Positions 1 to 43,433 of a stretch of DNA of 43,433 bases are shown here, piece after piece. The notes beneath the pieces were generated by a model. The model was not told the origin of the DNA. It did no database searches and saw only the letters and a program-made list of their open reading frames with translations. The position numbers were made by a program, and so were the translations under genes. Source of the DNA: Bacteroidales bacterium (GTDB taxonomy: Bacteria; Bacteroidota; Bacteroidia; Bacteroidales; Prolixibacteraceae); contig JAATGF010000041.1 in the NCBI GenBank assembly GCA_015654795.1, positions 1 to 43,433 on the forward strand, in the 5' to 3' direction. Within the stretch, counting starts at the first letter, position 1. Every line of letters starts with the position of its first letter.

Positions 1-86
1 ATAAGGTTTCAGGTCGTTTATAGATTTCGGACAGAATACCCCTTTATTTGTATTTACGTTTGCACCATTATTAACAAAGTTTAAAT

Positions 87-758
87 ATGCAAACAGGATC
101 TTTAAATTCAAAACGAGTTCGTATTATTTTAGGCGTTTCAACATTCGCCTGTTTATTAATGCTTTCGATCAGCTGTATGAACAACAAAAAGGCTGAAATT
201 ATTTCAGAAATGGAAACATACTTAACGAACACGATTGAGCCGGAATTAAAGCTTCATCGTGAAAAATTAAATAAAGTACTAACCGATGCAGAAAAACAAC
301 GAGTCGACGAATTAAGAGCTGATGCCAAAGCAATGGCCGATAGTGCTATTATGTTTCATGCGAAAATTGCAAAATTGAATGAGGATGCAACTTATCAACT
401 CAGTGATTCGGAAATTAATTACTATAATTATACTCAGAAAAAAACGCGCGAAATAATAACTGAATGCTGGACAATTCTGGATAATCATGAAGCTGAATTT
501 ACCGTATTGCATAAGGAATTATATCCTAAAATGATTGGCTGGCATCGAGATATGATGAAAATATTTACCGAAAATATACCTTTTAACTTTCACGGACACG
601 GCAAAAAAAGCCATAAATTACAAATAAAGGGACTTGAGCAATTTGGACCCGATATTATGAGCCCTGTCTTTTTTATTATGTACGAACCGGAAACCAATTT
701 TCCACTGAGTATCGTAAAAACAGCTATGCACTCGTATAAAGAAATGAAGTGTCATTGA
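87..758 (+). CDS. Predicted lipoprotein of unknown function (223 aa)
   Basis: I do not recognise the family. Residues 10-30 form a hydrophobic signal segment ending in a lipobox (Leu-Ser-Ile-Ser-Cys, Cys at about 30), so it is probably an outer-membrane or periplasmic lipoprotein. The mature part is rich in Glu, Lys and Asp with long helical stretches at about 35-150, and ends in an aromatic, Pro-containing part. The ATG follows an AT-rich stretch without a Shine-Dalgarno site, as is usual in Bacteroidota. It lies just upstream of two small membrane-protein genes on the same strand but is separated from them by about 140 bp, so an operon link is only possible. Confidence 0.7.
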   Translation: MQTGSLNSKRVRIILGVSTFACLLMLSISCMNNKKAEIISEMETYLTNTIEPELKLHREKLNKVLTDAEKQRVDELRADAKAMADSAIMFHAKIAKLNEDATYQLSDSEINYYNYTQKKTREIITECWTILDNHEAEFTVLHKELYPKMIGWHRDMMKIFTENIPFNFHGHGKKSHKLQIKGLEQFGPDIMSPVFFIMYEPETNFPLSIVKTAMHSYKEMKCH

Positions 759-901
759 TATTCCGAATAAATATAGCCGAAGCCGACTAAACGTAAACAA
801 ATAAACTTAAAGACAGTCAGATGAAAGCAGATCCAAATAATATATGCTAATTGCTTATTCGTGTTACCAATATTTAAAGATTACTGATTTAACCCATCAA
901 T

Positions 902-1192
902 ATGAGTACAATAATAACTTATCTGTTTTTGTCGTTTATTATTATTTTGCTTAATGTACCATTTGGATATTTAAGGCATGGAACCAAAAAATTCTCTTTC
1001 TACTGGTTTCTGTATATCCATCTGCCGGTACCATTTATATTTCTGATTCGTAGCGCCCTGGGTGTCGAATTAAGTTTTGTAACGGCCCCTTTATTATTCG
1101 TTTCCTATTTTTTGGGACAGTTTTTAGGTAAAAAAATTAAAGCTAAAACAACCGGGTTATTTGCATCAATAGATTTTAAAGATTTCATTTAA
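902..1192 (+). CDS. Small membrane protein of unknown function (96 aa)
   Basis: The protein is almost entirely hydrophobic. It has about three predicted membrane segments (roughly residues 3-22, 34-54 and 57-76) and a short basic C-terminal tail rich in Lys. No catalytic motif is visible. It ends 6 bp before the next membrane-protein gene, so the two are very likely co-transcribed and may work together in the inner membrane. I cannot name the family. Confidence 0.7.
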   Translation: MSTIITYLFLSFIIILLNVPFGYLRHGTKKFSFYWFLYIHLPVPFIFLIRSALGVELSFVTAPLLFVSYFLGQFLGKKIKAKTTGLFASIDFKDFI

Positions 1193-1198
1193 AGTAAT

Positions 1199-1693
1199 AT
1201 GGATAATATATATTTAAAAGTCACATTCGATTTTATACATGTAATGGCCACCATTATATGGTTCGGCTCAATGTTTTCATTCTTTGCATTGGTGAAACCT
1301 GCAATGGAAAATCTGCTGGATAGTGTACAACAAGACGAGTTAATGATGAAATTGACGAGTAAACTCAAAATTGTGGTCTATATATCGTTTGCACTGTTGT
1401 TTATTACAGGTATACCAATGAAAATAGCAAACGACAATTATGTAAGTATCATCAATTTCAGTAACAACTGGCAAATTACGAGTTTTATAAAGCATGTATT
1501 TGTGGCAATACTGGGTCTTTTAACGCTATACAATTTTGAATTGTATCCCCGTCTGTTCAAAAAAGTAAGTTTGGAGAACAATACAGTTAAAAAAGATAAA
1601 CTAAGAAAGTTGAAAGCGTTAAGCGGAAGAGTATCTATGGTAATTTCAGTTATTGTAATACTCCTTTCAGCCATTATGAAATATATCAAATAA
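1199..1693 (+). CDS. Four-helix integral membrane protein, CopD/DUF2269-like
   Basis: About four transmembrane helices are visible (roughly residues 10-32, 56-76, 94-114 and 140-162). The first contains a His-Val-Met-Ala...Ile-Trp-Phe-Gly pattern like that of the CopD/DUF2269 group of inner-membrane proteins (first-helix His, Trp-x-Gly). Family membership is inferred from this pattern and the length of 164 residues; function is unknown, and copper or haem handling is only a guess from the group. It is tightly spaced (6 bp) behind the 96-residue membrane protein. A palindromic repeat begins about 25 bp after its stop codon. Confidence 0.6.
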   Translation: MDNIYLKVTFDFIHVMATIIWFGSMFSFFALVKPAMENLLDSVQQDELMMKLTSKLKIVVYISFALLFITGIPMKIANDNYVSIINFSNNWQITSFIKHVFVAILGLLTLYNFELYPRLFKKVSLENNTVKKDKLRKLKALSGRVSMVISVIVILLSAIMKYIK

Positions 1694-1717
1694 AATCAGA
1701 GACAAAGAATTAACTCA

Positions 1718-1819
1718 AAATGAACTTCCGCGCCGCAAGCGGACGGGGACGGGGTATCTTGATGGATTTCTTATTTTTCATTTCGCCGCAAGCGGCGGGA
1801 ATTAACCCAAAGAGATTAA
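1718..1819 (+). repeat. Palindromic repeat, copy A (REP/MITE-like)
   Basis: This ~100-bp element has a GC-rich hairpin-forming left end (cgccgcaagcggac), a spacer with gaggtatcttgatgg-like sequence (here ggggtatcttgatgg), and a second hairpin (cgccgcaagcggcggg). It ends in aattaacccaaagagatt. Copy C at 39407-39502 matches it almost base for base over the whole length. Copy B at 26163-26273 keeps the layout and the ggtatcttgatgg core. The two-hairpin layout resembles REP doublets or a MITE. No transposase is attached. Confidence 0.75.
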
Positions 1820-2079
1820 AAAAAAATCAAAAAGAAAAAGGGCAATAGATAAGTAGTGAAAAAGGGCTTAATTACACTTCATTTTTCATACTTTCAAATA
1901 ACTCCACTGTGAAGATAAACAAATGTTTTGAGTTGTATCCTATTGATTGAGAAAATCTCTGCATCAATAACCAATCCGTAAAATATTGTTTTTTAAAGAT
2001 ATGTCCAAATTCAGGTTCAGGTTCACGTTATCTTGCGCACTTTCATTCAGATTGCATAATTTATCAATTGAATTTCTGA

Positions 2080-2433
2080 TTGTGGTATGTCTGTTCTTTA
2101 GCCAATGATGGGTTGCAAGCCTGCCTGATACAGGAACTATTCCTGTTGAAAAGTGAATCGGATCAATCCATGCCGTTCCCTTTTCCCAGGATCAAACTCA
2201 CGTGGAAAGTAACCAAAACGGAACTGATGGAACAACTCTACTCGTGGGACAGTGATAGTACTTTCGGTGATATCCCGCTCACCTAACTTTCCGACTATAT
2301 TCAAAACGTATTCAATATTCAGCTTGACAAAAACCTGTCGCGAGCATTCAGCGACATGAAAATACGTACTATTCCCACTCCGTTCTTAGATAAGCTGAAA
2401 GACGCACTGCTCAAACGTATGGGAAGAAAATAA
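2080..2433 (+). pseudogene. rteC: RteC-like regulator of conjugative-transposon excision, broken C-terminal remnant
   Basis: The reading frame from a possible TTG at 2080 encodes the C-terminal part of an RteC-type protein. It shows the Lys-Leu-Thr-Trp...Lys-Thr-Glu-Leu segment, then after an in-frame TAA at 2284-2286 the same frame continues with Tyr-Ile-Gln-Asn-Val-Phe-Asn and the terminal Phe-Leu-Asp-Lys-Leu-Lys motif. RteC controls excision of CTnDOT-type elements. The N-terminal half is missing and the stop splits what remains, so this is a relic. It lies beside two further broken regulators (to 3.3 kb), which together look like the remains of a conjugative-transposon end. Confidence 0.6.
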
Positions 2434-2699
2434 AGAATATCGAAGTCGGTATCCTCCGACGTTTTTCCCAATATAGTCCTGTTTTTAACATTTTGTCCGA
2501 ATAAAATCCCCTATTTTGCCACTAAACTGCCGAATACCGAGTATCCGGTCATTTTCTTTTTTTCTATTTTCTTAAACAGCAGGTTTGTAGAAAGTTGAAT
2601 ATTGGCTAACCGGTAATTATTTCAAAAAAAGTCGTACCGACTTCCTTCCCGGCAGCCTGTATAGTCCCGATCTTTGCAGTAATTCAATGAGTTACTGTC

Positions 2700-2946
2700 A
2701 TGTTTGTAGACAAGGAATATTTCGATAACTGGATGCAGCGACTTATGTCAGGATTGAATGAAATCTATGACAAGCCGGATGCTCAATATTAGCGAGCGGA
2801 CATTGCAACGTTATCGCTCTTCGGGAGAATTGCCTTTCCAGGTGATCTATCTGAAATCATTTTATAAAGAAACGGATGTCCTTCGGTTTATTGAAATCCA
2901 TTTCAGCCGTTTCCATGCAAAGTGTAATAAAAAAAACGAAAACTGA
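2700..2946 (+). pseudogene. Small helix-turn-helix protein of Bacteroides conjugative transposons, internally deleted
   Basis: The frame from the ATG at 2700 begins like the usual N-terminus (Met-Phe-Val-Asp-Lys-Glu-Tyr-Phe...Trp-Met-Gln-Arg-Leu-Met) but reaches a stop after about 30 codons. A second frame (open from 2758) carries the characteristic C-terminal half: Met-Leu-Asn-Ile-Ser-Glu-Arg-Thr-Leu-Gln-Arg-Tyr-Arg with a Gly-Glu-Leu-Pro turn. This is the MerR/excisionase-like DNA-binding part of small regulators found in Bacteroidales conjugative elements. Normal homologues keep about 30 residues between the two halves, so a deletion with frameshift has destroyed the gene. Confidence 0.65.
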
Positions 2947-3099
2947 CTTATTCGTTTTTCTTTATTTTAACCCGCTTCGTCGGGAAGACGGCACGGGTCC
3001 GCCTTAAAAAAGAAAAGGGCGGGAATCTTCTTCCAATACTGGCTCTTTTCGTTGTAAACCCAACCCTTTTGAAACGATAAGATTATCAGGGTTAGTCCG

Positions 3100-3310
3100 C
3101 TGACCTATGCTGGCAATAACTATTCGTTCCCCGGAATTATCCGCAATTTACTGAGTCGCATTGAAGGCTTCTTGTTCAGTAATGCCGAGACACGCTAGCT
3201 GGATTTCATCAAAGAAAACCCCAACCTTTTCAACCGGGTTCCACTCTCTTACCTTTGTTCGTATCTGGGCATTGGACGGCAATCGCTTACCCGAATACGC
3301 AATTTCAAAG
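3100..3310 (+). pseudogene. Crp/Fnr-type regulator, C-terminal helix-turn-helix remnant
   Basis: In the frame of 3100 the translation reads through an in-frame TAG (3196-3198) into Leu-Asp-Phe-Ile-Lys-Glu-Asn-Pro...Val-Pro-Leu-Ser-Tyr-Leu...Tyr-Leu-Gly-Ile-Gly-Arg-Gln-Ser-Leu-Thr-Arg-Ile-Arg. This matches the winged-helix end of Bacteroidota Crp/Fnr regulators. The cNMP-binding half is absent upstream. The open stretch beyond 3310 does not resemble the family. The call rests on this one motif. The neighbouring rteC and helix-turn-helix relics support a degraded mobile-element region. Confidence 0.45.
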
Positions 3311-3795
3311 GAGTATGCGCGACACGCGCCTGGCTTTTTCAAATTTACGGCACTTATTTGGTTCGGGAAGCAATATTATCTTTACCTGGTACGAAATTCT
3401 TGCTGGTTTTTCTATTCTTTCTCTTTTGTGCTTGCTGGCATATTTGGCGTTTCACTTTGCCTATTGATATGCTCGCAAAAAGCCTCCTTTCAGTGCGGCA
3501 CTTTGCAGTAAATTGGGTTTCCCCAGTTAGTTATTTTTCCTTTGGTGGAGTCATCAGCTCATTTCGCCTCCAACAATCATCCGCCACTTGCACGTTCACG
3601 TTCCGTTACGCTCCACGGCGGGCGCAGCTTCTTCCGCTTCCGGCTCCTTGACTGACGACACCACCATTTAATAGCTGCTCCGTTTTCTTCCCCCAGTTTA
3701 TTCCTGCTTCACTTCAAAATTAGAAGCCCTGATTCCCATTTTTGAATCTAAACCTTCTGCTGTCTTCATGAAAATTTAAGCTAAAATTTATTGCC
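3311..3795. other. Gene-free stretch, GC-richer than its surroundings
   Basis: Frames here are open by chance or are shadows of one another, and none gives a recognisable protein. Around 3580-3650 the sequence is markedly richer in GC than its neighbours and contains closely spaced ccgcc, cggcg and cgcagc runs. It may be a non-coding tail of the degraded mobile element to its left. I see no promoter, terminator or repeat that I can defend. Confidence 0.3.
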
Positions 3796-3960
3796 ATGAA
3801 AACAACTTTGGTTTTAGAAGATGTTCAGAAACAAGATGAATTGGAATTTTTATTTGGGAAACGCAATAGCTCTGAAGATTCTGAATCTTTGAGTACCTGG
3901 GAACAAGAAAATTCTGATTATTGGGAAATGCGGTCCCTGGAAATTGGTCAACAATTATAA
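3796..3960 (+). CDS. Tiny acidic protein with Trp-Glu-Gln-Glu-Asn motif (54 aa)
   Basis: The ATG at 3796 opens a 54-codon frame ending in TAA at 3958-3960. The product is acidic. Residues about 27-44 read Glu-Asp-Ser-Glu-Ser-Leu-Ser-Thr-Trp-Glu-Gln-Glu-Asn-Ser-Asp-Tyr-Trp-Glu. The tiny ORF at 5696-5833 shares both this block and a preceding Phe-Leu-Phe, which argues that both are genuine related genes. The function is unknown. The pair brackets the DUF1016 nuclease gene. Confidence 0.5.
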   Translation: MKTTLVLEDVQKQDELEFLFGKRNSSEDSESLSTWEQENSDYWEMRSLEIGQQL

Positions 3961-3979
3961 AGTATTGGCAAATAATATT

Positions 3980-3987
3980 TAAATTTG
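3980..3987 (+). promoter_or_regulatory. Possible -7 promoter box for the DUF1016 gene
   Basis: TAAATTTG fits the Bacteroidota -7 consensus TAnnTTTG and lies 74 bp before the ATG at 4061. The -33 element is poor, so this is a weak call. Confidence 0.3.
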
Positions 3988-4060
3988 ACACTTCGCAACA
4001 AATAAAGTACAGTTACCTACTTAACCGAACTGATCTAAAAAGCTAAACAGTTCAAAGATA

Positions 4061-5212
4061 TTGCGCATGAATAGTATATTCGATTATCACAAGCAACACT
4101 TATGCCCCGACAAGATGAATGAGTTTTTACAAGTTGTACAACTAATACAAACTGCCCGAAATCGCGCTCTTAGTACCGTAAACAGCGAGTTGGTGAACCT
4201 TTACTGGCAAGTGGGACAATATGTTTCGCAGCAATTGGAAAAAGCCAGGTGGGGCGAGAGCATGGTGGCTGAATTGGCTAACTATATCAAAAAAAACCAT
4301 CCCGAAATCAAAGGATTCGACAAAAAAAATATCTATCGGATGTGCCGATTTTACGAATTGTACAAGGATTTATCAATTGTCGCACCAGTGGTGCGACAAT
4401 TGATAAATCCTGATAATGAAGCAAATAATATTGTCGCACCAGCGGCGCGACAATTCCATGGGAATGATAACGAAATGCCAACGTTGAGTGATATTCGACA
4501 AACAATTTTGGCAAAAATCAGTTGGTCGCATCACTTGATCCTAATAGGTAGGTGCAAAACATCTGAAGAAAGAGAGTTTTATTTAAAATTAAGCATACAG
4601 GAGCATTACAGTAAGAGAGAATTGGATCGACAAATCAACAGTAGTGTATTTGAACGGGTAATGTTAGGCAATGCCCAATTGCCTCAAAGTGTTAAGCAAT
4701 TGCCACAAAATTTAACCAATGTATTCAAGGACAGCTATGTATTCGAATTTCTTAATCTGCCTGAGCCTTATGTCGAAAACGATCTGCGCAAAGCGTTACT
4801 GCACGAATTGAAGTTTTTTTTACTCGAATTGGGTCCCGACTATCTGTTTGTAGGCGAAGAGTTTCCGCTTAAAGTTGGCAACCGGGACTTTCGCATCGAC
4901 TTGCTGTTTTTTCACAGATCACTGCAATGCCTGATCGCTTTTGAACTGAAAACAAACCGGTTTGAACCTGAGCATTTGGGTAAAACCAATTTTTATCTGG
5001 AAGCACTTGACCGCGATGTTCGTAAGCCCCACGAAAACCCTAGCATTGGCGTGTTGCTCTGTAAAGATAAAGACGAAGAAGTGGTTGAATACGCTTTGAG
5101 CCGAAACTTAAGTCCAACGATGGTGGCGCAATATCTTACGGCAATGCCCGATAAAAAACTGCTGCAGCAAAAACTACATGAACTATTTCAAATAGAAGAT
5201 AATAATCAATGA
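4061..5212 (+). CDS. DUF1016/YhcG-type PD-(D/E)xK nuclease-domain protein (383 aa)
   Basis: The N-terminal DUF1016 helical domain (about residues 15-105) has the usual Ala-Arg...Tyr-Trp-x-x-Gly-x-x-Ile/Val and Trp-Gly-x-x-x-Val-x-x-Leu patterns. A C-terminal PD-(D/E)xK nuclease fold follows, with Asp280, then Glu295-Leu-Lys297, and the family's usual Leu-Gly-Lys-Thr-Asn-Phe-Tyr-Leu-Glu-Ala stretch. These proteins are often found in defence islands and mobile elements; their target is not settled. Between the two domains (about residues 100-135) the protein carries two inserts encoded by DNA palindromes (4365-4411 and 4430-4454) without loss of frame. A second possible start is Met3 at 4067. 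The position just ahead of the restriction island fits a defence role. Confidence 0.85.
   Translation: MRMNSIFDYHKQHLCPDKMNEFLQVVQLIQTARNRALSTVNSELVNLYWQVGQYVSQQLEKARWGESMVAELANYIKKNHPEIKGFDKKNIYRMCRFYELYKDLSIVAPVVRQLINPDNEANNIVAPAARQFHGNDNEMPTLSDIRQTILAKISWSHHLILIGRCKTSEEREFYLKLSIQEHYSKRELDRQINSSVFERVMLGNAQLPQSVKQLPQNLTNVFKDSYVFEFLNLPEPYVENDLRKALLHELKFFLLELGPDYLFVGEEFPLKVGNRDFRIDLLFFHRSLQCLIAFELKTNRFEPEHLGKTNFYLEALDRDVRKPHENPSIGVLLCKDKDEEVVEYALSRNLSPTMVAQYLTAMPDKKLLQQKLHELFQIEDNNQ
4365..4411. repeat. 47-bp perfect palindrome inside the DUF1016 gene
   Basis: Two 23-bp arms flank a single central G at 4388. Each arm contains aattgtcgcacca or its complement, and there are no mismatches. It is read in frame and encodes an Ile-Val-Ala-Pro-Val-Val-Arg-Gln-type peptide. 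Fifteen bases of the arm (caattgtcgcaccag) recur at 19322-19336. Confidence 0.9.
4430..4454. repeat. Second, imperfect palindrome of the same type in the DUF1016 gene
   Basis: It has 12-bp arms around a G at 4442, with two mismatches. The left arm repeats attgtcgcacca from the 47-bp palindrome, so the two are degenerate copies. It encodes Ile-Val-Ala-Pro-Ala-Ala-Arg-Gln, again in frame. Confidence 0.8.
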
Positions 5213-5258
5213 ATAAAAGAATACAATCTATTCATTGTATGACCTTGCTTAAAATTTC

Positions 5259-5285
5259 AAATAGCCTCTCTATAGGGGCATTTTA
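5259..5285 (+). terminator. Probable terminator hairpin after the DUF1016 gene
   Basis: The stem gcctct/aggggc (one G-T pair) has a 4-base loop ctat. It is extended by A-T pairs and followed by a short T run, about 50 bp after the stop codon. Confidence 0.45.
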
Positions 5286-5608
5286 TGCAAGGTTTTTTCC
5301 TGCTCTTTTTCATAATCTGCAACACCCTTTTGCAAGGTTTTGATTATTGAGTAAAAATAAACGTAAATTCATACAAGAAAAAATCATTACTTTCTGAATC
5401 TCGTTCCCCAAATGTTTTCATGGTGTAATTCGGTTGAAATTCGATGATAAGGTAGGCTATCCCATCAGGAACCGCTTCGCTCAGTCAAGGATTTTCCCGG
5501 CATATCCTCTCCCACAAAAGCGGAATCCGGTATTCCAGTTCCTCCTTGCCTTCCTCTAACTATCAAGCTGTTCACTTGCATAAATTTTTAAACTTAAATT
5601 TTTGTATT

Positions 5609-5666
5609 ATGAAACCCTCATCAACGAAAGCTTGCAAAAAAATTATAATATCCATGAGGGTTCCAT
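5609..5666. repeat. Inverted repeat upstream of the 45-codon ORF
   Basis: The arms are atgaaaccctcat (5609-5621) and atgagggttccat (5654-5666). They are complementary over 13 positions with one mismatch, across a 32-bp loop. The element lies about 30 bp before the small ORF at 5696 and may be a leader hairpin or the end of a small repeat element. Confidence 0.6.
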
Positions 5667-5695
5667 GTGGCCTTTAAAAAACAAATTATTTTCAC

Positions 5696-5833
5696 ATGAA
5701 AACAGCTTCAAAAGCCTCCGCAAATCACAATATTGAAAACAAGGAATCTCATTTCCTTTTTAATTGGAATCCTACCTCCGATTCAGCCAGCCTCAAAGCA
5801 TGGGAGGAAGAAAATGCAGAATATGCCACCTGA
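5696..5833 (+). CDS. Tiny acidic protein, relative of the ORF at 3796 (45 aa)
   Basis: The ATG at 5696 opens 45 codons ending in TGA at 5831-5833. Residues 20-43 (Phe-Leu-Phe...Ser-Asp-Ser-Ala-Ser-Leu-Lys-Ala-Trp-Glu-Glu-Glu-Asn-Ala-Glu-Tyr) match the C-terminal block of the 54-residue ORF at 3796. The shared block and shared Met-Lys-Thr start suggest a conserved peptide family rather than chance. The function is unknown. It lies about 240 bp upstream of hsdM. Confidence 0.45.
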   Translation: MKTASKASANHNIENKESHFLFNWNPTSDSASLKAWEEENAEYAT

Positions 5834-6031
5834 AATTTGATCGATGATCAGCAGGATACCGCCTCTTGCGGATCAGAAAAAACTTCGAAAGGGCTTTTTT
5901 CGTGGTTACCATGTTTCTTCATAAACCCCAAATGAGATAATTAAGGTCCACATAAGTGAAAATGTAAAAATTACCATACAAAAGCATGAATTCTCTGGCA
6001 CTATTTTTAGGGACAATGGAATTTATTAAAT

Positions 6032-6039
6032 TAACTTTG
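6032..6039 (+). promoter_or_regulatory. Probable -7 promoter box of the restriction-modification operon
   Basis: TAACTTTG fits TAnnTTTG and lies 35 bp before the hsdM ATG, a normal leader length. T-rich DNA at about 6004-6009 sits near the expected -33 position. Confidence 0.45.
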
Positions 6040-6074
6040 TAGGTGTAAAACAATAAAAATCTGAAAACCCCAGA

Positions 6075-7613
6075 ATGGCAAAAACAACAAAAACTAACAA
6101 CGAAGAACCTTTAGAGAAGCAACTCTGGAAAACAGCCGATAAACTTCGTAAGAACATAGATGCAGCCGAATACAAACATGTGGTGTTGGGATTGATCTTT
6201 CTGAAGTACATCTCCGACTCTTTTGAAGAGCTTTATGCAAGACTCAAAGAAGATATGGCAAATGGCGCAGATCCGGAAGACAAAGACGAATATAAAGCCG
6301 AAAATGTGTTCTTCGTACCAATGGATGCACGTTGGACGTATTTACAATCGAAAGCCAAACAAACTGGAATTGGTAAGATTGTGGATGAGGCTATGGATGC
6401 CATCGAAACAGAGAATGCTTCGCTGAAAGGTGTTTTGCCAAAAGTTTTTGCACGTCAGAATTTGGACCCTACAAGTCTGGGTGAACTGATCGACCTCGTA
6501 AGTAATATTGCCTTAGGCGATGCCAAAGCTAGAAGTGCCGATGTGCTCGGTCATGTTTTTGAATATTTTCTCGGCGAATTTGCCCTCGCAGAAGGAAAAC
6601 AGGGCGGACAGTTCTACACGCCCCGCAGTATTGTTGAACTTCTCGTGAAAATGCTTGAGCCCTACAAAGGACGCGTATTTGATCCGTGCTGCGGTTCCGG
6701 TGGAATGTTTGTACAATCTGAAAAATTGGTGCTCGAACACCAGGGAGGCGTAAACGATATTTCGATCTACGGACAGGAGAGCAACCAAACCACCTGGCGA
6801 CTGTGTAAAATGAACCTTGCCATCCGCGGTATTGATAGCTCACAGGTAAAATGGAACAACGAAGGTTCTTTTCTGAATGATGCGCATAAGGACCTGAAAG
6901 CCGATTATATTATTGCCAATCCTCCTTTTAATGTGAGCGATTGGGGCGGTGATCTGATGCGGACTGACGGACGCTGGCAGTATGGTACACCTCCTTCGGG
7001 AAACGCCAACTTTGCATGGATGCAACATTTTATTTACCACCTTGCACCGACAGGTCAGGCAGGAATTGTACTGGCAAAAGGAGCTTTAACTTCCAAATCT
7101 TCGGGCGAAGGCGAAATACGAAAAGCATTGATTGAAGCCGGATTAATCGATTGTATTGTGAATCTTCCGGCAAAGTTATTTCTGAATACTCAAATTCCCG
7201 CAGGCTTATGGTTTCTAAGACGTGACCATAAAAACGGTAATTTCCGTGATCGCAGCAATGAAATACTTTTTATTGATGCCCGCAATTTAGGCCATTTGAT
7301 TAACCGCCGTACGCGTGAACTCTCGCAGGAAGATATTGCCCTAATTTCGGGCACTTACCACAACTGGCGGAATCAGGATGGTAATTATGAAGATGTGGCA
7401 GGATTCTGTGCCTCTGCTCCGATAGAAAAGGTGAGAGAGTTGGATTATGTCGTTACACCTGGTCGGTATGTGGGATTGCCTGATGATGAAGATGATTTCG
7501 ACTTCAAGGAAAGGTTTACCAAATTGAAAGCCGAATTTGAAGAACAACTGAAAGAAGAGATCGAGCTGAATAACGCTATTGTTGAGAATCTGAAGAAAAT
7601 AAATCTTGAATAA
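6075..7613 (+). CDS. hsdM: Type I restriction-modification DNA methyltransferase subunit HsdM
   Basis: HsdM transfers a methyl group from S-adenosylmethionine to adenine N6 in the bipartite site chosen by HsdS. It forms the M2S methylase, or with HsdR the full nuclease. The 512-residue length is typical. The N-terminal HsdM_N helical domain (about 10-150) contains Leu-Trp-Lys-Thr-Ala-Asp-Lys-Leu-Arg. The SAM-binding motif Asp-Pro-Cys-Cys-Gly-Ser-Gly-Gly-Met is near residue 203. The catalytic Asn-Pro-Pro-Phe motif is near 281. A C-terminal helical region ends the protein. It is the first gene of the composite defence operon and has its own promoter-like box 35 bp upstream. Confidence 0.96.
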
Positions 7614-7630
7614 AATAAAAATCACGTGTC

Positions 7631-7897
7631 ATGAACTCCGATTTAGAGCTACAGAAGAAATTACTTTCGCCTCCGGGAGACACGATCAGGGAAACGATTG
7701 ATACAATTGGCATGTCACAGGCTGAATTGGCAGAAAGGATTGGATGCACCAGTGAAAAAATGAGAGACATCCTTATAGGGCTTGAACCCATTACTTTGGA
7801 AATTGCGATTTCGCTTGAAATGGAATTAGGAATCGCGTCAAGTTTCTGGATAACGCGCGAAAATGAATACCGTATCACTCATACAAATATCGGGTAA
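7631..7897 (+). CDS. XRE-family helix-turn-helix regulator, HigA-like (88 aa)
   Basis: Residues 18-75 form a classical XRE helix-turn-helix (Met-Ser-Gln-Ala-Glu-Leu-Ala-Glu-Arg-Ile-Gly-Cys...Ile-Leu). The HigA-style ending follows (Leu-Glu-Met-Glu-Leu-Gly-Ile-Ala-Ser-Ser-Phe-Trp). HigA proteins are antitoxins and autorepressors, but no HigB-type toxin is found within 500 bp on either side. Here it may instead be an operon regulator. It starts 17 bp after the hsdM stop codon, so it is probably co-transcribed with hsdM. Such a protein could delay or adjust restriction expression, as C proteins do in type II systems; this is inference only. Confidence 0.8.
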   Translation: MNSDLELQKKLLSPPGDTIRETIDTIGMSQAELAERIGCTSEKMRDILIGLEPITLEIAISLEMELGIASSFWITRENEYRITHTNIG

Positions 7898-8080
7898 AGT
7901 GGATTGTCAATTTAATAAAACGAATACAGTAAAACAAAATCAGGAAGTCTAATAAATACGAAACCCGATGGCTTGAATTGCTTCAGGGGCTACCGGGAAT
8001 AATATGCGACGAATATATAATTAGAAATTGACATTTAAAAATGAACAGACCTTAAATTGTGACATGCAGATTCTAAAATC

Positions 8081-9046
8081 ATGATGAATGATAAACTAAG
8101 TTTGATCAAACAGCACGATATCGAAAACCGGATTTTCAATATTCGTGGTGTACAGGTTATGCTCGACAGCCATTTGTCTGAAATGTTTCAGGTCGAAACC
8201 AAAGTTTTCAATCAAGCAGTAAAGAGAAATACTGAACGTTTTCCTAAACAGTTTAGATTTCAATTGAATGAAGATGAATGGCAAATCTTGAAGTCACAAA
8301 TTGTGACTTCAAGTGAAGATTCTTTAAGGTTCCAAAATGGCACCTTAAACGAAGACTCTTTAAGGTCACAAATTGTGACCTTAAACAAAGGAAGAGGACA
8401 ACATCGGAAATACTTACCCTACGTTTTTACAGAGCAGGGGGTGGCAATGCTTTCTGCTGTATTACGCAGCAAAACAGCAGTAAAGGTGAGTATTCAAATT
8501 ATGCAGGCATTCGTTGAAATGCGAAAAATGGTTTTAGGTAATACCGCATTGTTTCAACGCCTCGACAGGATGGAGTTCAAACAATTGGAAACTGATCATA
8601 AATTTGAAAAGGTTTTTAGAGCCCTCGAAAGCCGCGAACAGCAGCCAGATAAGGGAATATTTTACGATGGACAGGTGTTCGATGCCTGGGCATTTGTATC
8701 AGACCTGATTCGCAAAGCAAGAACCTTAATTATTTTGATTGATAATTACGTGGATGATACAGTTTTGAGTCTGTTCACAAAACGCGAAAAAGGTGTAACC
8801 GTAACCATCTACACCAAAAACATCAGTAAGCAACTTGAAGTGGATGTGGAAAAACACAATGCCCAATACGAACCAATTGCCGTAAAAAAACTTACACAGG
8901 CACACGACCGATTTTTGATTGTTGATAATACCGGGCTTTACCATATTGGTGCCTCCCTCAAAGACCTGGGTAAAAAGTGGTTTGCCTTCTCCAAACTGGA
9001 TACCGAAACGCTTAATATATTGAATAAGTTAAATGAGAAAAAATGA
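8081..9046 (+). CDS. ORF6N-domain protein (321 aa) between hsdM and hsdS
   Basis: The N-terminal ORF6N domain (about residues 10-95, with Ile-Arg-Gly-Val-Gln-Val-Met-Leu-Asp...Leu-Ser-Glu-Met-Phe and Phe-Pro-Lys-Gln-Phe-Arg-Phe-Gln) is a DNA-binding module known from phage antirepressors. The usual Tyr-Val-Phe-Thr-Glu-Gln-Gly-Val-Ala-Met-Leu motif follows at about 113-123. The C-terminal half (about 190-310) resembles the extension found in Bacteroidota ORF6N proteins. Between residues about 69 and 105 lie three palindrome-encoded peptides (Ser-Gln-Ile-Val-Thr and variants) that lengthen the normal loop. Such genes often sit inside Bacteroidota type I operons. A function in regulating the system is likely but unproven. 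The stop codon is 6 bp before hsdS. Confidence 0.85.
   Translation: MMNDKLSLIKQHDIENRIFNIRGVQVMLDSHLSEMFQVETKVFNQAVKRNTERFPKQFRFQLNEDEWQILKSQIVTSSEDSLRFQNGTLNEDSLRSQIVTLNKGRGQHRKYLPYVFTEQGVAMLSAVLRSKTAVKVSIQIMQAFVEMRKMVLGNTALFQRLDRMEFKQLETDHKFEKVFRALESREQQPDKGIFYDGQVFDAWAFVSDLIRKARTLIILIDNYVDDTVLSLFTKREKGVTVTIYTKNISKQLEVDVEKHNAQYEPIAVKKLTQAHDRFLIVDNTGLYHIGASLKDLGKKWFAFSKLDTETLNILNKLNEKK
8287..8385. repeat. Three palindromes in tandem inside the ORF6N gene
   Basis: P1 at 8287-8313 is a perfect 27-bp palindrome (cttgaagtcacaa, central a, mirror). P2 at 8323-8349 has 12-bp arms with one mismatch. P3 at 8359-8385 is a perfect 27-bp palindrome (tttaaggtcacaa, a, mirror). P2 and P3 sit in two tandem 36-bp units, each starting gaaga(t/c)tctttaaggt and each adding 12 codons (Glu-Asp-Ser-Leu-Arg-x-Gln-x-x-Thr-Leu-Asn). 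All are in frame. Confidence 0.9.
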
Positions 9047-9052
9047 GAAAAA

Positions 9053-10228
9053 ATGAGTGAGTGGAAAGAAACAGAATTAGGAAAAATACCGAATGAATGG
9101 GATCTAAAAACTGTTGCTGAAATTAAATCTCCTGAAAAGAAATCGATTATTTCAGGGCCATTTGGTTCAAATATCAGTGCAAAATATTTTGTAGAAACTG
9201 GCGTACCAGTTATTAGAGGAAATAACTTATCTCTCAATATAAATAGAAAATTTAATGACTCAGGATTTGTTTTTATAACTGAGGAAAAAGCAACTGAGTT
9301 AGGAACTTGGGCCGAAAAAAATGACATAATTTTTACAGCAGTGGGTACAATTGGGCAAGTTGGTATTTTAATGGGTAAAGAAAATTTTCCAAAATATATC
9401 ATTTCAAATAAACAACTTAGGCTTAGAGTTAATGAAGAAATAATTGAGCCACTTTACGCCTATTATTGGTTTGCAAGTCCTATAATGGTGGATATAATTT
9501 TACAAAGGAATACAGGTTCAAGTGTTCCTTTAATTAATCTTTCTGTTCTAAAATCTCTATTAGTTCCAATACCTCCTAAAAATGAAAGGGTAAAAATATT
9601 GAGTATTATCACCAGTTTAGACGATAAAATAGACCTGCTGCACCGGCAAAACGCCACCATGGAAGCTATGGCCGAAACACTATTTAGGCAGTGGTTTGTG
9701 GAAGAAGCAAAGGAGAATTGGGAAGAAGGTAAATTGAGCGATTTAGTGGTTGTGAAGTATGGCAAAGCCCATAAGAATTTATTAAATGGGAATATCCCCG
9801 TTTTAGGGTCCGGTGGAGTGATGCGATATGCAGATAGTGCATTGTATAATAAGGAATCTGTTCTTATTCCACGAAAAGGCACATTGAATAATGTGATGTA
9901 TATTAACGAGCCGTTTTGGACTGTTGATACAGTGTTCTATACTGAAATGAGAAGGGCAAACCTTGCCAAATTCATATTTTATTTTGTTAAAGGACTTGAT
10001 TTAGCTTCTATGAATGTTGGTTCTGCGGTTCCTAGTATGACAACAGAAGTTTTGAATAATATTGCACTTAATATACCTCCAGATTCTATTTTAAAGAAAT
10101 TTGAATTGGCCGTAACACCATTGTATAAAAAAATGAAAACAAACCAAATCCAGATCTGCACACTTACTACCCTTCGGGATACTTTATTGCCGAAGTTGAT
10201 GAGTGGGGAGGTAAGGGTGGAAATATAA
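9053..10228 (+). CDS. hsdS: Type I restriction-modification specificity subunit HsdS
   Basis: HsdS recognises the bipartite DNA target and holds the HsdM and HsdR subunits. The 391-residue protein shows the standard plan. Target-recognition domain 1 spans about residues 1-180. A central conserved helix follows, with Leu-Asp-Asp-Lys-Ile-Asp-Leu-Leu-His-Arg-Gln-Asn and Met-Ala-Glu-Thr-Leu-Phe-Arg-Gln-Trp-Phe. Domain 2 spans about 220-360, and the last conserved helix ends Leu-Arg-Asp-Thr-Leu-Leu-Pro-Lys-Leu-Met-Ser-Gly-Glu. Both halves are complete, so it should be functional. No second or silent hsdS is seen nearby, hence no sign of specificity switching within this window. Confidence 0.95.
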   Translation: MSEWKETELGKIPNEWDLKTVAEIKSPEKKSIISGPFGSNISAKYFVETGVPVIRGNNLSLNINRKFNDSGFVFITEEKATELGTWAEKNDIIFTAVGTIGQVGILMGKENFPKYIISNKQLRLRVNEEIIEPLYAYYWFASPIMVDIILQRNTGSSVPLINLSVLKSLLVPIPPKNERVKILSIITSLDDKIDLLHRQNATMEAMAETLFRQWFVEEAKENWEEGKLSDLVVVKYGKAHKNLLNGNIPVLGSGGVMRYADSALYNKESVLIPRKGTLNNVMYINEPFWTVDTVFYTEMRRANLAKFIFYFVKGLDLASMNVGSAVPSMTTEVLNNIALNIPPDSILKKFELAVTPLYKKMKTNQIQICTLTTLRDTLLPKLMSGEVRVEI

Positions 10229-10243
10229 AAAGGAGAAAAAATC

Positions 10244-12082
10244 ATGACCATCTTAATTGAGAAAGTAAGAATATATGGTTTCAGGGGACTTGAAAATATT
10301 GAAGTTGATCTTGAACCGACTAGTGTTTTAACAGGTATGAACAATGCTGGTAAAACTTCATTTCTGAAAGCATTACAAATTGTATTTGGTAATCGGCAAT
10401 TTCTCACTCAGGATGATTTTCATATATCAGATACTGCAAAAGTCGATAAAATAGTAATAGATGTAAAAATAATTCCAGTTAACTCAGAAGGGAAACAACT
10501 AGGTGCTTTTGAAGATGATTGGGAAATATTATTCACAGAAGATAAAATTAGAAATGATGTTGATGGAAAACAATTTATCCCTTTACGTACAATGGTTAAG
10601 GTTGAACCTATTACAAATACCTATAAAACTAATCAATACATACAACAAGAATGGGTAGATTTTCTAAATGAGGGAAACCAATATTGGTACCAATCAAATT
10701 TAGGCACAGAGAAATCTTTTCATTATGAAGAAATACCGTTTTTCTATATGGATGCGCAACGAGATATTATTGATGATATGAAGGTCCGCAATTCTTATTT
10801 GGGAAAAATGCTATCAAACATCCAGTATTCACCTGATGTCATCAAAGAAATAGAAGCACAGATAGCGGCATTGAATGAGCAAGCAGTTAAGGGTAGCGAT
10901 ATTCTTTCAAATATTGAAACTACGTTAAAGGAGTTGGATACTGCTATGGATAATACAAATAATGGTATTGATATCACTCCATTCCCTAAAAAAGTTCGAG
11001 ATTTGAACAAAGGAATTTCAATTGTTTATTCTGATTTTCCTATGGAATACCACGGTATGGGAACTCGTAGCTGGTCGTCATTATTAACACTGAAATCGTT
11101 TGTTTCTCTTTTTGATAAGAATTCAAAGGAAAATAATAGACCTTTTTTCCCAATTGTGGCTATTGAGGAACCAGAAGCACATTTGCATCCCAATGCTCAG
11201 AAAAAGCTGTATAGCCAAATCATGTGTATGCCTGGACAGAAGCTAATTTCAACTCATTCACCATATATTGCAGCTACTACAAAATTAGAACAAATCAGAA
11301 GTTTTTATAAAAATGAGCTATCCGTAAAATGTGGTAAGTTAGAAGTTAATGATTTTTCTCCAGAAGAAATCCGTAAAATCCAAAGAGAAGTAATAAATAC
11401 ACGAGGTGAATTATTCTTTTCAAAGATAATAGTATTATGCGAGGGTGAAACGGAGGAGCAAGCTCTTCCAATTTTTGCCGAAGAATACTTTAAGAAAACT
11501 CCAATGGAGTTGGGTATCGATTTTGTGGGTGTAGATGGATTTGGCAATTATCTTCCTTTTTTACGATTAGCTGAATCACTAACCATTCCTTGGTTTATTT
11601 TTAGTGATGGTGAAAATCAAGTAAAGAAAAAGTTAAAAAAAGATTTAAAAGAAATTTTGAAAGATGATAAAATTGATTTATCAACAGTATCCAATGTTTT
11701 TATCTTAGAAAAAGAGTATGATTTTGAGAAGTATCTACTAAATAATGGTTTCGAAGATGAAATAAAGATGGCATTCACAAAATTATTTTCAGATACATAT
11801 TTAGAAGAACAGATTAAGAAGAAAGACGGTACATCGAAAGGGAGAATTCAAACGGCAAAAAAATGCAAAATTTGTTCACAGAACATTTATGAAGATGTTT
11901 TGAGAAATTATTTAGGGGATGATGGTTATATACAAGCTTTATATGATTGTATGACAGATAATAAAACACCATTTGGGCCAGCAATAGCTGAAGCAATAAT
12001 TGAAAGTGGGAAAAGTTTACCTCCAATTATTATTGCATTATTTGATAAAATAAGTGAAACCCTTGTCAAAAAAGATTTATGA
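10244..12082 (+). CDS. gajA: GajA-like OLD-family ATPase/TOPRIM endonuclease (Gabija)
   Basis: This is an overcoming-lysogenization-defect (OLD) protein. The ABC-type ATPase Walker A is Gly-Met-Asn-Asn-Ala-Gly-Lys-Thr at 31-38. Walker B is Ala-Ile-Glu-Glu-Pro-Glu-Ala-His-Leu-His near 305, and the His switch is in Ser-Thr-His-Ser-Pro. The C-terminal TOPRIM nuclease has Cys-Glu-Gly-Glu-Thr-Glu near 399 and Ser-Asp-Gly-Glu near 453. Class 2 OLD proteins paired with a UvrD-like helicase form the Gabija anti-phage system: GajA nicks DNA and is restrained by nucleotides, and GajB senses DNA ends. The 612-residue length fits. A Cys-x-x-Cys pair near 545 is extra. A strong aggaga ribosome-binding site lies just before the ATG, and the gene is 15 bp after hsdS and overlaps gajB by 4 bp. 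Confidence 0.85.
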   Translation: MTILIEKVRIYGFRGLENIEVDLEPTSVLTGMNNAGKTSFLKALQIVFGNRQFLTQDDFHISDTAKVDKIVIDVKIIPVNSEGKQLGAFEDDWEILFTEDKIRNDVDGKQFIPLRTMVKVEPITNTYKTNQYIQQEWVDFLNEGNQYWYQSNLGTEKSFHYEEIPFFYMDAQRDIIDDMKVRNSYLGKMLSNIQYSPDVIKEIEAQIAALNEQAVKGSDILSNIETTLKELDTAMDNTNNGIDITPFPKKVRDLNKGISIVYSDFPMEYHGMGTRSWSSLLTLKSFVSLFDKNSKENNRPFFPIVAIEEPEAHLHPNAQKKLYSQIMCMPGQKLISTHSPYIAATTKLEQIRSFYKNELSVKCGKLEVNDFSPEEIRKIQREVINTRGELFFSKIIVLCEGETEEQALPIFAEEYFKKTPMELGIDFVGVDGFGNYLPFLRLAESLTIPWFIFSDGENQVKKKLKKDLKEILKDDKIDLSTVSNVFILEKEYDFEKYLLNNGFEDEIKMAFTKLFSDTYLEEQIKKKDGTSKGRIQTAKKCKICSQNIYEDVLRNYLGDDGYIQALYDCMTDNKTPFGPAIAEAIIESGKSLPPIIIALFDKISETLVKKDL

Positions 12083-13926
12083 TTATGCAAAATATAATAA
12101 AATTATCACCCAAACAAAATGAGGCCGTTTTACACGATAATGGAGCCATACTTGTAATAGCAAGTGCTGGAAGTGGTAAAACGCGTGTTCTTACTGAACG
12201 TATAAAAAGACTTCTTGATAAAACTAAACGAAAAATTCTTGCTATTACATTTACAAACAAAGCAGGAGAAGAAATGAGAGAACGTTTGGGCAACAATGAA
12301 AAAATTAAATCCCAAGTATTTATTGGCACTTTCCATGGTTTTTGTCAGCAGGTCTTGGAAATGCGTTATAATCTGATTGGTCTTTCAAAAATGCCTCATA
12401 TTTTTGAAGATGACTCTGATCGTCTTGAACTTATTGAACAAGCGATAGAATCAACTCCTTCCTATAGTTTAAAATATGTGGCGTTAGAACCAAAAAAACA
12501 ACGAGAATTTCGATATGATGTTTTAGGGTTTATTTCAAGTGTAAAAAGAAAATTATTATCCGAAGCAGAATTGCTAAAGGAGACAAATGATGAAGACCTA
12601 GTATTACTTTATCATTCATATCAGGAAATATTAGCTTCACAAAATGCAATTGATTTTGACGATTTAATCATGTTTACCCACCGTTTGTTTATAAATAATC
12701 CATCTGTTGCAGCCTTGTATAGAAGGACTTATGAATATATTTGCATTGATGAAGCACAAGATTTAAATAATGCACAATATCAACTTTTAAAATCAATTAC
12801 GACTGATGAATATAGGAATGTAATGATGGTAGGTGACCCAAATCAATCAATTTTTGCCTTTAATGGCTCTTCTTCTAATTATATGAGTAAAAAATTCGTC
12901 GAGGATTTTAATCCAACCATAATAGAATTAAAAGAAAATTATCGTTCTGCCAGAAAAGTGATAGAAGCTGCTGAAAAGATTATTCCTGGCTCTAATGAAA
13001 TAGTTAATATGGTAATTCCTGGCATTTTTAAAATTCATTGCGCCAACGATGAAGACTCAGAATCAATCTGGATTATTGATAAGATTAAAAGATTGATATT
13101 AAAAGGTCAACATGAAGATATTGAAGGACAAATAACTTATGAAAAAATAGCTGTTTTAGCTCGAAATAAATATGTTTTTACCATTCTTGAAAAACAATTA
13201 AAGGAATTGTCAATACCATATTATTTCAAAATAACGCCTGGAGCGATTAAGTTTGAATCAAAAACAATGAATATATTTGATTTGGCTTTAAGAGTAAAAA
13301 TTAATTCAGATGACAACCTTCACTGGTTACGTTTACTCGAATTGTTAAAAATAGAGAAAGGAATCAACCTTCAAAATTTGGTTAATATCATAGAAAAAGA
13401 ACAATTTAGAAAGGTTGTAGAACTGGTAATCAATTTAAAAGAAGATGGAAGTAATTTCAAATCTTCACTAATCAAATACTCAGATTATATAAAAGTTAGC
13501 AATGATATTAGAGATGATGATCATCGGAAAATGATTTTAGATGAAATAGAGGATATTCAAAATCATTGGTTTAACTATGCAAAAAAAACGGAAAAGGAAT
13601 CTCTTATTCAATTCAAAAATGCAATGGCATTGGGACAAACACACCCACAATCACAACCTAAAGGTATAACCTTGAGTACGGTGCATACAATGAAAGGGCA
13701 AGAATATGATATTGTTTTTTTAATGGGTATGGATGATGGGACTTTCCCTGATTATAGAGCAATAAATAATGGTGGAGTTGAAATGGTGCAAGAAAAAAAC
13801 AATGCATATGTGGCATTCACTAGAGCAAAACGTTTTCTATTTGTTACATATCCAGAACAACGACAAATGCCTTGGGGAGCCATTAAACAAAGAACGATGT
13901 CCCGATTTTTGAAAAATTTTGAATGA
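12079..13926 (+). CDS. gajB: GajB-like UvrD/PcrA-type superfamily 1 helicase (Gabija)
   Basis: Residues 28-35 carry the Walker A (Ala-Ser-Ala-Gly-Ser-Gly-Lys-Thr). Motif II, Asp-Glu-Ala-Gln-Asp, is near 223. Motif III is Gly-Asp-Pro-Asn-Gln-Ser-Ile-Phe, and motif V His-Thr-Met-Lys-Gly-Gln-Glu lies near the C-terminus. Motif VI is Tyr-Val-Ala-Phe-Thr-Arg-Ala-Lys. It belongs to the UvrD/PcrA/Rep group. Its partner gajA ends inside its start (ATGA overlap), the usual Gabija arrangement, so translational coupling is likely. At 615 residues it is longer than the best-known GajB (about 500) but well within the helicase family. A second in-frame Met lies at residue 3 (12085). Its own stop overlaps the start of the hsdR remnant in the same ATGA fashion. 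Confidence 0.85.
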   Translation: MIMQNIIKLSPKQNEAVLHDNGAILVIASAGSGKTRVLTERIKRLLDKTKRKILAITFTNKAGEEMRERLGNNEKIKSQVFIGTFHGFCQQVLEMRYNLIGLSKMPHIFEDDSDRLELIEQAIESTPSYSLKYVALEPKKQREFRYDVLGFISSVKRKLLSEAELLKETNDEDLVLLYHSYQEILASQNAIDFDDLIMFTHRLFINNPSVAALYRRTYEYICIDEAQDLNNAQYQLLKSITTDEYRNVMMVGDPNQSIFAFNGSSSNYMSKKFVEDFNPTIIELKENYRSARKVIEAAEKIIPGSNEIVNMVIPGIFKIHCANDEDSESIWIIDKIKRLILKGQHEDIEGQITYEKIAVLARNKYVFTILEKQLKELSIPYYFKITPGAIKFESKTMNIFDLALRVKINSDDNLHWLRLLELLKIEKGINLQNLVNIIEKEQFRKVVELVINLKEDGSNFKSSLIKYSDYIKVSNDIRDDDHRKMILDEIEDIQNHWFNYAKKTEKESLIQFKNAMALGQTHPQSQPKGITLSTVHTMKGQEYDIVFLMGMDDGTFPDYRAINNGGVEMVQEKNNAYVAFTRAKRFLFVTYPEQRQMPWGAIKQRTMSRFLKNFE

Positions 13927-14273
13927 CTAAAATAACCGAATCTTCAATAGAACTTCTGGCCATCCAATGCCTCGAATCATTAGGTTATCATTACCTTTAT
14001 GGACCAGACAATGCTCTCGATGGACATTCACAGGGAAGAGAAACATCTGAACAGGTTCTGTTAATCAATCGGTTGAAGAATGTCGTTCGGAAAATCAATT
14101 CTGGTAGTCCGATTGATGCACAAAACGAAGCCATCAAGGAAATACTACGCATTGCCTCGCCTGAATTGATTGCCAATAATGAAACTTTTCATCGCTTACT
14201 TACTGAAGGTATCCCGGTTACAAAAAGAGTCGATGGTGACGACCGCGGGGACCGTGTGTTGATATGTCAATAG
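13923..14273 (+). pseudogene. hsdR: Truncated HsdR N-terminus (116 aa), remnant of an earlier restriction subunit
   Basis: The 116 residues align along their whole length with the N-terminus of the full hsdR at 15067. The best stretch (Ser-Pro-Glu-Leu-Ile-Ala-Asn-Asn-Glu-Thr-Phe-His-Arg through Gly-Asp-Asp-Arg-Gly-Asp-Arg-Val) is nearly identical, while the first 60 residues are clearly diverged. It ends before the nuclease motif at a TAG (14271-14273), so it cannot cut DNA. The ATG overlaps the gajB stop by 4 bp, so an intact hsdR was once translated directly after gajB. The divergence shows it is a different hsdR allele and not a fresh copy of the downstream gene. Confidence 0.85.
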
Positions 14274-14387
14274 GAGGATTTAGGAAGATAAATATTTAAA
14301 ATATTAGGAAATATATTGCATAAGAACCGGTTACAATGTATATTGCGATGAAAATTATTCTTGCGTTTAGCAAAAACGAAACTTCAG

Positions 14388-14984
14388 ATGAAAAAAGAAC
14401 AAATACAACAATTGTTTGGACAATTCGAAAATGCCTGTTACGAATTTAAAGGTCTAGAATGCTGGAGTGCGCGGGAATTGCAGGAAATTTTAGAAATGAT
14501 CGATTTGGGCAAAGGAGCTCAAAGAGAGATTGAAGACATTGCTCTCACACGCTATGGCTGTTATCTTGTTGCCCAGAATGGAGATCCCGCAAAAGCTGAA
14601 ATTGCATTTGCCCAGACATATTTTGCGGTTCAAACCCGTAAACAGGAAATCATAGAGTTGCGGCTCTTTGATGTTGCAAGAATTACTGCTCGTGAAAAAC
14701 TTTCAAAACCAGAGAAAAAACTTTCCGGCATTATATACGAACGTGGCGTTGACGATAAAGGGTTTGCGATTATTCGTTCTCAGAGTGATAAAGCTCTATT
14801 TGGAGGCTTCACTACTCTTGACATGAAAAAGAAATTGGGAGTTCCAGATCGTAAACCATTAGCTGATTTTTTACCAACCCTTACGATTAAAGCTAAAGAT
14901 TTTGCCACTGAACTTACAAGCCACAATGTAGTCATTTATTTTGAGCGAACTCTTAAAACGCAGAAATCGCCAGGTAAAACCTGA
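14388..14984 (+). pseudogene. dinD: DinD-like DNA-damage-inducible protein, internally deleted and truncated
   Basis: The ATG at 14388 gives the normal DinD start ([10 protein letters not shown]). Characteristic blocks follow: Trp-Ser-Ala-Arg-Glu-Leu-Gln, Gly-Ala-Gln-Arg-Glu-Ile-Glu-Asp, Gln-Asn-Gly-Asp-Pro, Ile-Ile-Tyr-Glu-Arg-Gly-Val-Asp, and Pro-Leu-Ala-Asp-Phe-Leu-Pro. About 40 residues expected after Leu-Gln (part of the Bro-N-like DNA-binding domain) are missing without frame loss. The C-terminus ends early in unrelated sequence, giving 198 residues against about 275 normally. DinD of E. coli is LexA-controlled and inhibits RecA. This copy is probably inactive. It lies between the hsdR remnant and the intact hsdR. 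Confidence 0.8.
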
Positions 14985-15066
14985 CGACTTCGTAACTCCT
15001 TTAACGCATGGTTAATGAGATGGTACAAATATACAACGTTTTTTTGTTTAGATACAAATATTTTCA

Positions 15067-18000
15067 ATGATGACCAAAATAACCGAATCTGCTATTGAAC
15101 TATTGGCAATTAAAAAGCTCGAAGATTTGGGGTACCATTACCTCTATGGTCCAGATATCGCTTCCGATGGCGTCCATCCGGAACGTGATAATTATGACCA
15201 GGTTTTATTACTTCAACGCTTAAAACACGCAGTCAGGAGAATAAACCCGGATATTCCAATTGATGCACAAAAAGAAGCGATCAAGGAAATACAACGTATT
15301 GCATCGCCGGAACTGATTGCCAATAATGAAACTTTTCATCGTTTACTAACTGAGGGAATCCCGGTTACAAAAAGGGTGGATGGAGACGACAGGGGAGACC
15401 GCGTTTGGCTGATTGATTTTAATGATCCTTATAACAATGAATTTCTGGTTGTCAATCAATTCACGATCATTGAAAACCGGAATAAGAAACGCCCCGATGT
15501 TTTGCTGTTTGTGAATGGCATCCCGTTGGTGTTTCTCGAATTAAAAAATGCGGCTGACGAAAAAGCAAATATTAAATCGGCATTCAGGCAGATAGAAACC
15601 TACAAAGCCATTATCCCGGGACTGTTTACTTACAACGGGTTTAACATTATCTCCGATGGGCTCGAAGCCAAAGCAGGCTCTTTATCAGCCGGGTTTTCGC
15701 GCTATATGGCGTGGAAAACTTCGGACGGAAAAATTGAAGCATCGCACCTTGTCAGTCAGTTGGAGACCTTGATCCAGGGAATGCTGAATAAAGAGACTTT
15801 GTTGGATATCATCCGGCACTTTGTTGTTTTTGAGAAATCGAAAAAAGTTGAATTGGTGAAATCCCGGGATGAAGGATTCGGGAAGGATGCAGAAACCGGA
15901 ATAACCACCATCACAACCGTCAAAAAACTGGCTGCTTATCATCAGTATTATGCTGTAAATAAAGCAGTCGAATCTACAATTATAGCCTCTGGCTATGCGA
16001 TTAAAAATGAAACGCCCCTGAAAATAGCAGCAGATTTACCCGCAGAATACCGTTTGCCAACCGAAAGATTGCACCAAATTGGCGACCGGAAAGGTGGCGT
16101 AGTGTGGCATACACAAGGAAGCGGTAAATCGTTATCGATGGTTTTTTACACCGGCAAAATTGTATTGGCGTTAGATAATCCCACTATTTTAGTAATCACC
16201 GACCGGAATGACCTCGACGATCAGTTGTTTGACACATTTGCAGCATCGAAGCAATTGCTACGGCAGGAGCCCGTTCAGGCAGAGGACCGGAATCAGTTAA
16301 AGGATTTGCTCAAAGTTTCTTCCGGAGGCGTTGTGTTTACCACTATTCAAAAATTCCAACCTGAAGATGGAAATGTTTACGACCTGCTTTCAGATCGTAC
16401 GAATATCGTTGTTATAGCCGATGAGGCCCACCGGACTCAATATGGCTTCAAGGCAAAAACAATTGATGCGAAAGACAACAAAGGAAATGTAATTGGCAAG
16501 AAGATCGTTTACGGTTTTGCCAAATATATGCGCGATGCATTACCCAATGCCACTTATTTGGGTTTTACGGGAACTCCCATTGAAAATACAGATGTCAATA
16601 CACCGGCAGTATTCGGGAACTATGTCGATATTTACGATATTGCCCAGGCGGTCGAAGATGGTGCAACCGTCCGGATTTACTATGAAAGCCGTTTGGCAAA
16701 GGTGAATTTAAGTGACGAAGGGAAAAAACTAATTGCGGAATTAGATGATGAATTGGATGACGTAGAGACGCAGGGCATTGCGTCTCCGTATTCCACAACA
16801 CAAAAAGCCAAATCGAAATGGACACAACTGGAGGCTTTGGTGGGGAGTGAAAACCGGGTTAAAAATATAGCGATAGACATTGTAACTCACTTTGAACAAA
16901 GGCAGGAAGTATTTGAAGGCAAGGGAATGATCGTTTCGATGAGCCGCAGGATCGCAGCAGACCTCTATCATGCCATTATCAAGCTTAAACCGGAGTGGCA
17001 TTCGGATGACCTGAACAAGGGTGTAATTAAAGTGGTGATGACCTCTGCCTCCTCTGATGGTCCCAAAATAGCCAAACATCACACGACCAAAGAACAGCGA
17101 AGAACGTTGGCAGAAAGGATGAAAGCTCCGGACGATGAACTGAAACTGGTGATCGTTCGGGACATGTGGCTGACTGGTTTTGATGCACCAAGTCTGCATA
17201 CACTGTATATCGACAAACCGATGAAGGGGCATAACCTCATGCAGGCGATTGCAAGGGTTAACCGGGTTTACAAAGACAAACCAGGCGGTTTGATTGTCGA
17301 TTACCTTGGTATTGCCGCAGATTTGAAAAAAGCCCTTTCTTTTTATGCAGATTCAGGCGGAAAAGGAGATCCGACTATTTTGCAGGAACAAGCAGTTTTA
17401 ATCATGCAGGAAAAACTGGAGGTAGTTGCTCAAATGTATCATGGCTTCACGTATGCCCATTATTTTGATGCCGAAACATCGCAGAAACTCTCTCTGATAT
17501 TGGCAGCTGAAGAGCATATTTTAGGTCTGGAAGATGGAAAAAAAAGATACATCAATGAAGTAACTGCTTTATCGAGGGCTTTTGCGATTGCAATTCCCCA
17601 CGATCAGGCGATGTATGCAAAGGATGAAGTTTCATTCTACCAGGCAGTAAAAGCCAGGCTTGCTAAATTCGATGGAACAGGCACCGGAAGATCGGATGAA
17701 GATATTGAGACAACCATTCGCCAGGTCATTGACAAAGCTTTGGTATCAGAACAGGTAATTGATGTATTTGATGCAGCGGGAATCAGGAAACCCGATATTT
17801 CCATCCTTTCGGAAGAATTCCTGTTGGAGTTAAAAGGAATGGAGCATAAAAACATTGCGCTGGAGGTGCTCAAAAAACTTTTGAACGATGAGATAAAATC
17901 ACGTTTGAAGAAAAATCTTGTAAAAGGTAAGTCGTTAATGGAAATGCTCGAAAATGCGGTTAAAAGATACCAGGCCAAAATTCTGACTGCGGCTGAGGTA

Positions 18001-18354
18001 ATTGACGAACTTATTCATTTGAGCAAAGAGATCGTCAGCATGGATAGCGAAGCCAGGCATCTTGGCTTAACCGATTTTGAATATGCCTTTTACACTGCTG
18101 TTTCCAACAACGAAAGCGCCAAAGAACTCATGGCGCAGGATAAATTGAGAGAGTTGGCTGTTGTCTTAACTGAAACGATCAGGCAGAACGCTTCCCTTGA
18201 CTGGACCATCAAAGAGAGCGTGAAGGCAAAACTTAAAGTTGCGGTAAAGCGGATTTTAAGAAAATTTGGCTATCCGCCTGATATGCAGCTGCTGGCTACC
18301 GAAACGGTGTTAAAACAGGCGGAATTGATTGCAAATGAGTTGACGAATTCTTAG
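15067..18354 (+). CDS. hsdR: Type I restriction-modification restriction subunit HsdR
   Basis: HsdR provides ATP-driven DNA translocation and cleavage in the R2M2S complex. The 1095-residue protein is full length. The N-terminal PD-(D/E)xK nuclease has Asp144 and Glu158-Leu-Lys160. The superfamily 2 motor has Walker A Thr-Gln-Gly-Ser-Gly-Lys-Ser near 350 and the Asp-Glu-Ala-His box near 452. Motif III is Gly-Phe-Thr-Gly-Thr-Pro, and motif VI is Gln-Ala-Ile-Ala-Arg-Val-Asn-Arg near 725. A C-terminal helical domain binds the rest of the complex. It is 83 bp after the dinD remnant, so it may be read from the hsdM promoter or from a weaker internal one. A second Met follows at 15070. The terminator at 18444-18472 closes the operon. 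Confidence 0.96.
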   Translation: MMTKITESAIELLAIKKLEDLGYHYLYGPDIASDGVHPERDNYDQVLLLQRLKHAVRRINPDIPIDAQKEAIKEIQRIASPELIANNETFHRLLTEGIPVTKRVDGDDRGDRVWLIDFNDPYNNEFLVVNQFTIIENRNKKRPDVLLFVNGIPLVFLELKNAADEKANIKSAFRQIETYKAIIPGLFTYNGFNIISDGLEAKAGSLSAGFSRYMAWKTSDGKIEASHLVSQLETLIQGMLNKETLLDIIRHFVVFEKSKKVELVKSRDEGFGKDAETGITTITTVKKLAAYHQYYAVNKAVESTIIASGYAIKNETPLKIAADLPAEYRLPTERLHQIGDRKGGVVWHTQGSGKSLSMVFYTGKIVLALDNPTILVITDRNDLDDQLFDTFAASKQLLRQEPVQAEDRNQLKDLLKVSSGGVVFTTIQKFQPEDGNVYDLLSDRTNIVVIADEAHRTQYGFKAKTIDAKDNKGNVIGKKIVYGFAKYMRDALPNATYLGFTGTPIENTDVNTPAVFGNYVDIYDIAQAVEDGATVRIYYESRLAKVNLSDEGKKLIAELDDELDDVETQGIASPYSTTQKAKSKWTQLEALVGSENRVKNIAIDIVTHFEQRQEVFEGKGMIVSMSRRIAADLYHAIIKLKPEWHSDDLNKGVIKVVMTSASSDGPKIAKHHTTKEQRRTLAERMKAPDDELKLVIVRDMWLTGFDAPSLHTLYIDKPMKGHNLMQAIARVNRVYKDKPGGLIVDYLGIAADLKKALSFYADSGGKGDPTILQEQAVLIMQEKLEVVAQMYHGFTYAHYFDAETSQKLSLILAAEEHILGLEDGKKRYINEVTALSRAFAIAIPHDQAMYAKDEVSFYQAVKARLAKFDGTGTGRSDEDIETTIRQVIDKALVSEQVIDVFDAAGIRKPDISILSEEFLLELKGMEHKNIALEVLKKLLNDEIKSRLKKNLVKGKSLMEMLENAVKRYQAKILTAAEVIDELIHLSKEIVSMDSEARHLGLTDFEYAFYTAVSNNESAKELMAQDKLRELAVVLTETIRQNASLDWTIKESVKAKLKVAVKRILRKFGYPPDMQLLATETVLKQAELIANELTNS

Positions 18355-18443
18355 TTGAGAATTATCAAAGCTGTATTAAACAATTGATTAAATGTGATTT
18401 TGAACTCATAATCTGAAAAGACAAACTTTAAAGCAATAGTTAT

Positions 18444-18472
18444 ACCCGTCCCAACAGGCGGGTTTTTTTTTT
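18444..18472 (+). terminator. Intrinsic terminator after hsdR
   Basis: The short GC stem acccg/cgggt around a 10-base loop is followed directly by ten T residues, about 90 bp beyond the hsdR stop codon. Confidence 0.7.
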
Positions 18473-18515
18473 ACCTGTATCAGAGAAAGTATGCTGTTGC
18501 ACTCAAATTGTCGAG

Positions 18516-18676
18516 CAAAGTTATTGATCGCCGGACCGGAAAAGTCAAGGACCGTCCGGTGATGCGGATGGCAACCTTTGGAGCATCACCTTCCGGCACT
18601 TCGTGCTCGGTCACTTTCAGCCCACGAAAGGCAGAAACTGACATTCGCCCCTGGCTAGAATCCGCCCGGCTCAATG
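18516..18676. repeat. 160-bp conserved upstream element, copy 1 (before radC)
   Basis: It matches 19453-19614. The first ~130 bp differ at only two bases (ggac/gggc near 18551, tggc/tgac near 18571) and the last ~30 bp are more diverged. It can fold: ccggac (18531-18536) pairs with gtccgg (18554-18559), and ggcacttcgtgct forms a tight hairpin near 18595-18607. It is followed at 18703 by the short leader motif and then the radC-like ORF. Open frames exist on both strands, but they do not agree between copies downstream of the core, so I treat it as a non-coding regulatory or mobile element. Confidence 0.8.
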
Positions 18677-18702
18677 TTGATTGCTCGAAATTTAATTCCA
18701 AC

Positions 18703-18745
18703 GGCGAGCCAGATGCAAAAATCCGCGAGGCTGTGGTAAAACACA
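18703..18745 (+). promoter_or_regulatory. Conserved leader motif, copy 1
   Basis: The order is ggcgagccagatgc, then a-rich tract, ccgcgaggct, then ggtaaaacacaatg. The motif ends at the radC-like start codon at 18746. Five copies of this motif precede five consecutive ORFs; the distance from GGCG to ATG is 43 bp here. Confidence 0.75.
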
Positions 18746-19282
18746 ATGATTACAGAAGTTATAGCAGAAGTACAAATCTCTTATTCTTCTTATGTAAAGG
18801 CTAAAAACCGAATGAAAGAGACTAGCTCCAAAGATGCCGCTGATGCTTTCAGAATATTCCGGCCGGCTTACGAGCACATTGAATTCAGCTATTTGCTGAT
18901 GCTGAACCGCCAGAACCAGATCCTTGGTTATCACCAGCTTTCCAAGGGAGGAATAACCGGTGCGGTGGTTGATATCCGGATGATTTTCCAGGTTGCATTA
19001 AAAGCTTGCGCCACCTCACTGATCCCAGCACATAATCATCCATCGGAAAACCTTGATACAAGTGACGTGAACCGGAAGATTACCCGACAAATAAAAGAAG
19101 CCGGTGTTATCCTCGACATTCCGCTGCTGGATCACTTGATTATGACCATTGATTCATATCTCTCAATGGTCGATGATGGTCTTCTTCAAAAATCATTCAA
19201 TCGTTCACCTGATCTACAAGATTGTCTTTCCTACAACTACTTGATTCCCATTATTTGTGATCAGGTTTTCATGAAAATTTAA
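18746..19282 (+). CDS. radC: RadC-family JAB-domain protein (178 aa)
   Basis: The JAB/MPN domain covers most of the protein. Its metal site is His96-Asn-His98-Pro-Ser with Asp107 downstream, and the family's Leu-Asn-Arg-Gln-Asn-Gln-Ile-Leu-Gly and Asp-His-Leu-Ile stretches are present. The domain is normally a metal-dependent protease or isopeptidase fold. In RadC-type proteins the role is unclear, despite the name's link to DNA repair, and the N-terminal helix-hairpin-helix of chromosomal RadC is absent here, as in mobile-element versions. It is preceded by the 160-bp element and the leader motif, whose end sets the start at 18746. A terminator follows at 19291. Confidence 0.85.
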   Translation: MITEVIAEVQISYSSYVKAKNRMKETSSKDAADAFRIFRPAYEHIEFSYLLMLNRQNQILGYHQLSKGGITGAVVDIRMIFQVALKACATSLIPAHNHPSENLDTSDVNRKITRQIKEAGVILDIPLLDHLIMTIDSYLSMVDDGLLQKSFNRSPDLQDCLSYNYLIPIICDQVFMKI

Positions 19283-19290
19283 AATAGATT

Positions 19291-19316
19291 AAAGGAAGGT
19301 TTTGTTTCCTTTTTTT
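19291..19316 (+). terminator. Intrinsic terminator after the radC-like gene
   Basis: The stem aaaggaa/ttccttt with an 8-base loop runs into a T tract, beginning 9 bp after the stop codon. Confidence 0.65.
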
Positions 19317-19452
19317 GTTTGCAATTGTCGCACCAGATCATCACAAATACTTTATCCAAACTTCCTTACTTTTTCATTTAATATCTTTATGTATAGTAAA
19401 TAACACGTGTTCTATTTTTCTTAGAAGATATCTCTCTCCTCCAATTTTTCAC

Positions 19453-19614
19453 CAAAGTTATTGATCGCCGGACCGGAAAAGTCAAGGGCCGTCCGGTGAT
19501 GCGGATGACAACCTTTGGAGCATCACCTTCCGGCACTTCGTGCTCGGTCACTTTCAGCCCACGAAAGGCAGAAACTGACATACCGCCCTTGACAAGAATC
19601 CGACCGGCTCAATG
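19453..19614. repeat. 160-bp conserved upstream element, copy 2 (before symE-like gene)
   Basis: It is the second copy of the element at 18516-18676, including the ccggac...gtccgg stem and the ggcacttcgtgct hairpin. One base is inserted near the right end. The flanking DNA on the left (before 19453) is unrelated to that of copy 1, so the copy boundary is sharp at caaagttattg. Confidence 0.8.
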
Positions 19615-19634
19615 ATCACTGGTTCAAATTAACA

Positions 19635-19681
19635 GGCGAGCCAGATGCCATTAAAAATCCGTAAGGCAGCGGTGAAAAACA
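19635..19681 (+). promoter_or_regulatory. Conserved leader motif, copy 2
   Basis: ggcgagccagatgcc, then attaaaaatccg, then aaggcagcggtgaaaaaca, ending at the ATG of the symE-like gene (19682). GGCG to ATG is 47 bp. Confidence 0.75.
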
Positions 19682-19870
19682 ATGACACGCAAATTTAAAC
19701 TTCAGACACAGTATGTTTCAAAGAAATATACACGGGAAATAAAAGTTATTCCAAAGCTGACCCTTTGCGGGAAATGGCTTGAAACTGCCGGCTTCATACC
19801 AAATGAAATCATTTATGTGAAAGTTGAAGAAGGTCGCCTTGTAATCACCTCTTATCAACCAGCTGAATAG
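19682..19870 (+). CDS. symE: SymE-like toxin-family protein (62 aa)
   Basis: The small basic protein has the SymE pattern: Arg/Lys-rich start, then Lys-Leu-Thr-Leu-Cys-Gly-Lys-Trp-Leu-Glu-x-Ala-Gly-Phe, then Val-Lys-Val-Glu-Glu-Gly-Arg-Leu-Val-Ile-Thr. This AbrB-like swapped-hairpin fold is shared with the E. coli SOS-induced toxin SymE, whose mRNA is silenced by the antisense RNA SymR. In E. coli symE lies beside hsdRMS; here it also lies just downstream of hsdR. The 160-bp element and leader precede it, and the upstream element may carry regulatory RNA. No symR has been shown here; that part is inference. Confidence 0.8.
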   Translation: MTRKFKLQTQYVSKKYTREIKVIPKLTLCGKWLETAGFIPNEIIYVKVEEGRLVITSYQPAE

Positions 19871-19877
19871 TAAAAAT

Positions 19878-19923
19878 GGCGTGCCAGATGCCAATATAAG
19901 TCCCCAGGGCAGGGGCAAAATAA
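19878..19923 (+). promoter_or_regulatory. Conserved leader motif, copy 3
   Basis: ggcgtgccagatgccaata, then agtcccc, then agggcaggggcaaaataa, ending at the ATG at 19924. It starts 7 bp after the symE stop codon, without the 160-bp element. Confidence 0.7.
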
Positions 19924-20271
19924 ATGACTGAATTTGAGTTTATTGAAGAGTTGAAAGGTTACCAGAAAAATTTTGAAAAACTTAATTACATATTTGTCAG
20001 GGATATGCATAAATACATCCGCAAATCAACGGTTTATGACAGCACTTTTTTCAAAACCATTTTAAACTTTTCTGCCAATATAACCCTGACAGCGGCATGG
20101 ATTAAACTATTAAAAGATTTTAATTCAGATAAATACACCAATATTATCCATTTTTCACCCGATTTCAATCATTCAACAGGCGTACCAGATACCATTAAAA
20201 AGTCTGTAGGCAGCAGCAATAATGAATTTAAAGATTCTCAATCTTACAAAACAACAGGAATCAACTATTAA
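19924..20271 (+). CDS. Hypothetical protein of the leader array (115 aa), C-terminus reads through the next leader
   Basis: I do not recognise the family. Residues 1-80 look like a genuine globular, mostly helical protein rich in Phe, Asn and Lys. The last 30 residues are encoded by leader copy 4 (Thr-Gly-Val-Pro-Asp-Thr-Ile-Lys-Lys) and the start of the next ORF, so the natural C-terminus was probably lost when the next unit joined. The 50-bp overlap with the ORF at 20222 follows from this. The start is fixed by leader copy 3. Confidence 0.55.
   Translation: MTEFEFIEELKGYQKNFEKLNYIFVRDMHKYIRKSTVYDSTFFKTILNFSANITLTAAWIKLLKDFNSDKYTNIIHFSPDFNHSTGVPDTIKKSVGSSNNEFKDSQSYKTTGINY
20179..20221 (+). 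promoter_or_regulatory. Conserved leader motif, copy 4
   Basis: ggcgtaccagataccatta, then aaaagtctg, then taggcagcagcaata, ending at the ATG at 20222. It is the most diverged of the first four copies but has the same order and spacing (43 bp). It lies inside the end of the 115-residue ORF. Confidence 0.65.
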
Positions 20272-20428
20272 ACTGATTCTGTCAAATCAACTTGGCCCGA
20301 AAGAATTTTCAGGTGTTCAATTCCGGATCGGTCAGTGTTACAATCTCCCTTCACTTAATGAACAGAAAATGTGTACTTTTAATCAGATTCTCTTTGGATT
20401 CGGAATAGAATCTGTCGAAGGAGAATAG
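20222..20428 (+). CDS. Hypothetical protein of the leader array (68 aa)
   Basis: Unrecognised. The product starts with an amphipathic stretch and contains Gly-Pro-Lys-Glu-Phe-Ser-Gly-Val-Gln-Phe and Gly-Phe-Gly-Ile-Glu. The ATG sits exactly at the end of leader copy 4, which is the main reason to believe the start. About 130 bp of non-coding DNA follows before leader copy 5. Confidence 0.5.
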   Translation: MNLKILNLTKQQESTIKLILSNQLGPKEFSGVQFRIGQCYNLPSLNEQKMCTFNQILFGFGIESVEGE

Positions 20429-20560
20429 CAAAATGGCTATTGGCGCAATATTTTTTTACCTACGTAAGCATCGGATTTTCTGACCTGCTGACAATTATCC
20501 ATCACAGAGATAAAGGTTTTATAGTTGATTCAGTTGAAAATATTATTACAAAATCCAACC

Positions 20561-20614
20561 GGCGTGCCAGATATCAATAAAAATCCGAAAAAGTACCTGC
20601 TGTTGGTGAGAGGG
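20561..20614 (+). promoter_or_regulatory. Conserved leader motif, copy 5 (degenerate)
   Basis: ggcgtgccagatatcaataa, then aaatccgaaaaag. The right half (ggcagcgg) is no longer recognisable, and the ATG at 20615 is 54 bp from GGCG. The left half matches the other copies well. Confidence 0.6.
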
Positions 20615-20749
20615 ATGATTTACCATTTTAAATCAGAAAAGAGCTTTGCTAATCAGGGCTTTTTTGTGGTCGCTTACGGATGCCATTTTATTGAAAAGGA
20701 TGAAACCGGGCGGCTTCATCCTTTTACTAAAACTAACCAAACTAACTAA
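20615..20749 (+). CDS. Small hypothetical protein, last of the leader array (44 aa)
   Basis: The frame opens at 20615 after leader copy 5 and ends at TAA 20747-20749. It begins Met-Ile-Tyr-His-Phe-Lys-Ser-Glu-Lys. The same frame is open further upstream to about 20525, through the leader. Function and family are unknown. Given the position in the array, a real gene is plausible but not shown. Confidence 0.35.
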   Translation: MIYHFKSEKSFANQGFFVVAYGCHFIEKDETGRLHPFTKTNQTN

Positions 20750-21975
20750 CCTAACATTCATATTTATTACAATTATCGGGCCAATATGATTACCCACAAA
20801 TATATTTTAGTTGAAAATTGCAAAATAAATTTCCGTCCCAAACAGACATGAATTCAGTGTAAATTCAGGATGCCAATTTATTTTAAAACCAAGGTCTGTC
20901 AGAGTGTAGTTTTTCTTTATGAAGCTGTCGTTCACTCAGTACAGGAGTCTGATTCACTCAGGTCGGTGATTTTATCGAGAGATGCAGCTGGTAATGAGTT
21001 TAAAACCTCCAATTCACGAGTGTATATATATTATTTATATGGCCTCGTGGAGCTCCCACACAATTGTTAGGCGTACAGGAATTAGTTTTTGCCGTGTGTT
21101 CGGTTTCATCAGTAATCACCTCTGTTATCGACGAGATGAAACGCATACTGGATGTTAAAGTCCGTGATGCTGAAGAACAAATCAACCTTTGAAAATCGGA
21201 AGTGTTGCTCCCTTTTTTTTTGTCGCTGTGGAGAAAGGAATATCAAATGCATATTCAATCGATGCATTTAAAGAAGGGCATTTCTAATGCACATTCTGAG
21301 TCTTGAATTTTCAGTTATTATTGTACGAATTGAATCAGATAAATCAATATATCAATAGATTAACGATTATTAATATAAAGTTTGTATTAAAAACTCTCAA
21401 TGAGAGAAATCTACAACTTTCAAGAAGATGAAAGGTTGTAATCCTGGAAAATTATTCTTCTTTAAAATTCTTTAAAATTCACTTTTTTCCTTTTTTTTAA
21501 AAAAAATCTAGAAAATTGGGGAATTCATAAAATATGATTATAATTGCATCGTAATGTGAACGTTACGCTTCGTTCTTCCATTAGTGACCTAATAGGTGAC
21601 CTCCACTGAAACGGACTCTTCAAATAACTGATTTATTGATGTTTGTGACTTTAAAATGGCATCCGGCTACCCCGACAAAATGGGGTACCAAGCCCTAACA
21701 AAAAGCTCTTAAATCACTGGATTTAAGGGCTTTTTCATTTTTATATCATCTGAAATCAATCTAAATGTGTCCTAACAGGTGCCCTTTTTTAATATTATAT
21801 TGGGGAAACCTATCTGGCAGTAAATATTTATGATACAAATATTTACAAGGATGCAACTTCATAAAATATGATCGATTTTGCAGCTATTTGGTCGGGGTTT
21901 CTATACTCTATTTTGATTTATGTTCAAAACAGATCATTTAACACTAAATTGACTGATATATTATCCATTTTCGAT
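20750..21975. other. Long gene-poor stretch with hairpins and a diverged 19-bp direct repeat
   Basis: No confident gene is present. A frame at 20870-21070 lacks recognisable features, and a short plus-strand C-terminus-like stretch (about 21067-21192, ending Glu-Glu-Gln-Ile-Asn-Leu) may be a gene remnant. Two 19-bp elements of the form gtgnccta(a/t)naggtgnccct-like at 21584-21602 and 21767-21785 agree at 16 of 19 positions and flank the terminator hairpin. A 10-bp-arm inverted repeat (gtaaatattt...aaatatttac) lies at 21820-21846. The stretch separates the plus-strand array from the minus-strand kinase. Confidence 0.4.
21702..21740. terminator. Strong, probably bidirectional terminator hairpin
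   Basis: A 14-bp stem (aaagctcttaaatc against gatttaagggcttt, one G-T pair) has the loop actg. A run rich in T follows on the plus strand and A residues precede it. It can stop transcription from both sides; no plus-strand gene is visible just upstream. Confidence 0.7.
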
Positions 21976-24900
21976 TCAATATTTTTGAGGAACTGTAAAA
22001 TAAAATGTTGAGCCTTTCTCCGGCTCACTTTCAACCCAAATTTTTCCACCTAACATCTCCACATAAGCTTTAGAAATAGCTAATCCCAATCCGGCACCTT
22101 CATAGTTTCGGTTGAGAGATTCATGACTTTGCCTGAACCTTTCAAAAATAAATTTCTGATGTTCCGGATTAATACCAACACCAGTATCTTTTACGTAAAA
22201 TTTCAGCTCACCCGACTCTCCATTTGTTACCGGACTGTATCCAAATTCGATTGTGCCAATTTCTGTAAATTTGAGCGCATTTTTAACAAGATTTGTAAGG
22301 ATCGCATAGATTTTTTCGCTGTCCGTTTTAATGATGGACTTTTTTGAAGGTAGTGAATTTTTAAAGTGTAGTTGTATCCCTTTTTTCTCAGCTTCAGGTT
22401 TAAAGAAATTATAAATGTATTCGATTTGCTCATTTATATTTGTTTCGTTAATAGAAACTTTTGTATTTCCGGATTCCACTTTTGAAATGCTGACGATATC
22501 GTTAATGATATTGAGCATACGGGCACCACTTTGTTCAATGATACTAATATACTCCTGTTGCTCCTCGCCTGAGAGCTTTGGTTCTTTGAGCAACTCGGCA
22601 AAGCCAAGGATGCCGTTCATCGGAGTGCGTATTTCGTGGCTCATATTGGCCAGAAATGCGGATTTCAGCCGGTCACTCTCTTCAGCTTTATTTTTGGCTT
22701 CAATCAATTCTTTTTCTGCTTGTTTGCGCTCTGAAATATCAACTCCTGTACTTACAAAATGTGTAATGGTTTTGTTTTTATCAAAGATCGGCGAAATGAT
22801 TTTTGCCTCATAATATAAATCACCGTTTTTCTTTTTGTTAACAAATTCCGCTTTGAAAACTTTACCCGATAAAATTGTATTCCATAACCCTTCGTAGTGT
22901 TGCTGGTCTGTAGTACCTGATTTTATAATTCTAGGCGTTTTGCCTAAAGCTTCTTTCGATGAAAATCCGGTTAAATCTTCAAAGCCATGATTAACATATT
23001 CAATTATTCCATTGCAATCAGTTATTATTATCGAAGTTGCGGCTTGTTCAACAACGCTGGATAGTTTCATGAGTGTTTCCTCAGCATGTTTACGTTCGGT
23101 AATATCACTTGAAATTCCAATTATACCTATTAATTTCCCTTTGGGGTCAAGAATTGGCGCATCCGTAACATAGGCCAGAAAATTGGTTCCATCCTTTCTT
23201 CTAACAAGAAATTCTCCTGACCATGTGTTTCCATCCCTTATTTCTTTTATTATCTCTGCGGATTGCTCCTTTGAGTGTTGTGCTGGTATTAAATCGACAA
23301 TATTTCGCCCCAATGCTTCATCTGAAGACCAACCATAGATTCTTTCTGCCGCATTGTTCCAGTAAATCACATTTTTCTGAAAGTTAGTTGCAATAACCGA
23401 CTGACCTACATTATTTAGCAAGTCTGCCTGAAATTTTATCTCGTTTTGAATCTTTATGCGTTCTGTGATGTCGCGAATAATCATACAGGAACGTTCAAGA
23501 CCCTCGTTATTTTTGAAACATGATGTTGAAATCTCTGCGGAAAAGCGTGTTCCGCCATTTCGGATTAGTGTTACTTCTCCCTGTGCTTTTCCTTTCAATT
23601 TCCGGTTCATTAACAAAACGGACAGCCGTAGATCAGTAGTATCTTCGATGCCAGATCTGCCTATTTTGATAAGTTCGGCCTCTGAATATCCAAACATATT
23701 ACAAGCTGACTGGTTAGCTGAAAGCGTTTTACCATCAGGACTTGTTAATAGTATTGCATCCATACTATTTTCAAAAAATGTACGATACTTTATTTCGCTT
23801 TCAAGCAGTGCATCTTCGGTTTTCTTGCGTCCGGTAATATCTCGTCCAACACCGATCATACCAATAAGATTATTTTGGCTATCATAAACTGGAGTCTTAA
23901 TAGTTTCCAGAAAGGCCTGATGACCATTGTCTGCAAAGGTGATCCATTCCGCATTTCTGGCAGATTTTCCTGTTGCAATGTCTTTATGGTCGTTTTCGCG
24001 GAAAAAGTCAGCAAGATCCTTGTCTAAAAAATCATAATCTGTTTTTCCTATTATGTCTATTTCTTTCACACCAAAAAAACGCTCAAACATCGTGTTGCAG
24101 TGGAGATACACACCATCATTATCTTTTAACCAGATCAGGTCAGGTATAGTTTGCACAAGTGTTTGCAGCTGGGCTTCACTTTTCCGCAGAGCATCCTCAG
24201 TCATTTTTCGGTATGTGATATCCTGGGTGAAGGCCACAAGCCCTACAAGATTTCCATTATTGCCAAATACAGGAAATTTATCGGTGTGCACCCATTTTAA
24301 TTCCCCTGCATCATTGTTAACTTGCCCGATTATTCCCAATTTTGGTTTACCGGAACTAAACACTTCGAGGTCATCATCAAAATATTTCTGAGCATAGGAA
24401 GGGAATATCTCCTCCACAGAGTGACCATTTATTTCATCTTCAGGTAATCCCACAAAATTGCAAGCAAGCCGGTTTGCACGAATAATGTTGTTGCGATTAT
24501 CCTTATACCAAATTTGTGTCGGAGCAAGATTAAAAATCATTTCAAACTCCTCCTTTTGTTGTTGTAGTTTATCTTCTGCCTGAAGGAGTTTTGTGATACC
24601 ATCATTAAGTATCTTATTCTTATTTTTAATTATATATAATAGAACTAATACCACAAGTATTAACAAAATTGACAGACTTGATTCTGTCACCTCAATAAAT
24701 ATAGTATTGAACCACGACTTTGCATTAAATTCCATACCAAATACGGCAATTGTCTTGCCTGTAACCTTATCTTTCACAGGAATAAGCACATTTGTCCATG
24801 TCTTCCATCTATCAGTTGCATAATCTTTTAAGTTGGCCTTTTCATCCTTAAAAAGTTGTTTAAAAAATAAATCTGTTTCTGCGTATTCCTTTCCTGGAGG

Positions 24901-25254
24901 CGAATAATCCGCTGAAACCTCAGGCTCTGAATCTGCAATAAAATATATTTTGCTATTTCGTTCAATGAGGATATATGCAAATTTTGCCTTGGGATTGACA
25001 CTGACTAGTTCTTCCAATGCATTTTTTATAACCTTATACTGCGGCTTACTAATATCGGCAGGTATTGCTTCAAGTGCTTTAAGATCATCAACAGGTAAAG
25101 ATGCAACAAATGATCTGGCAATTAGTTGTGTCTGACCAAATTTTTCTTCTCCGGTACTTTTCCAGGTACAACAGATATATGTCACAACAAGAATAGCAGT
25201 TAGAATAAAAACTGTTATTTGAAGTGCCGGATAATTATTTTTAAAATTGCGCAT
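21976..25254 (-). CDS. Membrane sensor histidine kinase with five PAS domains (1092 aa)
   Basis: From the N-terminus: membrane helix 1 (about 12-32), an extracytoplasmic sensor of about 155 residues, and membrane helix 2 (about 193-214). Five PAS domains follow at about 240-350, 362-478, 487-603, 608-728 and 735-848, with the Asn-Ala/Gly-Ala-cores typical of PAS/PAC repeats. HisKA has the phosphorylated His in Met-Ser-His-Glu-Ile-Arg-Thr-Pro near 872. The HATPase domain (about 960-1090) has the N box and Gly-Ala-Gly-Leu-Gly-Leu motif. No receiver domain and no response-regulator gene are near, so it is an orphan kinase, and what it senses is unknown. Confidence 0.93.
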   Translation of the reverse strand: MRNFKNNYPALQITVFILTAILVVTYICCTWKSTGEEKFGQTQLIARSFVASLPVDDLKALEAIPADISKPQYKVIKNALEELVSVNPKAKFAYILIERNSKIYFIADSEPEVSADYSPPGKEYAETDLFFKQLFKDEKANLKDYATDRWKTWTNVLIPVKDKVTGKTIAVFGMEFNAKSWFNTIFIEVTESSLSILLILVVLVLLYIIKNKNKILNDGITKLLQAEDKLQQQKEEFEMIFNLAPTQIWYKDNRNNIIRANRLACNFVGLPEDEINGHSVEEIFPSYAQKYFDDDLEVFSSGKPKLGIIGQVNNDAGELKWVHTDKFPVFGNNGNLVGLVAFTQDITYRKMTEDALRKSEAQLQTLVQTIPDLIWLKDNDGVYLHCNTMFERFFGVKEIDIIGKTDYDFLDKDLADFFRENDHKDIATGKSARNAEWITFADNGHQAFLETIKTPVYDSQNNLIGMIGVGRDITGRKKTEDALLESEIKYRTFFENSMDAILLTSPDGKTLSANQSACNMFGYSEAELIKIGRSGIEDTTDLRLSVLLMNRKLKGKAQGEVTLIRNGGTRFSAEISTSCFKNNEGLERSCMIIRDITERIKIQNEIKFQADLLNNVGQSVIATNFQKNVIYWNNAAERIYGWSSDEALGRNIVDLIPAQHSKEQSAEIIKEIRDGNTWSGEFLVRRKDGTNFLAYVTDAPILDPKGKLIGIIGISSDITERKHAEETLMKLSSVVEQAATSIIITDCNGIIEYVNHGFEDLTGFSSKEALGKTPRIIKSGTTDQQHYEGLWNTILSGKVFKAEFVNKKKNGDLYYEAKIISPIFDKNKTITHFVSTGVDISERKQAEKELIEAKNKAEESDRLKSAFLANMSHEIRTPMNGILGFAELLKEPKLSGEEQQEYISIIEQSGARMLNIINDIVSISKVESGNTKVSINETNINEQIEYIYNFFKPEAEKKGIQLHFKNSLPSKKSIIKTDSEKIYAILTNLVKNALKFTEIGTIEFGYSPVTNGESGELKFYVKDTGVGINPEHQKFIFERFRQSHESLNRNYEGAGLGLAISKAYVEMLGGKIWVESEPEKGSTFYFTVPQKY

Positions 25255-25285
25255 AGATATTTAAACAGTATCGAATGAAATTATA

Positions 25286-25293
25286 CAAATGTA
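25286..25293 (-). promoter_or_regulatory. Probable -7 promoter box of the histidine-kinase gene
   Basis: On the minus strand the bases read TACATTTG, a match to TAnnTTTG, 32 bp before the start codon at 25254. The same eight bases occur before the toxin-antitoxin pair (40572). Confidence 0.5.
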
Positions 25294-25298
25294 AATCT

Positions 25299-26100
25299 TT
25301 ATAAATCAGAATTTATTTCTTGAATTAGGCATTTAAGCAATAATTTGTTTGTATGAAAAAAGTAGATTCGTTTCATGAGATTTTCAAAAATTCCTTCCTT
25401 CATATTGCTGCGATTAAATCTATAACAATATTCATCAATGTATGGTTGCAGGTATTCCACATTATGATGCATGCCTCTAAGCCATCCTTTAAAAAGCATT
25501 ATAGCCCTATGTAAATCAGGAAAATTATTCCCTTTTTTTCCTGATGGAACCTGAATTAAGTTTTCAAAATCATGGGATAGCGACCTATAACCCGTCCATT
25601 GATCAGTTTTTACTTTTGCAGTCAATTCGATTGCTGACTTTATAAAATCCCCTGGTTCTTTGGCACTACTATGCTTAACGACTGTTTCATCGACCTCTTT
25701 ATTTCCTTCAATTTTAAAGTTGCCACTACTTTTCATTGCTTTCGTAACTTTCATTTTAAAAAGCCAGCATATTTTTTGTCTCAGCCCAAGCTTTCGACTT
25801 AATTCGGTGCGCTAATACCCTTTGTGTTTGTGCTTACATCGCAGACGATATAAAAGGCTTCAGCATAGAGAATTTAACCTTGTGAAAAAGTGTCCCGCCT
25901 GTAGGTAAACTAATCCTGTGGCAACTGGTACACTGTTTGTCGTGTTTTCTTTTGCCTTTGCAATAGTTGGTGTGCCCGCACTGTGGACAACAAAATTCCG
26001 CGCCCCATCTTAACTCTGTGAGATACTTAAAGCATGCATCATCATCAGGAAATCAGCTCTGGAATTCAAAAATGGTAAGGCTTCCGAATCTATCCTCCAT
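25299..26100 (-). pseudogene. IS1595-family (ISXO2-like) transposase, degraded
   Basis: Reading on the minus strand from about 26100, the zinc-ribbon N-terminus is recognisable: Phe-Pro-Asp-Asp-Asp-Ala-Cys, Leu-Arg-Trp-Gly, and Cys-Pro-Gln-Cys-Gly-His-Thr with a second Cys-x-x-Cys. It has an in-frame stop near the start, another after Phe-Ile-Ser-Ser-Ala-Met, and a frame change near 25755. The remaining 151-codon frame (25754-25299) holds the DDE catalytic part (Glu-Val-Asp-Glu-Thr-Val-Val and Lys-Thr-Asp-Gln-Trp-Thr-Gly-Tyr) and the C-terminal His-His-Asn/Asn-Arg-Ser region. The element is dead. I could not define its terminal inverted repeats. Confidence 0.8.
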
Positions 26101-26162
26101 AATCTCAGTATTAATTTTCTGTAAGATAAGCATATTAACCGTATTTACAAAGTGCCTGATTC

Positions 26163-26273
26163 AATGAATCTCCCCGGGGCAAGCCCCGAGGTATCTTGAT
26201 GGCGTTTGCTTTGCAAACAGATTCGTTTTTTCTTTTTTGACCCCGAGGCAGAGCCTCGAGGAATTCTTTTGAT
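26163..26273. repeat. Palindromic repeat, copy B (diverged)
   Basis: Left hairpin ccccggggcaagccccgag, core ggtatcttgatgg, an internal tttgctttgcaaa palindrome, then the right hairpin ccccgaggcagagcctcgagg and aatt. It has the same layout as copies A and C with different stem sequences, showing that the stems change while the core ggtatcttgatgg is kept. It sits between the dead transposase and the sigma-factor gene. Confidence 0.7.
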
Positions 26274-26354
26274 TAAAAGTTACTGAATACTCTTAAAAAC
26301 TCTATTAATTTGTATTAGTTTTGAAGCACTAATTCGCACTAAAATTCCAAACTT

Positions 26355-26978
26355 ACGAAAGAAAAGCCATTTATAAAGAAAGAATTAAAGGAGGAAGATA
26401 ACCTCTGGAGACGATTTAAGGAGGGTAATGATCATGCATTTTACCTTCTTTACGATCAGTATGCCGATAATCTGTATAAATACGGAAGCCATTTCTCAAA
26501 AGATAAAGACTTTATAAAAGATTGTATTCATGATCTTTTTCTTGACCTGTACAAATACAGGAAAAAACTTTCCGCAACCGACAATGTTCAGTTCTACTTA
26601 TTCCGGTCTCTACGCCGGATAATTCATAAGGAACAGGTTAAAATAAGCCCCCTTGTTTACGACGAAATGAGCTATTCCCAGGACGATAACCAGGATCTTT
26701 CCCATGAAGATTCATTTATTGCCGCAGAAACGGAAGCTGAAAATCATAGAGTGTTGACAGAAGCAATGAAAACACTCCCGAGCCGGCAACGGGAAGGCCT
26801 TTCGCTCAAATTTGAATATGACCATTCCTATCCTGAAATCGCTGAAATCATGAGCATTTCGGTTGAGTCGGCCAGGACTATTATTTACCGCGCATTAAAA
26901 GAACTTCGAAAGTGTATGGAAGAGAAAGGTCATTCCATTCAACTGTTGTTTTTCCTTTCCCGTTATCCGCATCCGTAA
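26355..26978 (+). CDS. ECF sigma factor (FecI type), with no normal start codon
   Basis: One open frame from 26343 to the TGA-free end at 26978 encodes a complete ECF sigma factor. Region 2 contains Tyr-Asp-Gln-Tyr-Ala-Asp-Asn-Leu-Tyr...Asp-Cys-Ile-His-Asp-Leu-Phe, and region 4 (about 150-195) has Leu-Lys-Phe-Glu-Tyr-Asp-His-Ser-Tyr-Pro-Glu-Ile-Ala-Glu. No ATG, GTG or TTG is found in frame before Met at 26667, which would remove region 2. The ACG at 26355 gives the expected length of about 207 residues, so an ATG has probably been mutated, or an unusual start is used. It is the partner of the FecR gene downstream and would transcribe the SusC/SusD operon. Confidence 0.7.
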   Translation, partial: TKEKPFIKKELKEEDNLWRRFKEGNDHAFYLLYDQYADNLYKYGSHFSKDKDFIKDCIHDLFLDLYKYRKKLSATDNVQFYLFRSLRRIIHKEQVKISPLVYDEMSYSQDDNQDLSHEDSFIAAETEAENHRVLTEAMKTLPSRQREGLSLKFEYDHSYPEIAEIMSISVESARTIIYRALKELRKCMEEKGHSIQLLFFLSRYPHP

Positions 26979-27059
26979 AATGCAATTTTTTAAAAAAAAA
27001 TGTTTTTCGTGTCTATATTTTGAATGTTTCCTTCTTTCTGTAAATAAAGAGGAAAGTCA

Positions 27060-28226
27060 ATGCCTGGAAAGCCAAAAAAACGAGCCGAAGAACTGTTAGC
27101 CGAAGAAAAATTTTCCGAAGAACTTCTATCGCAAAATGCGAAAGATGGAAATATTGACGAAAATGAAATCCGGATTGCCCGGAATATCTATTCTTTTCTG
27201 CGCTCTTCGCGTAGTAGTCTGATTAATTTGGAGAAAGAACAAACTAAAAATCAAATCAGATCATCTGTCAGGAAGCTTTCCACGAAGAGGCTATTTGTAA
27301 GGTGGTCGGTCGCTGCCACTATATTACTCGCGGCTATTGTGACTTCCGTTGGGTATTTACGGATCAATTCAACGACAGAGATTGTCAGTTTTGCACAGAC
27401 GCTGAATCAGGTCAAAGCAGAGAATCACACGCGTATTATCCTTCAAAATGGAGAAGAGGTCCGGATAGAGAAGACGCAATCTCAGATCAGGTATGATGCC
27501 AAAGGTGAAAATATACTCATTGATTCAGACCAAAAAGTTGTTCAGAAGACAAACAGCACAAAAGCCGTTTTTAATACAGTAATTGTCCCCTACGGAAAAC
27601 GAACCCAAATTACGTTGTCGGAAGGGACAAAAATTTGGTTGAACTCCGGCTCAAAACTGGTTTATCCTGCAGTATTTACGGAGAACAAGCGTGAGGTTTA
27701 CATCGAAGGAGAGGCAGTGTTTGATGTTACTCATCTAAAAGACCGGCCATTTTTTGTGAGCACAACTGATTTTGATATTAAAGTATTGGGAACGGTTTTC
27801 AATGTAAGCGCTTATTCCGATGATAAATATTCGAGTACAGTTCTGCAGAAGGGAAAGATAGAGCTCATTTGCAGAGGAGCATCTGTTTTATCGCATGAAA
27901 AACTTGATATATCTCCAGGGGTGATGGCTGTATTTGACCGTAATCAAAAAACCTTTGAGCAGCGCCAGGTAGACCCGCAAAAATATTTGTCATGGCGCGA
28001 AGGATATTTGACATTCAACAGTGAAAAGCTGGAAAATATCCTGAAAATATTAGGTCGTTACTATAATACTGAAATGGTCATTACCGATCATCAGCTGAAG
28101 AATGAAACCTTCTCCGGATACCTTGATCTGAAAAATTCACCCGAAGAAGTGTTGTCGGTAATTAATGAAACCACGTCGTTCTCCTGGTCCGTTGATGATG
28201 AAAAAATAGTTATTAACCCAAAATAA
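27060..28226 (+). CDS. FecR-family anti-sigma factor with DUF4974 (388 aa)
   Basis: The cytoplasmic N-terminus (1-75) should bind the sigma factor. One membrane helix lies at about 80-100 (Ala-Ala-Thr-Ile-Leu-Leu-Ala-Ala-Ile-Val). The periplasmic FecR domain (about 165-270) has Val-Pro-Tyr-Gly-Lys-Arg-Thr-Gln-Ile...Leu-Asn-Ser-Gly-Ser-Lys-Leu and Glu-Gly-Glu-Ala-Val-Phe-Asp-Val. DUF4974 (about 310-386) contains Leu-Thr-Phe-Asn-Ser-Glu-Lys-Leu. It relays the signal from the STN domain of the outer-membrane SusC to the sigma factor. It starts 82 bp after the sigma gene and lies directly upstream of susC, the usual order. Confidence 0.93.
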   Translation: MPGKPKKRAEELLAEEKFSEELLSQNAKDGNIDENEIRIARNIYSFLRSSRSSLINLEKEQTKNQIRSSVRKLSTKRLFVRWSVAATILLAAIVTSVGYLRINSTTEIVSFAQTLNQVKAENHTRIILQNGEEVRIEKTQSQIRYDAKGENILIDSDQKVVQKTNSTKAVFNTVIVPYGKRTQITLSEGTKIWLNSGSKLVYPAVFTENKREVYIEGEAVFDVTHLKDRPFFVSTTDFDIKVLGTVFNVSAYSDDKYSSTVLQKGKIELICRGASVLSHEKLDISPGVMAVFDRNQKTFEQRQVDPQKYLSWREGYLTFNSEKLENILKILGRYYNTEMVITDHQLKNETFSGYLDLKNSPEEVLSVINETTSFSWSVDDEKIVINPK

Positions 28227-28355
28227 GATGCCTATGCAAAATCAGAACTTATGAAAATGCAAAAAGCTCGCAGATGTTCGAACCATCCACAAGCTTTAAA
28301 ATTTAATTTACATCGCCTGACAGCGATAATTATAAACTAAAAGAAAAACAAATGT

Positions 28356-31300
28356 ATGAAAAAAAATAACGCATGGAAGAGGTATATCCACCAAAAGAAG
28401 ATTTTTACGAAAGTTTTCATAGTTATGAAAATAACAGTATTCTTTCTCCTTATTGCAATTAGCGGCGCCTTTGCTAAATCTTCATATTCTCAAAATACGA
28501 AACTGTCACTCCGTTTGGAGAATGCGACGATTCAACAGGTTTTCGATGAGATCCAAAAGAAAAGTGAGTTTATTATTTTTTACAAAGACAACCAGGTTGA
28601 TCTCAACCATCGATCAAATGTATATGCTGTTGAAGCCACGGTCGATCAGATTTTAGATCAGGCATTAAAAGGCACTGACCTGGGATACAAAATTATCGAC
28701 CGGCAGATTGTGATTTTGGCGGTAGGAATAAACGAATCGCCAACAATTATCAAGTCTGAATCAAATGCGGAGCAGAAAAAAACAATATCCGGTTCAGTTA
28801 AAGACTCCAAAGGTATTCCGTTACCCGGTGTTTCGGTTGTTATAAAAGGGACAACAATTGGAACTATTACAGATGCTAATGGAAACTTCTCACTCAACAA
28901 CATACCTGCTAATGCTACTTTGCAATTTTCATTTGTTGGAATGAAAATGCAGGAAATTTCGGCTAATGGTAAAACCACAATCGATGTGACCCTCGTAGAA
29001 GATGCCATTGGTCTTGACGAAGTTGTAGCCATCGGTTATGGAACCCAGAAAAAGGTTAATCTAACAGGGTCTATTGCCTCGGTAAGCGGCCAGGAAATGA
29101 TTAAACGGCCTGTAACCAACGCTGCTTCTATGTTACAGGGAAATTTATCTGGAGTACAGATTACTCAGAATTCGGGAGAACCCGGAAACGAAGGAATTTC
29201 AATTCGAATCAGGGGAACTGGTACTTTCAGCGATGCAGGATCTGATCCACTGGTACTTGTCGATGGTGTTCAGGGTCGTTTATCTGATTTGAACCCCAAT
29301 AATATTGAAAGTATTTCAGTACTGAAAGATGCTGCATCTGCTTCGATTTACGGTTCACGTGCTGCTAACGGGGTTATTCTGGTAACCACAAAAGTTGGCA
29401 AAGAAGGTAAAGTTAGTATAGAATACAGCGGAAACTATGGTATTCATACCCCTACAAAAATGTATGATTTGATCACAAACTCGGCTGAGTACATGGAGCT
29501 GTTTAACGAAGCAAAAATCAATTCTGGTTTCACTACCGGACTCTATACCCAGGATATGATTAATTCATACCGCAATGCTACCGACCGAAATTTGTATCCA
29601 AATACCGATTGGCTTGACTTGGTTTTTAACCCTGCCCCAACACAAACACACAACCTCAGTTTTAGCGGAGGTAATAAAACAACCAAATTCGATATTTCTT
29701 TAGGATATGTAAATCAGGAAGGTACCATGAAAGGAGTTGAGTACGAAAAGTATAATGTTCGGGTAAATCTCAGCTCAATGGTAAACGATAAGATTAAATT
29801 TGGAGGTAATATAGCGGTTAAAAAGGGTGTTAGGACTGCCCCCAGATCAGGAGTAAACGATATTTTTCTTGCAACCATGTCACAAGCCCCTACTTATGGT
29901 CCGTATCTGGCTGATGAAAGTGGCAATTATGCCTTCAAAGCTTATGATTTTGAGCTCAACAACAAAAACCCTATAGCTTGTATCGAAGAAAAGGTAAACA
30001 GAAAAACTGATGACTATGCTATTTCAGCACAGGGCTGGCTTGATGTGCAATTGATGAAAGATTTGAAATGGTACACAAAAGCTGCCATGAACCTTGACAT
30101 TAGCAAGTATTATGACTTCAGACCACAGATTCCATTGTATAATTTCCGGACAAATGCATATATGACACTGCTAGACGTTGGTGGTTCCGGTTTGGTTGTT
30201 CAGGATGATCAAACTGTGTATGAAAATTTGTATAGTTATCTGAGTTACGATAAAACTCTTGGCGATCATAAACTTTTTGCTCAGGCTGGTTACAGCATGG
30301 AAGATAATGTTTATCAGTACTTACAGGGATACCGGAAAACTTATCCGAGCGATTTGCTCAGGCAACTTGATGCAGGAAGCCCATCAGTTCAACAAGCTTA
30401 TGGAAGCCAGTATGAATGGGCCATTATGTCGTTTTTTGGTCGTTTAGATTACAACTATAAAGATCGTTACCTTTTAGAAGCTAACCTTAGGTATGACGGA
30501 ACATCGAGGTTAGCTTCGGAAACTCGTTGGGGGGCATTCCCATCATTTTCTGCAGGATGGAGAGCCAGTGAAGAAAATTTCATGAAAAGCCTTGACCTAA
30601 GTTGGTTAAACAACCTGAAGTTGCGTGGATCGTATGGTGAACTTGGAAACCAGAATATCGGAAATTATCCTTATCAGGCAATGCTTAATTTAACCGACAA
30701 TTATTCTTTTGATAATGCCAGTTTATCTTCAGGAGTTGCACAGACCGATTTGTCAAACACGAAAATAAAGTGGGAAACGACAAGCATTCTTGACTTCGGA
30801 TTGGATTTAACTGCTTTCAGAGGTTTCAATATAACCTTCGACTGGTACAAGAAACGAACTTCCAACATTTTAAGAAATTCTCAGGTAACAGGCGTTGTTG
30901 GTTTAAACCCACCAACAGTTAATAACGGAATAATGGAAAATAAAGGTTTCGAATTGTCTGTCAATTATCAGAACAATGTGAAATCAGGTTATTTTGCTGG
31001 ATTGAATTACAGTGCCGGGTTTAATTTAGATCATTATAAAAACAAGCTGGTTGATTTCGGCGCCCGTGAAATAAGTGGGTATTATCTGCGACAAGAAGGC
31101 CTTGAATGGGAATCATATTATATGATTGAACAAATTGGTATTTTTCAATCTGTAGCAGAGATTGCCAATTCGCCAAAACAATTTAACGATGCAACAGTTC
31201 CTGGTGATCTAAAATATAAAGATGCAAACGGCGACGGCAAAATAGATAATGACGATCGGGTTCCAATTAAAGGAAGATATCCTGCATTAAACTATTCATT

Positions 31301-31760
31301 CAATTTCTCTGCCAATTGGAAGGGATTTGATTTATCAGCTCAATTCCAGGGTGTATCCAATGTTAAATACTTTGTTAATAACTGGGGAACAATACCTTTT
31401 GTGCAAGGTGCGCCTCCAACAACCGATTGGAGAAACCGCTGGACTGAAAGTAATCCATCAACAACAATGCCCCGTATTTACTGGGGATGGAATTCACCGG
31501 AACGTATTAGCCGTAATTCATCATGGTTCCTACAGGATGGTTCTTACCTGAGGTTGAAAAATTTAACGTTTGGATATACCTTACCTGGTAATACAACTCA
31601 ACGAATTGGCATTGACCAATTAAGGGTTTATTTTTCCGGCGATAATCTGGTAACTCTTACTAACTATCCAGGGTTGGATCCTGAACGTGGTGGAAGCGGA
31701 TCGGCAGTCAACTACCCACAAAACAAGATTTTTTCATTCGGTGTAAATGTTAAATTTTAA
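28356..31760 (+). CDS. SusC-like TonB-dependent receptor with STN domain (1134 aa)
   Basis: The outer-membrane transporter takes up oligosaccharides and works with SusD. A signal sequence covers about 1-46 (hydrophobic Phe-Phe-Leu-Leu-Ile-Ala, cleavage near Ser-Gln). An STN domain lies at about 50-125, a carboxypeptidase-like domain at about 142-222, and the plug at about 228-345 (Ala-Ile-Gly-Tyr-Gly-Thr-Gln, then Ser-Ile-Tyr-Gly-Ser-Arg-Ala-Ala-Asn-Gly-Val). The beta barrel runs to the end with a terminal Phe-Gly-Val-Asn-Val-Lys-Phe. The STN domain, absent in simple SusC proteins, connects it to FecR for transcriptional control. It ends 12 bp before susD. Confidence 0.96.
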   Translation: MKKNNAWKRYIHQKKIFTKVFIVMKITVFFLLIAISGAFAKSSYSQNTKLSLRLENATIQQVFDEIQKKSEFIIFYKDNQVDLNHRSNVYAVEATVDQILDQALKGTDLGYKIIDRQIVILAVGINESPTIIKSESNAEQKKTISGSVKDSKGIPLPGVSVVIKGTTIGTITDANGNFSLNNIPANATLQFSFVGMKMQEISANGKTTIDVTLVEDAIGLDEVVAIGYGTQKKVNLTGSIASVSGQEMIKRPVTNAASMLQGNLSGVQITQNSGEPGNEGISIRIRGTGTFSDAGSDPLVLVDGVQGRLSDLNPNNIESISVLKDAASASIYGSRAANGVILVTTKVGKEGKVSIEYSGNYGIHTPTKMYDLITNSAEYMELFNEAKINSGFTTGLYTQDMINSYRNATDRNLYPNTDWLDLVFNPAPTQTHNLSFSGGNKTTKFDISLGYVNQEGTMKGVEYEKYNVRVNLSSMVNDKIKFGGNIAVKKGVRTAPRSGVNDIFLATMSQAPTYGPYLADESGNYAFKAYDFELNNKNPIACIEEKVNRKTDDYAISAQGWLDVQLMKDLKWYTKAAMNLDISKYYDFRPQIPLYNFRTNAYMTLLDVGGSGLVVQDDQTVYENLYSYLSYDKTLGDHKLFAQAGYSMEDNVYQYLQGYRKTYPSDLLRQLDAGSPSVQQAYGSQYEWAIMSFFGRLDYNYKDRYLLEANLRYDGTSRLASETRWGAFPSFSAGWRASEENFMKSLDLSWLNNLKLRGSYGELGNQNIGNYPYQAMLNLTDNYSFDNASLSSGVAQTDLSNTKIKWETTSILDFGLDLTAFRGFNITFDWYKKRTSNILRNSQVTGVVGLNPPTVNNGIMENKGFELSVNYQNNVKSGYFAGLNYSAGFNLDHYKNKLVDFGAREISGYYLRQEGLEWESYYMIEQIGIFQSVAEIANSPKQFNDATVPGDLKYKDANGDGKIDNDDRVPIKGRYPALNYSFNFSANWKGFDLSAQFQGVSNVKYFVNNWGTIPFVQGAPPTTDWRNRWTESNPSTTMPRIYWGWNSPERISRNSSWFLQDGSYLRLKNLTFGYTLPGNTTQRIGIDQLRVYFSGDNLVTLTNYPGLDPERGGSGSAVNYPQNKIFSFGVNVKF

Positions 31761-31771
31761 AAGCTTGAATC

Positions 31772-33322
31772 ATGAAAGGAAGTAATAAAATATTAATACT
31801 GGTTTTATCCATCATCTTCCTGAGTGGATGTACGGATTATCTTGATAAACAGCCATTAGATCAAATTTCTTCCAGTACTTTCTGGAAAACAAAAAGTGAT
31901 TTTAGTATGGCACTAACCGCAATTTATGGGTTAAATACAACTGGAGCTTCCTGGGATAGCCCTCCGGGAGGAGTATGGGCTTATCATCTTCCAAACTGGG
32001 ACAATATTACTGATAACAGTTACGGACAACACAGTTACTTTAGTTCCAAAAGTATTGTGGCCGGAGATATCACCTCTACAACAGGGGGATATGTTTCATT
32101 AGTTTATTCGCTTAGTTACCAGGCAATAGCCCGAATAAATATTTACTTGAAAGAGTTGAGTGCTTATGATGGTACTGATATGACCGACGTGGAAAAGAAA
32201 ATTGCGGAAGGCGAAGTTAAGTTTTTCCGTGCGTACTACTATTTTCAACTGTATTGTGCTTATGGCGATGTTCCGTTGGTGACTGAACCATTAACCCTTG
32301 AAAATCAGGAACAGGCAAAAGTAACATCAGACAAAATTTATGCACAGGTTATTGCTGATTTGGATTTAGCCATAGCTAATCTGAAAACTGTTCCATATTA
32401 TCAAAATTCTGGTCACGTTACAAAAACAACAGCTCAGGCATTAAAGGCCAGGGTATTAATCTATCAGGCTTACGGATTGAACGGTACACCTGATGCCACT
32501 TTGCTGGGCCAGGTAAAGAGTTTATGTCAGGAAATAATTCCGCAATATGCCTTGAGTCCTGTTTTTGAAAATGTTTTCCAGGATAAGGGACAAAATGGCA
32601 ACAAGGAAATTATTTATTCGGTGAATTACCTTGCTCCTGATAACGTACCTGCTTATGGCGCTGATTTGATTTATGGGGATTGGATCTTGGTAAGTCCACT
32701 GCAAAGTTTTATCGATGCTTTTGAATGCTCTGATGGCTTGGCATGGGGAGTTTCGCCACTTACTGATGCGGCAGATCCTTTCAAAAACCGTGACCCAAGA
32801 TTAAATAAAACAGTATTTGTTGATCATCCTGATTGGGGAGGCGGAAACGTACATTTTCCAACGAATGGTCGTCCAACCGGTTATGGATTGAAAAAATTCC
32901 TTTGTCCTGAGAATACTCCTTATGGTTATACCACTCTTAGTCAACAAGATGCTGTAATATTCCGTCTGGCAGAGGTTCTACTCATGTATGCCGAAGCCCA
33001 GAACGAAATTGGTGGACCGGACGCTTCTGTATATCAGGCAATGACTGACTTAAGGGCACGTGTGGGAATGCCTCCTTATCCTGCTGGTTTGAACAAAGAA
33101 CAAATGCGCGAACGGATCAGGCACGAAAGAAGAATAGAGTTGGCTTTTGAAGGGTTACGCTATTTCGACCTTAAACGCTGGCATATTGCAGGTGCTGTAC
33201 TTAATAATGTTACGGATGGTAAACTTGCATATAAATGGGATGATAAATTCTATCACTGGCCATTGCCTCAGGAAGAAATCGACAAGAGTAATGGAACATT
33301 GGTTCAAAATTCAGCTTATTAA
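31772..33322 (+). CDS. SusD-like outer-membrane glycan-binding lipoprotein (516 aa)
   Basis: The signal sequence ends in a lipobox Leu-Ser-Gly-Cys (Cys20), followed by the family start Thr-Asp-Tyr-Leu-Asp-Lys-Gln-Pro. Two tetratricopeptide-like helical parts surround the RagB/SusD region. The C-terminus has the usual Ile-Arg-His-Glu-Arg-Arg-Ile-Glu-Leu-Ala-Phe-Glu-Gly-Leu-Arg-Tyr-Phe-Asp-Leu and Leu-Pro-Gln-Glu-Glu-Ile motifs. The protein lies over the SusC lid and captures glycans outside the cell. It is 12 bp after susC and is followed by an intrinsic terminator, so the enzyme genes downstream may be expressed at a lower level. Confidence 0.96.
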   Translation: MKGSNKILILVLSIIFLSGCTDYLDKQPLDQISSSTFWKTKSDFSMALTAIYGLNTTGASWDSPPGGVWAYHLPNWDNITDNSYGQHSYFSSKSIVAGDITSTTGGYVSLVYSLSYQAIARINIYLKELSAYDGTDMTDVEKKIAEGEVKFFRAYYYFQLYCAYGDVPLVTEPLTLENQEQAKVTSDKIYAQVIADLDLAIANLKTVPYYQNSGHVTKTTAQALKARVLIYQAYGLNGTPDATLLGQVKSLCQEIIPQYALSPVFENVFQDKGQNGNKEIIYSVNYLAPDNVPAYGADLIYGDWILVSPLQSFIDAFECSDGLAWGVSPLTDAADPFKNRDPRLNKTVFVDHPDWGGGNVHFPTNGRPTGYGLKKFLCPENTPYGYTTLSQQDAVIFRLAEVLLMYAEAQNEIGGPDASVYQAMTDLRARVGMPPYPAGLNKEQMRERIRHERRIELAFEGLRYFDLKRWHIAGAVLNNVTDGKLAYKWDDKFYHWPLPQEEIDKSNGTLVQNSAY

Positions 33323-33340
33323 GAAAATTAATCATTGAAT

Positions 33341-33386
33341 GAAACAGGTGGTCAAAGCTGGAAGCAGAATTGCCGCCTGTTTCTTT
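33341..33386 (+). terminator. Intrinsic terminator or attenuator after susD
   Basis: An 11-bp stem, gaaacaggtgg against ccgcctgtttc (one G-T pair), has a 21-base loop and is followed by ttt. It begins 19 bp after the susD stop. Confidence 0.65.
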
Positions 33387-33456
33387 AATATGACCTTTTG
33401 TCCCGAACTTGTATTTTAAAATCGAATTAATCTTGACCAAACAACAACCTTCAATT

Positions 33457-35898
33457 ATGACCTATAAGAAATTAAAATATTTATTGATAGGGTTAGTAAT
33501 CGGACTAATCTCCTGCAATGTAACTCCTAAACCGGAATATCCTGTTCGTTTATGGTACAACCACCCTGCCAACTCTGCAGTGGTTGATGTTAAAAATGGC
33601 TGGGAGAACGATAAAGAATGGCTTAAGGCATTGCCAGTCGGCAATGGGTATTTGGGCGCAATGGTATTTGGCGATGTCAACCATGAACGTCTTCAGCTTA
33701 ACGAAAAAACGTTGTGGTCTGGCAGTCCAGATGACAACAACAATCCCGAAGCTTTTGCCTCGCTGGGCAAAATCAGGCAAGTATTATTTGAGGGCAAGTA
33801 TAAAGAAGCCAATGAACTGACCAACAAAATGCAGATTTGCAAAGGGGTCGGTTCCGGTCAGGGGAACGGTGCCAATGTTCCTTTTGGCTGCTTCCAGACT
33901 TTGGGTGATTTGCGCCTGGATTTTGGAAAAACTGCTGCGTATAACAATTACTTCCGGGAACTCAACCTTAATCAAGGAATTGTTAAAGTTTCATACAATC
34001 AGGAAGGAATAACTTATCAACGCGAAGTTTTTGCCAGTTACCCTGACCGCGCTCTGGTAATGCGCTTAACCGCAAGCAAAAAAGGAGCTTTGAGTTTTAA
34101 AGCCTCACTAACACGCCCTGAACGTTTCGAAACCCATGCAGAAAAAGATCATTTGTTGATGACCGGCACAATGGACAATGGCAAGGGAGGCAACGGGATG
34201 CAATATGCGGTGAGGTTAAAAGCTATTACAACTGGTGGAATAGTTGCTTACTCGGATAGCCTGATGGAAATGAGAAATGCTGATGAAGTCGTTTTGATGC
34301 TGACCGCTTCTACCAATTACAAACAGGAATACCCGAATTATCTGGGAACCGATCCGAAGATAACCACTCTCGAACAACTCAACGACGCTACTTCCAAGTC
34401 TTATGCTACCCTTTTGAAAAACCATTCTGACGATTATTCTGCTCTCTTCGGTAAGGTCACTCTGAACTTGACGGGCAGCGCACCCGATACCATTCCAACT
34501 GATGTTCGATTAAGAAATCAGAAAAAAAAACCAGATGATCTCTGTTTACAGGAAACTTATTTTCAATTTGGCCGCTACCTGATGATCTCCTCTTCCCGCG
34601 AAGGATCGCTACCTGCCAACCTTCAGGGCATTTGGGCCAACAAAATACAGACTCCCTGGAACTGTGATTACCATACCGACATCAATATACAAATGAACTA
34701 TTGGCCAGCCGATGTGACCAATCTTTCGGAATGCTATGGTCCAATGACCGACCTAATTGGATCGCTGGTGAAACCTGGTGAGGTGACAGCAGCAGTGCAA
34801 TACAAAGCCAGCGGATGGTGTGTTCATCCCATTACCAATGTTTGGGGTTACACTGCACCGGGCGAGCATTCGGGCTGGGGAATGTATGTGGCAGCGGGAG
34901 GTTGGTTGTGCCAACACCTTTGGGACCACTATACATTTACACTTGATAAAAAATATCTGGAACGGGTTTATCCAATCATGCTGAAAGCAGCACAGTTTTA
35001 CCTCGAATGGCTGGTAAAAGATCCGGCAACAGGCAAACTGGTATCTGGTCCGACGACTTCTCCGGAAAACTCTTTTATCGCTCCTGATGGTTCTGTTTGT
35101 CAAATGAGCATGGGCCCATCTCACGATCAGTAGATTTTGTACGAGCTTTTCTCCAATGTGCTGAAAGCTTCGGAAGTAATAAACGATTCGAATTCCATCC
35201 TTCCAAAAATCGACAGCGCTCTGAAAAGTCTGGCTTCACCTAAAATTGGATCGGATGGCCGCCTGATGGAATGGAGCAAAGAGTTCAAAGAAACAGAACC
35301 GACACACCGGCATGTATCTCATCTTTATATGTTGTATCCAGGAACACAGATTGATTCAGAAAAAACTCCCGAGCTGGCCGATGCTACCCGAAAGAGTCTG
35401 GAAGCCAGAACAGACATCGGCACGGGCTGGTCGCTGGCATGGAAAATCAATTTCTGGACGCGGCTTAGAGATGGCGACCGCGCATACCAGCTTTTAAAAA
35501 ATCTACTTTGCCTGGTTGACAATTCTGGTGTAAATATGTCGAATGGTGGAGGTACTTATCCGAATCTGTTCTGCAGCCATCCACCTTTCCAGATCGATGG
35601 AAACTTTGGAGCAACATCCAGTATTGCCGAAATGTTGTTACAAAGCCATAATGGCTACATTGAGTTGCTGCCTGCCTTGCCATCTGCCTGGAAAGATGGT
35701 GAAGTAAAAGGATTGGTTGCCCGAGGCGGTTTTGTGGTGGATATCAAATGGGAAAACAATCAGTTGGTTTCTTCCAGAATCTTTTTCAGAAATGGAGGTT
35801 TTTGTTTGGTCAAATACAAAGAAAAAACAACTGAAATTCCGAATCTGGAAAAAGGAAAAGCGTGCGAATTGGATCCGCAGTTGAATGTTAAACATTAA
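33457..35898 (+). pseudogene. GH95 alpha-L-fucosidase/galactosidase, split by an in-frame TAG
   Basis: The frame is continuous over 814 codons apart from a TAG at 35131-35133. The lipobox signal (Leu-Ile-Ser-Cys) sets the start at 33457, although the frame is open to 33409. GH95 removes terminal alpha-L-fucose or alpha-L-galactose by inversion. The substrate strip Ile-Asn-Ile-Gln-Met-Asn-Tyr-Trp-Pro-Ala, the general-acid region Thr-Ser-Pro-Glu-Asn (Glu537) and the general-base region Gln-Ile-Asp-Gly-Asn (Asp714) are all present. The stop separates the last two, so each half is inactive alone. At that point relatives have a Gln/Arg-Ile sequence; a CAG-to-TAG change fits. Read-through or a sequencing error are the other options. 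Confidence 0.88.
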
Positions 35899-36162
35899 TC
35901 GGAGAAATGAAGAATAAGATAATGAATCATATGCCACTCTTAATAGAGTTATATCTTTCAATTATAGAATTTGTAGCTGTTATTAAAGTTTAAGATCATC
36001 AACTAAAAACATCAGTGATAAAGCCTTGATGTAATTTTCCTGAAACAAAAAATGCAAGTGATGCACTCACTTCTTTATCAGGAATTAAGCTGATTTTTGA
36101 GCAATCAAGAGGCCTTCAGTTTGGATCCCAAACTTTCTAAATTAATTTTAACGAATGCAGAT

Positions 36163-38580
36163 ATGAAAAAACGAATACTTTGTAGGATTCTAATAAGTTT
36201 ATTCTTCCTTGTAATAGTAATGGGGTTGGGTACCGTAGCTTCTAAAGGTAAGACCGATTGGGTTAACAAGTACGATGTAAAATGGACGACTCAAAGTGAA
36301 AATTCGGGAGGCTCGATGCCTTTGGTCGGTGGCAATATCGGGTGTAATGTTTGGGTCGAAAATAATGAATTGTTTTTTTATTTTTCAAGCCCTGGGGCAC
36401 GTGAAGAAAATGGAGCATTAATGAAATTTGGACGTATAAGGATGGATTTTGAACCAAAAATTTTTAAAGATGCCGAATTTGCACAAAAGCTAAAGCTTAG
36501 TGATGGGGCTATTTATATCCAAACATACTCTAAAGCTAACGGCCATGCAAAAATAAAGTTATGGGCCGAGATTAAAAGCCCAGTTGTTCATGCCGAGGTG
36601 GAATCAGAAACCAATCTGAATGTAATTGCCACCTACGAAAACTGGCGAAACAAGCCGTTATTACTCCCACTTGATATTGATGACCAGCACCAGCAAAGGT
36701 ATATTTCGTGGAGCAATGCTCCTATGGATCAAGCCGATGTATACATCTATCCCGATTCAATTGAACCATCTGAGCAGTCCGTTACTTTTTATCACCGGAT
36801 GCGTGAAGATAAAAGTTACTTTCCCAAATTACTTGAACAACAAAAGCTCACAGCTATTAAAGCTCAGCTTTGGGATCCAGTGACTAACTTGACTTTTGGT
36901 GGAATGATGACTGGCGACAACCTTAAATTTTCGAAAACAACCTGTGGACATTACGCGCAGACTGATTTTAAAGGATGGCAATATAAAACTACAGAAGCAT
37001 CAAAGTCTGTCAATATAAAAATTGTGACACATATCGATCAAAGCAGCACCATTGATGGATGGAAAAGTGGGCTTGCACAAAAAGTCAACAAACAGGTCGA
37101 TGATAAGCTATTGTGGAAAGAAAATAAAGCTTGGTGGGATCAATTCTGGGATCGAAGTTATATTGTCATAAACCAGGATAAAGAGACGAACGACCATGGA
37201 TGGCAGGTCGCAAGGAATTATAACCTCTTCAGATATATGCTTGTAAGTGGTTTCTTTGGTAACGAACCATCCATGTTCAATGGTGGGGTACTCACTTTCG
37301 ACCCTAAATATGAAAACCAACAAAAGTTAATTTTAAATTCAGCCGATACTTCTATCACTTGTTCTTATACTCCTGATTACCGAAGGTGGGGGGCTGGCCT
37401 TACCGCCCAGAACCAAAGGCTGGTATATTGGCCCATGTTAAAAAGTGGCGATTTTGACGGTATCCTGCGTGAATTTGATTTTTATAAAAACACATTGGCA
37501 ACAACCAAGGCCAAGGTGAAGTATTATTGGGGACACGATGGCTGTTTGTGCGAAGAGCAAACCAACACGACTGGATTGCTTGGAATGGCTGAATATGGTT
37601 GGGCTGATAAACGTGTCAAAAATTTCAGGTTTCGTCCCGATGATTTTGAGGTTGGAGTTTCAAACAACCCATTTATTGGAAGGCTGAATGATTCTCAGTT
37701 GGAGCATTCGTTTATGATGTTACAGTATCGTAAGTTTTCAGGAAAGGAAATTGCCGAATACCTTCCATTTATCGAACAGTCTGTTATTTTTTACGATGAA
37801 CATTTCCGTATGCGCGAGAAAAAACGAACAGGAAAGGAATTAGATGAAAATGGCAACCTGGTTATTTATCCGAGCAACACTTTGGAAAATCACCCTAATG
37901 CAAAGAATCCGACGGCGGTAATAGCAGGTTTAAGGGCTGTTCTGGCCGGTTTGTTGGAGCTGCCGATATCATTGCAAAGCAAAGAAAAAAAAGATCTTTG
38001 GAATAGTATTCTGGCAACAGTTCCTGATTATCCGATTGGGGAAGTTTTGGGACATAAATATTTCAAACCAGCTGAAAACTGGGAAAGGAATCATCCAGGA
38101 CATAATCCTGAGATGTATCCACTTTATCCGTATCAATTATTTGGTTTAGGAATGCATGGTCTTGAATCTATGGAAAATACCTATTTGTATGCCACTACTG
38201 AAGAATACAAGAAACACTCAGGAAGTTGGTCTCAAAGTGTAATCCATTCGGCCAGGCTCGGAATGAGGGATCAATCAGAAAAACTAATCAATGATAAACT
38301 TTGTGATGGCCCATTTCGTTTCCCTGCCTTTTTCGCTGGAGGCGATTATGCCCCCGATCACAATGTGGGTGGTTCAGGTATGATTGGATTGCAGGAGATG
38401 TTAATGCAAACGCATAATGGTAAGATTCATATTCTTCCAGCTTGTCCAAAAACCTGGGATGTTCAGTTTAAATTATATGCACCAGAGAATACCGTAGTCG
38501 AAGTCAGTTATAAAAAGGGGAAATTGGAACGTTTAAGTGTAATTCCAAAATCGAGAGAAAAGGATGTGGTAATCTACTGA
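36163..38580 (+). CDS. DUF5703-type secreted glycoside-hydrolase-like protein (805 aa)
   Basis: The ATG at 36163 gives a signal peptide (hydrophobic Ile-Ser-Leu-Phe-Phe-Leu-Val-Ile-Val); an in-frame TTG at 36097 would add 22 residues before it and is unlikely. The N-terminal domain (about 28-270) has Asn-Ser-Gly-Gly-Ser-Met-Pro-Leu-Val-Gly-Gly-Asn-Ile-Gly, the hallmark of DUF5703. The rest resembles an alpha/alpha toroid of the GH95/GH65 type and ends with a small beta domain. The His-Asn-Gly-Lys-Ile-His-Ile-Leu-Pro-Ala end is like that of GH95. It is the only enzyme of this cluster that is intact. Activity on a fucose-, rhamnose- or arabinose-bearing glycan is inferred from context only. Confidence 0.8.
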   Translation: MKKRILCRILISLFFLVIVMGLGTVASKGKTDWVNKYDVKWTTQSENSGGSMPLVGGNIGCNVWVENNELFFYFSSPGAREENGALMKFGRIRMDFEPKIFKDAEFAQKLKLSDGAIYIQTYSKANGHAKIKLWAEIKSPVVHAEVESETNLNVIATYENWRNKPLLLPLDIDDQHQQRYISWSNAPMDQADVYIYPDSIEPSEQSVTFYHRMREDKSYFPKLLEQQKLTAIKAQLWDPVTNLTFGGMMTGDNLKFSKTTCGHYAQTDFKGWQYKTTEASKSVNIKIVTHIDQSSTIDGWKSGLAQKVNKQVDDKLLWKENKAWWDQFWDRSYIVINQDKETNDHGWQVARNYNLFRYMLVSGFFGNEPSMFNGGVLTFDPKYENQQKLILNSADTSITCSYTPDYRRWGAGLTAQNQRLVYWPMLKSGDFDGILREFDFYKNTLATTKAKVKYYWGHDGCLCEEQTNTTGLLGMAEYGWADKRVKNFRFRPDDFEVGVSNNPFIGRLNDSQLEHSFMMLQYRKFSGKEIAEYLPFIEQSVIFYDEHFRMREKKRTGKELDENGNLVIYPSNTLENHPNAKNPTAVIAGLRAVLAGLLELPISLQSKEKKDLWNSILATVPDYPIGEVLGHKYFKPAENWERNHPGHNPEMYPLYPYQLFGLGMHGLESMENTYLYATTEEYKKHSGSWSQSVIHSARLGMRDQSEKLINDKLCDGPFRFPAFFAGGDYAPDHNVGGSGMIGLQEMLMQTHNGKIHILPACPKTWDVQFKLYAPENTVVEVSYKKGKLERLSVIPKSREKDVVIY

Positions 38581-38715
38581 TTTTGAGTTAAGATTGATGA
38601 AATGACCGTGGGTTAACCAAACTTCATTGAATCTTTCGTCAACTCCTAATTTTCAGTATCTAAAGTGGATATTTGGCTTACACCCATATTTTTGATAATG
38701 TTTAAACGATAAACA

Positions 38716-39084
38716 ATGATTCTCGTAAATGGAGAACCATTTAATGAAAGAATAAATCCAGCCTCTTTTGTTACTCTTAACCGGTTATGGAATAATGGAG
38801 ATAAGGTAGAAATAATTTTCAAATACAATTTTCATTATAAAAATATGCTCGACAACAAAAACGTGATTGCTTTATTTTATGGACCTGTTCTTCTGGCTTT
38901 TGAAACTGAAAAAGAATTGATCCTGAAAGGAAGTCACGAAGAGACACTTCGATCTTTAAGCAAACCAAATAATGAGTTTTCATTCAACCTGAAAAATAAT
39001 AGGAAAACATTTAAGCTTATACCATTTTATAAGATAACAAATGATTCTTATAGCATATATGCTACGATTAGGAATGAATATTAA
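38716..39084 (+). pseudogene. C-terminal fragment of a GH127-like beta-L-arabinofuranosidase (DUF1680)
   Basis: The 122 residues match only the C-terminal beta-sandwich of GH127 proteins: Val-Asn-Gly-Glu-Pro...Phe-Val-Thr-Leu-Asn-Arg-Leu-Trp-Asn-Asn-Gly-Asp-Lys-Val-Glu-Ile, then Val-Ile-Ala-Leu-Phe-Tyr-Gly-Pro-Val-Leu-Leu-Ala. The catalytic toroid domain, about 500 residues, is absent, with 135 bp of non-coding DNA before the fragment. GH127 enzymes release L-arabinofuranose in plant glycan use. The piece is a deletion remnant in the decaying locus. Confidence 0.65.
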
Positions 39085-39156
39085 ACAAGGATAACTTACT
39101 GTGAAATAGAAAATAATCAACTAAGAATAAATATAGACTTCAAAATCAACAAAAAA

Positions 39157-39525
39157 ATGAAACATATTTTTGTCCTCCTTATAACTCTAATTCCAATATT
39201 GGGCCAGTCGCAAGCAATCAGAAAAGTGAATAAAACGACAACCGGGGTTGAAATCACCTTCCCCGATGGCGTATTAAGCTTGCACCCAATGTCCGACAAC
39301 GCTATCCGTGTGCGTTTTACAGAAAATATAACACCAATAGAACCTAGTCTGATTTTCAGTACTGAAAGTGAACCCACTGATTTTAAACTATCGGAACCAG
39401 TAATGGAAATGAACCTCCCCGTCGCAAGCGGACGAGGTATCTTGATGGATTTCTTATTTTTTATTTCGCCGCAAGCGACGGGAATTAACCCAAAGAGATT
39501 AACGAGCTTTTATGCTGAGATATAA
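39157..39525 (+). pseudogene. GH31-like N-terminal fragment disrupted by the palindromic repeat
   Basis: It starts with a signal peptide (Met-Lys-His-Ile-Phe-Val-Leu-Leu) and the N-terminal galactose-mutarotase-like part of GH31 (Gly-Val-Glu-Ile-Thr-Phe-Pro...Asp-Asn-Ala-Ile-Arg-Val-Arg-Phe). After about 84 residues the reading frame enters the palindromic repeat (39407-39502), which supplies about 30 foreign codons, and stops at 39525. The catalytic barrel is gone, with no GH31 sequence after the repeat. GH31 includes alpha-glucosidases and alpha-xylosidases, fitting the locus. Recognition rests on the N-terminal pattern alone, so the family is moderately sure. Confidence 0.6.
39407..39502 (+). 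repeat. Palindromic repeat, copy C, inside the GH31 gene
   Basis: It is nearly identical to copy A (1718-1819): both start aaatgaac, share ggtatcttgatggatttc, carry the hairpin cgccgcaagcg(a/g)cggg and end aattaacccaaagagatt. It has a shorter left hairpin (gtcgcaagcggac). It lies within the GH31 reading frame and is read through in frame. Confidence 0.8.
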
Positions 39526-39785
39526 GTATTGATATGATTAATTTTTACCATGGGAATATTTTGTGAAATCATTCTGGATATTGAGAACGACTTGCCGAGA
39601 ATGAAAAAAAGTTTCGGAAAATCATCCGGGACAAATAGAGTATATCATCGGCTATTGCAAGATTGGATTGTATGCAAAACTTGATATTTTGTAATGGGAT
39701 TCAAAGAGTTTATACTACCATTCTGGATTACAGTAGTTTTAACATTATAAAGTACTATTTATTATTCAATAAACTTTGTTTTGCT

Positions 39786-39974
39786 ATGAATATGAACACA
39801 CCGGAGCATATAGTTGAAGAATTAAAAGACAATTTACTGGACCTTGGTTGTGACGGAGGCAGGGATCGGCTGATCATTGAAAAATCTATCGGAATTTGTT
39901 CGTGTGCCCTTTGGAAACTAAGGGAATATGCCAACCAGCAAGACTTTAAAACACGAGAAGAAGATGTGAGTTAG
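39786..39974 (+). CDS. Small acidic protein, unknown (62 aa)
   Basis: The ATG at 39786 is preferred over earlier in-frame Met codons (39663, 39672), because the 41 residues before it are AT-rich and unlike a protein. The product has Asp-Leu-Gly-Cys-Asp-Gly-Gly-Arg-Asp-Arg and a Cys-Ser-Cys near the middle. The family is not recognised. Confidence 0.4.
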   Translation: MNMNTPEHIVEELKDNLLDLGCDGGRDRLIIEKSIGICSCALWKLREYANQQDFKTREEDVS

Positions 39975-40051
39975 GATTTGAAAATAAGATAAGTTATTAA
40001 TGATTTATATGTTTTTAACTTATATTTTGCATGGATTACGAATCATGAGAA

Positions 40052-40077
40052 ATCAGTGAAACTAAATCATCACTGAT
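40052..40077. repeat. Hairpin before the 107-residue ORF
   Basis: Perfect 8-bp arms, atcagtga and tcactgat, have a 10-base loop. They may be a terminator for the upstream small gene or a leader element; no T run follows. Confidence 0.4.
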
Positions 40078-40170
40078 CTTCGATTAGCTTCGCGGACCTT
40101 CGGTTAACGAATTTTGACAAATTGGTACAACGGGATTATTGAGCAGAGTTAACTGAATAAAACCAAACCT

Positions 40171-40494
40171 ATGAATAACCAACCTATACTATTTGACCGG
40201 ATTATAAAGGGCAATTTACGTCCATGGCTCGATTGCAATAAGCACGATGAGAAATTTTTACAGATCATCAGAGTACTGAAACCATGCGAACATGGGGCTC
40301 AGTCGCTTTATGAAATTGATTTATATACGAAGTACAAGTTTGTCGAAGATCTTAAGCAACAACAGTGGAAAGTTGCCTGTCATTGTTTTGTACAGGGCAA
40401 TGGTACCCATTTTGATGTATCTAAAATCAGGAACCTGAAAAAAACCCGGCTTACAGCAGCGGTAATCGAAAAGGCGGTTAAATTGCTAAAATGA
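40171..40494 (+). CDS. Hypothetical protein (107 aa)
   Basis: The start is an ATG about 100 bp after the hairpin. The product is basic at its C-terminus (Lys-Lys-Thr-Arg-Leu-Thr-Ala-Ala-Val-Ile-Glu-Lys-Ala-Val-Lys) and contains Trp-Leu-Asp-Cys and Ala-Cys-His-Cys. Codon use and composition look coding. I do not recognise it, and no partner gene is evident. It lies just upstream of the toxin-antitoxin pair but has its own gap of about 100 bp. Confidence 0.55.
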   Translation: MNNQPILFDRIIKGNLRPWLDCNKHDEKFLQIIRVLKPCEHGAQSLYEIDLYTKYKFVEDLKQQQWKVACHCFVQGNGTHFDVSKIRNLKKTRLTAAVIEKAVKLLK

Positions 40495-40556
40495 TGTGGT
40501 GATGGTGTTGAACCGATAGGGAAAAGTCCATAAATAGATCTAATAAAGTAACTATT

Positions 40557-40579
40557 TACGGAAATAATCCGTACATTTG
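40557..40579 (+). promoter_or_regulatory. Promoter with palindromic operator before the toxin-antitoxin pair
   Basis: tacgga (40557-40562) and tccgta (40568-40573) form a perfect palindrome around aataa. It runs directly into TACATTTG (40572-40579), a match to the TAnnTTTG -7 box, 17 bp before the antitoxin ATG. A repressor on this palindrome would block the promoter, as expected for autoregulation by a ribbon-helix-helix antitoxin. The -33 part is weak. Confidence 0.6.
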
Positions 40580-40595
40580 TGATTGTAAAAATTAT

Positions 40596-40904
40596 ATGAT
40601 GGAAACAAAAACAAGATCGGGTGGGACTGCAAGATTTGATGCGAGGCTTTCCAAAGAGCAGAAAGATTACTTGGAATACGCTGCTAAATTAGGCGGTTAC
40701 CGCACTTTGAGCGAGTTTATCATTAATTCTGCTCAAGAAAAAGCTCAGATGATAGTAAAAGAATATGATCAAATTTTAAAATCTGATCATGACAGGGAAA
40801 TATTTTTTGCCGAATTGTTGAATCCCGGCCTGCCAAATCAGGAACTACAACTGGCCACCGAAAAATACATAGAATACATTCGGGGAAATGAATTATCTGA
40901 CTAA
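40596..40904 (+). CDS. DUF1778/TacA-like antitoxin (102 aa)
   Basis: Residues 10-50 are a ribbon-helix-helix DNA-binding domain (Ala-Arg-Phe-Asp-Ala-Arg-Leu...Leu-Gly-Gly-Tyr-Arg-Thr-Leu-Ser-Glu-Phe-Ile) of the DUF1778/TacA type. The C-terminal half, acidic and helical, should wrap and block the toxin. It represses its own operon with the toxin. The toxin gene starts 17 bp before its stop codon, so translation is coupled. A palindrome over the promoter is the likely operator. Confidence 0.88.
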   Translation: MMETKTRSGGTARFDARLSKEQKDYLEYAAKLGGYRTLSEFIINSAQEKAQMIVKEYDQILKSDHDREIFFAELLNPGLPNQELQLATEKYIEYIRGNELSD

Positions 40905-41391
40905 AATTCTTGATTCCGGTTTTGATAGAAAAAGCTTTTGTTGCGGAAAGACTTTACTTGACCAGTATATCCATGAACAAGTGGGGCAGGATATTCGACG
41001 CAAACTCGCTGTATGCTTTATTCTTGCCGGTAATGACAAAAGTATCAAAGCTTATTATACTCTTTCGAATGGAAGCATTCCTTTAGAAAGACTTCCTGAA
41101 GATATCAGAAAGAAATATCCCAAATCTTATACTTCTTTACCTGTTACTTTGCTGGGCAGGTTCGCAGTAGATCAGAAATATCAGGGACAGGGAATGGGTA
41201 AACTGCTATTGATTGATGCCTTAAAACGAAGTTGCGAAGCATCCTTGAAGAGTGTCGGATCTATGGCTGTTATTGTAGATGTTTTGGATTCTGATGCTGA
41301 AAAATTTTATCAGAAATTTGGATTCATCAGATTACCGGATAGTGCGAAAATGTTCGTTACGATGAAAACTATTGGACAGCTCTTTGATTAA
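40888..41391 (+). CDS. GNAT-family acetyltransferase toxin, TacT-like (167 aa)
   Basis: The GNAT fold has motif A, Gln-Lys-Tyr-Gln-Gly-Gln-Gly-Met-Gly-Lys (acetyl-CoA pyrophosphate loop), near 93-102. The typical Leu-Leu-Gly-Arg-Phe-Ala-Val-Asp strand lies just before it, and the catalytic-region Glu-Lys-Phe-Tyr-Gln-Lys-Phe-Gly-Phe near the end. TacT toxins acetylate the amino group of charged tRNAs and stop translation. The length (about 160-170) and the antitoxin overlap are standard. It appears intact. Confidence 0.9.
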   Translation: MNYLTKILDSGFDRKSFCCGKTLLDQYIHEQVGQDIRRKLAVCFILAGNDKSIKAYYTLSNGSIPLERLPEDIRKKYPKSYTSLPVTLLGRFAVDQKYQGQGMGKLLLIDALKRSCEASLKSVGSMAVIVDVLDSDAEKFYQKFGFIRLPDSAKMFVTMKTIGQLFD

Positions 41392-41921
41392 ATACCTATA
41401 TTTAATCTTCGACTCAAAGAGTTTTTGAAGGTTATTTTTTCCAAAGATTTCGCAGCGCCGCTGTTATTAGAAAAGCAGTATTTAGTAGTTTGGCGTTATT
41501 CAATGGCTCGTAATATAAATAATAGAATATTAATAAAATAAATAGAAAAACAAGCATGAGGTAATTTGATTAAGACCTTAGAAGTCAGTAATTTATTTTA
41601 ATTTGATATTTTCACTCATTCGAACAAAGTCTCCGGTCACTGTCTCACTTGTTACATACGAGAAATCACTGCCATCCTAAAGTGTTCAAAAAACAGTTCA
41701 CTAACAGCCGGCAGCAATCATTACAAAATCCAATCATCCACGCGATCCGTCATAGAACAAAAAAAACTAACGCCAGCCATATCAACAATCAATATTTAAA
41801 TTACCTTTAAGCAACTAAATTTAGTGCTATTGATTTTCCAAACCTTAGCGGTTGAGCCGAATAAGTTCTCCCGGAAAACAGAGTATTGAAGGAACCTAAA
41901 CTTCACTAAAAAGGAAACATC
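41392..41921. other. AT-rich gap without a gene
   Basis: No frame is credible. It includes a short palindrome actaaatttagt (41814-41825), and an a-rich, purine-rich tract (aaaaaggaaac) just before the next start, which may serve as its ribosome-binding site. Confidence 0.4.
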
Positions 41922-42947
41922 ATGGAGAAAAAATATCTGCGAAAGTTCGGATCTTTATTTGATTGCTTACCTGATGCCGATGAGATTTTATCCGGAAAGC
42001 ACAACGAAAATCAGGATGTAAATAATCTTTTAATTCAAAAAGTAAGTTCGGCATACATTATTAACCGGAACATCATTGAGGATACCCAGTATAAGTTTTT
42101 AAAACACGTATTCGATGAAATTGATAACAATCTGTATCAGTATCCTTTAAGTCGGGAAGACTATATAAAAGATTTGCTGAGAGTTTTTATCAACATATTG
42201 CCATATCTGGATCCGGCAACAGATATTGAGTGGGTTAGGTTCAAGAATTCCGCATTTAGCCATCAGGACATGGATTTTCCCGCCTTTTATGGCGCCACCC
42301 TTCAACTGCTCGTGGGACTTGACGATAGATTTAACCAAAAAGGTGACGACTTAACAGAAGTTGAGAATTATGTCCTTTCATGTTCCGCATTATTGTTCTG
42401 TTTCTCCGGTTATTTGGATAGCAGATGTCTTCATTTTGACCTCGATCTATTTGCTATTCAGACAGAAATTAATATTTTTATCTGCAGGGAAAGAGATATT
42501 GATGGACTTTTTCTTTCCGGTTATGAGGATAAATTGTTGCCAATCATGATGAAGGAAAAACCGTTGCCAAAAGCATTACCTGGAGTCCGGCCTCTTCAAA
42601 TTAAAACATCTAAATCTTTTCCCGATCATTTAATGGTTAAAAAGCCACTTAAACTGGCCGCTATTTGCGAAAAGATATTCAACAGGCACGAAAGCCCCAA
42701 AGACTATGCAATAATGCTCTGCCTGCTCGTTGAGCATAAATTTATCGCTATTCAGAACAGAGGGCGAAGTGACTTTTTCAGATCATGGTATACCTTTATC
42801 AACAGACCGGTTCCCAATAATTTTGAAGCCGAGAACAAACACATCGATATAAAAGACGGATTTTGTTTTTATAATGATAATGATTTGGACTACAAAAATT
42901 TAAAGATGTATTTTAATAAATCATTGCAGGACCTGGGCCTAAGTTAA
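41922..42947 (+). CDS. Hypothetical protein (341 aa)
   Basis: I do not recognise the family. It is largely helical, without signal peptide or membrane segment. The visible points are an acidic N-terminal region, an aromatic-rich stretch (Tyr-Gly-Ala-Thr-Leu-Gln-Leu-Leu-Val-Gly-Leu-Asp-Asp) near 125-137, a Cys-x-x-Leu-Leu-Phe-Cys-Phe core, a Leu-Pro-rich linker near 210-225, and a basic C-terminal part (Asn-Arg-Gly-Arg-Ser-Asp-Phe-Phe-Arg-Ser-Trp-Tyr) reminiscent of small DNA-associated domains in mobile-element proteins. The start has a purine-rich site about 10 bp upstream. It is the last gene of the window that I trust. Confidence 0.65.
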   Translation: MEKKYLRKFGSLFDCLPDADEILSGKHNENQDVNNLLIQKVSSAYIINRNIIEDTQYKFLKHVFDEIDNNLYQYPLSREDYIKDLLRVFINILPYLDPATDIEWVRFKNSAFSHQDMDFPAFYGATLQLLVGLDDRFNQKGDDLTEVENYVLSCSALLFCFSGYLDSRCLHFDLDLFAIQTEINIFICRERDIDGLFLSGYEDKLLPIMMKEKPLPKALPGVRPLQIKTSKSFPDHLMVKKPLKLAAICEKIFNRHESPKDYAIMLCLLVEHKFIAIQNRGRSDFFRSWYTFINRPVPNNFEAENKHIDIKDGFCFYNDNDLDYKNLKMYFNKSLQDLGLS

Positions 42948-43433
42948 TGAAATAATGTAGTATTTGAATTTGCTGATTTGTTTTTATTAATTGGCTCTAT
43001 AATATCTTACCAATCTTATCTTTCTCCGTAGGAGATATGGCATTGCAGAAAGAAGATCCTCAAAGGCACAATTACCGCGTAGCGGTTACGGTATTGTAGA
43101 AACACGACCACAGGTTTTTTGCCGTCCTTTGTATCTCTGTCCCTTTGCGTGAACCTTTTCCTGCCTGTAAAAACCTTATTTTCTGAATTCTTAACTTAGT
43201 AACAAAGGCTTATCCCTCTCAATCCCTAACCTTATTCCCTTATTTCATGTTGTTTCTGTGATCCCCCTCGTTTGCAATAGCCTGCCCCGTTTTTTCGGGA
43301 AGGGGTTAGATGTCTGTCGATTTCAACGACAATTCTCTCGTATAACGTCATCAGAAGATGCGGGTAGTGATTGTAAAGAAATCGTAAATATTCCAATTGA
43401 ACTTTCAAAACCAGTTGTAAACTTAAAACCACA
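42948..43433. other. Gene-free window end with a REP-like hairpin
   Basis: The stretch from 43074 to about 43110 (attaccgcgtagcggttacg, then ggtattgtagaaa) can form a hairpin and resembles a short dispersed palindrome, though no second copy was seen in this window. A minus-strand frame from 43432 to 43232 runs off the window edge and has no recognisable features. Nothing else is visible. Confidence 0.35.

Follow-up and report, generated by a model that had tools for sequence, protein, structure and literature searches.

The window, a stretch of 43,433 nucleotides of Bacteroidales DNA, contains an array of small ORFs, five of which are preceded by a two-hairpin, RNA-like leader that reaches to the ATG, while a larger rod-like hairpin, termed the head, lies directly before two of these leaders. 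The structures of head and leader, their conservation and their order were observed directly, as was the absence of a conserved −7 motif on the top strand. The head was absent from a preliminary description of this DNA. Taken together, head and leaders probably constitute a two-layer regulon for establishment and anti-restriction genes, in which a Frpo-like hairpin promoter would be combined with one leader RNA per gene.

Five leaders in a partly decayed array

The motif GGCG(A/T)(G/A)CCAGAT was located at positions 18703, 19635, 19878, 20179 and 20561, in every case on the + strand, with distances to the ATG of 43, 47, 46, 43 and 54 bases, respectively. Model R1, which was trained on 40 copies with the five window leaders among them, scored these five at E 1.1e-31 to 7.8e-15, the next match being at E 0.12. 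Covariance model R2 was prepared from 150 copies from other loci, none from the window and all gathered using R1, and it returned the same five leaders and nothing further at E<1. The five leaders of the preliminary description, placed there 43–54 bases from the ATG, were thus borne out by both models. The features of the array are as follows.

18496–18702, − strand: head element 1, a rod-like hairpin ahead of leader 1 (arms, motif places, family alignment A5)
18695–18748, + strand: leader copy 1 (R1 E 4e-22; R2 E 4.8e-15)
18746–19282, + strand: RadC-type JAB protein, 178 aa (PF04002 E 4.5e-31)
19443–19634, − strand: head element 2 (arms, motif places, alignment A5, 151-nt repeat)
19627–19684, + strand: leader copy 2 (R1 E 1.1e-31; R2 E 1.8e-29)
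19682–19870, + strand: SymE-family protein, 62 aa (PF08845 E 1.2e-12)
19870–19926, + strand: leader copy 3, internal, without head (R1 E 7.3e-31; R2 E 5.5e-33)
19924–20271, + strand: cluster c10 protein, 115 aa, ORF 3 (45% identity to the c10 protein of locus L027)
20171–20228, + strand: leader copy 4 (R1 E 3.3e-18; R2 E 2.8e-13)
20222–20592, + strand: cluster c14 gene, ORF 4, broken (tblastn against L183 in two pieces, 85% and 79%)
20553–20617, + strand: leader copy 5, second hairpin degenerate (R1 E 7.8e-15; R2 E 4.6e-7)
20615–20749, + strand: short ORF 5 after leader 5, 44 aa from ATG, probably vestigial (own BLAST cluster)
20948–21189, + strand: cluster c0 gene remnant, C-terminal part only (tblastn 81% and 74% to L182)

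Over 147 aa, the RadC-type protein is 79% identical to a leader-bearing RadC of locus L183. It is unrelated to the SymE-family product of ORF 2, and leader 4 does lie within the 3′ end of ORF 3, which reads through it, both as had been described before. The earlier picture of five ORFs in an array held for the leaders, which are real; however, ORF 4 proved to be a piece of a broken gene and leader 5 is degenerate. ORF 4 covers the beginning of a longer c14 gene: it stops at 20428, and homology resumes in another frame after ~20452, with a stop and a frameshift near 20452–20458. The c0 remnant is likewise present as two pieces in different frames, and ORF 5 is short and unlike the other clusters of leader-borne ORFs. 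No Pfam match at E<=0.1 was obtained for ORFs 3–5 (ORF 5 being run as the 74-aa ORF 20525–20749). The window array is partly decayed.

Structure and distribution of the leader

The leader consists, in order, of a GGC/GCC helix, a further hairpin that is optional, the second hairpin, whose loop reads AGGGCA, an A-rich spacer and the ATG. When 40 copies were aligned with MAFFT alone, 91.9% of cells were paired, compared with 81.9% after shuffling. In the 150 model-fitted copies the values were 98.3% and 84.7%, with both-side changes numbering 162 versus 46, although fitting to the model leans these figures towards the model. Covariation was also seen in the optional hairpin. The letters of a possible pseudoknot (GCC with GGC of the second loop) hardly vary across copies, and single-sequence RNA folds of six leaders were unremarkable (z 0.78 to −1.26). 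Rfam 15 gave no match above the gathering score in the window, and five sub-threshold matches (E 1.3–3.2) at 18400–20900.

The search with a covariance model that the preliminary description had proposed, together with a list of the ORFs behind the leader, yielded 303 distinct copies, almost exclusively from Bacteroidales, and the ATG sits at the model end (−3 to −1) in 280 of them. Leaders are present, for instance, in records of Mangrovibacterium lignilyticum and Sunxiuqinia dokdonensis. The 295 leader-headed ORFs fall into 47 BLAST clusters, mostly of mobile-element types, for example RadC, ArdC and DUF6573, and one leader type precedes unrelated gene families across an order. The leader is accordingly neither restricted to this locus, nor to one gene family, nor matched by chance, three outcomes that had been named as counting against it. 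The proposal of a shared regulatory leader gains from the covariation, the fixed place at the ATG and this spread over families; its toxin/defence aspect does not, as the genes look like mobile-element establishment and anti-restriction genes rather than a defence array. An anti-restriction role would fit the families encoded. One member each of c0, c6, c7, c10, c11, c12 and c14 had no Pfam match at E<=0.05. A PDB profile search with c0 gave two weak matches only (E 0.2 and 0.38), and the c0 protein had no match in the named phage and plasmid collections, nor did the P. vulgatus locus; the L218 locus had none in the named plasmid collection.

The mobile-element context was also inspected. The array at L213 adjoins genes for a primase, MobC, a relaxase and a coupling protein, and a TraG-type conjugation ATPase lies near that at L214. 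Nineteen arrays have a relaxase within 40 kb (a further 24 have none), and in 17 of these 19 array and relaxase share a strand, which is barely above the base rate of 101/144 for other ORFs (one-sided p 0.047). Heads and leaders were also found in phage records, so conjugative single strands cannot be the sole trigger. In the L165 element, one protein is 53% identical to a protein of a phage record that lacks annotation, its identity to annotated phage portals being 29%, and none of 14 IMG/VR records, which are fragments, had a relaxase or TraG match.

The head is a hairpin carrying a promoter motif

The head measures mostly 110–215 nt. It is present before 140 of 212 leaders without another leader close upstream, and its motif is missing at the other 72, including five ParB-type loci, L133, L144 and L185; at L089, 132 nt only were available for the motif test. 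Where another leader lies <700 nt upstream, 77 of 88 leaders have no head motif, which is what one would expect of an element acting on translation cistron by cistron.

The −33/−7 motif of the head is the sigma-ABfr consensus, as given in the accessible part of the published report (PMC7366714). In head 1, the −7 motif of the bottom strand (top strand CAAAGTTA) lies at 18516–18523 and the −33 region at 18544–18550; in head 2 they lie at 19453–19460 and 19481–19487, and in both heads the TA is 22 bases from the −33 triplet. The right arm of head 2 carries TTGAC (19589–19593) and CTCAAT (19608–19613). The right arm of head 1 has CTGGC in place of the usual TTGAC, and head 1 is therefore regarded as partly decayed. 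A 151-nt repeat in it is 93% identical to 19439–19589.

A loose right-arm pattern gave 1853 matches, of which 160 were just upstream of a leader, and the later tests therefore relied on tighter or other anchors. Among 120 heads located via another anchor, the exact bottom-strand sequence TANNTTTG was present in 95 and missing in 25, compared with 2.0% of control 45-mers, and it stood 20–21 from the −33 triplet in 74 of the 95 (the triplet belongs to the anchor). Between 130 nt upstream of the anchor and the ATG, the −7 motif was on the bottom strand in 104 of 116 heads and on the top strand in 5 (control 17%), with none of the 116 between the right arm and the ATG; the −33 reads TTT rather than TTG in 59. 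Note that in both the 120- and 116-head sets copies were merged only if the 80 nt upstream were identical, and related heads are counted repeatedly.

As DNA, 18500–18702 folds with z −4.24, and none of 200 shuffles was equally good. The head alignment has covarying column pairs in several helices, the pairs being chosen without a shuffle control, and RNAalifold on head plus leader found both sides changed in 6 of 15 pairs. In 62 non-redundant heads, the outer arms paired with their own partner at −7.64 kcal/mol, versus −5.83 when swapped (sd 0.19, 30 shuffles). The motif is directed away from the genes in duplex DNA and into them on a folded single bottom strand.

Proposed mechanism and alternatives

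The most probable interpretation of these data is that the rod-like hairpin, which in many groups precedes the first gene, acts as a single-strand promoter. The bottom strand, from which the array genes are transcribed, would fold when single-stranded or extruded, its left arm providing the non-template −33/−7 for the Bacteroidota sigma factor and its right arm the template. Transcription from the folded head would then run into the array, with its start immediately 5′ of leader 1. Since the motif faces away in duplex DNA, the genes would be expressed for a short time only, a behaviour known from Frpo of F-type plasmids. Each cistron would carry its own folded leader RNA, most likely controlling or enabling translation. 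It could further be, and here we lean slightly towards doubt, that a sigma-ABfr-type hairpin promoter common to Bacteroidales conjugative elements and phages is an entry switch that works only on single-stranded or extruded DNA and stays off in relaxed duplex. Such a switch would drive variable anti-host-defence operons whose cistrons have the same translational leader RNA, with genes gained or lost at the leader repeats and control kept.

Two other functions for the head were weighed. It could be transcribed from a promoter farther upstream and act, in the manner of an attenuator or riboswitch, as a large regulatory RNA alongside the small leader. The same 18500–18702 segment does fold strongly as RNA (z −2.89; 1 of 200 shuffles equally good), a hairpin followed by a T-run was seen by inspection inside three of the four L221 heads, and the EGeRS1 elements of pLS20 are, in the accessible text, large structured sequences before establishment genes (PMC8708921). 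However, the region farther upstream of 87 non-redundant heads had no conserved sequence and no + strand −7 motif of the canonical type searched (with one mismatch allowed, 47 of 87, versus 54% of controls), and the near-constant spacing of the bottom-strand −7/−33 would go unexplained, making this reading unlikely. An ordinary bottom-strand duplex promoter for leftward antisense or divergent RNA would account for a −33/−7 that is canonical in that direction, but it would render the covarying right arm needless, and the sequence to the left is unconserved (mean information 0.09 bits, −100 to −46); we consider it improbable.

For the leaders, recombination sites of a dedicated recombinase, akin to integron attC sites, were considered, and the assembly of a cassette array at the leader had been one suggestion of the preliminary description. 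A weak form of that suggestion stands, in that the order of modules (leader plus gene) varies and L193 has lost one gene, a DnaJ-like module, exactly between two leaders, the switch point being within the leader 3′ end (one case examined). That crossover, however, is also what homologous recombination between leader repeats would give, single leaders exist outside arrays, and the distance to the ATG is fixed. Moreover, the nearest leader below 97% identity came from the same gene family in 163 of 276 cases (9% expected), so that leaders mostly remain with one gene family, which argues against assembly at the leader; a dedicated recombinase is thus very hard to credit. A chance similarity or low-complexity repeat has next to no probability, being refuted by the recovery of exactly these five leaders with the window-free R2, and leader covariation also speaks against it.

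Relation to known systems

Bacteroidota form a phylum with its own promoter code. At the level of listings, the open-access literature searched gave no single-strand promoter for this phylum. The hairpin promoter with per-gene leaders could explain how genes are switched on when a mobile element enters a new cell, and it predicts, in directly testable form, at which point an element entering a Bacteroidales cell turns on its anti-restriction-type genes, while R1 and the head motif together are a search handle for new anti-defence candidates via the leader.

Masai and Arai reportedly described Frpo/ssi single-stranded DNA promoters in 1997. F-type plasmids carry them in their leading regions (PMC11541004), and the term Bacteroid does not occur in the main text of that paper, as far as it is accessible. 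As described there, Frpo resembles the head in that a single strand, once folded, imitates a duplex promoter and is placed ahead of early-entry and anti-defence genes, and at the sequence level the heads do have a stem with promoter elements read into the genes. The Frpo template is the transferred strand, which may also be true of the head. Unlike Frpo, with TTGACA/TATAAT, the head has the Bacteroidota −7/−33 motif and a three-armed rod, is separated from the genes by a further element, the RNA leader, and occurs also in phage records.

In the pLS20 family, according to the available portion of PMC8708921, EGeRS1 and EGeRS2 resemble heads and leaders in that one conserved sequence heads several operons of establishment genes, ardC among them, and EGeRS1 is structured, as the head is. 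They differ in belonging to Bacillus plasmids, in the 400–600 bp length of EGeRS1 and in the transferred strand being the non-template, and that portion reports no small leader per gene. Heads and leaders are similarly placed before ArdC, RadC, DUF6573 and other genes, a likeness of organisation and not of sequence.

The radC RNA motif (RF01754) is a candidate cis-regulatory RNA before radC-type genes. At E<=1 it was found in none of 41 genomes, that of the window among them; unlike the leader, it has 149 positions and is listed for Proteobacteria in the accessible part of PMC2864571. The GUCCY-hairpin is given for Bacteroidetes and Proteobacteria, with no Rfam number in the table of Weinberg 2010, as far as available. 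STAXI resembles the leader as a repeat found close to genes for antirestriction, Ssb and integrase; it is pseudoknotted and, unlike the leader, consists of tandem repeats listed for Enterobacteriales (same part of PMC2864571). Rfam scans of the window gave no STAXI match.

In the SymE/SymR type I toxin–antitoxin system, the antisense RNA SymR covers the 5′ end of symE. The window protein belongs to the SymE family by its PF08845 match, and the bottom-strand motif of head 2 lies to the left of symE, directed away from it.

Leader structure and the window array

The leader, an RNA-like element of two hairpins ending at an ATG, had been described before five consecutive ORFs, and all five copies were found in place on the plus strand (18695-20617). 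To limit circularity, a covariance model (R2) was trained on 150 copies from other loci, gathered with a first model (R1) of 40 copies that included those of the window; at E<1 its window matches were exactly the five leaders and no others. The leader reads GGC, GNGCCAGA, an optional hairpin, GCC and an A-rich linker, followed by a second hairpin RYCCNN-AGGGCA-NNGGY, an A-rich spacer and the ATG; a start codon lay at the model's end in 280 of 303 distinct copies. Hairpin 2 covaried strongly, with 91.9% paired cells and 37 both-side changes in a plain alignment of 40 copies (81.9% and 13 when shuffled). In 150 model-aligned copies, an alignment fitted to the model and leaning towards it, the values were 98.3% and 162 (84.7% and 46 when shuffled). 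The optional hairpin covaried as well. One leader (L195:6736-6812) contains a partial tandem duplication of its own sequence, the kind of product expected from unequal crossing-over between leaders.

ORF 1 is RadC-type and ORF 2 SymE, the two gene types named in the preliminary description. ORF 3 is open along its whole length and of unknown identity, ORF 4 is the first part of a broken gene, and the short ORF 5 is probably vestigial. Behind it, at 20948-21189, lie fragments of a broken c0 gene, c0 being the commonest leader gene, and the window array is therefore partly decayed. Upstream of it lie:

6075, 9053 and 15067: hsdM, hsdS and hsdR of a type I restriction locus
4061-5212 and 8081-9046: DUF1016/YhcG PDDEXK nuclease and ORF6N-domain protein, within the type I restriction island
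10244-13926: AAA_15/OLD-type nuclease gene, then UvrD-type helicase gene, between hsdS and hsdR; a pair we take to be Gabija-like
18445-18472: terminator-like inverted repeat with T-run, read from the sequence, between hsdR and head 1

Genes behind leaders and their carriers

With a cut-off of at least 25 aa for the downstream ORF, which left eight leader copies without one, 295 ORFs fell into 47 BLAST clusters, each named from a single representative.

Clusters of ORFs behind leaders (number of ORFs)
c0: 52
RadC: 39
ArdC: 36
DUF6573: 30
Small zinc-finger-like protein, no Pfam match over cut-off: 28
DnaJ-like, slightly below Pfam cut-off: 18
Smaller clusters include SymE: 5; SLOG protein: 4; N6-methylase: 3

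In the sections available of one study, ArdC-N and RadC domains are components of conjugative-element and phage proteins, and ArdC is discussed as protecting against restriction (PMC5512222). At leader locus L213, genes for a toprim protein, MobC, a relaxase and a coupling protein come after the array on its own strand, while AbiEi/AbiEii and a gene for type I specificity stand before it; homologues of this block are present in L193, L210 and L218, and L214 carries a TraG-type conjugation ATPase. The other carriers include at least one phage (the L165 element, which encodes a portal-like protein); the portal match at L183 was weaker.

Distribution and evolution of the leader

Within the family, 96 of 140 genomes had the leader at E<=1e-3, weak matches counted (maximum 35 per genome). 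The order sample gave 25 of 344 at E<=1e-8, a count that takes in the window's own genome and one family member; of 395 genomes in the phylum sample, the window's genome was the single carrier. A pattern scan returned 87 stretches; most named records among them were Bacteroidales, including several from Prolixibacteraceae, Mangrovibacterium, Sunxiuqinia or Mariniphaga, and 25 IMG/VR stretches also matched. Phocaeicola vulgatus ATCC 8482 and Bacteroides stercorirosoris matched too, each before a gene that we read as ParB-like, and a Pfam search with the B. stercorirosoris protein gave no match. The few matches in MAGs labelled Gracilibacteria, Absconditabacterales, Ignavibacteriales or Alphaproteobacteria may be mis-binned contigs. 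On one possibly mis-binned contig labelled Absconditabacterales, a leader pair (L144:6075-6856) precedes what we read as a phosphatase-like and a secreted-protein-like gene. The window's genome holds a sixth leader (L260:6368-6445; G000:C64:33367-33444), with a head, before an ArdC gene and 19 kb from a relaxase gene on the same strand. A strong leader without a head (L133:1685-1742, E 3.8e-31), the only one of its locus, precedes a lipoprotein-like gene, and the leader's range may thus extend beyond mobile-element genes.

Leaders follow their own gene family: with those at least 97% identical set aside, the nearest leader belonged to the same family in 163 of 276 cases and to the same locus but another family in 15 (expected same-locus share 0.9%). 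L193 lacks the DnaJ-like gene: at the junction, the DnaJ-type leader continues to within a few bases of the following gene's ATG, the outcome expected from a crossover between leader repeats; leaders are therefore able to act also as recombination seams. Of the earlier proposal of a cassette-type array assembled at the leader, that part only is judged sound.

A conserved head before first leaders

A new, conserved element, a rod-like hairpin here termed the head, stands 5' of many first leaders (window copies at 18496-18702 and 19443-19634). It reads CAAANNTATTGATCGC..CCGGAA..GT(C/A)AAGGG, then three variable arms, then TGACATNC.CCCTTGAC..AATCCG..GGCTCAAT, a variable arm and AAATTTAANTTTAAC, with the leader next. 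Column pairs closing the arms covaried (pairs picked by an all-pair scan without shuffle control), and the outer arms paired better with their own partners than with swapped ones. A strict, leader-blind pattern found 43 heads. Of these, 40 stood no more than 45 nt from a listed leader; two of the other three were accompanied by a leader copy or variant absent from the list, and the third by a leader that is truncated. Under a loose pattern, a head was present before 11 of the 88 leaders that have a neighbouring leader shortly upstream, compared with 140 of the 212 remaining; none was seen at five ParB-type loci, L133, L144 or L185. DNA folding of the 200 nt 5' of leaders gave a mean z of -2.57 where no leader lay within 700 nt upstream (110 of 213 sampled), and a weaker -1.33 at internal leaders (40 of 88 sampled). 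At L221, the first arm of three of four short heads is a hairpin with a T-run behind it, after which the CCCTTGCC arm recurs, an attenuator-like arrangement.

A candidate promoter in the folded head

The Bacteroidota housekeeping promoter consensus, in the portion available of its description, is TAnnTTTG at -7 and TTTG at -33 (PMC7366714). Of 120 heads, 95 carried the exact -7 motif in the left arm, read on the bottom strand, compared with 2.0% of control 45-mers; the 120 heads were located through a different anchor, to which the -33 triplet belongs. The remaining 25 showed mostly single-base deviations. TTT stood at -33 in 59 of 116 heads, and the distance between -7 and the -33 triplet was 20-21 in 74 of the 95 (22 in both window heads), near the 20 that we derived from the element names. 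On the top strand, 116 regions reaching from 130 nt 5' of the anchor as far as the ATG gave 5 with the exact -7 motif, a lower share than in controls (17%), and none of the 116 had it from the right arm to the ATG. In these counts on both strands, heads were merged only where their flanks were identical, so that related heads count more than once. There is therefore no conserved canonical duplex -7 motif reading into the arrays.

From the sequence we infer the following geometry. In a folded bottom strand, the right arm would serve as template and the left arm as non-template strand; transcription would then begin 5' of the leader, close to the rod's base, and enter the array. Judged from the excerpts available, the closest known system in organisation is EGeRS, the establishment gene regulatory sequences of pLS20 plasmids (PMC8708921), and in the mechanism proposed here Frpo, the single-stranded DNA promoter of F-type plasmids (PMC11541004). 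Searches of open-access papers gave, among the matches listed, no single-stranded DNA promoter from Bacteroides.

Conjugative single strands would be one trigger for such folding. Array and relaxase gene shared a strand in 17 of 19 arrays; among the other ORFs of the fetched loci, counted from 150 aa upwards, 101 of 144 had the same orientation as the array, and the relaxase excess is therefore slight (p 0.047). No relaxase was present within 40 kb of 24 arrays, and neither relaxase nor TraG was found in the searched fragments of 14 IMG/VR carriers. A trigger beyond conjugative single strands must therefore be allowed, and supercoil-driven extrusion of the head would be an example.
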